A stretch of DNA of 64,000 nucleotides from positions 1,689,001 through 1,753,000 of the forward strand of contig NC_083587.1 of NCBI RefSeq assembly GCF_027579695.1, read 5' to 3'. Below, piece after piece: positions 1-64,000 of the stretch. A program made the position numbers and the translations under genes. This DNA comes from Neoarius graeffei (Eukaryota; Chordata; Actinopteri; Siluriformes; Ariidae). Each line of letters opens with the position of its first letter. Position 1 is the stretch's first letter. A model generated the notes under the pieces. It ran no database searches. It had not been told where the DNA came from and saw only the letters and a program-made list of their open reading frames with translations.

Positions 1-111
1 TGCCACATCAAATCTGGCGTACACTCTGACGTATCCCAGCAACAGGGCCACCAGCTCAATGCTGCATCTATGTTTATATGTCTATGATCAATAATTACCA
101 TAAACCTTTGA

Positions 112-149
112 TGTGTGCGTGTGTGTGTGTGTGTGGGGGGGGGGGGGGG
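112..149. repeat. (TG)n followed by poly-G
   Basis: A TG dinucleotide run passes directly into about 15 consecutive G. It is simple sequence without coding capacity. The rest of 1-232 shows nothing I can identify. Confidence 0.95.
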
Positions 150-232
150 CGCTGTGCCCCAGTACTGCTTTATGTCTAGCAATGCCCTGGGTCTGTATTC
201 ATCTTCTTAAAATTAAAAGCAGAGCATAACTT

Positions 233-304
233 GGTTCCATGGTGTAACGGTTAGCACTCTGGCCTTTGAATCCAGTCATCCAAGTCCAATTCTCAGTGGA
301 ACCT
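233..304 (+). tRNA. tRNA-Gln(UUG), degenerate, probable pseudogene
   Basis: The 72-nt stretch follows the eukaryotic tRNA-Gln pattern. The acceptor arms (233-239 and 297-303) pair perfectly, the A box region reads GTGTAACGGTTAGC, and the anticodon TTG lies at 266-268 in the loop CTTTGAA. Against it, the anticodon stem has a C-T mismatch at its base, and the T stem (CCAAG against CTCAG) has two mismatches with a changed T loop. I read it as a tRNA-derived pseudogene or the head of an old SINE. No poly-T terminator follows directly. Confidence 0.7.
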
Positions 305-766
305 TTAAACCTTTTGCCCACTTTGAATGATGGACAAAGAAATAACTTTTCTTAAAGATGAAAATGGGTCATGGCTGTGAATTTTGGTCCATGCAGTTAA
401 AAAAAATGTGTGGATTGGGTGCAACGTGGTGGCTTGGGGAGCATTAGAACAGAGCTCTGATGGTGGCAGGGTGGGGCTTGTTCTACAAATGTGGTTGTAG
501 GGTAAAATTGGATTCACCTTGCCCCTGGACCAAGCATCTGATTTTTGCCTCATAAATTACTGATTTTTGGGCAAAGCAGCTCAGTTGGGAGAGTATTTGA
601 ACGCAATATGGAAGAAATATCAGTGAAAGCTGCAAAGTCTTTCCACAAGTTTCTGAATCATTGTTGGAAGAGGACAAACTATATTCTCATCTCTGTATTT
701 TCTGCTACTAACTTGTCTGAGTACTGCAATATATCTCTGAACGTTACCCAGATTTTAGCACATTTA

Positions 767-891
767 CTGGAGTGTGAATCCATAATCTCAATCACTGTCA
801 TTTTAACGTTGATGCTAACAAGTTTGTGGCATGTTTCAGAGAATTTTGACATCACCAACCTGGAGTGTGAATCCATAATCTCAATCACTGT
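767..891 (+). repeat. Perfect 32-bp direct repeat
   Basis: The same 32 bases, beginning CTGGAGTGTGAATCC, occur at 767-798 and 860-891, 93 bp apart. No gene is recognisable in 305-1029. A short match to the 5' half of a tRNA (CAGCTCAGTTGGGAGAG, near 576-592) is too partial to call. Confidence 0.85.
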
Positions 892-1029
892 ATGAAATTC
901 TAAAATAATCATATATGTTTATGAACATTTATTCAAAAAGTTCCACAATCTGTTCAGTGTAAAACATGCCAGACCTCCTTCAAGTGATCAAACGGTACCT
1001 TGCAAATACAAGAGTGAAACCATAATTGG

Positions 1030-1337
1030 AGGTGGCACGGTGGTGTAGCAGTTAACACTGTTGCCTCATAGCCAGAATGTTCTGAGTTTGAGCCCAGTGC
1101 CCGATGGGGGCCTTTTTGTGTGGAGTATGCATGTTCTCCCTGTGCAAGTGTGGGTTTCCTCTGGGTGCTCTGGTTTCCCCCACAGTTCAGAGACATGCAG
1201 GTTAGGTTAATTGGTGGCTCTAAATTGACTGTAGGTGTGAATGTTTGTTTGTCTTTATGTGTCAGCCCTGTGATGATCTGGTGACTTGTCCAGGGTGTAC
1301 CCTACCTCTCGCCCATAGTCAGTTGGGATAGTGTAGG
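1030..1337 (+). mobile_element. V-SINE (DANA-like), old copy, 3' truncated
   Basis: The copy starts with a tRNA-related head (GGTGGCACGGTGGTGTAG). It continues through the conserved central domain of vertebrate V-SINEs (TGCATGTTCTCCC, GGTTTCCCCCACAG, GACATGCAGGTTAGG) and stops at GTCAGTTGGGATAG, before the usual tail. It is the most diverged of the full-head copies here and abuts the left inverted-repeat arm. Confidence 0.9.
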
Positions 1338-2515
1338 TATCATACCGCCATCTTCTGTCAGAACTACAATTCCCAGGCAACTTCCGTGTGACTCACGTCA
1401 CGCGTGGGCGGGATCATCTACGTCAGTCCAACATGCACGCATAAATCCAAGCGGAAGCTCTTCCATTTTGTCTCTCACGTCTAGCTTCCGATGGATCTGG
1501 ATGTATAAAGAGGCGCGCTCTCCACCCCAAAAAGACGTCTTCTTTCTTGCAAGATCCATCACTCAGCGCGATTTTCTTTCTTACCCTTGGCAAAGGTAAA
1601 CTCTAGAGTCGCGCGATCTTTAAACCCAACCTGAGTTACAACCGGTTTACTTGCATTAGAAGTGACGTCACGACTGCAGCCCAGGCAGTTAAAAGTTAAG
1701 AAGCGATTGAATCCTTTTTAACTCAAAAGCGCTGTGCATCTTATTCTGATCAGAGACTTTTCCTCACGAACGCTGCGGTTCGGACCAAGAACCCTCTGCT
1801 TTCCACGGGACCCACCCAAGTGCTCCGCTGGACCCGAAAGTTTTCTGCGCCTCCATCACGAGCGGCTCACGTGCTCCCACGGCGAGGCCCGAGACTACAC
1901 CGGCGAATAGTTCTTCATATCTTGCTAAAGGCAGGATTAAGTAAGATTTTGGCATTTGGGCATAATTAGGATAGTCTTAGGAATTTGCTTTTATTTGAAA
2001 TAGTGTGAATTTAAACCCAGGTTTATTGTTACACTGTTGAACACGCAGCGTGTTGATTTATTTTGGTTCTATGTTCTCTCAATTGTTTAATAGATAGGCT
2101 GCGCATGCTTCTCTCTTTTATTCTTTACTACTAACATATAGTTCTCATTATTATACATCTTGATGTCATTAAGATTTCAGTGGATTCAGTATGGTTATGA
2201 GCTAGTGGGTTAGCTACAGCTTCGCTTTTGTCTGCTTAGCAACACAAAGCTAATCAAGGCCTACCATGTGCTCAGCAAGCCATCAGGCCTAACAAACACA
2301 CTTTAGCTAGGCTATAGGGCCTTTCACAAACACATACTAGCAACACAAGGCTAATCTAGGCCTCCACCACGTGTAGTTAGCTACACGAGGCTAAACACAG
2401 AGCTAATCCTTTGTTCTGTTTAGATAACATTCTTTTGTTTAGCTACCAACAAGCTAGGCCTCCACCACGTGTAGTTAGCTACACGAGGCTAAACACATGG
2501 TCAAGTCCTTCACAC

Positions 2516-2518
2516 TCA

Positions 2519-2585
<67 letters not shown>
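2516..2585 (+). repeat. (CT)n(CA)n microsatellite
   Basis: About 14 CT units are followed by about 18 CA units. Open frames read through it (Leu-Ser then Thr-His repeats) are artefacts of the dinucleotide. Confidence 0.95.
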
Positions 2586-2587
<2 letters not shown>

Positions 2588-2814
2588 CACTGCTTGTATA
2601 TATTGATTTATCTTTTTATCTTTGTATAATAAATTCATTTATTAAACAAACTGTGTTTATTTGTGTGAACAACAATATCTGAAGTCCCCAATTTTCTCAA
2701 AGAATTCAAAAAGGGTGCAAATGTTATATAATATGGTAAGTGATCTTAATAATTTGGAAATGTACCATAATTTAGCTGTTTGGTAATTTATTATTAAGCA
2801 CCAGGATTAATGGT

Positions 2815-2922
2815 ATGATTCACTAAATGATTCCCTAAATGATTCATTGAACGATTCCCTAAATGATTCATTGAACAATTCCCTAAATGATTCACTGAAC
2901 GATTCACTGAACGATTCACTTC
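2815..2922 (+). repeat. Short tandem array of ATTCACTGAACG-like units
   Basis: Roughly nine units of 12 bp (forms of GATTCCCTAAAT, GATTCATTGAAC and GATTCACTGAAC) lie head to tail. They are absent or collapsed at the equivalent place in the other arm (about 7895-7945), so this array expanded after the two arms diverged. Confidence 0.75.
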
Positions 2923-3078
2923 AAATGAGAGTGATTCTATGGTATGATTCAATTCAAACGAGTCAAATTAAATGATTCAATGGGATTGATTCATTTTAAT
3001 TATTGACCTTCAAAATTTAATGAGACTGATTTAACGAGATTGATCACTTAATATCAATAATTAACTGATTGCACCCAC

Positions 3079-3139
3079 AATAGGCTCCAGCTTGCTTGTG
3101 ACCCTGCACAGGATAAGCAGTTACAGATAATGGATGGAA
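3079..3139 (+). mobile_element. V-SINE 3' end fragment
   Basis: The sequence AATAGGCTCCAGCTTGC and the following GACCCTGCACAGGATAAGC match the 3' segment of the V-SINEs at 7405 and 38432. Head and central domain are missing. The following 3140-3690 shows no gene. Confidence 0.75.
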
Positions 3140-3689
3140 ACTGTAATTGGCTGTGCCCCTAGAACCAATCCAGAGTGATAACTGCCCATCAATGTGTAAC
3201 TCACATGTACCTTCTGTTGCCACACTGGATTTTGTGGGTTGGGCTGCGAATGACCTCAAGTTCTGATCAGATTCTGTGCACTTTAAATAACAAACATCTG
3301 AGTCAGACCCCTCAGAATGAAATAGTGGTCAACTGGTGAATTCTCACTGCAGACTTTCTAGAAAAGCAGTCAACTAATGATTGTATTATTTAGTGGTGAA
3401 TAAGAGAAGAGAAGATACAAAGAAGAAGACCATCTGTCTTTTTGTCAAAAATGATACCTTCACAATGGCTACTACCTTCCTGAATCCTTTGGTAAGTGCT
3501 ATTTTTTGGAGTGGTTTTGTGTGATTCAAGCAACTAAAGATACATTTTAGAGTTTATTAAATTAAAGTTACTTTCAAAATGAAGAAAAATTAGATGAATT
3601 GAAAAAGGAGCACTGATTTTGAAGAGATTCATAAGTGCTTCTCTTTGAGGCAATCTCATGTGTGTATTTGAATTTCCTGTGTCCTGCAA

Positions 3690-3910
3690 TCAGTTGTGTT
3701 ATTTCACTGACACATTCAGATACAAGGAATCCATTGACATTTTGTGAAAACTGGAGAATCTCTTGTTTTGGACAACATTTCCATCAACAGAAAAAGGTTT
3801 CTCTTGTCCTGAAAGCAACACAACTTGTAAAGGATGAAACTAGCCAGTACAGGGATTGAACCTGTCACTTTGGCATTATTAGCGCCACACTCTAACCAAC
3901 TGAACAAGAC
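3690..3910 (-). mobile_element. tRNA-Ile-headed SINE-like repeat
   Basis: On the minus strand, 3910-3842 reads like tRNA-Ile: GTTCAGTTGGTTAGAGTG, an anticodon loop CTAATAA (anticodon AAT), and a T arm GGTTCAATCC. The acceptor halves do not pair, so it is not a working tRNA. The downstream body (3841-3690) recurs at 4541-4712 with the same order of blocks (CAAGGAAT, ACATTTTGTGAAA, GGAGAATCTCTTGTTTTGG). A tRNA head plus a body found more than once suggests a SINE with a pol III promoter. I cannot name the family. Confidence 0.6.
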
Positions 3911-4540
3911 AAAAATGCATATGGCTGCTGAGGAACTCCGCTAAATAGTGATGAGGTGGTGACTTTTCCTTGTACAGATGTCTTTTCTCTTGATTATTGT
4001 TTTGAAGCCCTCAGTTCGACCCACTCACAGATTTACACAGGGGGATGAAAATCCCAACATCTAGTCAGAAAAACTTGTTCAACCTATTGAGCAAAGTCAG
4101 CTTGGATACCTTTAACAATGTGAAAGAACGATGCATATCTACCTTCCCTTCTTCAACATGGTGGTCCAAAAGCCACCATGTGCTCTGAAGAACCACTTCT
4201 CTCCAACCTCATCCCAATTGCTCTCACTGAACAATGAAACAACATCTGCTTCCTGAAACGTGCATCAAAAAATGAGAAGCAGGCCAAGGATCCCATATCA
4301 GGAAATTAGGCAGTTTTAAAAGACTGGAGCCTTGAAGATCATCTACTTAAATCTTCTTATCCATGGGATTCAAAGACACTCACCAAGAATCAATAATGGC
4401 TTCTGGCCAACTGTCAATTTAAAAAAAAAAAATTGCTTCCTCAGTAATGGTCCCAGAAAGAAATAACATTGGCAGTAACCACAGTTCAGGAACCTGTTTG
4501 ATGCCTGCTTTTTTTGCGAAGCAGCAAACATTTGTGTGCA

Positions 4541-4712
4541 ATCAGTTGAGTTGTTTCAATGGCACGTTTGGATACAAGGAATTGATTGACATTTTGTGAA
4601 ACAACTGGAGAATCTCTTGTTTTGGACAACACTTCCCTCAACAGGAAAAGGCTTCTCCTGTCCTGAAAACAACACAACCAAGAAAGGATGGAACTGGCCA
4701 GTACAGGGATGC
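4541..4712 (-). mobile_element. Second copy of the tRNA-Ile-headed repeat, head truncated
   Basis: About 85% like 3690-3850. It keeps the body and the last ~20 nt of the tRNA head (GGCCAGTACAGGGAT on the plus strand), then switches abruptly to L2-like sequence. The spacer 3911-4540 shows no recognisable gene. Confidence 0.6.
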
Positions 4713-4755
4713 TTTTATGGCTGAGGACTACAGTTGACTTGTTAACTATAAGCAC
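4711..4755 (+). mobile_element. Small L2 3'UTR fragment
   Basis: GCTTTTATGGCTGAGG and CAGTTGACTTG match the 3' untranslated region of the L2 element at about 57987-58022. It is too short to say more. Confidence 0.5.
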
Positions 4756-4989
4756 CCTTATTGCACCTTGGAAAAATTGACACGTGACGACCAATAATTG
4801 TACATTGTTGAAGACAAATTAAGTACTGACCATGTAAACAGAGTTTTGAGATGTGTCGGTACATGTGGAAACAGTAAATATGTAAATGTGTTGGTGATAT
4901 GTAAACAGAGTCTTGAGATATATTGGTGAGATGTAAATGGAGTCTTGCAATATCTTGATAAACATGTGATGTTGGATATGGAGTGCTCA

Positions 4990-5840
4990 ATCTCCTTTCG
5001 GAATGACAACCAGTCAGCTTTCCATAGGTTAAACCTTCTGCGGGTAGGGATGGTTGTTGCTTGGAGTGCAGATCTGACTGTGATGGCAATTGGTCGGTGC
5101 TGGGTATGAGGGATGGGATCCAGGACTTCCTTCACACTTCTGGAAGCGATTTTGCTGCTCACACAGGCAAGGTCTGGGTTATATCCCTGTTTCCATCTGG
5201 TGCTGTGGAAATACTTGGGTAGTTTGTCATTGTGGATTAGTGTCAGGTGTTTAGACTCAAGCTAGATTTCAACTCCATCTTGGTTGTTGCTCTCATAGCC
5301 CCATGATGTGCTGTGGGCATTGAAGTTGCTGATGTGGAATCTCCTTTTGCATCTTTCTGGTAGTTCTGGGTGAATAAAGGTGGTTGGGGGTGGATTGTAC
5401 ACAGATGTAACAGAGATGTTTGGGAGGGCAACTGTGATGGTTTCCATATGCCCCTCCATGGTGTGGGTACAGACTTCCTCAATCTTGAGGTTTGGTCAGC
5501 TGAAAACGGCTGATCCGTACTGTCTGTGTCAGATCTCTGCAACCAGTTTCATTCCAGGGATGACAGGTCAATGTTGTGCAGGGCCGATGTGGGGTTCCTG
5601 CATGCACGGTATGTCAAAACGGTTGGCCATTGTTGCCAGTATGTCTGCCTTGCATCTGGAGAAACCTTTGATGTTGATTGAGATGATTGACAGTGCAGGC
5701 CCGGTGAGGGGCAGGTGCTTGTGGCACTGTCGGGATTTAGCATGTGTCTTCATCGTTTGATTGCGTGGGTAAGTATACAGAGATTGGCCTACTGGCAGTA
5801 TCAGATTAGAAAGTCCTGCTGAGTCCTTCCATCTCATTCA
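4990..5840 (-). pseudogene. LINE apurinic endonuclease remnant (I/Jockey-like, Nimb-like)
   Basis: Minus-strand frames give, in order, an endonuclease start (ISINIKGFSRCKADIL, then MQEPHIGP at the usual Q-E-T position), a central part (METITVALPNISVTSVYNPP) and the phosphodiesterase signature region NFNAHSTSWGYES, where the expected GDFNAHH is changed. The frames differ, so several frameshifts separate them. A further minus-strand frame (4758-5162) carries what may be the C-terminal part. No reverse transcriptase is found. The DFNAH-SWGY form is typical of I/Jockey-group endonucleases; the family name is inference. Minus-strand frames at 5840-6121 may be ORF1 remnants but show no domain I know. 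Confidence 0.6.
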
Positions 5841-6520
5841 GCCAGCGTTTCCCAGGCTGCACCGTGGGGAGGTTTCTGTATCCGCAGCCCAATTCAGAAC
5901 TGGCCAGGCACCTCCATGATTCCCTGTGGCTAGCTTCCTTGTCGTATTTGGTCGACATATTTGACAGACTGAATAGTTTGAATCTGTCTTTGCAAGGCCG
6001 AGATTCCAATATGTTGGTCCTTGCTGACAAAGTGGATGCTTTCATCCAAAAACTTGTCCTCTGGCATGACTGCATAATTGTCTGAAATTGTGACGTTTCC
6101 CAGCCTCACAGACTTCATCACTGAGGCATGCGGCCGTGATTTCTCCTCTATTTTTCAATCAGCTGCAGAACACCTGTCTGAGCTTAAAGTGCATATCACA
6201 GGTAAATTCAGGAGCAAGATCAATGTAATTCTCCTATTTTATATTAAACTTTGGTCAAATATCTGTAACATTCTGCATTCTCTGCAATTTTTTTACCCTG
6301 CGCAATGCCAGAAAAATTCAGTTGAAATCAAGCCATTTGAGGCAAATTGGTCCGCCTCTGAAAAAACTTGGCATTTGAATTTCCCGGCAAACACTGATTT
6401 TCGTGACATCATCTGCGGGACGCCTCCCTCTGAATCCTACGTCAGCGCTGGTTTGTTTATGAGAAAACGACCTGGTGGTTTTCTGCAAATTTCTTCAACG
6501 TTATTGCGTAATTATTAAAA

Positions 6521-6660
6521 TGGTTAACAGATGTATCATAGGAGGGTGTAGCAACACCAATCTTGATGGGATTAGTACTCATCGTTTCCCAAAAGACCAG
6601 ACAATGAGAGAGAAATGGGAGCGCTTGGTCTACACAGGCTGTGCACTGAAACCGTGCAAA
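6521..6660 (+). pseudogene. THAP domain N-terminus (P-element/THAP-type fragment)
   Basis: From the ATG at 6521 the frame reads MVNRCIIGGCSNTN, then GISTHRFPKDQTMREKW. This is the first half of a THAP zinc finger: a C-x4-C pair, the HRFPKD motif and the conserved W. The second half (the Cys/His pair) is lost and the frame ends at 6693. Upstream, 6361-6520 is moderately GC-rich with GTGACATCATC, like a promoter or 5'UTR. THAP domains bind DNA in P-type transposases and host THAP proteins; this piece alone is not functional. Confidence 0.65.
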
Positions 6661-6818
6661 GCTCACGCAGTCTGCTCCTGCTTCTGCAGATAACGTCACG
6701 AATCTGGCTCCAGACTCCCTTGCGATTTTTCCAGACGCGTTTTGTTATTTAATTTTTTTCTGCTGTAGACAGATGGCCTTGTGCAAAATTACCCTTCTGG
6801 AAGAGTGTGTAAAGGGGC

Positions 6819-7235
6819 ATGCTTTCTTATAAAAAAAAAAACACGAAGTTGGTCCAGAATATGCCCTTTAAGCAGCAGTTAGTTTCTTATTTCAAGGAGG
6901 ACTACCAGTCATTTTCATGGGTTTGGGACTCATTCGTTTGTACCGCAAACGATTTGTCACTGCAAATGCAAGAGCAGCTTAATGAGCTGAAGAGTGACAG
7001 CAGGCTGAAGCACCTTTTTAGCACCTGTTCTCTTACATCCTTCTGGGTAACACTGATGCAGGAGTACCCCCAGCTCTGTGACATTGCCTTAAAAATTCTC
7101 CCACCTTTTGTGTCAACATACTTGTGTGATGCAGGCTTTTCAAAACTGACCACACTCAAAACTAAGTATGGCAATCATGCACAGATTGAGGATGACCTGA
7201 GGCTTTGTTTAACTAAAATTGAGCTGAAAATTTGA
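6819..7235 (+). pseudogene. hAT transposase C-terminus (ZBED5/SCAND3-like)
   Basis: This 138-codon frame ends like the ZBED5-type hAT proteins. It has FWVTLMQEYPQLCDIALKIL, then LPPFVSTYLCDAGFSKLTTL with KTKYGNHAQIEDDLRLCL, which is the dimerisation domain at the extreme C-terminus, ending at the TGA. The N-terminal BED finger and catalytic core are missing. The region after it (7236-7392) contains a fish repeat motif (GGATTTTCATGAAAATTTT) but no gene. Confidence 0.75.
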
Positions 7236-7404
7236 GAACTCTGCCAAACAAAGTAGGCTCATATGTCACACTAAGATGTTTGTTAACACTACCTCTGGTA
7301 CTCTGGTAGAGTGTGTTTGTTCATTCATGTATTTGTTAGCAACTTTGCAGAACAAAATGTACAGACGGATTTTCATGAAAATTTTACGAGATACGTGTCT
7401 TGGC

Positions 7405-7754
7405 GGGGTGGCACGGTGGTGTAGTGGTTAGCGCTGTTGCCTCACAGCAAGAAGGTCCTGGGTTTGAGCCCCATGGCCAGCGAGGGCCTTTCTGTGTGGA
7501 GTCTGCATGTTCTCCCCATGTCCGTGTGGGTTTCCTCCGGGTGCTCCGGTTTCCCCCAAAGACATGCAGGTTAGGTTAACTGGTGACTCTAAAATTGACC
7601 GTAGGTGTGAATGGCTGTCTGTGTCTATGTGTCAGCCCTGTGATGACCTGGCGACTTGTCCAGGGTGTACCCCACCTTTCGCCCATAGTCAGCTGGGATA
7701 GGCTCCAGCTTGCCTGCGACCCTGTAGAAGGATAAAGCGGCTAGAGATAATGAG
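7405..7754 (+). mobile_element. V-SINE with 12-bp target duplication
   Basis: A full-length copy: tRNA-related head, central domain, and 3' part ending AAGCGGCTAGAGATAATGAG. It is flanked by the direct repeat ACGTGTCTTGGC (7393-7404 and 7755-7766), which marks LINE-type target-primed insertion. It lies just inside the right inverted-repeat arm. Confidence 0.93.
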
Positions 7755-7869
7755 ACGTGTCTTGGCCCAATGAAGAACTTAAATTTTGGAGGTGATCCAG
7801 AACCGGGTCTGGATCCATTAATTTTTAAAAGGATATAGGGCTGTAGGTGTATTATGTTTATGTGTATGT

Positions 7870-9440
7870 AGATTGGTGTTAAGTGATCAATCATTAATAA
7901 TTAAATTGAATCAATCCCATTGAATCATTTAAATTGAATCAGTCTCATTAATTAATACCATTAATTTTGGTGCTTAATAATAAATTACCAAACAGCTAAA
8001 TTATGGTATATTCCAAATTATTATGGTCACTTACCAAGCTGCAGCTAATAGTATTCATATAAACCTTAGAATTCTTTTGAGATTTGGGCAACTTCCAGAA
8101 ATATCGGAACATCAGACAAACACACACAGTTTCAATGATAATGGAATTTATTATAACAAAGATAAAATTGAATAACAGCAGATGAAATCTTCAGCAGTGG
8201 GTGTGAGTGTGTGTAAGCCAAAGGATTAGCTCTGTGTGCTAACTAGACAAAGGAAGGCTAGCTAACGTGCTTTTGAGGCCTAGTGGCCACGTGGTTGTGT
8301 GTGAGCGTGTATGTATGTGTGATAACAACAATTAAATGTTAACAATTAAAATACATTCAAATGGTCATCCGTGATATATGTGGATTTGAATGTGGGCACG
8401 GGGGAGTGCGCTATAAAGGTTGAATTGAATCAGGACTTAGAATATCATCTAAAGTTGAGACAGACCTCGTGATAAAGAACAAAGGAGGGGGGAGGGGTCT
8501 CCATGTGTTTCCTTACAGAACAAAGAGAGTTAGCTTTGGTTTGCTAGCTAAAGTGTGTGTGAGGCCTAGTGTGTGTGTGACCACGTGTTGAAGCCTGGTC
8601 CCTGGGGACAAAGGGCTTCCCTAGACAGCTAACCCACTAGCTTTATAGTATTATTAAATCTCCTGAAATCTTGATGAGGTCGATATATGTATAAGAATGA
8701 AATTAGTGTTAGAGAGGGAAAAGAGGCATGCACAACCTATCTATTAAACAATTGAGAGATTAAATCAAAATCGAACAATCATACAGTGTACACAAACCGT
8801 TCCTGAGTTTAAAATTCGCACTACCTCAATAAAGCAAAATTCCTGAAACTAGCTTTATTACTATGCCCAAAAGAATGCCAAGTCTTACTTCCGTATTTCG
8901 CCCTTCTGCAGAGGGCCGAGAATTTTTGGAGAAGGTGACTTTCACAGGAGCTCCTGAGAAGAAAATCTGTGAAAAACAGAGAATTCTTGGAGAAACTTTG
9001 TAGCTCATGGGAAGAAAAATCTCTGTAGAAACAAGGTGTACAGCTTTATTGAAGAGGTCCAGCCGCTTCTTTGTCTTCAGACTAAAAACCACCTGGGCTG
9101 CAGTTTTGCACATGCTGATGAGGAACAGATGAAACCGGTTATATTCAAGTTGAGTCAAAATCGCGCGATTCTCGAGTCTACCATGGCCAAAGGTAAGTAA
9201 AAGAAACAGCGCGAAACTCTGATTCTAGACAAAAAGACGTTTAATCTAGTTTGCTCGGCCGAGCGGATCTCTCTGTGTCCAGACGGATTGAAGTCCAGAC
9301 GGAAAAGAGAAAGAAGGAAGCGTTGTTCAGTTGCTTATAGAATTGTAGAGGAAGTGACGTAGATGATCCCGCCCATGCGTGACGTAGGTCAACGCGGAAG
9401 TTGGCTGATGGGAAATGTAGTTTCTTAAAGAGACGGGCTG
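7870..9440 (-). repeat. Right arm of the long inverted repeat
   Basis: Reverse-complement counterpart of 1345-3060. It holds the same promoter-like outer end (GTGACGTAGATGATCCCGCC, 9354), GGCCAAAGGTAAG (9185) and an AT-rich inner end (AAGTGATCAATC, 7879). On its own strand the order is GC-rich start, AT-rich end, as in the left arm. Apart from AT-rich sequence I see no coding content. The outer flank (9441-9608) is AT-rich with short AAT runs. Confidence 0.6.
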
Positions 9441-9608
9441 TTGTTGTTCCTAGACAGACTGTACCTACAGGGCAAAATTGAACATTTTCAGTCTCAGACT
9501 GTTGTCTAACATTGTAATAATACAATAATACACAGCAATAAAAAACAGCCCAATAATAATAATAGCTTATCTATCTTTTTTTTGGGGGGGTGGGCTCAAA
9601 GTACACTT

Positions 9609-9930
9609 GGGCGGCACGGTCGTGTAGTGGTTAGGACGGTCACCTCACAGCAAGAAGGTTCTGGGTTCGAACCCAGCAGCCGGCGAGGGCCTTTCTGTGT
9701 GGAGTTTGCATGTTCTCCCCGTGTCTGCGTGGGTTTCCTCCGGATGCTCTGGTTTCCCCCACAATCCAAAGACATGCAATTAGGTTGACATGGGGCGGCC
9801 TTGGGCTGAGGTGCCCTTGAGCAGGGTACCTGACCCCTGACTGCTCCCCGGGTGCTCTGGTGTGGCTGCCCACTGCTCTGAGTGTGTGTGTGTGTTCACT
9901 GCTACACACACTGTGAATGCACTGCTGCTT
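9609..9930 (+). mobile_element. V-SINE variant with a different 3' half
   Basis: Head and central domain match the other V-SINEs as far as CAAAGACATGCAATTAGG (9769). It then continues into an unrelated 3' part (GGGCTGAGGTGCCCTTGAGC, then GGGTGCTCTGGTGTGGCTGC and a GT run) that recurs widely in fish genomes. It is thus a second subfamily sharing the 5' and central modules. The following 9931-10322 is AT-rich and empty. Confidence 0.85.
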
Positions 9931-10555
9931 TTTGGCAGCTGGCAATGACAGCAGACCATCACAGATATCACTCACATGCTGTATATTCACAACTTGTCAC
10001 TATTTCAAGTATATTTGTAGTTGATACAAGTATTTTAAATGTATTTTATATAAAGCGCATCATAATTTCTGTCATTTTAACCAAGGTAGTTTACAATTCT
10101 GTATTGTATACTTTTAAATGATGACCGTGCAGAATTATAAATTGTAAAACGCAGTTTTGATTCTTCATGATATACATATCCTAGTTTATGTCCTTTACAA
10201 ACATACGAAGGAACTTACATCTGCTGTTACACTATTACAATATTTAAATACTTATATCTCTATTTTAGTGTTGTTTTCAAGTATCTATATTTCTTTTCAA
10301 TTATTTTCCTATTGATTTTACTCACTACATCACGGGCGATTACTCTAAGACAACGAGGGAGGCTCAGCCTCCTCTAAAAATGACGAACATCGTGTAGGAT
10401 GAATTGCGCTAGGCTTATGTTATAGCCGACCTTATAACATTACTATTTCAGATCCAGAATCATAGAAATATATGTGCTCAACCCACTACAGTGCGAAATC
10501 ATTCCCTTATAACTTTAATGTGTGTGTGAGTTTTTCCCCCTCGTGACAGCGCAAT

Positions 10556-10790
10556 GCAGCCCAGCCTCAGTGGACTTCAATGGCATTTGGGAGCTCTGCA
10601 CTTTCAATCTCAAAATGCAAGACGATTATTGGACAAATACTGCGAAAACGCCCGCCCACGGAGTCCCACGGACTCCCAGCCTCAGTGGACTTCAATGGCA
10701 TTTGGGAGCTATGCGCTTTTCAATCTCAAAATGCAAGACGGTTATTGGACAAATACTGTGAAAATGCCCACCTATGGACTCCAAGCCTCA
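10556..10790 (+). repeat. Tandem duplication of ~120 bp in a hAT 5' region
   Basis: Two copies of a ~120-bp unit (AGCCTCAGTGGACTTCAATG ... GGACAAATACTG) lie head to tail at about 10560 and 10680, a few percent diverged. They lie upstream of the transposase start, where they could duplicate promoter or transposase-binding sequence. Confidence 0.85.
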
Positions 10791-11144
10791 CATTGGAGGG
10801 ACATGGCAGTTTCCGCGAGGAGACTGGTGATTGGTGAAAGCGGCCGGATATTTTCTTTGATTGACAGCTCATTTCAACTATAGACAGGCAGCGGTGAATT
10901 TCAGTTCAGTCCCATGCGGATTCGCAAGTGCTGTGGTGTATTGTAAGAGATCAGCTTACATTTCAATTTCATTCATTACATGCGGTTTCTACCAGCTTTT
11001 TTAGTTTGTATATATTTTCATTGTAAATAAAGTGTAAATATAGTGTTGTCAAGTTTGCTATCTTAGTTCCAGAAATTTCATTTATTTGAGTGACTGAACT
11101 TGAACTTGAGGGGGCTAGTCAGCTAGCAAGAAAGCTGCACACGG

Positions 11145-11348
11145 ATGCCAAGCATTGTTGATTTAATTTTGGCGAAGCCATTTGCCAGTCTTCCTTTCGA
11201 GGAAAAAATTAAAATTAAAGAGCAGGGTAGACCAATGGCTCAAATTGACTTGGTGAAAAAGGTAGGGAATAATACTCGTTCCTTTCAGCTCTCCTGGTAC
11301 GAGAAAGTGAATTGGCTAACAGCAAGTGACCCACATCAACAACAGTAA
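11145..11348 (+). pseudogene. hAT transposase N-terminal fragment (ZMYM1-like)
   Basis: The 67-codon frame contains SLPFEEKIKIKEQGRP and FQLSWYEKVNWLTASDP. This is the N-terminal region of ZMYM1-like hAT proteins, just before the TTF-type zinc finger. It stops at TAA without the zinc finger, so only the first ~60 residues survive the internal deletion. Confidence 0.65.
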
Positions 11349-12323
11349 ATAGGCTACTTTAGTAATATGTCATGGATGGACCAAAAATATAGAATCTATT
11401 TAAAATGTTTATGCTGAGTATATTATATTGGAATATATATTTTTCTGGATATGAATTAAACACAGCTACAATTTGGAAAACATTATTAAACAAAAACACA
11501 GCTGAGAACATTTCACTCTACAGACCTGGATTAAAAGTGAAGGGTTATCAAAATTCAATAAAACATCAATAAAATCAATAAAACATTTCTCAGTCAAAAT
11601 AAGTAAAATATAGGGAAAGTGTCATTGAATGAAATGTGTGGCACCCAGCTCTACTGCTGAGGTTCCTGACAAAGAGCTGCTTTCAATCATGATCAATTTT
11701 TAAACAACATGCCACAATTTTAAAATATAAAATGTTAAAATATACCCTCCCCCCAACACCACCATCATGTATATTGGACAGTAGGCTAATGGGCCAAAAG
11801 AGCCTGTTATTTCACAGTTTGTGACCCTGCCAACAATCAGCCAGATCAGAGGCAAGAGTATGGGCAAAATTTATGTGTTTTCTTTTAAAATCTGGAAATA
11901 TCGTAACCGACCAGCCTCCCCTGTTTGAAAGACTACCAGCCGCCACTGCACTACATTGAGGAGTGTGCATCGCCAGAGGTTAAAGAAGCCGGTTTTTACA
12001 GCTCCGTAACTATCAGCAAAAAAAAGGTGAATTTTTACAACTTTTACTTAAACTAACAAGACATCCTTGTAAGTTGGACATTCAAGGAACACGGAGATTG
12101 TCTTCAAACTGTCATTTGCAATTTGAAGCGACTTGAAGCCAGTTTTGTCCCAACAACTAGTGATCAGCCTGGCAAGCCCAGCAGCGAGTTGTCTACACTT
12201 CTGTTTCACGCAGCTTAACCGTAGCGGGCTTAAAAGGAGCCCCCGCGGCGTGATGTGTCCATCCCCACTCCAGCCAAATTTACATCGGATTCCGCTAATT
12301 AGATCTACCCAGGTAGGAATTGT

Positions 12324-13130
12324 GTGATCTCTAAATTCCCACATACCGTCAATACCATGCCTACTCAAGGACAAAAACAACTAAATGATGAGGACGTAGT
12401 CACTCTTGGTACCCTGAAAGAAATGCTAGATCAACAAAGGGCAAAATATGAGGACCTGTTGATGAGACAACAATCCACCTTTCAGTCTTTCATCGCAACA
12501 GTAATGGATACTAACAACAAAAGAATGGACAGTCTCATCCGTGAGGTGCAGGAAATAAAGGGCAGTCTACAATTCTCCCAGGTGGAAATCTAAGACAGTA
12601 AAGCAAAACAACATGACCAGAGCCACAATATCAAGGAAGTTGAGATGAAAATAGATCGTCTAGGAGCTGACATCAACACGATCCTTCATAAATCCGATTA
12701 CTTGGAGAACCAGTCTCATCATAATAACATTCTGATCGACAGCGTCCCTGACAACAAACAAGAGAACTGGTACCGATGTGAACAGAAAGTCAGAGAAATC
12801 CTCAAGGACAAACTCAAGCTCGACCCACTTAAGATTGAAATCGAACATTCTCATCGTAATGGAAAATTCCAGGAAGACGGCCGGCCACGACCCATTGTTG
12901 CGAAACTTCTCCGATACAAAGACAAAGAAGCCATCATGCAGAGAGCAAAGTACCTCAAAGGATCGAACATCTACATCAATGAAGACTTTTCAGAAGCAGT
13001 ACGCCAAAAGAGGAAAGAACTCCTCCCAGAAATGCGGGCAGCAAGAGAGAGAGAAAACGTGGCATACTTATGGTACGATCGGCTGGTCGTGCACCCATCG
13101 AGAGACACACCAAGGAGGGACAACACATGA
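12324..13130 (+). pseudogene. LINE ORF1 (coiled coil and nucleic-acid-binding protein)
   Basis: One reading frame interrupted by a single in-frame TAA at 12591-12593. The first part (LKEMLDQQRAKYEDLLMRQQ and on to IREVQEIKG) looks like a coiled coil. The second part has HHNNILIDSVPD, IEHSHRNG, RPIVAKLLRYKDKEAIMQRA and NIYINEDFSEAVRQKRKEL, which is the RRM-like and C-terminal domain order of L1-type ORF1 proteins (Transposase_22-like). Such proteins coat the LINE RNA. The stop makes the copy defective. Frame and order fit the ORF2 that follows about 290 bp downstream. Confidence 0.75.
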
Positions 13131-14274
13131 AGAAACCAGACTCGACTAAGTCATCACCGGTAATCAAACCTCGTGATCTCCACTACTGAAAAACAGCCAT
13201 CTCTACCTTCACAAATAAGTAACAGTGACTTAAGTACCCTAGTTTTTAACCCTTTGACTTAAATGAAAATGTTTATGAATCACACTTTTCATCTCTCGAC
13301 CCTGATTTAAATTTCTTTAATAACTACTATACCGTAGTTCTTCTAAGAGCACCACACAGTATTACAACACTGACTCATTCATCAATACATGCAAATCAAG
13401 AAAAAGCAATTCTCTCTCTATGTTTCATTTAAATGTAAGGAGCCTTTCGTGCCACTTCGAAGAGCTCAATGAATACCTCTAGGTTCTATGTATCTATGTA
13501 TAGATACTCTATAAAACATAGGTTCTCAGTAATTGTTCTCAGAGAGTCTTGGCTAACTGAAAATACAATCCACAATTATAACATACCTGGGTATAAAAGC
13601 ATTCATCACTGTAGACTGAACAAGGTAGGTGGGGGGGTTCTCTATACATAAGAAATAATTTCTTATATAGAAAGAAACGACTTGGAATTTGTAATCGATG
13701 AATCGGGCACACAGCGTATTTTTGTTGAACTGTTTTCAAATGGTAATGAGGGGAAAAAAATCGTCATTAGCTGCATATACCGTCCTCCTAATACAGACAT
13801 TCAACAATTTAATAACCAATTGACAGAACGCCTGAATAACATCAACAAAGAAAAGAGTACTTGCTACATTCTTGGAGACTATAACATAGACTTACTTAAA
13901 ACCTCGCATTCCCCTACTACTGATCACATTAATAACATTTTCGCTAACTCCTTTTTCCCTCTTGTATACAAGCCCACCAGGATTACCCCACACTCTGCTA
14001 CCTTAATTGATAACATATACACAAACACACTTAACATCGACTACACGGCTGGGATTATGGTAACAGATATATCGGATCACTTTTCGATATTCCTTATATC
14101 TGATTTAGTGGAACCAACTAGGAAGACAGACAAAATATCTTACCGTCTCATTAACATGACAAACATTAAGAAATTTACAGAATCCCTATCAGGTATAGTT
14201 TTGGACAGCATACTTAGCGAGGCGGACACAGAGAAAGCTTACAATCAGTTTCTTGAAACGTATGGATCTTTATA

Positions 14275-14877
14275 TGAGTGATTCCACGCTTATGGGTACT
14301 GAAATGGGGACATTAACTTATTTTTAAAAATTCACCTAAAACCATTTCTTTTTTTTACCATCAGGTCACAAAACATGTAATCTTTAATGAATGATATGTT
14401 AAAAGATAACTTTAATTTTCTGAGATGTAATAAAAACATATTTATATGCCAAAGTCAGAACGTAACAGAAGTGTTGTGGACATATATATTCTCAATTTTA
14501 ACAATGTAGAATTACTTTTTGAAACATAGGAAGGTGATGTTTTAGCAAATATAATTAATAAACATGTGTAGTAGAATAAACATACACATTCTTTCAATAA
14601 GATTAACATGGTATATAGCTAGATTGTAATTAATATGTAACAGACGCGAGATGGACAATCGTAACAGAAGTAATGTAACAGACATCATTTTGGAACTCAT
14701 AGGCTTGACTTTGGCATATAAATATGTTTTTATTACATCTCAGAAAATTAAAGTTACCTTTTAACATATCATTCATTAAAGATTACATGTTTTGTGACCT
14801 GATGGTAAAAAAAGAAATGGTTTTAGGTGAATAAGTTCATGTCCCCATTTCAGTACCCATAAGCATGGAATCACTCA
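14275..14877. mobile_element. 603-bp MITE with ~180-bp terminal inverted repeats, TA target
   Basis: The ends are inverted copies of each other for about 180 bp, from TGAGTGATTCCACGCTTATG at the left to its complement at the right (14855-14877), and further inward to the CATATTTATATGCCAAAGTC block (14440 and its complement near 14710). It is flanked by TA (14273-14274 and 14878-14879). The LINE protein reads on in the same frame across the insertion when one TA is removed. No transposase is encoded; the middle has GTAACAGA repeats. Confidence 0.88.
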
Positions 14878-15651
14878 TATGAAAAATGTTTTCCTAAGAA
14901 AAATGCAAAAATTTTCAACCATTCTCAAAAAAAAACTTGTTTAAGTAGCGGAATATTAAAATCAATATGCAGAAAAAACAAACTTTATGCTAAGTATGTC
15001 AAGAACCCTACACCTCTTAACCACAGTGTCTACAAAAAGTACCAAAATCAGCTAAATCATCTCCTTAGAACTGCAAAGAAAGAATACTATCACAGAAAGT
15101 TTACTGAAGCCGCTTCTAATATAAAACAAACATGGAGAATGATAAATGACATCTTACATCGTGACAAAATAAAAATACCCGGTCCAAACAAAATTCAAAT
15201 TGGAAATAAAACTATTGAAAATAAAGAAGAACTATGTGATGAATTCAATGATTTTTTTGTCAATATAGGGCCTTCACTAGAAAGCAAAATACAAAAAGGA
15301 CCACAGGACCCTTTGAACTACATTACCTTACAAGTAGAATCTAATTTATCGACCTTTATACCACCAACTAATGCCGAAATCACAGACATCGTCAAAAACC
15401 TAAAAGATTCATCTGCTGGGCATGGTGAAATAAGCGCTAAAGTTCTAAAACTTTCCCTGCCCTATATCATTGCCCCTCTTACACACATTCTTACTCTTTC
15501 CTTGCAAAATGGAGTTGTTCCTCACTTACTAAAAGTTGCAAAGGTAACTCCCATCTTTAAAAGTAGTGATCCACTTAATATCAACAATTATCGACCCATA
15601 TCTGCCCTCCCCTGTATATCTAAAGTTCTCGAAAAACTAATATATAACCGT

Positions 15652-15715
15652 CTTCTGAAACATTTAGATCATAATAACATCCTCTTCTGAAACATTTAGA
15701 TCATAATAACATCCT
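15652..15715 (+). repeat. 32-bp tandem duplication inside LINE ORF2
   Basis: The 32 bases at 15652-15683 are repeated exactly at 15684-15715. Since 32 is not a multiple of three, the reverse transcriptase frame ends just inside the second copy (LDHNNILF then stop). Confidence 0.95.
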
Positions 15716-17309
15716 ATACAAACACCAATATGGCTTCAGAAAGGGCTATTCCACCTCTATGGCACTGATTCAGTTAATGGACAAAATTTCCTCAGCTATA
15801 AACAACAAAGAGTACACCATTGGGATTTTTCTCGATTTATCTAAAACATTCGACACAGTAAATCATTCTATTCTACTAAGCAAACTAAAACGATATGGCA
15901 TAAATGACTGTGCATTAAAATGGTTCTCTTCTTATCTGTCTGACAGATAATAATATGTAACAATTAACAACACTAAATCTACACTTAAAACAGTACAATG
16001 CGGAGTACCACAGGGATCAATTTTAGCACCTTTACTATTTCTAATTTGCATCAATGACCTTGCACAAGCTTCCACAATCATCTTCTTTATCTTATTTGCA
16101 GATGACTCCAATCTTTTCCTTTCACACTCAAACTTTAATACTCTAATAAAACTAGCTAATCAAGAATTAGAAAAAGTTGTTATCTGGTTCGAGGCTAACA
16201 AATTATCTGTCAATGCCAAAAAACATACTTCCTTATTTTCTGTAATAAAAATAAAACCTACAATAGAAATAACGCAAAAATCTTACTAAAAAGTATACCC
16301 CTTTCTCAAGAGAGTCAAGCTAAATTCTTAGGCGTAATAATCGATGACAAACTGACCTGGAAACCACATATAGCCATGTTATGTAATAAAATATCAAAAA
16401 CTATTGGACTTATGGGAAAAATCAAACATCTCACTCAACAAACCATTATCACCATATATAATAGCTTAATATACCCATATCTGACCTATGGAAATATTGT
16501 ATGGGGATGTGCCTACAAAACTACACTACAGCCCCTAATACTACTCCAAAAAAAGATTTGTTCGTATGGCCACCGGATCCAGTTTTTATGCCCATTCTTT
16601 ACCTCTATTTACGAAGCTTAAGATTTTAAATATTATTGATATCAATAGACTTCAGCTAAATATCTTCACTTTCCAATTTCTTAGAAATTCTCTTCCAGAC
16701 ACGTTTGATAGTTTTTTAAATCTTAATTCCCAATTTCATGCTTACCAAACTCGACAAAGCGACCAACGACATATCCCCCTAGTGCGAACATCCCTAGGTC
16801 AAAAGAGTGTTCAATACAAATGTGTAATTGAATGGAATAACCTCCCCCTCTACCTTAAAAGTTTTACATCCATGATTAGTTTTAAACATAATCTCAAAAA
16901 CCACCTATTTTCATTCACCAGCCACACTTGACCTTTATCTTTAAATATAGTTCAGTCTTGGATCAAATTGTAAAATATTACACTACACCATGCACCAGGC
17001 TTCTGTTATAAGTACAATATTTATTCACCATTTGAAATCAATCAATTATACTTCTTTTTACTTTATGTATAGATCTTAGGTTCCATTTTATTTGTTTCTT
17101 ATTTTCACTCGTTAACTTATATTTTGTTATCTGCAATTGACATTGTTTATATTTATTTCAGTTATGATACCAGTTACAGTTTAATGTATAATTTTGTTAC
17201 CAATTATTATATTATTACTATCTTTGTTATTATTTGTTATTATTTACGATTGTTAATATAGTTATTCTCTAATTTGTTAAATTTGTATTAATTACTTGTT
17301 AATTTAAAT

Positions 17310-17353
17310 GGGGGAAGACTTAGAACAAGCCATTGTGCTTTTTTTCTTCCCCC
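17310..17353 (+). other. LINE 3' end hairpin
   Basis: GGGGGAAGA (17310-17318) and TCTTCCCCC (17345-17353) are perfect complements around a 26-nt loop close to the end of the LINE 3'UTR. The element near 56604-56650 has a comparable GGGGAAAACC ... CTTCCCC arrangement. Such structures are candidate recognition sites for the LINE's own reverse transcriptase; that role is inference. Confidence 0.6.
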
Positions 17354-17410
17354 AGCATGTTTTCTGTTTTTGTTCAATTTATGTTTTCTTGTAAATCTCT
17401 TTTATTTGTC

Positions 17411-18863
17411 CCCAGACAGTGTGAGGAGAGCTCTCAGGACGACAAATGCACAAAAAGCCCCGGGTCCTGATAACATTCCTGGTCGTGTCCTGAGAGACTG
17501 TGCCAAGGAGCTCACAGATGTCTTTACAGACATCTTCAACATTTCGTTGAGCCAGGCTGTTGTCCCAACATGCCTCAAAACCACCATCATCATCCTGGTC
17601 CCGAAGAAGCCGTCTCCCTCCTGCTTCAATGACTACCGCCCTGTCGCACGAACTCCCATCCTCATGAAGTGCTTCGAGCGGCTAAGTCATGCGGCATATC
17701 AAGTCTGCCCTCCCCCCCGCCCTGGACCTTTCCAATTTGCATATCAGTCCAACTGTTCGACCGATGACACCATCTCCACTGCCCTCCACTCAGCCCTCAC
17801 CCACCTGGAAACAAAAGACTCATATGTCAGAATGCTGTTCATAGACTTTAGCTCAGCATTCAACACAATCATTCCTCAGCAGCTCATTCATAAACTGGAC
17901 CAGCTGGGACTCAGCAGCTCCCTGTGCAACTGGCTGCTGGACTTCCTGACGGGGAGACCACAGACTGTACGGGTCGGCAGCAACTCCTCCAGCACCATCA
18001 CATTGAACATGGGGGCCCCCCAAGGATGTGTGCTAAGCCCCCTCCTCTTCACTCTGCTGACCCACGACTGCACACCAACAGCCAGCTCAAATCTCTTCAT
18101 TAAGTTTGTGGATGACATGACTGTGGTGGGTCTCATCAACAATGGTGATGAGGCCATCTACAGGAGTGAGGTGAGCCGCTTGGCCATGTGGTGCAAGGAC
18201 AACAATCTCCGTCTGAACGTGGAGAAGATGAAGGAGATTGTTGTGGACTTCAGGAGAGAGCACACCCAGCATGCTCCACTATCTATCAACGGTGCTGCAG
18301 TGGAGAGGGTGAGCAGCACCAAGTTTCTGGGTGTGCACATCTCTGAAGACCTGTCCTGGAGCAACAACACCGCATCACTGGCTAAAAAAGCCCAACAGCG
18401 TCTGTACTTCCTCCGCAAACTGAGGAGAGCAAGAGCCCCGGCCCCCATCATGCACACATTCTACAGAGGCACCATCGAGAACATTCTGACCAGCTGCATC
18501 ACCGTGTGGTACGGAGCCTGCACCGTGTCCTGCTGCAAGTCTCTGCAGCGCATCATGAGAGCAGCTGAGAGGATCATTGGTGTCTCTCTCCATTCTCTAA
18601 TGGATATTTATAACTCCCGCCTCACCCGCAAAGCCATCAGGATTGCAGGTGACCCCACCCACCCATCTCACAGCCTCTTCAGCCTGCTGCCGTCGGGCAG
18701 GAGACTGCAGAGTCTCCGGGCCAAAACCAGCAGGCTCAAGAACAGTTTCTTTCACCAGGCAGTCAGGAGGCTCAACTCCCTCCCTGTTCTGCCTCTCCTC
18801 CCCCCTCTGCCCCCTGCCACAGATTCTGCTCGCACACCCCCCTGCCTCCCCTTCAGCATCTGA
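17411..18863 (+). CDS. LINE reverse transcriptase, long open frame, N-terminus missing
   Basis: About 484 codons are open to a TGA at 18861-18863, although the protein lacks its endonuclease and a proper start; the upstream codons from 17370 belong to the neighbouring LINE tail. Motifs in order: [80 protein letters not shown], and the catalytic box as FVDD ([13 protein letters not shown]) where relatives have FADD. Then come [12 protein letters not shown] and a C-terminal [18 protein letters not shown]. Both aspartates survive. A short diverged stretch after ERLSHAAYQ suggests a local frameshift pair. It is the least damaged RT here but cannot be a functional LINE protein by itself. Confidence 0.8.
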
Positions 18864-19308
18864 CATGTCATCCTCACAGTCCCCCCCCCCAACACACACA
18901 CACGCACACACACACATTCATCTCATCGTTCATTAACACACTGAACTCAGGGACCACACATCTCACTTTACCTCGCTCATTTGCACTATTCCGCACTACC
19001 TCATCTTAACAGCTGCTAGTTTGTTTATACTGCTTATTTCATTTTTACCTGCTATACCTCAAGTGCCCTTGACTGTTTTGTTTATTTGAACCAGTGTGTG
19101 TGTGTTTGTGTGTGTGTATATGTATGCATATATGAGTGTTTAGTCTACGTCTAGTTCATATCTAGAGTGTTTATACTGTTTATATTGTCTGTTTGAGTGT
19201 TTAGTCTTTGTGTAGTTCTTATCTAGTGTTTATACTGTTTATATTGTCTGAGTGTTTAGTCTATGTCTTGTTCTCATCTAGTGTTTATACTGTTTATTTA
19301 TACTGTTT

Positions 19309-19337
19309 GTTTGTTTGTTTGTTTGTTTGTTTGTTTA
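19309..19337 (+). repeat. (TTTG)n microsatellite
   Basis: Seven TTTG units inside the LINE 3'UTR, preceded by imperfect 45-60-bp repeats of the type AGTGTTTATACTGTTTATATTG (19165-19300). Confidence 0.9.
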
Positions 19338-19464
19338 ATTATTCTATTTTTATTTTTATTTGTTGCATTGCTTGTTTGCACCGTGGGTCAGAGAGGACTG
19401 AAATTTCATCTGTGCTGTATGTCGAGCATGTATAGCATATTTGACAATAAAGTTGACTTGACTT

Positions 19465-20084
19465 ATCATGTGCAAATAAATAAATACATTTCAAAATTCT
19501 ATGATATACATATTTTTTCAAAACTTTACTTCATTTTTTCTCTTCTGATCGCTTCAATCAAATTTTTAGCTCATGTGAAATCATAAATAAAAGGGTGAAA
19601 TATTTATTTGTACATTTTACATGTGTAAGCAGAGTGTTTGCACTAAATAGCAATATTTTTCTCTCCAAAAAATGCAGCATTGTTTCAAATATATGTTGTG
19701 AGCTGTATTTTGTATTTGTATCAGCAAATTTGTATTATATCTGCTTATTACTAGCATGTAAACAAGGCTGTATTGTCAGAATTATTAACAGGCTAGCTAA
19801 CATTTGAGAGATTACACACCTAGCTTCAGTTTGTTAGTTACTGTTACCCAAAATCTCAGGTAACAAGCTTTCTTTATTCTTGCTTTCTTTATTCTTGCAC
19901 TTCAAGGTAATTTAAGGAATTATTTTTTATTCTTTAACTGAAGGATTTTTTTTTTTTTTTAACACAAGACTTAGCACTTTTACTTGGGTATAAAATTGGT
20001 CTGCTTCTACCACTTCTGGTCATATGCCTGCCACAGAATGAGAATAAATCAGTTGTGCTATAATAATGAATAATACATGCATGC
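19465..20084. other. AT-rich sequence without recognised features
   Basis: No gene, repeat family or RNA recognised. It lies immediately downstream (minus strand) of a collagen-type exon and may be host intron. Confidence 0.6.
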
Positions 20085-20088
20085 TTAC

Positions 20089-20133
20089 CTTTGGCCCAGG
20101 CTCACCAGGGGGTCCTTGTTCACCTTTGTCACC
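20089..20133 (-). CDS. Single 45-bp collagen Gly-X-Y exon
   Basis: On the minus strand the 45 bases translate to GDKGEQGPPGEPGPK, five perfect Gly-X-Y triplets. They are preceded by an acceptor (AATCTCAG) and followed by a donor (GTAAGC), and the exon starts and ends on codon boundaries. Exons of exactly 45 or 54 bp in phase 0 are the hallmark of fibrillar collagen triple-helix genes. The acceptor's pyrimidine tract is weak. I found no second collagen exon in the window, so flanking introns would be many kilobases and filled with transposons. It could be part of a large, minor fibrillar collagen gene or a stray exon copy. The paralogue cannot be named from 15 residues. Confidence 0.6.
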
Positions 20134-20219
20134 CTGAGATTGCTTTTGACAACATGTTGAATGATTTATCAGTGAATTGCTTCAATATGTTTGAAGATTC
20201 TGGGGTTGTTTCTTTCTCA

Positions 20220-20253
<34 letters not shown>

Positions 20254-20287
20254 TTATTTATTTATTTATTTATCTATTTATTTATTT
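20220..20287 (+). repeat. (ATT)n(TTTA)n microsatellite
   Basis: About ten ATT units followed by about nine TTTA units, then poly-G. The surrounding 20134-20557 shows no other feature and may be host intron. Confidence 0.95.
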
Positions 20288-20557
20288 GGGGGGGTTGAGA
20301 AACAGCACATTGGTGTTTAATTATTTCACCATCTGGCACCTACTTGGTTAAAATAAACAGCAACTGTAATGTGCACAGAGTGTATAAAGCACTCCATAGT
20401 GTTCTTTTTTTTCTGCCATCACTCCCGATGGCATTTTTTTAATATGCCACACAACAAAGCAAAATGCCCATTTCCTCTCCATGTTTTTTGAAAGGGGACA
20501 GACATTCTGCTTTGAACTGCCCTGAGTCAACAGGAAATGTTTCTGTGAATTATGTAT

Positions 20558-21022
20558 GTGTTTTTATATCTTGTGCTTAAGAACAACATGGTGAAATATA
20601 TTAGAAAAACATGAAATCGACTCTGATATTTCCTTATTCACTTACCAAGATCTTTGATACTAAAACAGCTCTGAGTTGGGAGTCTGAGACATGAGTAACA
20701 TACTGTGACAACAATTGGTACTTAGGGTGGGCATTATTTAATTCCAATAATGTCTTTTTGCTTGTCTATGTGATAGAAAGACACTGATCAATGCTAAACT
20801 AGTGACAGAGCACTGAAAATTAAGCCTCTTATGGGCAATTTTTGAGGTCAGGGAACAGTGGGCCAATGAGCTGCCTTCAGCGAATAAATTTATAGTAAGA
20901 TAGATAGATGAAGTTTATTGCCTCTGCTGGGAATTTGGGGAAAAAAACTGGAGAGAAAAAGCAACAGATGCTTTTGATCTCTGGGTTCTGGGCCAAGTGC
21001 GCTTCTGGTGCAGCACTCTGTT
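20558..21022. repeat. Left copy of a ~460-bp direct repeat ending in an iMet-like tRNA remnant
   Basis: It matches 21905-22362 at roughly 85-90% in order (AAGAACAACATGGTGAAA, GACACTGATCAATGC, GATAGATAGATGAAGTTTAT). The last 60 bp are a shortened minus-strand initiator tRNA-Met relic (20960-21021; CTGGGTTCTGGGCC where the intact gene has CTGGGTTATGGGCC). The two copies bracket the tRNA array. Confidence 0.8.
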
Positions 21023-21098
21023 CACCTCACACCCGAAATAGGACTCAAACCCACAATCCCTGGCTCATGGAAAACATTGGTGTAAAATCACTCAAAAC

Positions 21099-21170
21099 TA
21101 GCAGAGGATGGTTTTGATCCATCAACCTCTGGGTTACCAGCCCAGCACACTCCTGCTGCACCACTCATAG
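21099..21170 (-). tRNA. Initiator tRNA-Met-like copy with altered anticodon (GGT)
   Basis: 72 nt, full length, in the initiator tRNA-Met pattern on the minus strand (GGATGGTTTTGATCCATCAA is the complement of the T arm). The anticodon loop reads CTGGTAA instead of CCCATAA, so the anticodon is GGT rather than CAT. The 5' acceptor half is damaged (CTATGAG). Probably a pseudogene. Confidence 0.6.
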
Positions 21171-21236
21171 CCCACCTAGGACTTGAACCCATAATGCCTG
21201 GCTTATGGAAAACACTGGCATAAAAGACACCAGAGC

Positions 21237-21308
21237 TAGTAGAGGATGGTTTTGATTCATCAACCACTGGGTTATGGGCCCAGCATGCTCCCACTGCACC
21301 ATTCTGCT
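21237..21308 (-). tRNA. Initiator tRNA-Met(CAU), best preserved copy
   Basis: 72 nt on the minus strand. It starts AGCAGAATGGTGCAGTGGGA, has the CAT anticodon within CTGGGCCCATAACCCAG (the initiator-specific GGG/CCC anticodon stem), and ends ACCATCCTCTACTA. The acceptor stem has two mismatches (positions 3 and 7). It could be weakly functional but is more likely a decaying copy. Confidence 0.65.
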
Positions 21309-21394
21309 AACTTCACCCCCCCCCCCCCCCAAAATGAGACTTGAGCCCCTACTGCCTGACTCAAGGAAAACATTGACAGAAAATACCTCAGAAC

Positions 21395-21459
21395 AAGCAG
21401 AGAAAGGTTTCGATCCATTGACTTGTGGGTCCAGCACGCTCCCACTCCACCACTCTGGT
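21395..21459 (-). tRNA. Initiator tRNA-Met-like copy lacking the anticodon
   Basis: About 65 nt on the minus strand. T arm (GGTTTCGATCC on plus) and D arm are recognisable, but about 7 nt including the anticodon are deleted (GTGGGTCCAGC). Certainly a pseudogene. Confidence 0.65.
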
Positions 21460-21535
21460 GACCTCACACCTCAGGTGGGACATGAACCCACAATGCCTGG
21501 CTCATGGAAAACTTTGGCATCAAAGACCTCAGAAC

Positions 21536-21607
21536 TAGCAAATGATGGTTTCACTCTCTCAACCTCTGGGTAATGGGCCCAGCACACTCTCACTGCACCA
21601 CTCAGCT
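21536..21607 (-). tRNA. Initiator tRNA-Met-like copy, CAU anticodon, damaged T arm
   Basis: 72 nt on the minus strand. The anticodon region CTGGGCCCATTACCCAG keeps CAT (loop CCCATTA). The T arm (GGTTTCACTCTCTC on plus) has lost the consensus TTCGATCC. Probable pseudogene. Confidence 0.6.
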
Positions 21608-21678
21608 CCTGTGGGACTAAGAGGCACAATTCCTGATTTAAGAGGCTAGTGCCTTATCCATTCATTCACCACTGTACC
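21604..21678 (-). tRNA. tRNA-Arg(UCU)-like pseudogene
   Basis: On the minus strand: CAGTGGTGAATGAATGGATAAGGC, then an anticodon arm with loop CTCTTAA (anticodon TCT), then AGGAATTGTG and AGTCCCAC. It follows the tRNA-Arg pattern but the T loop is destroyed. The spacers between the Met copies (for example around 21175-21205 and 21475-21505, with GGACATGAACCCACAATGCC) are 3' halves of similar tRNA-Arg sequence, so the array unit was Met plus Arg. The following 21680-21904 shows nothing else. Confidence 0.55.
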
Positions 21679-21904
21679 CTACAGTCACTCAGAAACTGCT
21701 CAGATTGTTCTTCAGATGTTTCTCATCTTGGATACAGAATCTTCTTTTATGTGTACTCAATTTGTTCAGTTGAAATACTTTGCTGAGTCTGCACCAAAGT
21801 CAAACACTTGCAAAGTCTGGCTTTAATGTCAGCACATCCTTATTTCATGAATATCAGTCATGAATATACGTATACAAGTCAGAGCACTTGTTTAATTAGG
21901 TATT

Positions 21905-22362
21905 ATGTCTTTTTATGTCTTGTGCTTAAGAACAACATGGTGAAAAATGTTAGAAAACAATGAAATCGACTCTGATTTTTCCTTATTCACTTTGATACCA
22001 AAACAGCTCTGAGTTGTGAGTCTTAGACATGAGTAACATACTGTGACAGCTGTTGGTACTGGGGGTGGGCCTTATTTCATTCCCATAATGTCTATGTGCT
22101 TGTCTTCGTGATACAAAGACACTGATCAATGCCAAACTAGTGACAGAACACTGAAAATCAGGCCTCCTTGTGGACAATTTTCAAGGTCATGGAATGGTGG
22201 GCCATTGAGCTGCCTTCAGCACATAAATTTATAGTCAGATAGATAGATGAAGTTTATTGCCTCTGCTGGGAATTTTGAGAACACCACTGTCAAGAAAAAG
22301 CAGCAGATGGTTTTGATCTCTGGGTTCTGAGCCCAGCACACTTCTGGTGTGGAACTCTGCTT
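21905..22362. repeat. Right copy of the ~460-bp direct repeat
   Basis: Partner of 20558-21022, ending with the same shortened minus-strand iMet-like relic (22299-22361; GATCTCTGGGTTCTGAGCCC). A new LINE begins right after it. Confidence 0.8.
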
Positions 22363-24036
22363 ATATACAACTCAGCTTGTTTTATATTTTGTGTTTTTAA
22401 GTCGGAGACGTGCGGTTATGGATACACAACTTTTGAGACAAGTGATATACCTGTTGCTCTTTCTGGGACTTTTTAATGTTATATCAGCGGGCCCATTCGG
22501 TCATGACTCCATTGTTTACAAACGAGAACAGTTGCTAGCACTGCGCAGCACAAAGGTGCTCCCCTGGGATAGATTTACGATCCCGGTGGAAATAAGGAGA
22601 AGGAAGAGGGGCTGCAGATCGGGAGTGAAGTGCCGAGTGAAGAGAAGATGATATAAACCACCGGTACCGGCTGTCATTATGGGTAACGTGAGATCTCTCC
22701 CGAACAAGATGGAAGAGCTAATGACGCTTACCAAAATGCAGTGGCAATATCGGGAGTGCAGTCTCATGTGCTTCTCAGAGACATGGATGAATGAACTCAC
22801 CCCTGACTCGCATGTAGCACTTGATGGATTTCAACTTGTGAGATCAGATAGGAGAGCAGCGGAGACTGGAAAGAAGCGAGGTGGGGGGCTTGCGATATAT
22901 GTGAACAACAAATGGTGTAACTCATATCACATTAAAGAACAGTGTTGCACCCGGAACATTGAAGTTCTAGCAGTTAGTATCAGACCTTTTCAAATTTCAA
23001 GAGAATTTACGCATGTTATTGTCATAGCTGTGTATATTCCCCCATCAGCTGCTTCTATGTCAGCCTGTGACTTTCTACTCACTGTAGTATCCCAGTTACA
23101 AACATCTCACCCTCAAGCCCTCCTCCTCATCTCTGGGGACTTTACCCACGCCCCTTTGACAGCCACTATCCCTACATTTACACAGTATGTAGACTGTAAA
23201 ATGAGGGATAATAGAACTTTGGACTTATTTTATGCTAACATTAAGGAAGCATATAGAGCATTACCCCTTCCCCCATTGGGTTGTTCAGACCACAATCTTG
23301 TCCATCTTCTCCCTGAGTACATAACCTTAGTGAAAAGACAACCACCAACGTATAGATATGTGAGGAAATGGCCTGAAGATAACTCTGAGATTTTAAGAGA
23401 CTGTTTTGAGAAGATAGAATGGGAAGTTCTGTGCAATCCTGATGATGAGGATATTGACAATATCACATATTGTGCTACAGACTATATGAAGTTTTGTATG
23501 GACATTGTAGTTCCCTTAAAAAAAGTGAAATGCTTTGCAAATAATAAGCCCTGGGTTACCCCTGAACTGAAGGCCCTACTCAATGAGAAAAAGAGGGTGT
23601 TTAAATCTGGAGACAAAGAGGAATTGAAGAGAGTACAGAAAGAGTTAAAAGGGGCAATAAGGAAGGGGAAAGACACCTACAAGAGGAAGCTTGAGGAGTG
23701 CCTCCAGAGGAAACATGCAAGGGAGGTTTGGAGGGGCCTGAAAACGATCTCTGGCCATGGCAAAGATAAGGGAAAGGGCCCAGAGGCAGGTGATAAGCAG
23801 TGTGAAAATACATTAATTCTGCATTTTAACTGCTTTGATGTCGCCACCCTCACTACCATCCATGGCCCTGCTTACCAAAGCCCACTCCCCCTCTATCCAT
23901 TACTATCCCCTCATTGTCATCAGCAGAGCCGCTCTCTTTTAACTCCATTACCCTCCAATCCTCATCTGGGCAGTCGGAGCATCCCCCTGTCTCTTCAGTA
24001 ACTAGCGATGTCATCACAGCTCTATTACAGCATCTG
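22362..24036 (+). mobile_element. LINE 5' half (endonuclease part), 3' truncated
   Basis: It begins next to the tRNA array repeat and ends in the linker before the reverse transcriptase (VITALLQHL), where the sequence changes to non-LINE DNA at about 24036. A 5' end without a 3' end is unusual for LINE insertion and implies later deletion or rearrangement. Confidence 0.75.
22418..24001 (+). pseudogene. LINE ORF2 N-terminal half: endonuclease domain
   Basis: One frame from the ATG at 22418, split by a single TGA at 22649-22651. It has a hydrophobic N-terminal stretch (QVIYLLLFLGLFNVISAG), a basic segment (RRRKRGCRSGVKCRVKRR) and then the endonuclease: MGNVRSLPNKMEEL, LMCFSETWMNEL, AVYIPPSAASMSACDFLL, LLISGDFTHAPL (the usual GDFNH with N changed to T), RDNRTLDLFYANIK and LGCSDHNLVHLL. 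A basic linker rich in Lys and Glu follows (KRVQKELKGAIRKGKDTYKR). The N-to-T change hits a metal-binding signature, so the enzyme is likely dead besides being truncated. It resembles the abundant jockey-like LINEs of fishes. Confidence 0.75.
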
Positions 24037-24214
24037 TAAGAAAATTTTCCCTCTCTCAAAGGGTTGCTGGTCATAGCCCATGGTCAGACTGTGAGCAGAA
24101 TCTTCGAGCTTTGTCAGAGTTAGCTTTCAGAACACAGGTTTCAGTGGCCTTGTTGAAAGATGTCCTCGCTTCAGAAAATGGTACAGGTAACTCCAAGAAT
24201 GTTGAACCTTGGTC

Positions 24215-24630
24215 CAATCTACTGAGCTGTGCAGGCTCTAAGGTGAGCTTTCTTGAACCATAGGACATGTATTTTCTTTTAGAACATGAAGCATTTTGAC
24301 CATCAGGTCAATTGAAAAATGTTACCAGCATGATTCCGGATCAGAAGGTCGCGTATTCAAGCCAACAAGGTGTCATCTTGTCTTTGTATAACTCATACAA
24401 AACACCTTTTCCAAATTATTGCCCATCATCTGGCACAAATAATGATCAAAAGTACTTGTTTAACCTGCAAAATGATATAGTCAACTCATAGAATTTGAAT
24501 CTTGGTCCTATCTACTGAGCTGTGCAGGCTATAAGGTGAGCTGTACTGAACCATAGGACATATTTTCTTTTCAAACATGAAAAAGATTGACCATCAGGTC
24601 ACTTGGAAAATGTTACCATCATGAAGTATG
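24215..24630. repeat. Two ~120-bp direct repeats with tRNA-like pieces
   Basis: The block CTACTGAGCTGTGCAGGCTC ... GACCATCAGGTCA ... ATGTTACC occurs at about 24215-24333 and again at 24508-24620, with modest divergence. After the first copy, TTCCGGATCAGAAGGTCGCG resembles the anticodon and variable region of tRNA-Arg, but the rest of that tRNA is absent. The remainder of 24037-24812 shows no gene. Confidence 0.6.
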
Positions 24631-24812
24631 CTTTATGACCATTATTCTAAAGTCTTATCTTGGTTCAAGGAATCCCTTTCTTGTTATGGTATTGGACTCC
24701 TTTGACAAGCATCACAATTTTCAACCATACCTGTCTTTTTGGAACAAGGAGACCAATTGACTAAAAAGCAAGTCTGTTCCTCAGGCAACAGCAAATCAGC
24801 ATGCTTGCTGCA

Positions 24813-24839
24813 GTTTCTATAGTGTAGTGGTTATCACAT
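24813..24839 (+). pseudogene. tRNA-Val(CAC), 5' part, split by a hAT element
   Basis: GTTTCTATAGTGTAGTGG followed by TTATCACAT is positions 1-27 of tRNA-Val, including the acceptor 5' strand and A box. The gene continues at 28358, on the far side of a 3.5-kb transposon. The two parts sum to exactly 73 nt. The last eight bases (TATCACAT) are repeated at the other side as the target duplication. Confidence 0.85.
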
Positions 24840-25135
24840 AGGGTTGCCAATCATCCCGATTTGCCCGGGACATCCCGAATTTTAGGTGAATTTAATTTGT
24901 CCCGCGAGGAACAGCTCCTGTCCCATATTCCAATCACAGTCGCAGTTTTTGATGAAATATGGATGAAATATTTTATCCAATAGTAGCAGACTGGTGATTG
25001 ATGACACATTCTGAACAGGGATCTTTGATAGGCTACTGTGATAAGGCGCCAAAACTCATGCAAACGTTGCTGTGGGAGACGGTTGTTGAGTTCAGTTCAG
25101 TCAGTGGTTCTCTGCTCGTGAACAAGTCAGTGAAA

Positions 25136-27019
25136 ATGGATGAACCTGTGAAGAAAAAGAGGCTTGGGAGCTACAACAAGGAATGGGAAGCAAAAAGGTC
25201 GTGGGTTAAAGCCACCACAGATGCTAGGAGAGCATTTTGTACATTATGCCGCCAAGAGATATCTATTGGCCATGGTGGCGAGCACAACTTATCCCGCCAT
25301 GAAGACACAGACTCGCACAAAAGGGCTGTGCTATCTAAAGGAGCTAGCAACATCAGTACATTCTTCGCCACATCTACTTCTGAAATCGACAAAATTTCTG
25401 CAAGCGAGGTAGCCTATGTGTATCACACCATCAAACACGGCCATAGCTATAACACCGCGGACTGTACAGTGAAATTAAATGGGACCTTATTTCAAGACTC
25501 GAGTGTTGCTAAGAAGATGCAATTGGGAAGAACCAAAGCGGAGATGATAACCATGAATGTCTTGGGACCAAGCACTGTGGGGAAAATAGTGTCTGACCTT
25601 TCTAGTTCTACAGATGATGGTAAGACAATTTATTTTTCACTTGCTAGCGATGCCTCAAACAAGGGAAATAGGAAAATGTTTCTGGTATGTGTGAGGTATT
25701 TCTCCACGTCGGATGGTGTACAATCCAAGCTGTTGGATTTCTACAAAGACAGTGACGAAACTGCAAATGGAATACACCAGGCTCTTATTGCCTGCCTTGA
25801 CACGTATGGGCTTAATGTTAAAAACATCACCGCGTATGCCACCGACAATGCAAATGTGAACTTCAGAAAGCACCATTCTGTCTACAAATCGCTCAGCAGC
25901 GCAAACGATGGCATTCTAAAAGTTAACTGCCCTGCCCATGTCGCACACAACACATGCAAGTATGCGACCGATAAGCTGACAGTGGATATTGAGACCATCG
26001 TTTTGAAAATTTACAATAATTTCTCTCTGTCATCATCTCGGCGAGAGGAACTGCGGTCCTTTTTTTCTTTCACTGACATTGAGTGGCGGGAGATATTGCA
26101 TCATGTGTGCACTAGGTGGCTCTCTCTACATCCAGCTGTGACATGTCTCCTGGAAACTTGGCCTGCACTTACCTCCTACTTCAGGTCCTTAGGGGAACAG
26201 GGTCCGGTGGCACTGAGGAAGATATTTGAAGATGAGGAAAAAACTGACACTGCAGAGATTTACCTGTGCTTTTTTCACAATGTTGGGGCCGTCTTTGACC
26301 AACTTGTTAAGAAGCTTGAGGAAACTGATCTGTGCATCACTGATGTCTACGAGGAGCTGAGACAGTTCAGGCAAAAAATGCTCCAAAGGAAGGAAGACAG
26401 CCTCTTCGGCTATCAGACCAAGAGGCTGATGGAGAAGGTGCCAGGAGGACAGAAGTCAAAAATCAAAGATGACTTTAAGACGTTTTATGATTCAGCCGTT
26501 CAATACATCGACAAGTGGTTTGACTTCTCACCTGACAATGTAATGGTGCAGCTGAAGCCAATAGGCCTATATGATGAGCTCTCCTTCCCAGACCTAGAAA
26601 AGATGGTACCTGCTCTAAAACTTTCAGACACAATCAATATGGATGAGCTATATGAAGAGTTCTGCAACAGCAGGGAAGAAATCAAGACGCACTCAAAGGA
26701 TGCCACAGAATCCACTGGTGAAAAATGGGTGGCTATCTTTGAAAACGTTGGGAAAGAAAAGATGACAAACATGTTCAAGATCGTCTCCTTCGTCCTTAGC
26801 GTGCCAGGCTCTAATGCCTTTGTGGAAAGGATTTTCTTTTTGATGAGTGGGAAATGGTCCGATGCCAGGAACCGATGCAGCACAGAACTTATAAAGAACG
26901 AACTCCTTGTCACTGTAAACTGTCACTTGTCCTGCAAGGAATTCTACCTGGCAGTGCAGAAGGACAAGAAGATGCTGGAATCAGTCAGGAGCAGCAGGAA
27001 ATATCCCTGGAAGGTGTAG
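25136..27019 (+). CDS. hAT-family transposase, 627 aa, intact (KIAA1586-like)
   Basis: The protein starts MDEPVKKKRLGSYNKEW; an in-frame ATG at 24998 would add 46 residues, but the later start fits the basic N-terminus of relatives. Near residue 30 there is a C2H2 finger (FCTLCRQEI ... LSRHEDTDSHK). The middle has the RNase-H-like catalytic region with SLASDASNKGNRKMFLVCV (first Asp), AYATDNANVNF (second Asp) and LKVNCPAHVAHNTCKYA. An alpha-helical insertion follows with WREILHHVCTRWLSLHPAV. The C-terminus is the hAT dimerisation domain (VPGSNAFVERIFFLM, then WSDARNRCSTELIKNELLV). It cuts and pastes its own element by binding the ends. No frameshift or stop is seen over 627 codons, which is rare in this window. 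It could also be a co-opted host gene, but the flanking target duplication argues for a mobile copy. Confidence 0.88.
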   Translation: MDEPVKKKRLGSYNKEWEAKRSWVKATTDARRAFCTLCRQEISIGHGGEHNLSRHEDTDSHKRAVLSKGASNISTFFATSTSEIDKISASEVAYVYHTIKHGHSYNTADCTVKLNGTLFQDSSVAKKMQLGRTKAEMITMNVLGPSTVGKIVSDLSSSTDDGKTIYFSLASDASNKGNRKMFLVCVRYFSTSDGVQSKLLDFYKDSDETANGIHQALIACLDTYGLNVKNITAYATDNANVNFRKHHSVYKSLSSANDGILKVNCPAHVAHNTCKYATDKLTVDIETIVLKIYNNFSLSSSRREELRSFFSFTDIEWREILHHVCTRWLSLHPAVTCLLETWPALTSYFRSLGEQGPVALRKIFEDEEKTDTAEIYLCFFHNVGAVFDQLVKKLEETDLCITDVYEELRQFRQKMLQRKEDSLFGYQTKRLMEKVPGGQKSKIKDDFKTFYDSAVQYIDKWFDFSPDNVMVQLKPIGLYDELSFPDLEKMVPALKLSDTINMDELYEEFCNSREEIKTHSKDATESTGEKWVAIFENVGKEKMTNMFKIVSFVLSVPGSNAFVERIFFLMSGKWSDARNRCSTELIKNELLVTVNCHLSCKEFYLAVQKDKKMLESVRSSRKYPWKV

Positions 27020-27935
27020 GCCTTACTGGTGAGTCTTCATTTGAATTTGTCTATATATCTTATTTATGCAACCCACACACTTGGGGTGGCAGTATTTCTC
27101 AATCTAAATATAATTTTAATTTGTCTATGTATCTTGTTTATGCAAGCCACACATATAACTTCATGGGGTGGCAGTATTTCTCAATCGAAATATCATTTTA
27201 ATTTGTCTATGTATCTTGTTTATGCAACACACACACACATAAGTTCATGGGATGGCAGTATTTCTCAAGTTAAATATCATTTGTTTGTTTTTTTTTGTTT
27301 TTTTTTTCTTATTTACTGCAGGATAAGAGGATGTCCATGCCACTGTTCTGTAAATAGTTTGGGCTGTGCAGAAGGATGAGGAGATGATGGAAACTGGAAT
27401 AGCCATGGAAGAAGTAACTGGTGAGCCTTCATTTGAATTTGTCTGTATATCTTATTTATGCAACCCACACACTTCCACTATAACATGGAGTGGCAGTATT
27501 TCTCAATCTAAATATAATTTTAATTTGTCTATGTTGTATCTTTTTTATGCAACCCACACACATATAACTTCATGGGGTGGCAGTATTTCTCAATCTAAAT
27601 ATCATTTTAATTTGTCTATGTATCTTGTTTATGCAACACACACAGACATAAGTTCATTGGGTGGCAGTATTTCTCAATCTAAATATCATTTGTTTTTTTC
27701 TTATTTACTGCAGGATAAGAGGATGTCCATGCCACTGTTCTGTAAATAGTTTGGGCTGTGCAGAAGGATGAGGAGATGCTGGAATCTGGAATAGCCATGG
27801 AAGAAGTAACTGGTGAGCCTTCATTTGAATGTCCATATAAACATCTTATTACACACACATAAGTTCATGGGATGGCAGTAGGCTATTTCTCAATCTAAAT
27901 ATCCTTTCTTTCTCTTATTTATTGCAGGATAAGAG
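26955..27935 (+). repeat. Tandem repeats of an exon-like unit at the hAT 3' end
   Basis: A ~400-bp unit occurs about 2.4 times: units begin near 26955, 27366 and 27758 (truncated). Each holds an exon-like block (GTGCAGAAGGAT-type start to AACTGGTGAG, a donor-like end), then an AT-rich stretch with TGGCAGTATTTCTCAATC repeated two or three times, then TTTACTGCAGGATAAGAGG, an acceptor-like end. The first unit overlaps the last ~20 codons of the transposase. Confidence 0.8.
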
Positions 27936-28357
27936 GAGGCCCATGCCATACTGAAAAGATGCAGACCAACAACGTATTCTCTTAAGTTTTAATAAATAGT
28001 TTAAAAAAACTTGCATACATTTCTGTCTTTGCTTTTCCTTCAAGATATGCCCCTCAAATAGAATAACTATGACAATGGTTGGTTTATGCCTAAAGCTTTT
28101 CAGAGTTTGAGAAATTTGAGAGACACTTGTAGGCCTAATGATTGTTTTGACTATTACTTAAACACAATACAGTTTTGCTCGTGCAGTATTAATTTACCAA
28201 AATTATACTGGAATTAGTAGGACTGTGGTCTGGATAAGGAAACGTTATGATTTCCATCGTGGGGCAGTGCGGATAGGCCTGGGAAAAAAAGTCCTCCATT
28301 TGGGTTGAAAGTGTCCCTCTTTTGGGGTTCAGGGAGTTGGCAGCCCTATTATCACAT

Positions 28358-28403
28358 TTGTCTCACACGCGAAAGGATCCTGGTTTGAAACCAGGCAGAA
28401 ACA
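28358..28403 (+). pseudogene. tRNA-Val(CAC), 3' part
   Basis: It starts TTGTCTCACACGCGAAAGG: the anticodon loop CTCACAC with anticodon CAC. A perfect T arm follows (CCTGG TTTGAAA CCAGG), then the acceptor strand CAGAAAC and A. Joined to 24813-24839 it pairs throughout except one A-C at acceptor position 7, so the gene was nearly intact when interrupted. The sequence 28404-28803 shows nothing recognisable. Confidence 0.85.
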
Positions 28404-28805
28404 GTGCTTGATTTCTTGGACTGAGAAGTAAATAAACAGTGAGCTGCTGTCGCTGCTCTGTCTGTGACTTTTGGAACAACCGAGAACCTGACAAACCTTC
28501 AGGTATTTTTTCCCCTGTCCTCAAAAAACAATCGTCTTACCGAACTGGGAATCATATTAAACCAATCGTGTTGTTGCACTAATGCAAGCACACAGTTGTT
28601 TTCTATCCCAGTGGCCACTGAAAGTGCAGTCATGTTATGTTTCTCTCCTCAATCATTTAAAGAGGGACTTGATCTTATATTCAATCTATTTTCTCTCCCC
28701 AACTCCATCTGCTGCCATCTGTTGGTTACACAATGCTCTACAATTACCAGGAGAGATGGAAACAGTTTCAAAGAACTTCCTGTTTCTCCAGTGAACAAAA
28801 ATATA

Positions 28806-30417
28806 CAGTGGTGCTTGAAAGTTTGTGAACCCTTTAGAATTTTCTATATTTCTGCATAAATAAGACCTAAAACATCATCGGATTTTCACACAAGTCCTAA
28901 AGGTAGATAAAGAGAACCCAGTTAAACAAATGAGACAAAAATATTATACTTGGTCATTTATTTATTGAGGAAAATGATCCAATATTACATATCTGTGAGT
29001 GGCAAAAGTATGTGAACCTCTAGGATTAGCAGTTAATTTGAAGGTGCAATTAGAGTCAGGTGTTTTCAATCAATGGGATGACAATCAGGTGTGAGTGGGC
29101 ACCCTGTTTTATTTAAAGAACAAGGATCTATCAAAGTCTGATCTTCACAACACATGTTTGTGGAAGTGTATCATGGCATGAACAAAGGAGATTTCTGAGG
29201 ACCTCAGAAAAAGTGTTGCTGATGCTCATCAGGCTGGAAAACATTACAAAACCATCTCTAACGAGTTTGGACTCCACCAATCCACAGACAGACAGACTGT
29301 GTACAAATGGAGGAAACTCAAGACCATTGTTACCCTCCCCAGGAGTGGTCGACCAACAAAGATCACTCCAAGAGCAAGGTGTGTAATAGTCAGTGAGGTC
29401 ACAAAGGACCCCAGGGTAACTTCTAAGCAACTGAAGGCCTCTCTCACATTGGCTAATGTTAATGTTCATGAGTCCACCATCAGGAAAACACTGAACAACA
29501 ATGGTGTGCATGGCAGGGCTGCAAGGAGAAAGCCACTGCTCTCCAAAAAGAACATTTCTGCTTGTCTACAGTCTGTTAAAGATCATGTGGACAAGCCAGA
29601 AGTCTATTGGACAAATGTTTTGTGGACGGATGAGACCAAAATAGAATTTTTGATTTAAATGAGAAGCGTTATGTTTGGAGAAAGGAAAACACTGCATTCC
29701 AGCATAAGAATCTTATCCCATCTGTGAAACATGGTGGTGGTGGTAGTATTATGGTTTGGGCCTGTTTTGCTGCATCTGGGCCAGGATGGCTTGCCATCAT
29801 TGATGGAACAATGAATTCTGAATTATACCAGTGAATTCTAAAGGAAAATGTCAGGACATCTGTCCATGAACTGAATCTCAAGAGAAGGTGGGTCATGCAG
29901 CAAGACAACGGCCCTAAGCACACAAGTCTTTCTACCAAAGAATGGTTAAAGAAGAATGAAGTTAATGTTTTGGAATGGCCAAGTCAAAGTCCTGACTTTA
30001 ATCCAATCAAAATGTTGTGGAAGGACCTGAAGTGAGCAGTTCATGTGAGGAAACCCACCAACATCCCAGAGTTGAAGTTGTTCTGTATGGAGGAATGGGC
30101 TAAAATTCCTCCAAGCCGGTGTGCAGGACTGATCAACAGTTACCGGAAACATTTAGTTGCAGTTATTGCTGCACAAGGGGGTCACACAAGATACTGAAAG
30201 CAAAGGTTCACATACTTTTGCCACTCACAAATATGTAATATTGGATCATTTTCTTCAATAAATAAATGAGCAAGTATAATATTTCTGTCTCATTTGTTTA
30301 ACTGGGTTCTCTTTCTCTACTTTTAGGACTTGTGTGAAAATCCGATGATGTTTTAGGTCATATTTATGCAGAAATATAGAAAATTCTAAAGGGTTCACAA
30401 ACTTTCAAGCACCACTG
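28806..30417 (+). mobile_element. Tc1-like transposon, copy 1 (long TIRs, TA target)
   Basis: 1612 bp, flanked by TA (28804-28805, 30418-30419). The ends are ~210-bp inverted repeats starting CAGTGGTGCTTGAAAGTTTG, with internal GTGAACC direct repeats at both ends of each TIR (28828 and 29010), the IR/DR layout of fish Tc1 elements. Target, ends and length (1.6 kb) are standard; the transposase is dead. Confidence 0.95.
29173..30197 (+). pseudogene. Tc1 transposase, inactivated
   Basis: Starts ATGGCATGA, a stop at codon 3. Beyond it come the paired-like DNA-binding domain (STDRQTVYKWRKLKTI, GRPTKITPRARC) and then the catalytic domain. The first Asp is present (WTDETK), followed by a frameshift at about 29650. 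The second Asp is present (QQDNGPKH). The third acidic residue is replaced by Lys (NPIKMLW where Tc1 enzymes have NPIE). Further stops occur at 29832 and 30032. It cannot make a working enzyme. Confidence 0.9.
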
Positions 30418-30727
30418 TAAATGCAACACCGAAGATCTAGAAACATTTTATGAACCTATGGTTTAATCTAGTGTTGTAGAACTCGAGACTGATCTCAAGA
30501 CCACTTTTTGAACGTTTCGGTCACGTCTCGGAATTGACCACATTTTTACTCAATCTTGTCTTGGTCTCAGACATGGAGGACTCGAGATTTTATCTCAAGA
30601 GCTGTCAAGACCACAACTCTGGGGATTTCACTAAAATTCCTGTGCACTGTCTGATTTGTGTGTTAACATCGTTATTGTGATTGGATGTAAAATTTCCTGC
30701 TTCAAATGCGACCAATAACATGACTCA

Positions 30728-30761
30728 TTGCGATGTGTTTCGACAAGGAAACACATCGCAA
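30728..30761. other. Perfect 14-bp hairpin, 6-nt loop
   Basis: TTGCGATGTGTTTC (30728-30741) and its exact complement (30748-30761) surround GACAAG. It lies in the 400-bp gap between the Tc1 element and the LTR element; the region 30470-30620 is rich in CTCGAGAC/GTCTTG-type words typical of a fish MITE but without clear ends. No gene is seen in 30420-30820. Confidence 0.8.
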
Positions 30762-30820
30762 ACCGTAATGGGGAAGAAAAAAAAAATAGGTACCCTATAG
30801 GTCCATGTGGCTACTGCTTA

Positions 30821-31151
30821 TATTACACCTGCTGGCTCAAGGCAAGTGTAACATGAAGGGAGACCACACCAAGTAGTATGTTCGATATATCAATATTTAT
30901 TTAAATAATGAAAGAACGTCAAAAATACATAAAATAAAAGTGTAATGTGTTATAGTGTGAATACAAGTAAATTAACCAAACCAAAATGAAGGAGGAAGCC
31001 CCCTCTTGCCTTCTTGGGAGACCTTTTTTAGGCCAAGCCCCCATTATCTGTAATCCTCCACACCTGGACCAGTCACCTACTGATTGCACCTTAAGCAACA
31101 CATGGACCAGGGTGGAGCTAAAGACACCCCAAAATAGACAGGGTCGTGACA
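30821..31151 (-). repeat. 3' LTR of the Gmr1-like element
   Basis: 331 bp, nearly identical to 35352-35682 (differences such as CTTTTTTAGGC against CTTTTATAGGC). On the element strand it starts TGTCACGACCC; its end, GTGTAATA, has lost the canonical TGTAACA by one substitution. Confidence 0.92.
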
Positions 31152-31160
31152 CCCCCCTCC
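31152..31160 (-). other. Polypurine tract
   Basis: GGAGGGGGG on the minus strand directly before the 3' LTR, the expected start site of plus-strand synthesis. Confidence 0.75.
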
Positions 31161-31430
31161 TTAAAATTGGGACACACCTCAGTGAGTCTCTACACAATTT
31201 AACTAAACAGAAAACTAAATATCCATATATAGAACATACACAACAGAGCACAGTGAAAACACCACAAAAACTTAAATCAGTCATATTACAGTGACTGTGA
31301 AATACCCATCCACTTTCCACTGTCCTGCATCGCCCCATCCCAACCAATCAGCACACCTAGGCGCCAGGCAGCAATTTAAGACGGGCTGAAATAAGAGAAA
31401 CACAGAACACACTGGATTATGACAGAGCAA

Positions 31431-33758
31431 TCACACATCACAAGGGGACCGCGACAAAGCATCAGCCATGATGTTCTCCACCCCCCTAATATGACGGATA
31501 TCCAAGTTATACGGCTGTAGAAACAACGCCCAACGCATAAGGCGCTGGTTGGGATTCTGCAACGAATGAAGGAACGTTAGCGGGTTATGATCAGAATAGA
31601 CCACCACGGGCTGTACTCCTCCCCCCACATAAACATCAAAATGTTGCAATGCCCAAACCAAAGCTAACGCTTCCTTTTCTATAACCGAATAATTTTCTTG
31701 ATGATTATTGAATTTTCTGGAAAAGTAACAAACTGGGCGACGAAAGCCACTGTCGTCAGACTGTAACAAAACCGCTCCAGCACCCACCTGACTAGCATCC
31801 ACAAACAACTCGAAAGACATATCAAGCCGAGGGGCAGCAAGAACAGGCGCTGTGCTCAAAAGCAACTTCACATTCTCAAATGCAGACTGACATTCCGATG
31901 TCCACTCAAACTTAATGTCTTTCCTAAGCAGTGCAGTCAACGGAGCAACAATAGTGGAAAAATTCAAACAAAAACTGCGGTAATAACCCACCATACCCAA
32001 AAACCTCATTAACTCTTTCTTTGTGGTAGGTGGGGGAAATTCATCAATTGCTTGCACCTTGGCTCTAACTGGACAAACCTGCCCTTTTCCAACAACCTTA
32101 CCAAGGTACACCACCGTAGCCTGGGCAAACTCGCATTTCGCGAGATTCACTGTAAGTTTTGCCTCACATAAATGAACAAAAAATGAACGGATGTGGGACA
32201 GATGTTCCTCCCAAGTGTTACTATAAATTACTATATCGTCAAGATATACTGCGCAACCTTCTAACCCAGCGATAACACGATTCATTAACCGCTGAAAAGT
32301 AGAAGGAGCGTTGCATAAACCAAAACTCATGACGTTATAAGAGTATAAACCTGATGATGTAATAAATGCAGAAATTTCTTGTGCTCGCGATGTCAGTGGG
32401 ACTTGATAATACCCTTTTAATAGATCAAACTTACTGACAAAGTGTGCCAAACCCACCCGATCAATACAGTCTTCCATCCGTAGAAGAGGGAACGAATCAG
32501 GCTTTGTCACCTTGTTTACCTTACGATAGTCGGTGCAAAACCGGAAAGTATTATCCGGCTTGGCTACCAACAAACAAGGTGAGGACCAGCTAGAATAAGA
32601 AGGCTTAGCCAAACCATGATCTAATAAATAGCACACCTCCGCTTCTAAAAGTTTTTCTTTCTCGGGTGAAATTCTGTAAAAACGTTGACGAATGGGTTGT
32701 ACATCCTCAACCACAATGTCATGTTGAATTACATTTGTGCAACTAGGAACATCAGAAAACAAGACATCAAACTGAAGAATTAAAGACTTCAACTGACTTT
32801 GCTGTCCAAGAGAAAGGTGACCAAACAACCTATCCAAATTGGACAACAACTCAGAATTTCTAAGACGAGGTTGCAGCACCACACTAGAAGAAAATGCATC
32901 CTCAGGGTCTGCAATCACATCAGAATTTACACTCAATGCACTCGCCGTAGCCAATCCGATAGACTTGGATCTCTCACCGCTCAAGCCTGTCTGCACAGCA
33001 GGAGCATAATATGGCTTTAATAAATTAATGTGGCACAACTGTGTAGATCTTTTACGATCAGGAGTAGATAATAAATAATCCAAATCAGTTACTTGACGCA
33101 CAACAACATACGGACCAGAGAACTTGGCACAAAAAGGCGAACCGGGCACTGGAAGCAAAGCCAGGACCTGGTCCCCAACATTAAATTCATGCTCCACAGC
33201 GCGACGGTCATACAGCCGCTTCATTTTCTTTTGTGCTCTAGACAGCTTTTCTTTGGACAACTTCCACGCAAGAAAAAGTTTCCGTCTAAACCCATGCACG
33301 AAATCAATTAGGTTCTGAGGTGGTTGCACTGGTTCCACCTCATGTTTTAACACAGAGAGAGGGCCTCGAACCCTGTGTGCAAACACCAGGTCTTTGAGAC
33401 TAAATCCCATACTTTCCTGTGTTACTTCACATGCAGCTAGTAAAAGCCAGGGAAGACCCTCCTCCCAATCCTTATTCAACTCAACGCAGTAAGTGCGCAG
33501 TAAAGATTTTAATGTACAATGGAACCGTTCAAGAGCACCTTGGCTCTGCGCATGGTATGCGCTACTTACGCGATGTGTTACATGAAGCTGATTCAAAACT
33601 TCCTTAAATAGACCTGAAGTAAAATTACTTCCCCGGTCACTCTGCACAACCTTCGGTATTCCAAATATCGACATGAACTGAGACAATGCTTTCATAACTG
33701 AACGAGTGGTAATTGTGCATAACGGATAAGCAGCTGGATACCATGTGGCTTGACACAA
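31431..33758 (-). CDS. Pol fragment: integrase core, GPY/F-like tail, RT and RNase H
   Basis: An open frame of 775 codons. N-terminal part: integrase core with VVQSDRGSNF (second Asp) and SQGALERFH (Glu), then an integrase C-terminal domain (FNVGDQVLALLPVP, KFSGPYVVV, LCHINLLKPYY). Central part: reverse transcriptase with LAKPSYSSWSSPCLLVAKPD, FCTDYRKVNKVTKPDSFPL, FGLCNAPSTFQRLMNRV and the catalytic VYLDDIVIYS. C-terminal part: RNase H with FELFVDASQVGAGAVLLQ, IEKEALALVWAL, YSDHNPLTFL and ADALSRSP. RT-RNase H follows integrase. The frame is open throughout, but the first integrase Asp lies in the upstream frame, so there is a break near 33757; no valid start codon is evident. Confidence 0.88.
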   Translation of the reverse strand: MCQATWYPAAYPLCTITTRSVMKALSQFMSIFGIPKVVQSDRGSNFTSGLFKEVLNQLHVTHRVSSAYHAQSQGALERFHCTLKSLLRTYCVELNKDWEEGLPWLLLAACEVTQESMGFSLKDLVFAHRVRGPLSVLKHEVEPVQPPQNLIDFVHGFRRKLFLAWKLSKEKLSRAQKKMKRLYDRRAVEHEFNVGDQVLALLPVPGSPFCAKFSGPYVVVRQVTDLDYLLSTPDRKRSTQLCHINLLKPYYAPAVQTGLSGERSKSIGLATASALSVNSDVIADPEDAFSSSVVLQPRLRNSELLSNLDRLFGHLSLGQQSQLKSLILQFDVLFSDVPSCTNVIQHDIVVEDVQPIRQRFYRISPEKEKLLEAEVCYLLDHGLAKPSYSSWSSPCLLVAKPDNTFRFCTDYRKVNKVTKPDSFPLLRMEDCIDRVGLAHFVSKFDLLKGYYQVPLTSRAQEISAFITSSGLYSYNVMSFGLCNAPSTFQRLMNRVIAGLEGCAVYLDDIVIYSNTWEEHLSHIRSFFVHLCEAKLTVNLAKCEFAQATVVYLGKVVGKGQVCPVRAKVQAIDEFPPPTTKKELMRFLGMVGYYRSFCLNFSTIVAPLTALLRKDIKFEWTSECQSAFENVKLLLSTAPVLAAPRLDMSFELFVDASQVGAGAVLLQSDDSGFRRPVCYFSRKFNNHQENYSVIEKEALALVWALQHFDVYVGGGVQPVVVYSDHNPLTFLHSLQNPNQRLMRWALFLQPYNLDIRHIRGVENIMADALSRSPCDV

Positions 33759-34695
33759 CAGTCAACAAATATGTACACCCCGACTTTGAGGGTGGCAATG
33801 GACCTACACAATCAATAATAAGATGCTCAAAGAGCTGCCCAACAACAGGAATTGGATGTAACGGTGCAGGCTTTATTGTCTGATTAGGTTTACCCATTAA
33901 CTGGCACACACGACCTGTTCTCACATACTCAGCCACACTCCGTTTAATTCTTGGCCAAAAAAAGTGCTGCAACAGCCTCTGATAAGTCTTGCGGACACCA
34001 AAGTGCCCCGCAACATCACCATGAGCTGTCTGCAACACCAAATCACGGTATTTCACCGGAACCACAATTTGTAACACAGGCTCATCACCCATGGCAGACC
34101 ATTTACGCACTAATATCCCGTCAATGACAAAATAACCACTCTCACTAGAATCCATATCATCAACAGATAAAGCACTCCTCAGCACATCTGCCAACTCATC
34201 ATCACCCTGCTGAGCTACAATCAGGTCATCTCGTGACAACACTGATGGCAACAGAGGCAAAGTAGGCACTAGACTGGACTTTACGCCTTGCCTGCGACTC
34301 TGCGCATGAGTTACAGCACAGGCACAAAACACATCAGGAAACTGTTCACTGCAGTCATCAGGAACACAAGGTGATGGCACCATGCTTACCACAGGTGACG
34401 GCGAGGACTCAGCCCACACACATCCACCTGCCAAGTTGTTACCCAGAATTACATCAATCCCCTCTACTGGCAACTCGGGCCGAACAGCCATTGTAACCTC
34501 CCCTTTTACCAAATCTGAATCCAAACTGAACTCATGCAGTGGAACTGAAAAAGTTTGCATTCCTATCCCCCTAATAAGAACGCAACTTCCCAAAGTTGAT
34601 CCTTCGTCAAAGTATTTAATGTCTCCTCCGAAGGAAATGCCACAAATGCATTTACACTTTCCATCACAAAACCCAAATACCAAATACCTAACCAA
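33740..34695 (-). pseudogene. Pol N-terminal fragment: protease end and integrase zinc-binding domain
   Basis: The frame begins without a clear gag and carries GIDVILGNNLAGGCVW, resembling the C-terminal part of a retroelement aspartic protease. After a linker it has the integrase HHCC region: AHGDVAGHFGVRKTYQRLL keeps both His, but the Cys pair reads TGRVCQ, so the first Cys is lost. The first catalytic Asp follows in HLIIDCVGPL. At about 33757 the homology moves to another frame, which fits a small indel. Missing gag, a missing zinc ligand and the frameshift show that the copy is dead. Confidence 0.75.
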
Positions 34696-35331
34696 AAATC
34701 CAAACTCTTACCAGATGCCAACTTTACCACACTAACTTCACAAAAAGTTCATCACAAATGCCCAATTACTCACCACACCGCATGCATGCTGGATCACCAT
34801 TCCTTGAAGCGCATGTCCCACAATCAACGAAAAACCAACAGCACAGGAGTAGCCCCGCACCTAACTCAACACAAATCCCTAATTAAAACTGACCTAGTCT
34901 TCAGGAGCCCTCATACGATTGAGTTCAAAAGAACCCCCCTGTGTTCGACTCCCCAAAACAAAAAACTAAAATAACAAACTAACAAAACAAACAGCATTAT
35001 GCGCTCTACACCTACCGCAGGGTTTGCACGTTACTCCAGTGGAATCTAATCCACCTGTGTTGCCTCGCCAATCAAGGGACAATTACGTCAAGTACAAACA
35101 GCACCAGACATGCAATTAGCTTCGTCCCAAAATCAAAACAATTGATTTTCAGAACGATGAACTTCCTCCTTCCCAACCAACCAAACAGAAACAATTACTC
35201 AAACGAATTAACCAAAAATGATTTATATAACGAAAAAACTGAAACAATGTATCAAACGCACAATAATACTATGTGGGTCACCCTACAAAATGACCAGCGA
35301 GTTATCAATTTACTTTACCGGTTCCAAATTG

Positions 35332-35349
35332 CTCCCGGACGAGCCCCCA
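35332..35349 (-). other. Primer binding site, tRNA-Pro
   Basis: TGGGGGCTCGTCCGGGAG on the minus strand, two bases after the 5' LTR, matches the 3' end of tRNA-Pro at 17 of 18 positions as I remember that tRNA. Confidence 0.8.
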
Positions 35350-35351
35350 TA

Positions 35352-35682
35352 TGTTACACCTGCTGGCTCAAGGCAAGTGTAACATGAAGGGAGACCACAC
35401 CAAGTAGTACGTTCGATATATCGATATTTATTTAAATAATAAAAGAATGTCAAAAATACATAAAATAAAAGTGTAATGTGTTATAGTGTGAATACAAGTA
35501 AATTAACCAAACCAAAATGAAGGAGGAAGCCCCCTCTTGCCTTCTTGGGAGACCTTTTATAGGCCAAGCCCCCATTATCTGTAATCCTCCACACCTGGAC
35601 CAGTCACCTATTGATTGCACCTTAAGCAACACACGGACCAGGGTGGAGCTAAAGACACCCCAAAACAGACAGGGTCGTGACA
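35352..35682 (-). repeat. 5' LTR of the Gmr1-like element
   Basis: 331 bp, TGTCACGACCC ... GTGTAACA on the element strand. AATAAA-like and TATTTAAATAA sequences occur inside. Same length as the 3' LTR, so no indel separates them. Confidence 0.92.
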
Positions 35683-35689
35683 CTTACAA

Positions 35690-38418
35690 ATAAAATAGTT
35701 TTCTGATCCCATGTCCATACAGTAAATATAGCATCTATACATGTTATCAATTCTACTCGCCTCATCTCTTGAAAGCATCACTGTTAGGTTTCTTCACCTC
35801 TGGCCCTCACCATCTCAAGATCAGTCCCCTCGCGTCACCCAGATGTCTGGGGGTGAGTCGCAGAAAAAAGAAAGGAACCCCACAATCTTTAGTTCGCAAT
35901 CTTTATTCGCAAGTCCCCCCTGAGACGAGAGTATACAGGGGTTTTATACATGTGTATGTGAGTGAAACCTTGGATCAATCATGACAATTTTAAACAAAGA
36001 CTATGTTTAGTCTAACAAAGAAGTGTCTTCTCCACTGGACAAAGTTCAGGTTACACAGGAATAGTTTAAAATCACTGTTATAGTATATGTAAGCTCTAAA
36101 ATATTAAATCATAAAGTCTTAACACCTTGTGCAGCAATGAGGCTAATATAAATCTAAAAACTATAAAACTAACATGAATCACTTAATGCAGCTTTAAATC
36201 TAACATTAAATCTAACATTTAATCATTTCAATTTCAAATTCAACACTGAAGAGACTGGTTAAATCTAACAATCCTAAATCACATGTAGCTATAAAACTAA
36301 CTTAAATCATGGCTTTAAATCGAACTTTTAATCCCAAATACACGTTGGATATGCAGCTGTGGGTGTGTCTGACATCACTGCAGACCTTGGCGCTGTTCAG
36401 ACACAATAATCTGATCAATAATACACATTTCATATCAAAATAAGCAGAATGTTCTGATGATATGATAGCAATGTTCAGACAGAATGGAATTTTTAAACAA
36501 TGTCTAGCTGAGACAGAAGGTCATTTTAACTGAACAGAATAAATCCTTACAATTTTGTCACAAAATAAATTACTGCCTTCTTGGTCAAGAATAAATATTT
36601 ACAATTATTTATCCTTACAAAGGAATAAAACCTTACAATCACCAAGCTGTGAGCAGCATCAGGGCTTGGAGTGTTTTGGTTACCAATTTTGTTTAGTGTA
36701 TTTTGTTCTAAATACAGTGCTGTGAACTCGATCTATTTTCAAAATAGTACGAAAGCACTTGTTCATGAATTGTCTTAAAAGCATTATTTAGAACTATTGA
36801 GCACATTTTGTTTCACAAGTGGAGTGTAAAGACTGAAATAAAAAATACAATTAACAAATTAAAGCAAATAGCAAAAGTTTGATATCGCCTTCTCAATCTA
36901 TCTGCCAAAAAGCTCAAAAAAACCTTAAAAAACCTGTCATTTGACCTTTCAGAAGGACCAAACAAAAGCCGTGTTAATCAAAAAGGTAAATTTTCTTAAA
37001 ATGAACATCACTTACTCGATATCGAATCAGTAGCCTTGGTGAACCACGAGGTGAATTTCGTTTATCTTTTTATCTGCCGATTATCTTATGACACTACGAA
37101 GTTATAACGAGGTTTCTCTTATTCCGTTTCTGGTTCTGATTGGTTCTTAAGTTTATCAAGAAGTAGAACGGGTAATCGAACTTGATCAGGATAAGTGCTG
37201 ATTGGTTACGAAGTTTTGCTATTGTTACACTCATTCTTACAACACGATGACATAGTGGCTACTGCCTCGCTTCGCCTTTATGAGGCAGTAGCCACAAAAA
37301 AACCCCAAAACAAACAGTGGATTAAATGCTGAGCTGCAGAGCAGGAGTGTCTATGAGCCAGATGTTGGTGTGCATTTTTTTTTGTGCATGTATGAGCATG
37401 CGGTGTTACTGAGTGCTAGCAGCAGTTCCCTGGTGTAAACAATAGCCCCATGGCTATACGCCAGCTGCCCCAATATGAGTGCGAACAGAAGTCCCCAAAC
37501 AAGCAGAAAAAACACGAGTGTTCTGAACATAGTTCATGTAGTAAAATAAATAGCAGTTCAAAGAAACTAAGTAAACTGTGAAAAACTGACTGTGTACCAC
37601 AGTCACATTGGGATAGGAAGCCTTGACCAGGTCAAGTATTGGGGATAGATGGGTCCAGATGGCTGCAGGGCCCTTTTCTTTTGATGAGCTGATTGTGCCA
37701 AAGCAGATATGTTCTTCCACTCCACCAACACTTGATGGGTAACACGACATTTCTTTCATTTTAGGCCCTTGTGCTAGCCGCTAGGTGCTAACATGTCACC
37801 TCATGACCTTGATCAACATCTGTTTATACAATCTTTCTCTACAGTGTTGTAAATATAATATCTAAATCAAGTGCACACGAACATGTTAACACAGTTGACG
37901 AGCAATTAACCCAGTCTATGTGCAGACAATAATATTGATGAAATATTGAGGAGGAGGAGCAAAGACAGACCACACTGAAGTTAAAATTTCCTCCACTAAA
38001 GGAAGTGACATCACATGCTGTTGGACAGGTGACTTTGGAGCAAACCATTGCTGAGTTAAAGGGGTTTTGCCAGTGGCTAACACAGTTGACAGAGATTTCT
38101 CGGACACATGCAAAGTGAATAATTGAATATGTAGTGAGTCAAATAGATTTAAAAACACCTTTATCATGTTTTAATGGTTATTTTCAACAAAAAATGATGA
38201 AAATAATATACAAAAGCATGCATCCTACTGTTAATTTGGAGAGCAAACCTTGACCTTTAACAAATCGGACAGCACAAAAAAAATTCCAATGTACTGTACG
38301 CAATTTCTGCAAAATTAACGATGGGACTTGCTGACGTTTTGCATTAAATTAAAAAAGAATGTGTACCAATGTAAAATTGATAATTTTTTGAAGTGAATAT
38401 TTTGTAAAATGTATAAAT
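35690..38418. other. 2.7 kb without recognised genes
   Basis: AT-rich sequence with weakly repetitive words (AAATCTAACATT near 36200, TTACACTC) and one strong hairpin at 37255. No frame here resembles a protein I know. Confidence 0.6.
37255..37295. other. Perfect 14-bp hairpin, 13-nt loop
   Basis: GTGGCTACTGCCTC (37255-37268) is repeated as its exact complement at 37282-37295. The word GTGGCTACTGC also occurs at 30807-30817, directly before the LTR element, so both may belong to one dispersed repeat. Confidence 0.85.
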
Positions 38419-38431
38419 ACAACCTGTGGAC

Positions 38432-38801
38432 GGCGGCACGGTGGTGTAGTGGTTAGCGCTGTCGCCTCACAGCAAGAAGGTCCTGGGTTCGAGCCCTGGG
38501 GCCGGCGAGGGCCTTTCTGTGCGGAGTTTGCATGTTCTCCCCGTGTCCGCGTGGGTTTCCTCCGGGTGCTCCGGTTTCCCCCACAGTCCAAAGACATGCA
38601 GGTTAGGTTAACTGGTGACTCTAAATTGACCGTAGGTGTGAGTGTGAATGGTTGTCTGTGTCTATGTGTCAGCCCTGTGATGACCTGGCGACTTGTCCAG
38701 GGTGTACCCCGCCTTTCGCCCGTAGTCAACTGGGATAGGCTCCAGCTTGCCTGCGACCCTGTAGAAGGATAAAGCGGCTAGAGATAATGAGATGAGATGA
38801 G
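38432..38801 (+). mobile_element. V-SINE, full length, 13-bp target duplication
   Basis: Young-looking copy ending in the GATGA-type tail. It is flanked by ACAACCTGTGGAC (38419-38431 and 38802-38814). Confidence 0.96.
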
Positions 38802-39066
38802 ACAACCTGTGGACATGACATGTACCCCTAATTATTGAATGAACCGAATGAGTTAGGACAATGGATTAAAAAGATCAACATGAGTATTAAAATAGAACAT
38901 CTCCAAAAGACTGCCTTGTTAGGAACAGCAAGAATATTGCAGAAAGTTTTGGAAAAATGAAAATAATGTTTATGAAGAAACAATTAAATTCCTTTGGACC
39001 TTCGGCTACTAGTTGTAGCTCACTCCTGAGGACAAATCCGGTTTAACATCTATATACTGAGAAATG

Positions 39067-39118
39067 TAGAAACACATATAATAATAATTATAATAACAAT
39101 AATAATAATAATAATAAA
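39067..39118. repeat. AAT-rich microsatellite
   Basis: Imperfect ATA/AAT units; a similar AAT run lies at 39740-39762, after the next SINE. Confidence 0.9.
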
Positions 39119-39359
39119 TTAACTAAGTAGGGAAATACTAGGAGAAATGCTAAAGATTGATGAATAATGTAAATAATAATGGGTGTTAGACAGTCCTGTG
39201 TGTCCTGCGTGGCTCTTGACTGCCATTGTGTGGCTACGTTTAGGAAGTGCACGATCCCTTTGTTGATTAAAGTCACAGCGTTTCAGCAATAAATCTGTAG
39301 GAAATAGCTGGGGGGGGGCTTATCAGTGCGAGGCTTGTTGCCTGTTAGAAAATGTATTT

Positions 39360-39727
39360 CATCTCATCTCATTATCTCTAGCCACTTTATCCTTCTACAG
39401 GGTCGCAGGCAAGCTGGAGCCTATCCCAGCTGACTACAGGCGAAAGGCGGGGTACACCCTGGACAAGTCGCCAGGTCATCACAGGGCTGACACATAGACA
39501 CAGACAACCATTCACACTCACACCTACGGTCAATTTAGAGTCACCAGTTAACCTAACCTGCATGTCTTTGGACTGTGGGGGAAACCGGAGCACCTGGAGG
39601 AAACCCACGCGGACACGGGGAGAACATGCAAACTCCACACAGAAAGGCCCTCGCCGGCTACGGGGCTCGAACCCAGACCTTCTTGCTGTGAGGCGACAGC
39701 GCTAACCACTACACCACAGTGCCGCCC
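39360..39727 (-). mobile_element. V-SINE, full length, minus strand, 12-bp target duplication
   Basis: Reverse-oriented copy very similar to 38432-38801, flanked by GAAAATGTATTT (39348-39359 and 39728-39739). With the previous copy it forms an inverted pair about 560 bp apart. The following 39763-40782 shows no gene. Confidence 0.95.
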
Positions 39728-40904
39728 GAAAATGTATTTATTAATAATAATAATAATAATAACTGATGTTGTATTGGATGGCTGTTGGTTTCCCTCATGT
39801 GGCCACATTTGGAAAATTGACTCGCTGCATTTTCAGTCAATAAATTGGTTGAAATAATGAAATGATCCATTAATTGTAATGTAGGATATGGATGCATGCC
39901 GCTCCCATCCCATTCATCCATGAGAGATGTGAAGAGCATGGGTTTATTTGTCACCATTGTGTATTAATGCCTGCGTTCAACCCACTGTACTGCATGGCAG
40001 TTTGATCAACACTGGAGTGTGAATTGAGGAATACTGTAGACATGTAATAAATTAAGTAGTTATGTGTAGATCAAAAATAATCAAAATAAATAATCACAAA
40101 ACTAAATAAATACATCGATCTGGTCAAAACAGAGTGTCGATGTATATACATTTACTGTAACCCAGATTGGGAAGATGATGGGCCTTAAACCCCCATTTAC
40201 TGTGAGCATTGTGTTTATAGAGAAGAAAAGGCCTGGGAGTCGACAGTGCTGAGTGTGTTCATTAGAGCACTGGCTTTATTTTGACAGATGGGTTTGATGT
40301 TCTGCATGTTGGTTTATTTTGCCCAACTGGTGAAATGAATAAGATTTCCCTGTAAATGAAACTTGGAGTTTAAGAATGAGGTTAGTGTTGGTGAAAATGC
40401 AGTGAATTTAGAACTTTATAGATTCTGTATTAAATGTTGCATTCGTGAGAACTGATAAAGTAAGGTCTGATATTTGTTATTGCATTCCTTTCTGTGCTGC
40501 TGCAGGTAACTTAGATAAATTAGTGGCATGTTCATTGATGTTTATATAACTATTTTGTCTATTTTAAAATTATTTTATCTTAACTGTCCCAGGCGGGACG
40601 GCACCACTTGGAAATTGAAATTGGCATGTTATGATTGCCGTCTGACTACGTCACATGTGCAGGGCTGAATAGCCGAGTGCAATCCCTTGTACCAGGTCAT
40701 CTGTGTCAGGGACACCCCCTCCACCATCTTGGCTATACACAGGACTCCCCCTCAGTATCATGGAGCTGAAATGGCTAGAGACCCTTTTCAGTCATGTGAC
40801 CTTCCTAAACGCGACCACCATTTTGGACGTAGTGAACTTCGGCTCGAATCAGTTTGAATGCGAGGAAGGCGACAAACGAAAAACATAAAAGAAAAAGGAG
40901 CAAG

Positions 40905-41044
40905 ATGCAGAAAACACCTTCACTATCCAGCGACGTAGGGCATTTACAGGGCGAGCAGAGGGAGAGGTATTTGCAAAAATTGAGGTTAGCAGGCTTAGAG
41001 AAGGACGTTTACCTGCTTCCACCAGGATTGTTCACTGACGTACC
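40905..41044 (+). pseudogene. Short coding fragment cut off by the minisatellite
   Basis: From the ATG at 40905 it reads MQKTPSLSSDVGHLQGEQ, then ERYLQKLRLAGLEKDVYLLP, up to FTDVPSG at the minisatellite edge. The YLQKLRLAGL-DVYLLP pattern resembles the N-terminus of large uncharacterised transposon proteins that I associate with fish genomes (some with SWIM and YqaJ nuclease domains). This is weak recognition from memory. Beyond residue 46 the frame is minisatellite sequence and ends at TAA in the first module. Confidence 0.4.
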
Positions 41045-41127
41045 CTCCGGCTTGCTCCCCCTCAAATTAAGCAGCGCGCTCCAGCTTCCGGAGCGCGCTG
41101 CTTAATTTGAGGGGGAGCAAGCCGGAG
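41045..41127. other. Perfect 38-bp inverted repeat at the minisatellite edge
   Basis: 41045-41082 is the exact reverse complement of 41090-41127, separated by 7 nt (AGCTTCC). One B module is present in inverted orientation facing the first direct module, giving a cruciform-capable GC-rich palindrome. Confidence 0.92.
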
Positions 41128-43650
41128 CATGCTCCAGAACCTCGGCCGGAGCACTCCGGGAGCAAGCCGGAGCGAGCTGCTTAATTTGAGGGGGAGCAAG
41201 CTGGAGCGCGCTCCGGAACCTTGGCCGGAGCACTCCAGGAGCAAGCCGGAACACGCTGCTTAATTTGAGGGGGAGCAAGCCGGAGCGCGCTCCAGAACCT
41301 TGGCCGGAGCACTCCGGGAGCAAGCCGGAGCGCGCTCTGGAACCTCGGCCGGAGCACTCCGGGAGCAAGCCAGAGCGCGCTGCTTAATTTGAAGGGGAGC
41401 AAGCCGAAGCGTGCTCCAGAACCTCGGCCGGAGCACTCCGGGAGCAAGCCGGAGCGCGCTGCTTAATTTGAGGGGGAGCAAGCTGGAGCGCGCTCCGGAA
41501 CCTTGGCCGGAGCACTCCAGGAGCAAGCCGGAGCACGCTGCATAATTTGAGGGGGAGCAAGCCGGAGCATGCTCCAGAACCTCGGCCGGAGCACTCCGGG
41601 AGCAAGCCGGAGCGAGCTGCTTAATTTGAGGGGGAGCAAGCTGGAGCACGCTCCGGAACCTTGGCCGGAGCACTCCAGGAGCAAGCCGGAACACGCTGCT
41701 TAATTTGAGGGGGAGCAAGCCGGATCACGCTCCGGAACCTCGGCCGGAGCACTCTGGGAGCAAGCCGGAGTGTCCTGCTTAATTTGAGGGGGAGCAAGCC
41801 GGAGCGCGCTCCAGAACCTTGGCCGGAGCACTCCGGGAGCAAGCCGGAGCGTGCTCTGGAACCTCGGCCGGAGCACTCCGGGAGCAAGCCAGAGCGCGCT
41901 GCTTAATTTGAGGGGGAGCAAGCCGAAGCGCGCTCCAGAACCTCGGCCGGAGCACTCCGGGAGCAAGCTGGAGCGCGCTGCTTAATTTGAGGGGGAGCAA
42001 GCCGGAGCATGCTCCAGAACCTCGGCCGGAGCACTCCAGGAGCAAGCCGGAGCGCGCTGCTTAATTTGAAGGGGAGCAAGCCGAAGCGCGCTCCAGAACC
42101 TTGGCCGGAGCACTCCGGGAGCAAGCCGGAGCGCGCTCTGGAACCTCGGCCGGAGCACTCCGGGAGCAAGCCAGAGCGCGCTGCTTAATTTGAAGGGGAG
42201 CAAGCCGAAGCGCGCTCCAGAACCTCGGCCGGAGCACTCCGGGAGCAAGCCGGAGCGCGCTGCTTAATCTGAGGGGGAGCAAGCTGGAGCGCGCTCCGGA
42301 ACCTTGGCCGGAGCACTCCAGGAGCAAGCCAGAACACGCTGCTTAATTTGAGGGGGAGCAAGCCGGATCACGCTCCGGAACCTCGGCCGGAGCACTCTGG
42401 GAGCAAGCCGGAGTGTCCTGCTTAATTTGAGGGGGAGCAAGCCGGAGCGCGCTCCAGAACCTTGGCCGGAGCACTCCGGGAGCAAGCCGGAGCGCGCTCT
42501 GGAACCTCGGCCGGAGCACTCTGGGAGCAAGCCGGAGTGTCCTGCTTAATTTGAGGGGGAGCAAGCCGGAGCGCGCTCCAGAACCTTGGCCGGAGCACTT
42601 CGGGAGCAAGCCGGAGCGCGCTCTGGAACCTCGGCCGGAGCACTCCGGGAGCAAGCCAGAGCGCGCTGCTTAATTTGAGGGGGAGCAAGCCAAAGCGCGC
42701 TCCAGAACCTCGGCCGGAGCACTCCGGGAGCAAGCTGGAGCGCGCTGCTTAATTTGAGGGGGAGCAAGCCGGAGCATGCTCCAGAACCTCGGCCGGAGCA
42801 CTCCGGGAGCAAGCCGGAGCGCGCTGCTTAATTTGAGGGGGAGCAAGCCGGAGCACGCTCCAGAACCTCGGCCGGAGCACTCAGGGAACAAGCCGGAGTG
42901 CCCTGCTTAATTTGAGGGGGAGCAAGCCGGATCACGCTCCGGAACCTCGGCCAGAGCACTCCGAGAGCAAGCCGGAGCGCGCTGCTTAATTTGAGGGGGA
43001 GCAAGCCGGAGCACACTCCGGAACCTCGGCTGGAGCACTCCGGGAGCAAGCCGGAGTGCCCTGCTTAATTTGAGGGGGAGCAAGCCGGAGCGCGCTCCGG
43101 AACCTCGGCCGGAGCACTCCAGGAGCAAGGCGGAGCGCGCTCCGGAACCTCGGCCGGAGCACTCCAGGAGCAAGCCGGAGCGCGCTGCTTAATTTGAGAG
43201 GGAGCAAGCCGGAGCGCGCTCCGGAACCTCGGCCGGAGCACTCCGGAGCGCGCTGCTTAATTTGAGAGGGAGCAAGCCGGAGCGCGCTCCGGAACCTCGG
43301 CCGGAGCACTCCGGAGCGCGCTGCTTATTTTGAGGGGGAGCAAGCCGGAGCACGCTCCGGAACCTCAGCCGGAGCACTCCGAGAGCAAGCCGGAGTGCCC
43401 TGCTTAATTTGAGGGGGAGCAAGCCGGAGCACGCTCCGGAACCTCAGCCAAAGCACTCCGAGAGCAAGCCGGAGCGCGCTGCTTAATTTGAGGGGGAGCA
43501 AGCCGGAGCACGCTCCGGAACCTCGGCCGGAGCACTCCGGGAGCAAGCCGGAGCGCGCTCCGGAACCTCGGCCGGAGCACTCCGGGAGCAAGCCAGAGCG
43601 CGCTGCTTAATTTGAGGGGGAGCAAGCCGGAGCACCCTCCGGAACCTCGG
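41090..43650 (+). repeat. 2.56-kb two-module GC-rich minisatellite (A 45 bp, B 34 bp)
   Basis: Two modules share the start GGAGCAAGCCGGAGCGCGCT. Module A continues to CCGGAACCTCGGCC and CTCCG (45 bp); module B continues to GCTTAATTTGAGGG (34 bp). They alternate as AB (79-bp period), with about seven AAB units (124 bp) and two shortened ~68-bp units near 43187-43324. I count about 29 B modules. Module A contains self-complementary blocks (CCGGAGCGCGCTCCGG; CCGGAG..CTCCGG). The many overlapping minus-strand open frames, offset by 79 bp, are by-products of the repeat. Confidence 0.95.
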
Positions 43651-43658
43651 ACGTTGGC

Positions 43659-43702
43659 TCCGGCAGCTATTTACACTGGATCTGGTGTAAATAGCTGCCG
43701 GA
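43659..43702. other. Perfect 18-bp hairpin after the minisatellite
   Basis: TCCGGCAGCTATTTACAC (43659-43676) and its complement (43685-43702) around TGGATCTG. It borders the right end of the array as the 38-bp palindrome borders the left. Confidence 0.9.
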
Positions 43703-43904
43703 TCATAATTACAGTAAACTAGTAAATACAGTAAAGGAAAAACTTGAGACTGAAAGGTTTTAACAGTCATCCAAATGACTGAACGTAAACATTGCTACAG
43801 TAACATATGTTGTTGACATTAGCTAGTCAACAATAGCTACTACAGAAGAACAAAGAGGTTACAATGGGTTATTTTAACCTATTTGGTTACACACTCGCCG
43901 CCAC

Positions 43905-44120
43905 AGAATGTTAACAGCAATGTAATCCCTTTTCTGGCTAATTTTATTCGTCTTCCCTCCAACAAAGTGGTCACTACACAAGCGTTGGTATGCCGAGGGC
44001 TGCCAATCTTTCCTGTTAATGGCCGCTATCCATCTTCTCCATCGGGATCCGATAAAATGATAAACCTTGCCTTGTTTGTTGATGGTTACTACATCCAGGT
44101 GCACAACAATATAGTGGCAT
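43905..44120 (-). pseudogene. THAP zinc-finger domain, frameshifted
   Basis: Minus-strand ATG at 44120: MPLYCCAPGCSN (C-x4-C), LSFYRIPMEKMD (the HRFP-like position), then a stop after DSGH. The second half continues in another frame: RWIAAINRKDWQPSAYQRLC and SDHFVGGK, the C-x2-H pair. All four zinc ligands exist but in two frames. The upstream region (44121-44230) has GTGACGTCATGAC and a GC-rich start like a promoter. The sequence between 43703 and 43900 shows nothing else. Confidence 0.7.
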
Positions 44121-44252
44121 GATGGAAGTCTTGCTGAAAGTAAAAACTTTCTTTGCTGCCGTTCCTCAATGTTGGCTGTGGTAAACTACTGGTAGTACAT
44201 GTCCAAAATGGCAGCCGCGTTTGTCATGACGTCACGTGAAAAGGGTCCATAC

Positions 44253-44752
44253 TGGATCATTTGATATCCTACAAAAACAGTGTTCAGTTTGAGAACGATG
44301 CTTAAGAAGGTGTCTTCTGGACAACCTAATCAATGTAAAAGTTCTGGTACAGCCATTTTCATAACACTGAAAATATTCAGATGCCTAATTGGCACTGTGC
44401 ACCGCACATCCGTATTTTGCAGCGAAAACCAACATATGCTGTTTTATTCACATATTCAGTAGAGCTATTTGCTGTGGTCACATTAGTTACTGATGAATTC
44501 TCTGTAGTGTTTTAGAAATTGTGATCGGAGGGCAATTTTGGGAATGAGACTCGCAATGGGGCCCTCATCTAAAAGAAGAAAACTCTCCTCATCTACTGCC
44601 TCACCTGAAACACAGAAAACAGTAGTTGTACGTTGTGGGTCTTATAATGGCACAAATTATACAGCTAACCCACTGCGATCCCAGCCCTTATCCACAGACA
44701 CACAATACACATTTTACTGTGTATTATATTGGATACTATTGTTGATAAATAT
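44253..44752. other. No recognised gene
   Basis: A frame at 44538-44700 (MGPSSKRRKLSSSTASPETQ) is Ser- and Lys-rich but resembles nothing I know; it may be a chance frame. Confidence 0.5.
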
Positions 44753-45850
44753 CAAATCAAATCAAGTTTATTTGTATAGCGCTTTTAACAATAAACATTG
44801 TCGCAAAGCAGCTTTACAGAATTTGAACAACTTAAAACATGAGCTAATTTTATCCCTAATCTATCCCCAATGAGCAAGCCTGTGGCGATGGTGGCAAGGA
44901 AAAACTCCCTCAGACGACATGAGGAAGAAACATCGAGAGGAACCAGACTCAAAAGGGAACCCATCCTCATTTGGGCAACAACAGACAGCCTGACTATAAT
45001 ATTAACAGTTTTAACAGGTATAACCCTCAACTGTCCTCATGGGGCCGTCCTTCACAGGAGCGGTGCGATAAAACTCCGACCAGACACAGGGCACCAGGAT
45101 GGATCAAGCAGGTCCGAGGGGCAGAAGAGGCCAGCATCTCAATCCCAGGATCAACATGTAACTCAGAGGAACAGATTGGGGGGGGGGGGGGGGGGAGAGA
45201 GAGAGAAAGAAAACACGTTGTTAGGTATGCCCTAAAAATGTCAAGTATTAAATCTGTGTGGTAGGCTCGCAGAGACGAGAGTCTTTACATTAGGCATAAC
45301 ACACAACAATGGCATGTTAATATGGTAAAATATATCATGACCTGCTCTGGCTGGATGCTTGATTGGGTGATGGGAGCACACTCCTCAGCAATGATGAGAT
45401 GCAGATGGGACCCTTAGGGCTGGCCAAGACAATTCAGTTACATTTCACCGGGTCTGGGACATGCGACAGAATGTCTGACGGCCGATTCCCTGCAGGCTAT
45501 GATAGCCAGTCGAGGTCTCCACCCTCTCCACCAAAAGATTTCCTGTTGACTCCATGTAATTCAGAGGGACAGATTTGGGGTGGGGGGGAGGGAAAAAAAA
45601 CACAGGTTGTTAGGTATGCCCAATGTCACCTGAATAAGTAGGAACAGTATACATATTGCACCGAGTACAAGCAGGGACTCCGGCAACTAACTATGACAGC
45701 ATAACTAAAAGGAGAGAGCCAGAAGGTAACACAGGCATGAGGGAGCCCTGGGACATAAAGCAGCCAGCCACTACACCGTCAACAAACTCGAGTGAGCAAG
45801 CGAGTGGGGACTGACAGCATCCATACATCCCAGTTTACCAAAACACTCTA
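44753..45850 (-). mobile_element. L2 LINE 3'UTR fragment, reversed
   Basis: It matches 57487-58365 as reverse complement: it ends ATCAAGTTTATTTGTATAGC (complement of the L2 terminus) and includes TCCCCAATGAGCAAGCCTG and GGGGCCGTCCTTCACAGGAG. A second, shorter internal duplication of the CAGAGG..CAGATTTGGGG part is at 45350-45640. It stops at 45850, where another element is inserted, and resumes at 47117. Confidence 0.85.
45178..45195. repeat. Poly-G run
   Basis: About 17 consecutive G followed by AGA repeats, an expanded version of a G-rich spot in the L2 3'UTR. Confidence 0.9.
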
Positions 45851-47116
45851 TTGGCCCTTTTCCACTACCCTTTTTCAGCTCACTTCAGCTCGCTTCAGCT
45901 CACTTCAGCCCGACACGGCTCGCGTTTCGACTACCAAAAACCAGCACGACTCAGCTCGTTTCAGCCCTGCTTAGCCCCTAAAACTCGCACCGTTTTGGAG
46001 TGGGGCTGAAGCGAGCCAAGCCGTGCTGAGTGAGGCTGGAAGCGTGAGCAGACACTCCCCTGTGCACTGATTGGTGAGGAGGCGTGTCCTCACATGCCCA
46101 CACACGCCCCGCGAGCGCGCTGGGATCTGTAAACACTGCAAACCCGGAAGAAGAATAATTACGAATTACAAGAATTTCTGAAGCCTTATGCGCCTCGCCT
46201 CATCTATACGCTCTTGCCAGTATCTGTTGGCGTTGTCGGTGACAACAAGCCACAGCACCAAGACCAGCAACACTAACGACTCCATGTCCTCCATGTTTAT
46301 TGTTTACTATTCGGGTCGTGAGACTACCGCTTAAAAGATCACTGAATCAGTGACATACAGAGCATCGTGGACGAGTTCGCGGAGCGCAAGGCTCGCCGTA
46401 TGCCCTTCAAATAATGCGCGCAGTAGGCTATTGATGTTTTATTATGAGTCATGTACAGTATGTCGCCTAATGTTTTTTTGTTTGAGTTACATGTTCGTTT
46501 GAAGGACTTAATGTACAAAATAACATAGTTGCACCCCGTAGTGTTGAAATTGGTAAACACAGTGCATTCAGTGAGGTTTGCACCGCCCTCCTTTTATTTC
46601 TGACTCTTCCTGTCACCGTTGCAACCTCTGAGCGCTCATTCGTATGCCCTTCAAATAATGTGCGCAGTATAGGCTATTGATGTTTTATTATGAGCCATGT
46701 ACAGTATCCTAATGTTTTTTGTTTCTGAGTTACATGTTCGTTTGAAGGACTTGATGTACTAAATAACATAGTTGCACCCGGTAGTGTTGAAATTGGTAAA
46801 CACCGCAGTTGCGGACATTTTGTAGCCTAAAATGATGTTATGATAAGCTTTAATAAAATGCCCGGTCATTTGCCCCGCCCCCGGCCCGGCTCTGACTTGT
46901 TCCGCCACTGTCACTGATGTCACTGTTTGCGCTGCTTAACGACATCACGTGACGTCCACTCACTTTTGCTAACTCCACCCAATGTGTCCACCCACTTCCA
47001 GCCAGCACGGTTCAGCGCGGTTGTAGTCGAAATGCAACTTCAATAGCCCCGCTCAGCTCGACTCAGCTCGACTCGGCACGGCACGGCTCAGCCGCGTTTG
47101 TAGTGGAAAAGCGGCA
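45851..47116. mobile_element. hAT-related element with inverted ends, inserted in the L2 fragment
   Basis: The left end (TTGGCCCTTTTCCACTACC) and the complement of the right end (TGCCGCTTTTCCACTAC) are inverted copies, and both ends continue into CAGCTC/GAGCTG-rich sequence. L2 homology continues on both sides, with TA at each junction. Inside, ALLLFLTLPVTVATSERSF (plus, 46585-46645) is the hAT dimerisation signature, and IVDEFAERKARRMPF (46365-46410) resembles the C-terminal end of ZMYM1-like hAT proteins. A ~165-bp block is duplicated (46395-46560 and 46640-46802). Confidence 0.6.
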
Positions 47117-47150
47117 TAAATCTGAGGACCCTCCAGATCTACTCCTTTAT
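47117..47150 (-). mobile_element. Continuation of the reversed L2 fragment
   Basis: AATCTGAGGACCCTCCAGATC matches the complement of 57472-57492 and joins to 45850 once the inserted element is removed. Confidence 0.6.
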
Positions 47151-48720
47151 AAGTATTTATAAGTAAATATAAGTATTGTAGTTTTCCATTGCAGAAACTT
47201 CCAGCAATTACATGTTTACCTCCAAAACCATCTGTGAGCTCGTGAAGCTCCTATTTTGCAAGTTTGTTTTTGACACAGCTGTCCGTTTATATGCATACAA
47301 AGGCTGCAGGAAAAACACACATCTGTCAAAACAAAATCAACATGTCTGTCTCAATGAAGAAAAGTAGCAGCAACATGTCGTAACATTTGATGATATCTGT
47401 GTCAATACGAATAAGGATTGACATTCACCACCTGTATCACCATGCAAACTGGCTAACTGTGAATAAATTTTTCCCTGTAATTTTGCTGCCTTTACAGCAG
47501 GGAGAGTTTGTATAAGCACATCATAATATTACAACCCTTAACCTGTGTAGCTTTAAACTGCCCCCTTGCCAGTCGTCGTCTTTCCGGGCACAAAGACTGT
47601 TCATTGGGGAAAAAACAGTGCTTTTAAATGTAGTGTGACCCAGCAGCTGGGGTGTTTCGACTCAACAGCAGCCCAACAGCTGTGCAAAATTAGAAGTGAC
47701 CATGCCTGAGCACACTGGACAATGCCTAGCTGTTAAAACTACACAAAACTACACAACATGGTCGTCACAAACAAAGCATTATTTGTTTATGTTAATTAAT
47801 CAGATCATTCACAATCATCGCTGAAAATCAGCAGGGGAAGGAGCTTAGAAACAGCTGGTTATGGCTTGCGGTTCCTTGTCCCATTGACTGTCCATTCCCT
47901 TCCCTGTCGGTTCCCTTCTGTCTGTGGATCGCCACTCTGCTGATCCGCTGAAACCACTTTGTTTATTGCCCTCCAAAATCAGCCCTTTTCCAGTGCATTT
48001 TGAAAGATACTGGACAGGACAGTTGGAAGAATAGCTTTTTTTTTATTGTAATGTAGCGCAAATACTATAACGACCGATTTAAATGGACGCAGCTGCTGGG
48101 TAGATTGCATCATATCTGACTGTCCTCAACCACTAAGCCAGCAGCTGGGTTATAGAAAGCAACTCAGAATGAGTTAAAATAACCCAAGAATATGACCCCA
48201 CAGTCTCGACCCAGCGTTTAGGTTGGGGGAGGAAGAAAAACAAGGCAGCGTTTTTTCGAGGGTACTTGTGTGGTGAAGCGTCGGCTCTGTTAACAGTGTA
48301 CACAGACATCGGTGTGGATCAGAGCTGAGTGCCAGGCCGAGTAATAAGGTGATGTTCTGCGTTCTGCGACCTGTAACTGTAGTGGACCGAGGAGTTTAGA
48401 ATCCGGGCCTTGAAGCCACAGACGGGCTCAAAAGGGAACGCCAATGTTGCACAAACACAGAGTGCTTTTACTAACCTCATTACAGTGATGGCTGTTTGTT
48501 TGTTGACAGGGAGTAACTGCGCATGAGCAGACCATGATCTGTCGGCAGTTGTTTGCAGTTCGCTCAGCCCATCAAAATGGCGTAAAAAATAAATGTGAAT
48601 GATAATGTTTCTGTGCACAGAAAGGATGAAGAATGCGCTCGCCAGTGAAAAGCTGTGGCGTTCTGTTTCTTTTTGAATGTGTTTTACTGTGGGACCGTTG
48701 TTCTTAGGCCTGAGGCCCGC
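47151..48720. other. Gap before the histone cluster
   Basis: No gene recognised. GACCCAGCAGCTGGGG (47638) and its partner words CAGCTGCTGGGT (48090) and CCAGCAGCTGGGTTA (48138) look like MITE ends. Confidence 0.5.
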
Positions 48721-48730
48721 CCACTCCGGG

Positions 48731-48761
48731 TCTCAACTCGGTCCTGTAGAGAGTGTATAAA
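48731..48761 (+). promoter_or_regulatory. Histone H4 core promoter (H4 element and TATA box)
   Basis: TCTCAACTCGGTCC (48731-48744) resembles the H4-specific GGTCC element, twelve bases before TATAAA (48756-48761). The H4 start codon lies 60 bp further. The spacing is that of vertebrate H4 genes. Confidence 0.8.
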
Positions 48762-48802
48762 GGCTGTGGGCGCTGCGCAGTGACATGAGCTGAGCGGCTT
48801 GA

Positions 48803-49132
<330 letters not shown>

Positions 49133-49163
49133 ACGCTCCGACACTGAACCGCACCAACACAAC

Positions 49164-49179
49164 GGCTCTTTTAATAGCC
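49164..49179 (+). terminator. Histone 3' stem-loop of H4, one mismatch
   Basis: GGCTCTTTTAATAGCC, 31 bp after the stop. The canonical form is GGCTCTTTTAAGAGCC; the G-to-T change breaks the fifth stem pair. AAAGAGCTC downstream (49195) is the purine-rich element that would pair with U7 RNA. Confidence 0.88.
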
Positions 49180-49366
49180 ACCCAAATATCTACAAAGAGC
49201 TCTTTCTCCATGAGGTGGAGTAGTGCTTATAGGTTTTTTTTAATTAAACAAAGCTAAGCATATAAAACACCAGGCACAAGTAATATTTAATCGCTTCTAT
49301 ATGAATGTGTGTGTAACAGATGGTGGTTATTGAAATATAAGAATAGGGTGCATTTTACATGATATA

Positions 49367-50973
49367 CAGTGGTGCTTGAAAGTTTGTGAACCCTTTAGAA
49401 TTTTCTATATTTCTGCATAAATATGACCCAAAACATCATCAGAATTTCACACAAGTCCTAAAAGTAGATAAAGAGAACCCAGTTAAACAAATTAGACAAA
49501 AATATGATACTTAGTCATTTATTTATTGAGGAAAATGATCCAATATTACATATCTGTGAGTGGCAAAAGTATGTGAACCTCTAGGATTAGCAGTTAATTT
49601 GAAGGTGAAATGAGAGTCCGGTGTTTTCAATCAATTGGATGACAAATCAGGTGTGAGTGGGCACCCTGTTTTATTTAAAGAACAGGGATCTATCAAAGTC
49701 TGATCTTCACAACACGTTTGTGCAAGTGTATCATGGCACAAAAAAAAGGAGATTTCTGAGGACCTCAGAAAAAGCGTTGTTGATGCTCATCAGGCTGGAA
49801 AAGGTTACAAAACCATCTCTAAAGAGTTTGGACTCCACCAATCCACAGTCAGACAGATTGTGTACAAATGGAGGAAATTCAAGACCATTGTTACCCTCCC
49901 CAGGAGTGGTCAACCAACAAAGATCACTCCAAGAGCAAGGCGTGTAATAGTTGGCGAGGTCACAAAGGACCCCAGGGTAACTTCTAAGCAACTGAAGGCC
50001 TCTCTCACATTGGCTAATGTTAATGCTCATGAGTCCACCATCAGGAGAACACTGAACAACAATGGTGTGCATGACAGGGTTGCAAGGAGAAAGCCACTGC
50101 TCTCCAAAAAACTTGCTGCTTGTCTGCAGTTTGCTAAAGATCATATGGACAAGCCAGAAGGCTATTGGGAAAATGTTTTGTGGACGGCTGAGGCCAAAAT
50201 AGAACAATTTGGTTGAAATGAGAAGCGTTAAGTTTGGAGAAAGGAAAACACTGCATTCCAGCATAACAACCTTATCCCATCTGTGAAACATGGTGGTGGT
50301 AGTATCGTGTTTTGGGCCTGTTTTGCTGCATCTGGGCCAGGACGGCTTGCCATCATTGATGCAGCAATGAATTCTGAATTATACCAGGGAATTCTAAAGG
50401 AAAATGTCAGGACATCTGTCCACGAACTGAATTTCAAGAGAAGGTGGGTCATGCAGCAAGACAATGACCCTAAGCACACAAGTCGTTCTACCAAAGAATG
50501 GTTAAAGAAGAATAAAGTTCATGTTTTGGAATGGTCAAGTCAAAGTCCTGACCTTAATCCAATCAAAATGTTGTGGAAGGACCTGAAGCGAGCAGTTCAT
50601 GTGAGGAAACCCACCAACATCCCAGAGTTGAAGCTGTTCTGTATGGAAGAACGGGCTAAAATTCCTCCAAGCCGGTGTGCAGGACTGATCAACAGATACC
50701 GGAAACATTTACTTGCAGTTATTGCTGCACAAGGGGGTCACATCAGATACTGAAAGCAAAGGTTCACATACTTTTGCCACTCACAGATATGTAATATTGG
50801 ATCATTTTCCTCAATAAATAAATGACCAAGTATAATATTTTTGTCTCATTTGTTTAACTGGGTTCTGTTTATCTACTTTTAGGACTTGTGTGAAAATCTG
50901 ATGATGTTTTGGGTCATATTTTTGCAGAAATATAGAAAATTCTAAAGGGTTCACAAACTTTTAAGCACCACTG
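49367..50973 (+). mobile_element. Tc1-like transposon, copy 2, within the histone cluster
   Basis: 1607 bp, TA on both sides (49365-49366 and 50974-50975), same ~210-bp TIRs as copy 1 and over 90% alike by eye. It sits between the H4 3' end and the H2B 5' end, its right end only ~25 bp from the H2B TATA-like box. Confidence 0.95.
49733..50753 (+). pseudogene. Tc1 transposase, inactivated
   Basis: The A run after ATGGCACA is one base too long, shifting the frame at codon 5. The DNA-binding part follows (STVRQIVYKWRKFKTI). The first catalytic Asp is changed (WTAEAK). Stops follow at about 50214 and 50229. The later part (50290-50753) is open: QQDNDPKHTS holds the second Asp, and the third acidic residue is Lys (NPIKMLW), the same change as in copy 1. 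Confidence 0.9.
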
Positions 50974-50996
50974 TATATAATTCTCCAACAGTGCTG

Positions 50997-51005
50997 TGAA
51001 TATAA
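50997..51005 (+). promoter_or_regulatory. TATA-like box of H2B
   Basis: GAATATAAA lies about 60 bp before the position where the H2B ATG should be. No CCAAT box is left, since Tc1 sequence begins just upstream. Confidence 0.5.
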
Positions 51006-51062
51006 AACGGCAGGAAGGGAGACAAAGCGAGGCGGAGGGGAAGGAAGTGGGCGGAGCGGTAG

Positions 51063-51431
51063 GAGCCACCTAAAAGCGCGCCCAAGAAGGGCTCCAAGAA
51101 AGCCGTGACCAAGGCGGCTGGTAAAGGAGGCAAGAAGTGCAGAAAGTCCAGGAAGGAGAGCTACGCTATCTACGTGTACAAGGTCCTGAAGCAGGCTCAT
51201 CTCGACACCGGCATCTCGTCTAAGGCTATGGGCATCATGAACTCCTTCGTCAATGACATTTTCGAGCGTATCGCCGGTGAGTCCTCTCGTCTGGCTCACT
51301 ACAACAAGCGCTCCACCATCACCTCCAGAGAGATCCAGACTGATGTGCGCCTTTTATTGCCTGGCGAGCTGGCCAAGCACGCCGTGTCCGAGGGCACAAA
51401 GGCCGTCACCAAGTACACCAGCTCCAAGTAA
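51063..51431 (+). pseudogene. Histone H2B pseudogene without start codon
   Basis: The frame [20 protein letters not shown] begins at 51063, but the codons that should read Met-Pro are GGT-AG, so no ATG exists before the core domain (the first in-frame ATG is within SKAMGIMNS). The rest is open to TAA at 51429. Changes in conserved positions include KKCRKSRKE (Arg to Cys, a CpG-type change), [10 protein letters not shown] (VHP to AHL), ESSRLAH and [10 protein letters not shown]. The insertion of Tc1 just upstream and the lost start make it non-functional; the stem-loop remains perfect. Confidence 0.9.
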
Positions 51432-51468
51432 AGTGCACTGCTGCTGCGGCCGCCTTCAGCAACCTAAC

Positions 51469-51484
51469 GGCTCTTTTAAGAGCC
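51469..51484 (+). terminator. Histone 3' stem-loop of H2B
   Basis: GGCTCTTTTAAGAGCC followed by ACCCA, perfect consensus, 37 bp after the stop. AGAAGAGC at 51499 fits the U7-pairing element. The spacer 51505-52127 shows no gene. Confidence 0.95.
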
Positions 51485-52127
51485 ACCCACTTTCTCATAG
51501 AAGAGCAAATTCGTGTGTGTCTCTCTGTGCTGTTTCTTTGTTTTATAATAAATGCAGAATTGAATAAATATTTATTTACGGGAGATACAGCGAGAACAGT
51601 TGCCACATCAGGAAAACCAACCTCCATCAATGAGTAAATAAAGGAGCTATTTTACTTACAAAGCGAAAATAACCGAGTAAAAATCATATGGGTGCTGCAC
51701 TGAGTTATTTAAAATGTTTTATTTGTCTCTGTGGATAAATGGAAATCTGCCTTGTGACAATGTCCATTGTTAAAAACACAAAACGTGTGTGAAGTGATAA
51801 ATGTATTGAAATACCAACAAGGATTTGTTCTTGATACATATAGACCAATTATTAAATACAGCATTACCTTTGCTCATTTCCAAGCAGCGGAGAAAACTTT
51901 CTGCTTCTCTCTTCTGATTACTGAAGCGGCGCTCAGACACCACAATATCTAAAAGGACGGGGACAAAAACCTGTCAGTCAAACCGCGAGGAGTTCTAGAA
52001 CTCTGGCCACTGTGTCCTAACAGCTGTTCTGTTTCACTGCTCCGACTCCACTCGAACCGTGAGCTCAAACAGAACAGTGTTCCATGCAGGGGATGGAGAC
52101 GGGCTCGTTTCTGTGAGACAGTGAGGT

Positions 52128-52143
52128 GGCTCTTAAAAGAGCC
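52128..52143 (-). terminator. Histone 3' stem-loop of H3
   Basis: GGCTCTTTTAAGAGCC on the minus strand, perfect, 27 bp beyond the H3 stop. Confidence 0.95.
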
Positions 52144-52170
52144 TTTGTGTGCGTTAGACGGAGTCCGCGT

Positions 52171-52476
<306 letters not shown>

Positions 52477-52480
52477 TCAC

Positions 52481-52617
52481 AGATGAGAAACAGAATAAAT
52501 GGCACCGGCGGACACTGGCTTTTTCAACTCTAACAGCGCCCTGCACTCATTGGGCGTCTTGAACGCGGTCGCCTGTCATTGGAGAGAACGCGTTGCGTCA
52601 CCTATTCGCTATTGGAC
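52481..52617 (-). promoter_or_regulatory. Histone H3 promoter (CCAAT boxes, TATA-like box)
   Basis: On the minus strand: CCAAT at about 52613, 52578 and 52549, then a TTTATT TATA-like box near 52495, about 40 bp before the ATG. Three CCAAT boxes are typical for core histone promoters. 52620-52960 shows no other feature. Confidence 0.7.
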
Positions 52618-52961
52618 TGTCTTTTCCCGCCGACAAAGTTTGAAACACAGCCACACCTGTCCCTAATTGATTGTCGCTCGTGCAGCTCCGCAGAGCCAAC
52701 AGCGCAGCTTAGCGCATTTTGTAGGTTCAATCGCCGCACGGACAGCGCCGTCATAATCTATTTTCACCTTCCTTTATCGCCAGCACACTACTATTATTAT
52801 GCTATACTATTACAACTAAAATGCTTTATAAATAAAATGCATCATTACTACTAACACCACATGATTATATTGTTTATGAATTCCTTTTATGCTAGAGCTA
52901 TGAAATACCCCAAAACCTGGGAAAGGATTTAAAAAAGTGCACTTTTTGAGCATAGATCGGT

Positions 52962-52977
52962 GGCTCTGAAAAGAGCC
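52962..52977 (-). terminator. Histone 3' stem-loop of H2A
   Basis: GGCTCTTTTCAGAGCC on the minus strand, perfect stem, 34 bp after the H2A stop. Confidence 0.95.
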
Positions 52978-53010
52978 TTTGGGGACTGACGAACGCAGCA
53001 GTGTGTGAAT

Positions 53011-53532
<522 letters not shown>

Positions 53533-53615
53533 TCAAATTCCAGCATCAGCCTGCATGACAACCATCCCACGGGTGTGTGTGTAAGAGACAGAGAGATATG
53601 AAAAAGGAAAGAAGG

Positions 53616-53617
<2 letters not shown>

Positions 53618-53667
<50 letters not shown>
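53618..53667. repeat. (TA)n microsatellite
   Basis: About 24 TA units between H2A and H1. The Ile-Tyr frame through it is an artefact. Confidence 0.96.
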
Positions 53668-53672
<5 letters not shown>

Positions 53673-53858
53673 AGTTTATATATCGATGTACAGAAATGTA
53701 AATTGTTATTAGTTCCATCAGCTCTGACTCAGTTCATGTTCTCCCAGCGCCCTCCTGTCACCATTTTGTAAAGCAGGAATCAACTCCACCACAACAATCA
53801 GCAGCATCTGATATCCTGAGTGAATATGGAATACTGCTCTTTCAACGAAAACATGGGT

Positions 53859-53874
53859 GGCTCTTAAAAGAGCC
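53859..53874 (-). terminator. Histone 3' stem-loop of H1
   Basis: GGCTCTTTTAAGAGCC on the minus strand, perfect, 37 bp after the H1 stop. Confidence 0.95.
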
Positions 53875-53910
53875 GTTTAGGGAAAGAAAACATTACTCAA
53901 ACAAACATGT

Positions 53911-54453
53911 TTACTTCTTTCTGGGGGCCGCCTTTTTCGCCTTGGCCGTTTTGGGCTTTACGGCTTTGGGCTTGGCAGTTTTTGTCTTCTTCGCGCTCTT
54001 GGCAGCCTTTTTGGGGGTCGACGGTTTTTTCGCCTTCTTCGGGCTCTTGGCGGCGGGTTTCTTGGCCGCTAACTTCTTAGCGGCGGTTGGCTTTTTGGCG
54101 GCCACCTTTCTGGCTTTGGGCGCGGCTTTCTTGGCGGGGTTCTTGCCTTCGGTCTGCGTCTTGTTCAGCTTGAAAGAGCCAGACGCACCGGTCCCTTTGG
54201 TCTGCACCAGGACGCTTTTCCTCACAAGGTTCCTGACGGCGATTTTGACGCGGGAGTTGTTCTTCTCCACATCGTATCCGGCGGCCTGTAAAGCTTTCTT
54301 CAAGGCGGAGAGGGACACGCCGCTCCTCTCCTGCAATGCAGAAACCGCTTTGATGATGAGCTCGCCGACGCTCGGGCCTGATTTCTTGCTCTTTGAAGCT
54401 GCTTTCTTCTTGGGCGCTTTGGCCGGCGCGGCGGCGGGAGCGACTTCTGCCAT
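53911..54453 (-). CDS. Linker histone H1 (intact)
   Basis: 180 residues starting [20 protein letters not shown]; 27 more in-frame codons upstream belong to the 5'UTR and promoter. The winged-helix globular domain runs from about residue 25 to 98 ([66 protein letters not shown]). The C-terminal ~75 residues are Lys/Ala/Pro repeats ([20 protein letters not shown]) that bind linker DNA. Length is slightly short for vertebrate H1 (about 190-220). Some globular positions vary from the usual form ([18 protein letters not shown]), but nothing disrupts the frame. A GC box, a TTTTAA box and an H1-type AC box lie upstream. The plus-strand open frame opposite is a shadow of this biased composition. Confidence 0.95.
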
Positions 54454-54508
54454 CTGTCTCGGAGCTCCGGAGCGGAAGCGAGTGAAACCCTGTGTGGGAA
54501 ACGGAGGC

Positions 54509-54605
54509 CGGGGGCGGGGCTTAAAAGCGCTCATGAGAACGTTTGAGACTCAACCGCGCTGCCGCTGAGTGAGCGCGCTGCCGTCACACACTCGCACTTG
54601 TGTTT
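54509..54605 (-). promoter_or_regulatory. H1 promoter: AC box, GC box, TATA-like
   Basis: On the minus strand: AAACACA (54599-54605), the conserved H1 box; CCCCGCCCC near 54515; and GCTTTTAAGCC (54517-54527). The spacing fits replication-dependent H1 genes. 54606-55002 shows no gene, although GC content stays high. Confidence 0.75.
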
Positions 54606-55002
54606 TCTCACGGCGTTTCTCGGTGAAAATAAGACTCGGAAGACAAGATCCAAAGCGATCGAGCACACGTGTAGCGAGAACGGGCTTTCTCGTTCCTCCC
54701 GAGCTCCAGCAGGCCCAGGTACAGACCGAGCGTGTCGCGCAGTGGCCATAAAACAGCACGGTGCGGCTCGAGCCGGCGGGCTGCGCGCTTTGTGCGATGC
54801 CGTGTGTAAAAACGGGCTGAGAAACGGCGTGGCCGCTGTAAGCGCTCTGGGCTGAGTGGAAGGAAGGAGAGCCCTGTCAATGACCCTGATGGATTTCCAC
54901 TGTCCGAGTGTAGTGTGCAGTTTTGGAAACGGAGCCGCTTTTGTGCTGTGGAAAGCACAGCTTTGGAGTGAGTGTGCGCGCGCCTCATGAATCATGTTGT
55001 GA

Positions 55003-55100
55003 AGCTATAACCTGAACACGAATCACTTTGCGCAGCTACAACCCTAAAAAATTATCACTTTGCACAGCTATAACCCTAAAAATTATCACTTTGGGCAGCT
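55003..55100 (+). repeat. ~32-bp tandem repeat, three copies
   Basis: AGCTATAACCCTAAAAATTA followed by TCACTTTG(C/G)GC, three imperfect copies, ending where the LINE fragment begins. Confidence 0.85.
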
Positions 55101-56289
55101 GTAAGGACATTAGACACTGGATGCTGGAAAATAACGAATTTACCGTCGGAATTTTTCTCGACTTATATAAAGCTTTTGACACTGTAGATCACAATATACT
55201 ATTCAATAAACTAAACTCCTATGGTTTTAAAGGTTTTGCCTTCCAATGGTTAAAAGATTATCTGTCAGATAGAAAGCAATATGTTTTTAGTAAGTTTTGT
55301 CTCATCCCATAAAACTGTAACATGTGGAGTCCCTCAAGGATCCATACTTGGTCCTCTTTTGTTCTTGATTTATGTGAATGACCTCGCTTTGGTATCAGAC
55401 AAACTCTTTACATTACTATTTGCAGACGATACTAATCTATTCATGTCTCATAAAAATTTTGATACACTTATAATAACGATAAATGATGAACTAGGCAGGC
55501 TAAATCACTGGTTCAAGGCAAATAAGTTGTCCATCAATATAGATAAAACAAATTTCATAATCTTTACAGGAAGAAATAAGAAATACAGTATAGAGAGATG
55601 AGATGAGTATAGAAATGGCTAAGATATTCATAGATGACAAACCCATTAAACAGGTAATTAATACACGTTTTCTTGGAGTCATAATAGATGAAAAACTCAC
55701 ATGGAAGTTTCATATTGATCATATTTGCAAACAGATTTACAAGAATATTGGAATCATAAGACAAGTTGCAAGTTGCCTTTCACGTAAAATATTTATGACT
55801 TTGTATTACAGCTTGATATACTCCTGTTTAACATATTGCAATATTATCTAGGCAAATACATATTATACTACTTCCATCAAACCACTGTACCAGTTACAAA
55901 AGCGCTTTGTGAGAATTGCATTAAATGTCTCTTTCTTAGCAAACTCAGCGACTCTATTTTACGATCTGAAAGTCTTGACAGTATATGACATAAACAAACT
56001 TCAAACAGCCATTTTCGTTCATAAAGTAATCCATAAAAGTTCTTATTTACCAGAGCATTACAAGGATTTATTCAAATTCAATTTAGATATCCATAGTCAT
56101 AGTGCCAGACAGCAAAACAATTTAAGGCCAATAATGACAAAATCTAATCTAAGGCAATTCACAATAATGTTTAGAGGCCCCTCCATATGGAACAGTTTAA
56201 GTCAATCCCTAAGAAATTGTTTGTCCCGACCCACTTTCAAAAAATATATAAAAAATGACTTCATAGACAAGCCAACTACCACCTCCTGA
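55101..56289 (+). pseudogene. LINE reverse transcriptase C-terminal two-thirds
   Basis: NNEFTVGIFLDLYKAFDTVD (palm, first Asp), then after a frameshift near 55290 VPQGSILGPLLFLIYVNDLA and LLFADDTNLFMSH (catalytic FADD). Next, FKANKLSINIDKTNFIIF, a frameshift at 55600, FLGVIIDEKLTWKFHIDHIC, a stop at 55851 and a C-terminal part to 56289 (LRQFTIMFRGPSIWNSLSQS). Three breaks make it non-functional. Confidence 0.8.
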
Positions 56290-56712
56290 TTTGTTTGTTT
56301 TTCTTGTTTATGTTTACTTATATATGTAAAGATTTGGTATTTACTTTTTTTAACTTTTTCTACTGTCCTTATGATTTATTACTTATTAGTTTAAATTGTG
56401 TATTTGGTTTTCTTTAACTTCTGTTTAATTTGATGTGTTATTTGATTGTATTATCTCATAAGTTAGTTAGTTCGTTAGTTTTTCCTTATTTTCTTGTATT
56501 TCGATAATGATTTGCTTTTATCTTTTGTTTGATCTTATTTATTTATGTATGTATGTTATAATCACAGAAATTGTTATGACCATACAGTAATTAATCATAG
56601 TATAGGGGAAAACCCTTGAAAAACCTTGGAGGTTTCTGGTCTTCCCCTACATGTTCTTTTTTCTCTGTTTTAACAAAATGACTTGTTTCTTTTATGTGCA
56701 AATAAACAATAA
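55101..56712 (+). mobile_element. 5'-truncated CR1/Jockey-like LINE
   Basis: It begins within the reverse transcriptase and ends in TGTGCAAATAAACAATAAAC, after a hairpin-forming GGGGAAAACC ... CTTCCCC region (56604-56650). It is related to the LINE at 12000-17400 in motif wording and 3'UTR style. It abuts an L2 fragment in the same orientation. Confidence 0.8.
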
Positions 56713-56715
56713 ACA

Positions 56716-57450
56716 ATGCTTATTAATTTCCTTCTGCTTAACTCTGACAAGACTGAAGTACTTGTACCCGGACCACATGCAGCCAGAAGTAAGCTTTCTG
56801 ATTCCACAGTAACTCTGGATGGCCTTTCTGTTTCTTCACGTACAGCAGTAAAAGACCTCGGAGTGATTATTGACCCCAGTCTTTCATTCAAAACACACTG
56901 ATACCATTACCCGGATAGCTTTCTTTCATCTCAGAAATATTGCTAAGATAAGAAATTTAATGTCACTACATGACGCGGAAAAACTAGTTCATGCTTTCAT
57001 TCCCTCCAGGTTGGATTATTGTAATGCCTTACTGTCTGGATGTTCCAATAAGTGCATAAACAAGCTCCAGTTAGTTCAAAATGCAGCAGCAAGAGTCCTT
57101 ACTAGAGCTAGAAAATATGACCCCATCACCCCTGTCTTATCCACACTGCATTGGCTCCCAATCAAATTTCGTATCGATTATAAAATACTACTATTGACCT
57201 TTAAAACACTGAATGGTCTCACACCACAGTACCTGAGCGAATTTCTGCTCCTCTATGACCCGCCATGCCTACTTAGATCAAAAGGTGCAGGCTATCTGCT
57301 GGTACCTCGTATAGTGAAGGCTACATCAGGGGGCAGAGCCTTTTCTTACAAAGCCCCACAGTTATGAAACAGCCTTCCAAGTAATGTTCAGGAATCAGAC
57401 AGTCTCAGCGTTTAAGTCTCAGCTGAAAATGTATCTGTTTAGTCAAGCCT
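56716..57450 (+). pseudogene. L2 reverse transcriptase C-terminus
   Basis: NFLLLNSDKTEVLVPGPHAA and VTLDGLSVSSRTAVKDLGVI, a stop after SFKTH at 56901, then in another frame IAFFHLRNIAKIRNLMSLHD, RLDYCNALLSGCSNKCINKL, STLHWLPIKFRIDYKILLLT and SGGRAFSYKAPQL, ending at a TGA where relatives continue WNSLP. This is the thumb and C-terminal region of fish L2; the catalytic part is absent. Confidence 0.85.
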
Positions 57451-57751
57451 TTTGTTAATGGTGTTTATGAGGTAAAGGGGTAGATCTGCAGGATCCTCAG
57501 ACAGAGTGTTTTGGTAAAGTGGGATGTATGGATGCTGTCAGTCCCCACTCGTTTCCTCACTCGAGTTTGTTGATGGTGTAGTGGCTGCTGCTTTATGTCC
57601 CGGGGCTCCCTCATGCCTGTGTTACCTTCTGGCTCTCCCCTTTTAGTTATGCTCTCATAGTTAGTTGCCGGAGTCCCTACTTGTACTCAGTGCAATATGT
57701 ATACTGTTCCTACTTATTCAGGTGACATTGGGCATACCTAACAACCTGTGT

Positions 57752-57790
57752 TCTCTCTCTCTCTCTCTCTCTCTCTCTTCCTCTCTCTCC
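57752..57790 (+). repeat. (CT)n run in L2 3'UTR
   Basis: About 18 CT units followed by a C-rich stretch, corresponding to the poly-G/GA site in the reversed copy at 45178. Confidence 0.9.
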
Positions 57791-58551
57791 CCCCCACCAA
57801 ATCTGTTCCTCTGAGTTATATTTTGGTTCTGGGATGGAGATGCTGACCTCTTCTGTTCCTCGGACCTGCCTGATCCATCCTGGTGCCCTGTGTCTGGTTG
57901 GAGTCTCATCGCATCGCTCCTGTGGAGGACGGCCCCATGTGGACAGTTGGGGGTCGTGCCTGGAGGACACTCTGGACTCTTGCAGTGGTGCTTTTGTGGC
58001 TGGGGACTGCAGTTGACTTGCTGACTTTAGGACTATGGTTGTCGTGAACGGTTTTGTGCTCGGGTTTCCATCGGTGGGGGTTTTATAGCATCAACGAAGC
58101 TGACTTCATGTTAGTATTGTTAATGTTATAGTCATGTTGTCTGTTGTTGCCCGGATGGGGATGGGTTCCCTTTTGAGTCTCGTTCCTCTTGAGGTTTCTT
58201 CCTCATGTTGTCTGAGGGAGTTTTCCCTTGCCACTGTCGCCACAGACTTGCTCATTGGGGATAGATTAGGGATAAAATTAGCTCATGTTTCAAGTCGTTC
58301 AAATTCTGTAAAGCTACTTTGTGACAATGTTTATTGTTAAAAGCGCTATACAGATAAACTTGACTTGACCTGAACCAAGTCAAAAGCACAGCTAGTAGGG
58401 GCTTTTTGCGATGACAGTAAGACGCATGAGTGACGCACGGTCATTGTATGAGTGACGTGCCTCAGAAGTATTACACAGGTATTCCACACTTGCTATTTGT
58501 GTGGCCCGCAAGACAGAAGTGCATCTCACTTTCTACCCCATGTGTGGCATG

Positions 58552-58660
58552 CACGCAGCGCACGCTACCCGCACGCAGCGCACGCTACCCACACGCAGCG
58601 CACGCGACCCGCATGCAGTGCACATGACCCGCACGCAGCGCACGCGACCCGCACGCGACA
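58552..58660 (+). repeat. 20-bp minisatellite, ~5.5 units
   Basis: Units of ACGCAGCGCACGCGACCCGC with a few changes (ACGCTACCCGC, ATGCAGTGCACATGACCCGC), GC- and CpG-rich. It lies 60 bp before the hAT element. 58373-58551 shows no gene. Confidence 0.9.
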
Positions 58661-59088
58661 CAAGGGGCAAGACTCTGGGTATATATAATGGAGAAGAACC
58701 AAGGAACCGATCATGTAGCGCAGGGGTGGGGAACTTCTTTCCTATCAAGGGCCATTTTGAGCTTTATAACATTCTGTGGGGGCCAAACTACATTTTCTAA
58801 CCCATAACCTCTGCTGAAAATTAAGATGCAGCCCATTTATTTTAGCTTTCTTTCATGCTATTCAAATAAAGCAACTTTATTGGTGTTACTTTCTATTTTA
58901 TCCCTTTTTAATCTTCCCATTTTCTTTTTAAATTGTATCCACCCCTTATTGTTTTAATGCTCTGTTTTTGGTCTTGTGTTTTTATTGATTTTATATGTAC
59001 TGATGTAAAGCACTTTGAGCATTTTATGTAATGAAGATGCTACAATATAATAATATTTTACCAATTGTTATTATTATATCTGGCCGAC

Positions 59089-59409
59089 CTAATGTGAAGG
59101 CTGGAACTGCTTCTCTTTAGTGAGGCGTCTGATGTCAGATGGTACAGATGACAATGCTACTCGCAGCTGGTTTTCCAGGTTTGGGTCAGTCAGTCTTGAG
59201 TGGAACTGATTCTTTGCAAGGGTCAGTTTTGAGAAGAACTGCTCACAGCAGTCGGTTGTCCCAAATAGTGATGCAAACGTCAGTGCATGTCTCCTCAGAG
59301 TGGGAAAATCCTCAGGATGCACATACAGTTTGTAGAACTCAAGCAGAGGAAGGTTGTTGTACCTAGCTTTGAGCTCATTGTTGCTTTGCAGCTCAATTAT
59401 TCGTGCTGT
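59089..59409 (-). pseudogene. hAT transposase C-terminal piece
   Basis: Ends RLTKEKQFQPSH at a TAG, preceded by HPEDFPTLRRHALTFASLFG, TTDCCEQFFSKLTLAKNQFH and LTDPNLENQLRVALSSVPSD. This is the dimerisation domain and C-terminus of Charlie8-type transposases as in GTF2IRD2. It joins to the next piece across the V-SINE. Confidence 0.85.
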
Positions 59410-59422
59410 AGGTTGTCAGGCA

Positions 59423-59808
59423 GGGCGGCACGGTGGTGTAGTGGTTAGCGCTGTCGCCTCACAGCAAGAAGGTCCTGGGTTCGAGCCCCGGGGCCGGCGA
59501 GGGCCTTTCTGTGTGGAGTTTGCATGTTCTCCCCGTGTCCGCGTGGGTTTCCTCCGGGTGCTCCGGTTTCCCCCACAGTCCAAAGACATGCAGGTTAGGT
59601 TAACTGGTGACTCTAAATTGACCGTAGGTGTGAATGTGAGTGTGAATGGTTGTCTGTGTCTATGTGTCAGCCCTGTGATGACCTGGCGACTTGTCCAGGG
59701 TGTACCCCGCCTTTCGCCCGTAGTCAGCTGGGATAGGCTCCAGCTTGCCTGCAACCCTGTAGAAGGATAAAGCGGCTAGAGATAATGAGATGAGATGAGA
59801 TGAGATGA
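59423..59808 (+). mobile_element. V-SINE nested in the hAT transposase gene
   Basis: A full-length, well-preserved copy with a GATGA-repeat tail, flanked by the direct repeat GTTGTCAGGCA (59412-59422, 59810-59820; up to 13 bp depending on tail assignment). It splits the transposase between VPDNL and its continuation. Confidence 0.96.
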
Positions 59809-59821
59809 GGTTGTCAGGCAC

Positions 59822-60130
59822 ATCAGCTGATTCCACATTGAATGGTGTTGCAAATATGTTCAGGTCCTTCTTGTAACTTCTCATCAGCTGGAACCTCTCT
59901 CCAAAGGCCTGGAGTAGTTTTGCACACTCCCCAGCACATTCAGATGTCACAGCAGGCTTTTGTTCTTGCAAAGTAGGAAAGTGCACAGTGTTTCCCCTTT
60001 CCAGTTGCACTTTCCACAGCTTCAGTTTAGCTTCAAATGATTTCACATTTGAAAACAGTGAGCTGAAAAGCTGGTTGGGACCTTGGAGCTTAAAGGAGAT
60101 ACGCAGAGCCTTTATTTTTAAATGCATTTC
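59822..60130 (-). pseudogene. hAT transposase central piece
   Basis: ISFKLQGPNQLFSSLFSNVK, SFEAKLKLWKVQLERGNTVH, FPTLQEQKPAVTSECAGECA and FGERFQLMRSYKKDLNIFAT. Open from about 60130 to the V-SINE and in order with the C-terminal piece. Confidence 0.82.
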
Positions 60131-60167
60131 TGAGTGGATAGTATCTCCATCCTTGACTCTTGTATGT

Positions 60168-60170
<3 letters not shown>

Positions 60171-60221
<51 letters not shown>

Positions 60222-60224
60222 TTT
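60171..60224. repeat. (AT)n(T)n microsatellite
   Basis: About 16 AT units and about 20 T, at one edge of the inserted THAP-bearing segment. Confidence 0.95.
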
Positions 60225-61029
60225 GAGAGTGAAAATCGACTGCAAAGTTGTCATTGGAGCTGCCCCGCTGAGCCAGCCAGCCCTGAGTGCATCACAGCAG
60301 GAACCGGTTTTCGGGCCAAGGCCTTTTACAGCTATAGACCAAAGTCATATAAATAAAAATTTATGATGAAAGTAAGAAATACCATTACCGACTTGCTCAA
60401 CTAAGACTGATTTGACTTCATTGATTGTGGGTTGACTCTCATTAAAACAGGATAGGTGTTATAACTTATGCAACGTACATGTACATGCATGCATTTTCAC
60501 TGATAAAATGTAAAAGGCCAATTAAAGAATCAGAGAAATTGAGACAATCACATTCTGAAGCAAATTAATAATTTTATATCGGTAATTTAAACACACAATA
60601 CAAGCTACATGTATTAATCTAAATGCAGGTAAACAACGTGGGGTTTTTTTTGTTTTTTTATCCAAATGAGTCGTAGCTTACCCGTCTGTGTTCTCGCTTC
60701 TTGAAGGCTGATCTTATGGCTGATTGTTTTTGAAACAATCTGACTTTCAGTTGTTTGTTCAGTTCTCTGTTCATTCACTTCTTCCATGTAAGGATGAGAT
60801 GGCAGCAATATCCAGTTTAGAAATCAGACGGCTGCTCCACTCTTTCACTTTTCTTCATACTGAGTACTCCGCCATTACTGCTCGGCTCAGGCAATTACTT
60901 AAACCTGGGACAGAGTGTGACGTCAGCGGTTTTAGCAACAACCACGGGGAGGTCACTGCCCGAGCGATATGTCCTGTCCCATCCTGGGTTTTAGCAACAA
61001 CCCTCGGCTCACTCCGGGAGGACTGGTAC

Positions 61030-61363
61030 AACTAAACTCACGTTCCTTTTAATAAATAAATAAATAAATAAATAAATAAAATACTTTCCTTTTCTCATAG
61101 TTTTCTGTAATTGTTGGGACTGCACCCTCTTTCAATACGGGCTTATAGCCAATGCTCCTCAACAGATCAGAGGTCTCATACGAGTCTTCAGTAAAATGTG
61201 CAGAGCAGAGGAGAGACCACTTCGTAGCCACCCAATGTGCCCATGAACTTCTCGCAAAACGCGTCCAAATCTTTGCAGTTTGAACCTTCTTGGGCCATGA
61301 ATGCAACGTAAATCCATCTTCTGTCATGTTGCTGCACTGGCCAAAAACACATCTACGTGGCAT
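61030..61363 (-). pseudogene. THAP zinc-finger domain fragment inside the hAT element
   Basis: Minus-strand start at 61363: MPRRCVFGQCSNMTEDGFTL (C-x4-C), HSWPKKVQTAKIWTRFARSS, then SLLCSAHFTEDSYE (C-x2-H), then AVPTIT near the usual AVPTIF end of the THAP domain. The domain is intact in one frame, about 90 residues, then the frame runs into an ATAA repeat (61049-61080). Upstream (61364-61500) lies a short GC-richer region with TGACGTTACG. Whether the whole segment 60170-61550 is one inserted element is unclear; I see no target duplication. Confidence 0.75.
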
Positions 61364-61559
61364 GGCGATAAATTAGCTCAAAATGGATGATCGGAGTTGC
61401 AGTCAGCTCTGTGTTTCAGTATAGCGGAAATGGTGATGAGACCAATAGACTTCCTGTTGTGACGTTACGAACGTCAAGGTCATTCACTCAGACCGCTACC
61501 AATATAAATCACTTTAATCATAAAAATTACTATATTAGATTTATTGTTAACACTTAAAA

Positions 61560-62024
61560 CTATTCCTGTGCCATTCTTGAGGTCTCAAGGCATTTATTAA
61601 TGAAAGTGAGGCCATGGCTCTGCGTATATGCTTTAACATTCAGTTCTGAGAGGTATTTGGTAATGTCCACCATGAAGGCCAAATCACACAGGCACTTGCT
61701 ATCACTGAGTTCAGCGACTGGTTTGCCCTTCATCTCCATGAACTGCTTTACTTCTACCATCAAGTTGTAGAAGTGTGCAAGCATATCTGCACGACTCAGC
61801 CACTGCACCTCACAATGGTAAACCAGGTCTCCATACTCTGACTCAAGCTCACTCAGTAGCTCTTTAAACTGGATACTGTTAAGTCCTCTGCTTTTAATGA
61901 AGTTGATGGTGAAAACAACAGTAATCACATTATTGAGCTTCAGGGAATGTGCATACAGGCTCTCTTGGTGTATGATACAGTGGCACACAACCAACTCATT
62001 TGGATCCAGACTGAGATGACTCAT
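61560..62024 (-). pseudogene. hAT transposase middle piece
   Basis: MSHLSLDPNELVVCHCIIHQ, ESLYAHSLKLNNVITVVFTI, VHYC-type motif as LVYHCEVQWLSRADMLAHFY, LCDLAFMVDITKYLSELNVK and LTFINKCLETSRMAQE, then TAG. It contains the conserved C-H and W-LSR region of hAT. The frame separates from the N-terminal piece by a break around 62030-62140. Confidence 0.82.
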
Positions 62025-62143
62025 TTATTTTTTAAACAATGCAGTCAATCCTTTCTGCGCACCAACCATGGCTGGGGCTCCGTCTGTAGCCAGTCCACTT
62101 AGCTTGTCAAACTGTAGGTCAAATTGTTCATAGCCAAAAGAAC

Positions 62144-62821
62144 TTACTCAAACAAATCCTCACCTTTGGTAGTGCCATGCATGGCTTGCAAAGACATCAT
62201 TTCCTCCCGTGTATCAAACTCAGCTGTAATCCCACACACAAAAATGGCGAGTTGGGTGGTATTTGTGATGTCTGTTGTCTCGTCGCAGGCAAATGAGAAA
62301 AACTGAAAATCCCTCGTGGTATCCTTCAGTGTTTTCTCAATGTCTTGTGCCATGTCAGTAATCCAGTCGGAGACGGTTCTTCGAGACAAACTGACACTTT
62401 GGAAAAGTGTCACTTTGTCCGGTGCGAGCAGTTCCGCGGCAGCAACAAGGCACTCCTTCACAAACTCCCCTTCTGAATGTGGTTTCAGTTTCTTAGCGAT
62501 TAGCTCACTTACCACAAAACTAGCCTGTGTAACATTTTCTTGGTTACCTTGAGGTCTTGTGAATGTTGCTTGTTGGGCACCCAAACTCCGCCGAAGAGCA
62601 TTAATTTTATCCACACGCACTTGTCCTTTCAGCTCGTCCAGCTTGGCGTGTTTGGTGGTGTAATGATGCTCCAGATTAGCCTTTTTCATCACTGCAAGTG
62701 CTTCCCCACAAACTAAGCAAACTGACTTGCCTTTTACTTCCACGAAAAAATAATATTTTGTCCATTTTTCCTGAAAAGCACGACATTCTGCATCTACCTT
62801 TCTCTTCTTCATACTCGCCAT
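62144..62821 (-). pseudogene. hAT transposase N-terminal piece with zinc finger
   Basis: Starts MASMKKRKVDAECRAFQEKW. It has a BED/C2H2-like finger (SVCLVCGEALAVMKKANLEH and HYTTKHAK), then FVVSELIAKKLKPHSEGEFV, LFQSVSLSRRTVSDWITDMA and FFSFACDETTDITNTTQLAI with the first catalytic Asp (CDETTD). Open for 225 codons. Full-length relatives are about 600 residues, so this is the first third. Confidence 0.88.
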
Positions 62822-62980
62822 GGTGCGTTTTGGTGAAATTGTTAAACAGTCTGTCTACGCCTGCTAAATGACGTGACCGTGCATGATCACGAACTGTTCA
62901 TGTGGGGTTCAGGACCCTGTCCTTGGCCTGGAAAGACAACCACTTGCCTATTTTATTAATTGCAGTCTTATTTTTTTCTG

Positions 62981-63083
<103 letters not shown>

Positions 63084-63334
63084 TGAGCCTGTAAGTAATT
63101 ATGAAATCATCTTGCGGACCAGATCAAACGGTCTCGTGGGCCGTATACGGCCCAGAGGCCGGACGTTCCTCACCCCTGATGTAGCGCGTAGCATTGTAGA
63201 AAGGAAGAAGACCACCTCATTTGCTGTTTTTATTTGAGTATATGTTAATTTACCATACAAACCTCAAATAATAAAACATGAGTATAAGGGAATAACACAT
63301 TTTATTACATTGTAAAAAATCCCAACTAACGCTA

Positions 63335-63687
63335 CGTTCACACTGCAAGGCTTAATGCTCAATTCCGATTTTTTTGTGAAATCCGATTTTTTTGTGAGGT
63401 CGTTCACATTAACAAATATATGCGACTTGTATGTGATCCTCAGTATGAATGAAAAGCGACCTAAAAGTGTTCCGCATGCGCATTGCAGGATACGACGACG
63501 TCACACGCAGTGAGCATGGCCAGTGTTTACGGAAGTAAAACCGCCCGGTTGCGGTATGACCCATCCAATCTAGCTTGAATAGCTGTATCCCCCCAAATGG
63601 AAATCAGCTCCCCAACCTCTGCGTCCTTCCATTGAGAAGATTCAGAACCTTCACAGCCCGAAGCGTCCCTCGCATTGATGTCATGCG
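63335..63687 (-). mobile_element. PIF/Harbinger-like remnant with Myb/SANT-like fragment
   Basis: The region contains GCTACGTTCACACTGCAAGG and AATTCCGATTTTTTTGTG, common ends of fish DNA transposons. On the minus strand a frame reads SSQWKDAEVGELISIWGDTA and IQARLDGSYRNRAV (63545-63640), the start of a Myb/SANT-like DNA-binding domain that accompanies Harbinger transposases. It then loses the frame. No nuclease gene is seen. Confidence 0.55.
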
Positions 63688-64000
63688 CAGGGGCGCAGAT
63701 ACGTTTTTTGAACTGGGGGGGACAGAGCTGCCAGCAAACCAACCCCAACCCCGATATGCCTGTCAAACTTGTTGTGGGTTACCATAGCAACCAAGCTCGA
63801 GCTCGCAACCTGTGCAGTCTGCGCAGCTCAACCAACCGAATATCAGTCTTTGTTTTATGTGAGTTGTTGCAACTATGTATACACTGCTGTGCACCTCAAT
63901 AAACTGAATGGTAATTAGTCTTTTGATTTTTCCGTGAGGTTTGCCTTATGCAAAGAAAGACAGCATAGACGTTTTTTCCTCCCTATAAGTGGGGGGGGAC
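63688..64000 (+). mobile_element. Possible hAT-like end running off the window
   Basis: CAGGGGCGCAGATACG followed by a G run at 63716 resembles a hAT terminus, and a similar TTTTTT ... GGGGGGGGAC block ends the window. The right part is outside, so only a tentative call is possible. Confidence 0.35.

Follow-up and report, generated by a model that had tools for sequence, protein, structure and literature searches.

In the window (the whole 64-kb stretch of DNA analysed here, C20:1689001-1753000), a tRNA-Val(CAC) of 73 nt is interrupted by a 3,510-bp hAT-type element, which leaves halves of 26 and 47 nt. This arrangement is very probably the result of a single hAT-type insertion into one CpG-depleted tRNA-Val unit, after which unit and element were duplicated together to at least nine copies. 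The insertion is clear but ordinary, with no sign of tRNA targeting in the left flanks of the element copies among the matches listed.

The tRNA halves lie on the forward strand at 24813..24838, which contains the A-box region, and at 28357..28403, which carries the anticodon CAC and the B box GGTTTGAAACC, the C of GGTTC being T in this copy. Between them, the element (24839..28348, + strand) is bordered by a perfect duplication of 8 bp, for which TTATCACA is the best reading; the left copy (24831-24838, +) supplies the final 8 nt of the 5' half, and the right copy occupies 28349-28356 (+). The preliminary description had located the halves and recognised a perfect 8-bp duplication, but its boundary was one base off, dividing the tRNA into 27 + 46 nt and reading the identical sequence in shifted form as TATCACAT. 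Division into 26 + 47 nt was preferred on grounds of inverted-repeat symmetry, because the element ends TAGGGTTGCCAA and TTGGCAGCCCTA pair at 11 of 12 positions when the element is taken as 24839-28348. With the element and one duplication copy removed, the sequence is exactly 73 nt long, as had been claimed, and is called tRNA-Val(CAC) by ARAGORN; the positions of the two halves likewise bear out that the element entered the tRNA-Val sequence between its A-box and B-box regions.

In a region so filled with repeats one junction alone could have been wrongly joined, so the split tRNA might in principle be an artefact of assembly or a chance resemblance, a reading to which we give almost no credence. 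Recurrence of the joined structure at nine listed loci argues against assembly error, as both junctions are present at each and uninterrupted units occur elsewhere. When 20,000 random deletions of 3,519 bp were made in the window, ARAGORN found a junction-spanning tRNA 4 times, one of these being the observed junction (within a base) and three being a single spot near 3893. Chance resemblance of the rejoined tRNA is unlikely.

Searching the window's own genome (2.34 Gb) with the joined empty site as query gave 40 matches, the best 40 of 134 candidates scored, and counts based on them are therefore lower bounds. Nine of the listed matches were right halves of occupied units, located on C20 (7), C17 (1) and C18 (1), while the other 31 spanned the insertion point with 73–95% identity, some of them being more distant partners of a nearer unit. 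The two tRNA halves are joined as originally proposed, and at no fewer than nine loci. Element-free matches were listed on C20, C17 and C18, and also on C13, C23 and C1. All 14 of the listed spanning matches that were fetched proved uninterrupted and had a single target, which was exactly TTATCACA in 11 cases; by comparison, TTATCACA was present in 9/9 listed occupied units on the left side and the right side alike. Among the occupied copies listed, the right half lay about 3.1 to 8.0 kb from the start of the element, which implies that several of them hold later insertions or deletions. At the expected right end of one copy (C20_4626) there is a stretch resembling, by eye, a retroelement pol gene. 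The tRNA-Val matches on C13, C17, C18 and C20 were often paired at a spacing of ~1.0–1.1 kb, with nine such pairs listed and the partners unequally similar to the query.

Comparison with the 5' fragment of zebrafish and stickleback tRNA-Val-CAC, as it appears in excerpts of two reports (C6, G26 and C29; PMC4688932, PMC3637797), covered the first 30 nt and revealed four differences in the window copy, at positions 6, 7, 26 and 29, all of them transitions at CpG sites. T6, A26 and T29 were shared by 23/23 units examined and A26 lies inside both duplication copies; the three changes are therefore most likely older than the insertion. The A at position 7 behaves differently, being present in 7/9 occupied units and 0/14 fetched empty units, with G7 in the remaining two occupied units (C18_4466 and C20_5244) and in all 14 empty ones. 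The single acceptor mismatch noted in the preliminary description (A7 versus C66) is therefore real in the window copy, but is probably a later change. The B-box C that is altered in the window copy is kept in 4/9 occupied and 6/14 empty units, and the first TTTT occurs 66 bases downstream of the tRNA. The canonical sequence, intact B box and nearby T-run terminator of a functional tRNA-Val are not combined in the window copy. What had been called a nearly intact gene does keep the basic layout of one, but belongs to a repeated, CpG-depleted tRNA-Val unit in which ARAGORN recognised a tRNA in just 3/14 fetched empty copies; the target was accordingly a diverged tRNA-Val copy of basic tRNA layout, probably an inactive one.

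The multicopy nature of this unit, its weak resemblance to a tRNA by ARAGORN and the distance to the first TTTT would also suit the head of a tRNA-Val-derived SINE, as opposed to a copy of a tRNA gene unit. We regard this as very unlikely, given that right-flank homology continues for ~400 bp beyond the tRNA in four copies, that the left flanks extend too and that the joined sequence has the full 73-nt tRNA layout. Moreover, the 40 listed matches fall on six contigs, mostly within a few stretches and including the nine pairs, a distribution that differs from that of a dispersed SINE.

The element itself is best classified as hAT on the strength of its duplication and its ends. An 8-bp target-site duplication is the defining length for the hAT superfamily, and the terminal inverted repeats, which match at 11/12 positions, begin in the manner of the hAT consensus (C/TAGGG). 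A transposase reading frame of 627 aa (25136..27019, +) is open throughout and shows, by eye, a D...D...CPAH...RW...E layout; the candidate motifs, also chosen by eye (residues 168-175, 234-242, 265-268 for CPAH, and 560-567), follow the order expected of hAT transposases. The C-terminus matched Hermes weakly (E 0.07-0.11). The duplication and the ends agree with the initial assignment to the hAT type. A Pfam search of the 627-aa protein returned no family at E values up to 0.1, no transposase relatives were confirmed in viral and prokaryotic contigs, and the fold predicted from the single sequence was too poor to use (mean pLDDT 34). The 3' non-coding part of the element contains repeated modules (27025..27950, +), including two 141-nt copies that are 98% alike; they lie past the transposase stop codon and their borders resemble splice sites.

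To follow the suggestion that this family may favour tRNA genes, the element's first 300 bp served as query, yielding 41 matches (best 40 of 255 candidates scored, again a lower bound). Two of the matches were pieces of one C9 copy and one was the window's own copy, and the left flanks of the 39 others were fetched. L061, in which the match starts at element base 28, had no recognisable left end and was excluded, so that 39 copies remained with the window's included. In 9/39 of these copies (best 40 of 255 candidates) the element was immediately preceded by the tRNA-Val half with TTATCACA at its end. Collapsed by shared flanks, however, the 39 copies represent 23 distinct sites among the matches listed, in groups of 9, 6, 3 and 2 copies plus 19 singles, and only the tRNA-Val site (1/23) is evidently a tRNA by its left flank. 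The comparison covers the left flanks of the 23 sites. Box-motif scores at those 22 sites (left flanks, among the matches listed) were like those of random DNA: L052 had a B-box-like stretch with one mismatch, equalled on that strand by ~2% of 3,000 random 75-mers, and L029, L037, L038 and L040 each had an A-box-like stretch with one mismatch, seen in ~12% of random 75-mers per strand. Because such scores do not discriminate, what is evidently a tRNA was judged by reading the flanks. Tabulating the flanks in this way gave no tRNA enrichment beyond that one site, and the idea of a family preference is left unsupported, the nine copies being best explained by one duplicated insertion. Among the papers listed on hAT elements and tRNA genes, no title or opening part of an abstract tells of a tRNA-preferring hAT.

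Duplicated flanks were also observed for other copies of the family, three on C2 and two on C1. Six short copies (L059, L062, L063, L064, L066 and L067) matched the query over no more than its first 172 bp and had one common flank, as if a deletion derivative lay inside another amplified repeat.

Flanks, trees and divergences taken together give moderate support to one insertion followed by duplication. The left flank of the window's unit (24239..24812, +) is common to 5/8 other occupied copies at ~98% identity, a figure that includes the element's first 200 bp, and the other three copies match only from 24782, so that the copying was not of one simple block. On the right flank (28404..28805, +), homology with the window ends at 28805 in 4/8 other occupied copies. 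A Tc1-like repeat starts at ~28801-28805 in the window's unit and runs over 28801-29100 and onward; as the homology of those four units ends at 28805, it looks like a later arrival in the window copy.

In the element tree (610 shared columns, 20 of 21 rows, o_C2_6403 having been dropped with homology ending at 359), the nine elements at the occupied site fell on one side of a branch and the 11 others on the opposite side (support 79/91, 79% of bootstraps), and none of 500 shuffles was as clustered. This support is moderate, and the bootstrap had not settled. A preceding tree from 1 kb of the element (13/21 rows, support 86/89, two rows with unrelated tails) gave an outcome of the same kind. 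The unit tree, constructed from the flanks of 23 units (nine occupied and 14 fetched empty), required 2 changes of the occupied label compared with a shuffled mean of 7.4. Five empty units were nested among the occupied ones, hence 2 changes and not 1, and a single occupied clade was not rejected (p-AU = 0.348). Among the nine occupied copies, mean divergence was similar for the element (3.0%) and the flank (2.4%), and the two sets of distances were weakly correlated (r = 0.37, with 441 of 10,000 permutations as high).

A preference of the hAT family or of one branch for tRNA genes, with the nine occupied units as separate insertions at a favoured spot, would account for nine listed copies at exactly one base of tRNA-Val units where many uninterrupted targets were to hand. 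Neither tree forces a single origin, and fish do have site-specific DNA transposons of tRNA genes, namely Dada, according to excerpts of two papers (PMC8869645, PMC3706591). Such a preference is nonetheless distinctly improbable here, seeing that 22/23 distinct sites are not evidently tRNA (left flanks, among the matches listed), that the nine elements group together in their tree, that 600 bp of left flank are shared with five of the eight other occupied copies and that flank variants and element variants tend to travel together. It is likewise highly improbable that a hAT branch became site-specific and reinserted at one base of the multicopy tRNA-Val units, making the nine occupied copies partly separate insertions.

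Under the favoured history of one insertion and later duplication, a hAT-type element would have inserted once into one copy of a repeated tRNA-Val unit that had already departed from canonical tRNA-Val, making the 8-bp duplication. The element-bearing unit would then have been duplicated both inside tRNA-rich regions and from one to another, on the large contigs C20, C17 and C18, to give at least nine occupied copies with the window's among them. As the A box is separated from the B box, an occupied copy would be expected to make no tRNA. What reads as a transposon in a tRNA gene at nine loci can stem from a single event that duplication multiplied, and uncollapsed counts would give a false impression of tRNA targeting (9/39 copies versus 1/23 sites among the matches listed). 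The occupied and empty units could also provide a datable marker for the spread of a tRNA-rich block between chromosomes.

Relics of tRNAs abound in the surroundings, with three Rfam tRNAs in the 64-kb window and five in the surrounding 100 kb, compared with 0 in 100 kb drawn from ten other places with round coordinates; landing by chance in tRNA-like DNA is accordingly likelier here than elsewhere. Degenerate, CpG-poor tRNA-like sequences form a block at 20980-21640 on the minus strand of the window, where relaxed ARAGORN settings reported Thr, Met, Ser and Trp tRNAs, two of which are also Rfam calls; the Met copies resemble initiator tRNA. Five repeats with a tRNA-like head of the GGCACGGTGGTGTAGTGGTTAGCGC type, probably a SINE, were found near 1030, 7403, 38434, 39652-39726 (-) and 59420, and weak matches to the tRNA-Val query (73–78%) in ten other fetched loci may be of this same GGCACGGTGGTGTAGTGGTTAGCGC-headed repeat. 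Histone genes are present at 51063-54549 (H2A, H1 and another core histone by Pfam), together with four histone 3' stem-loops by Rfam.

A fish host, a tRNA-Val target and a mid-gene position are also what might be expected of a Dada transposon, of which Dada-tV targets fish tRNA-Val, and the C/DxxH motif is common to Dada and hAT transposases in the part of the literature consulted (PMC8869645). That the element is a Dada transposon misread as hAT is nevertheless exceedingly unlikely. In the consulted part of PMC3706591, Dada inserts as a rule into multicopy RNA genes with duplications of 6–7 bp, and Dada-U6 and Dada-U1 have no inverted repeats, whereas the present element has an 8-bp duplication and clear inverted repeats, with 1/23 of its sites evidently a tRNA (left flanks, among the matches listed). 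Its protein is 627 aa long compared with 1,402 aa in one Dada family and has a weakly Hermes-like C-terminus, and the element runs in the same direction as the tRNA, whereas the Dada families of the anticodon region (tL, tA, tD and tV) run in the opposite one, as far as the excerpted accounts go.

Among known systems, the element resembles hAT transposons of the Hermes/Ac/Tol2 kind in its 8-bp duplication, its short TAGGG...CCCTA repeats, its candidate DDE-type layout with CPAH and its weakly Hermes-like C-terminus, and differs from them in having a 627-aa protein that matches no Pfam model. With Dada-tV and Dada-tD of ray-finned fish, as described in the excerpted source, it has in common a DNA transposon within tRNA-Val, including tRNA-Val-CAC (PMC8869645), but it differs in its 8-bp duplication, its tRNA-wise direction and its location mostly elsewhere (left flanks, among the matches listed). 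The history of the unit as a whole, with one junction at many loci and homologous flanks, would be that of a duplication carrying a transposon along. Segmental or array duplication can do so, and nothing here is unusual in that respect save the tRNA in the unit.
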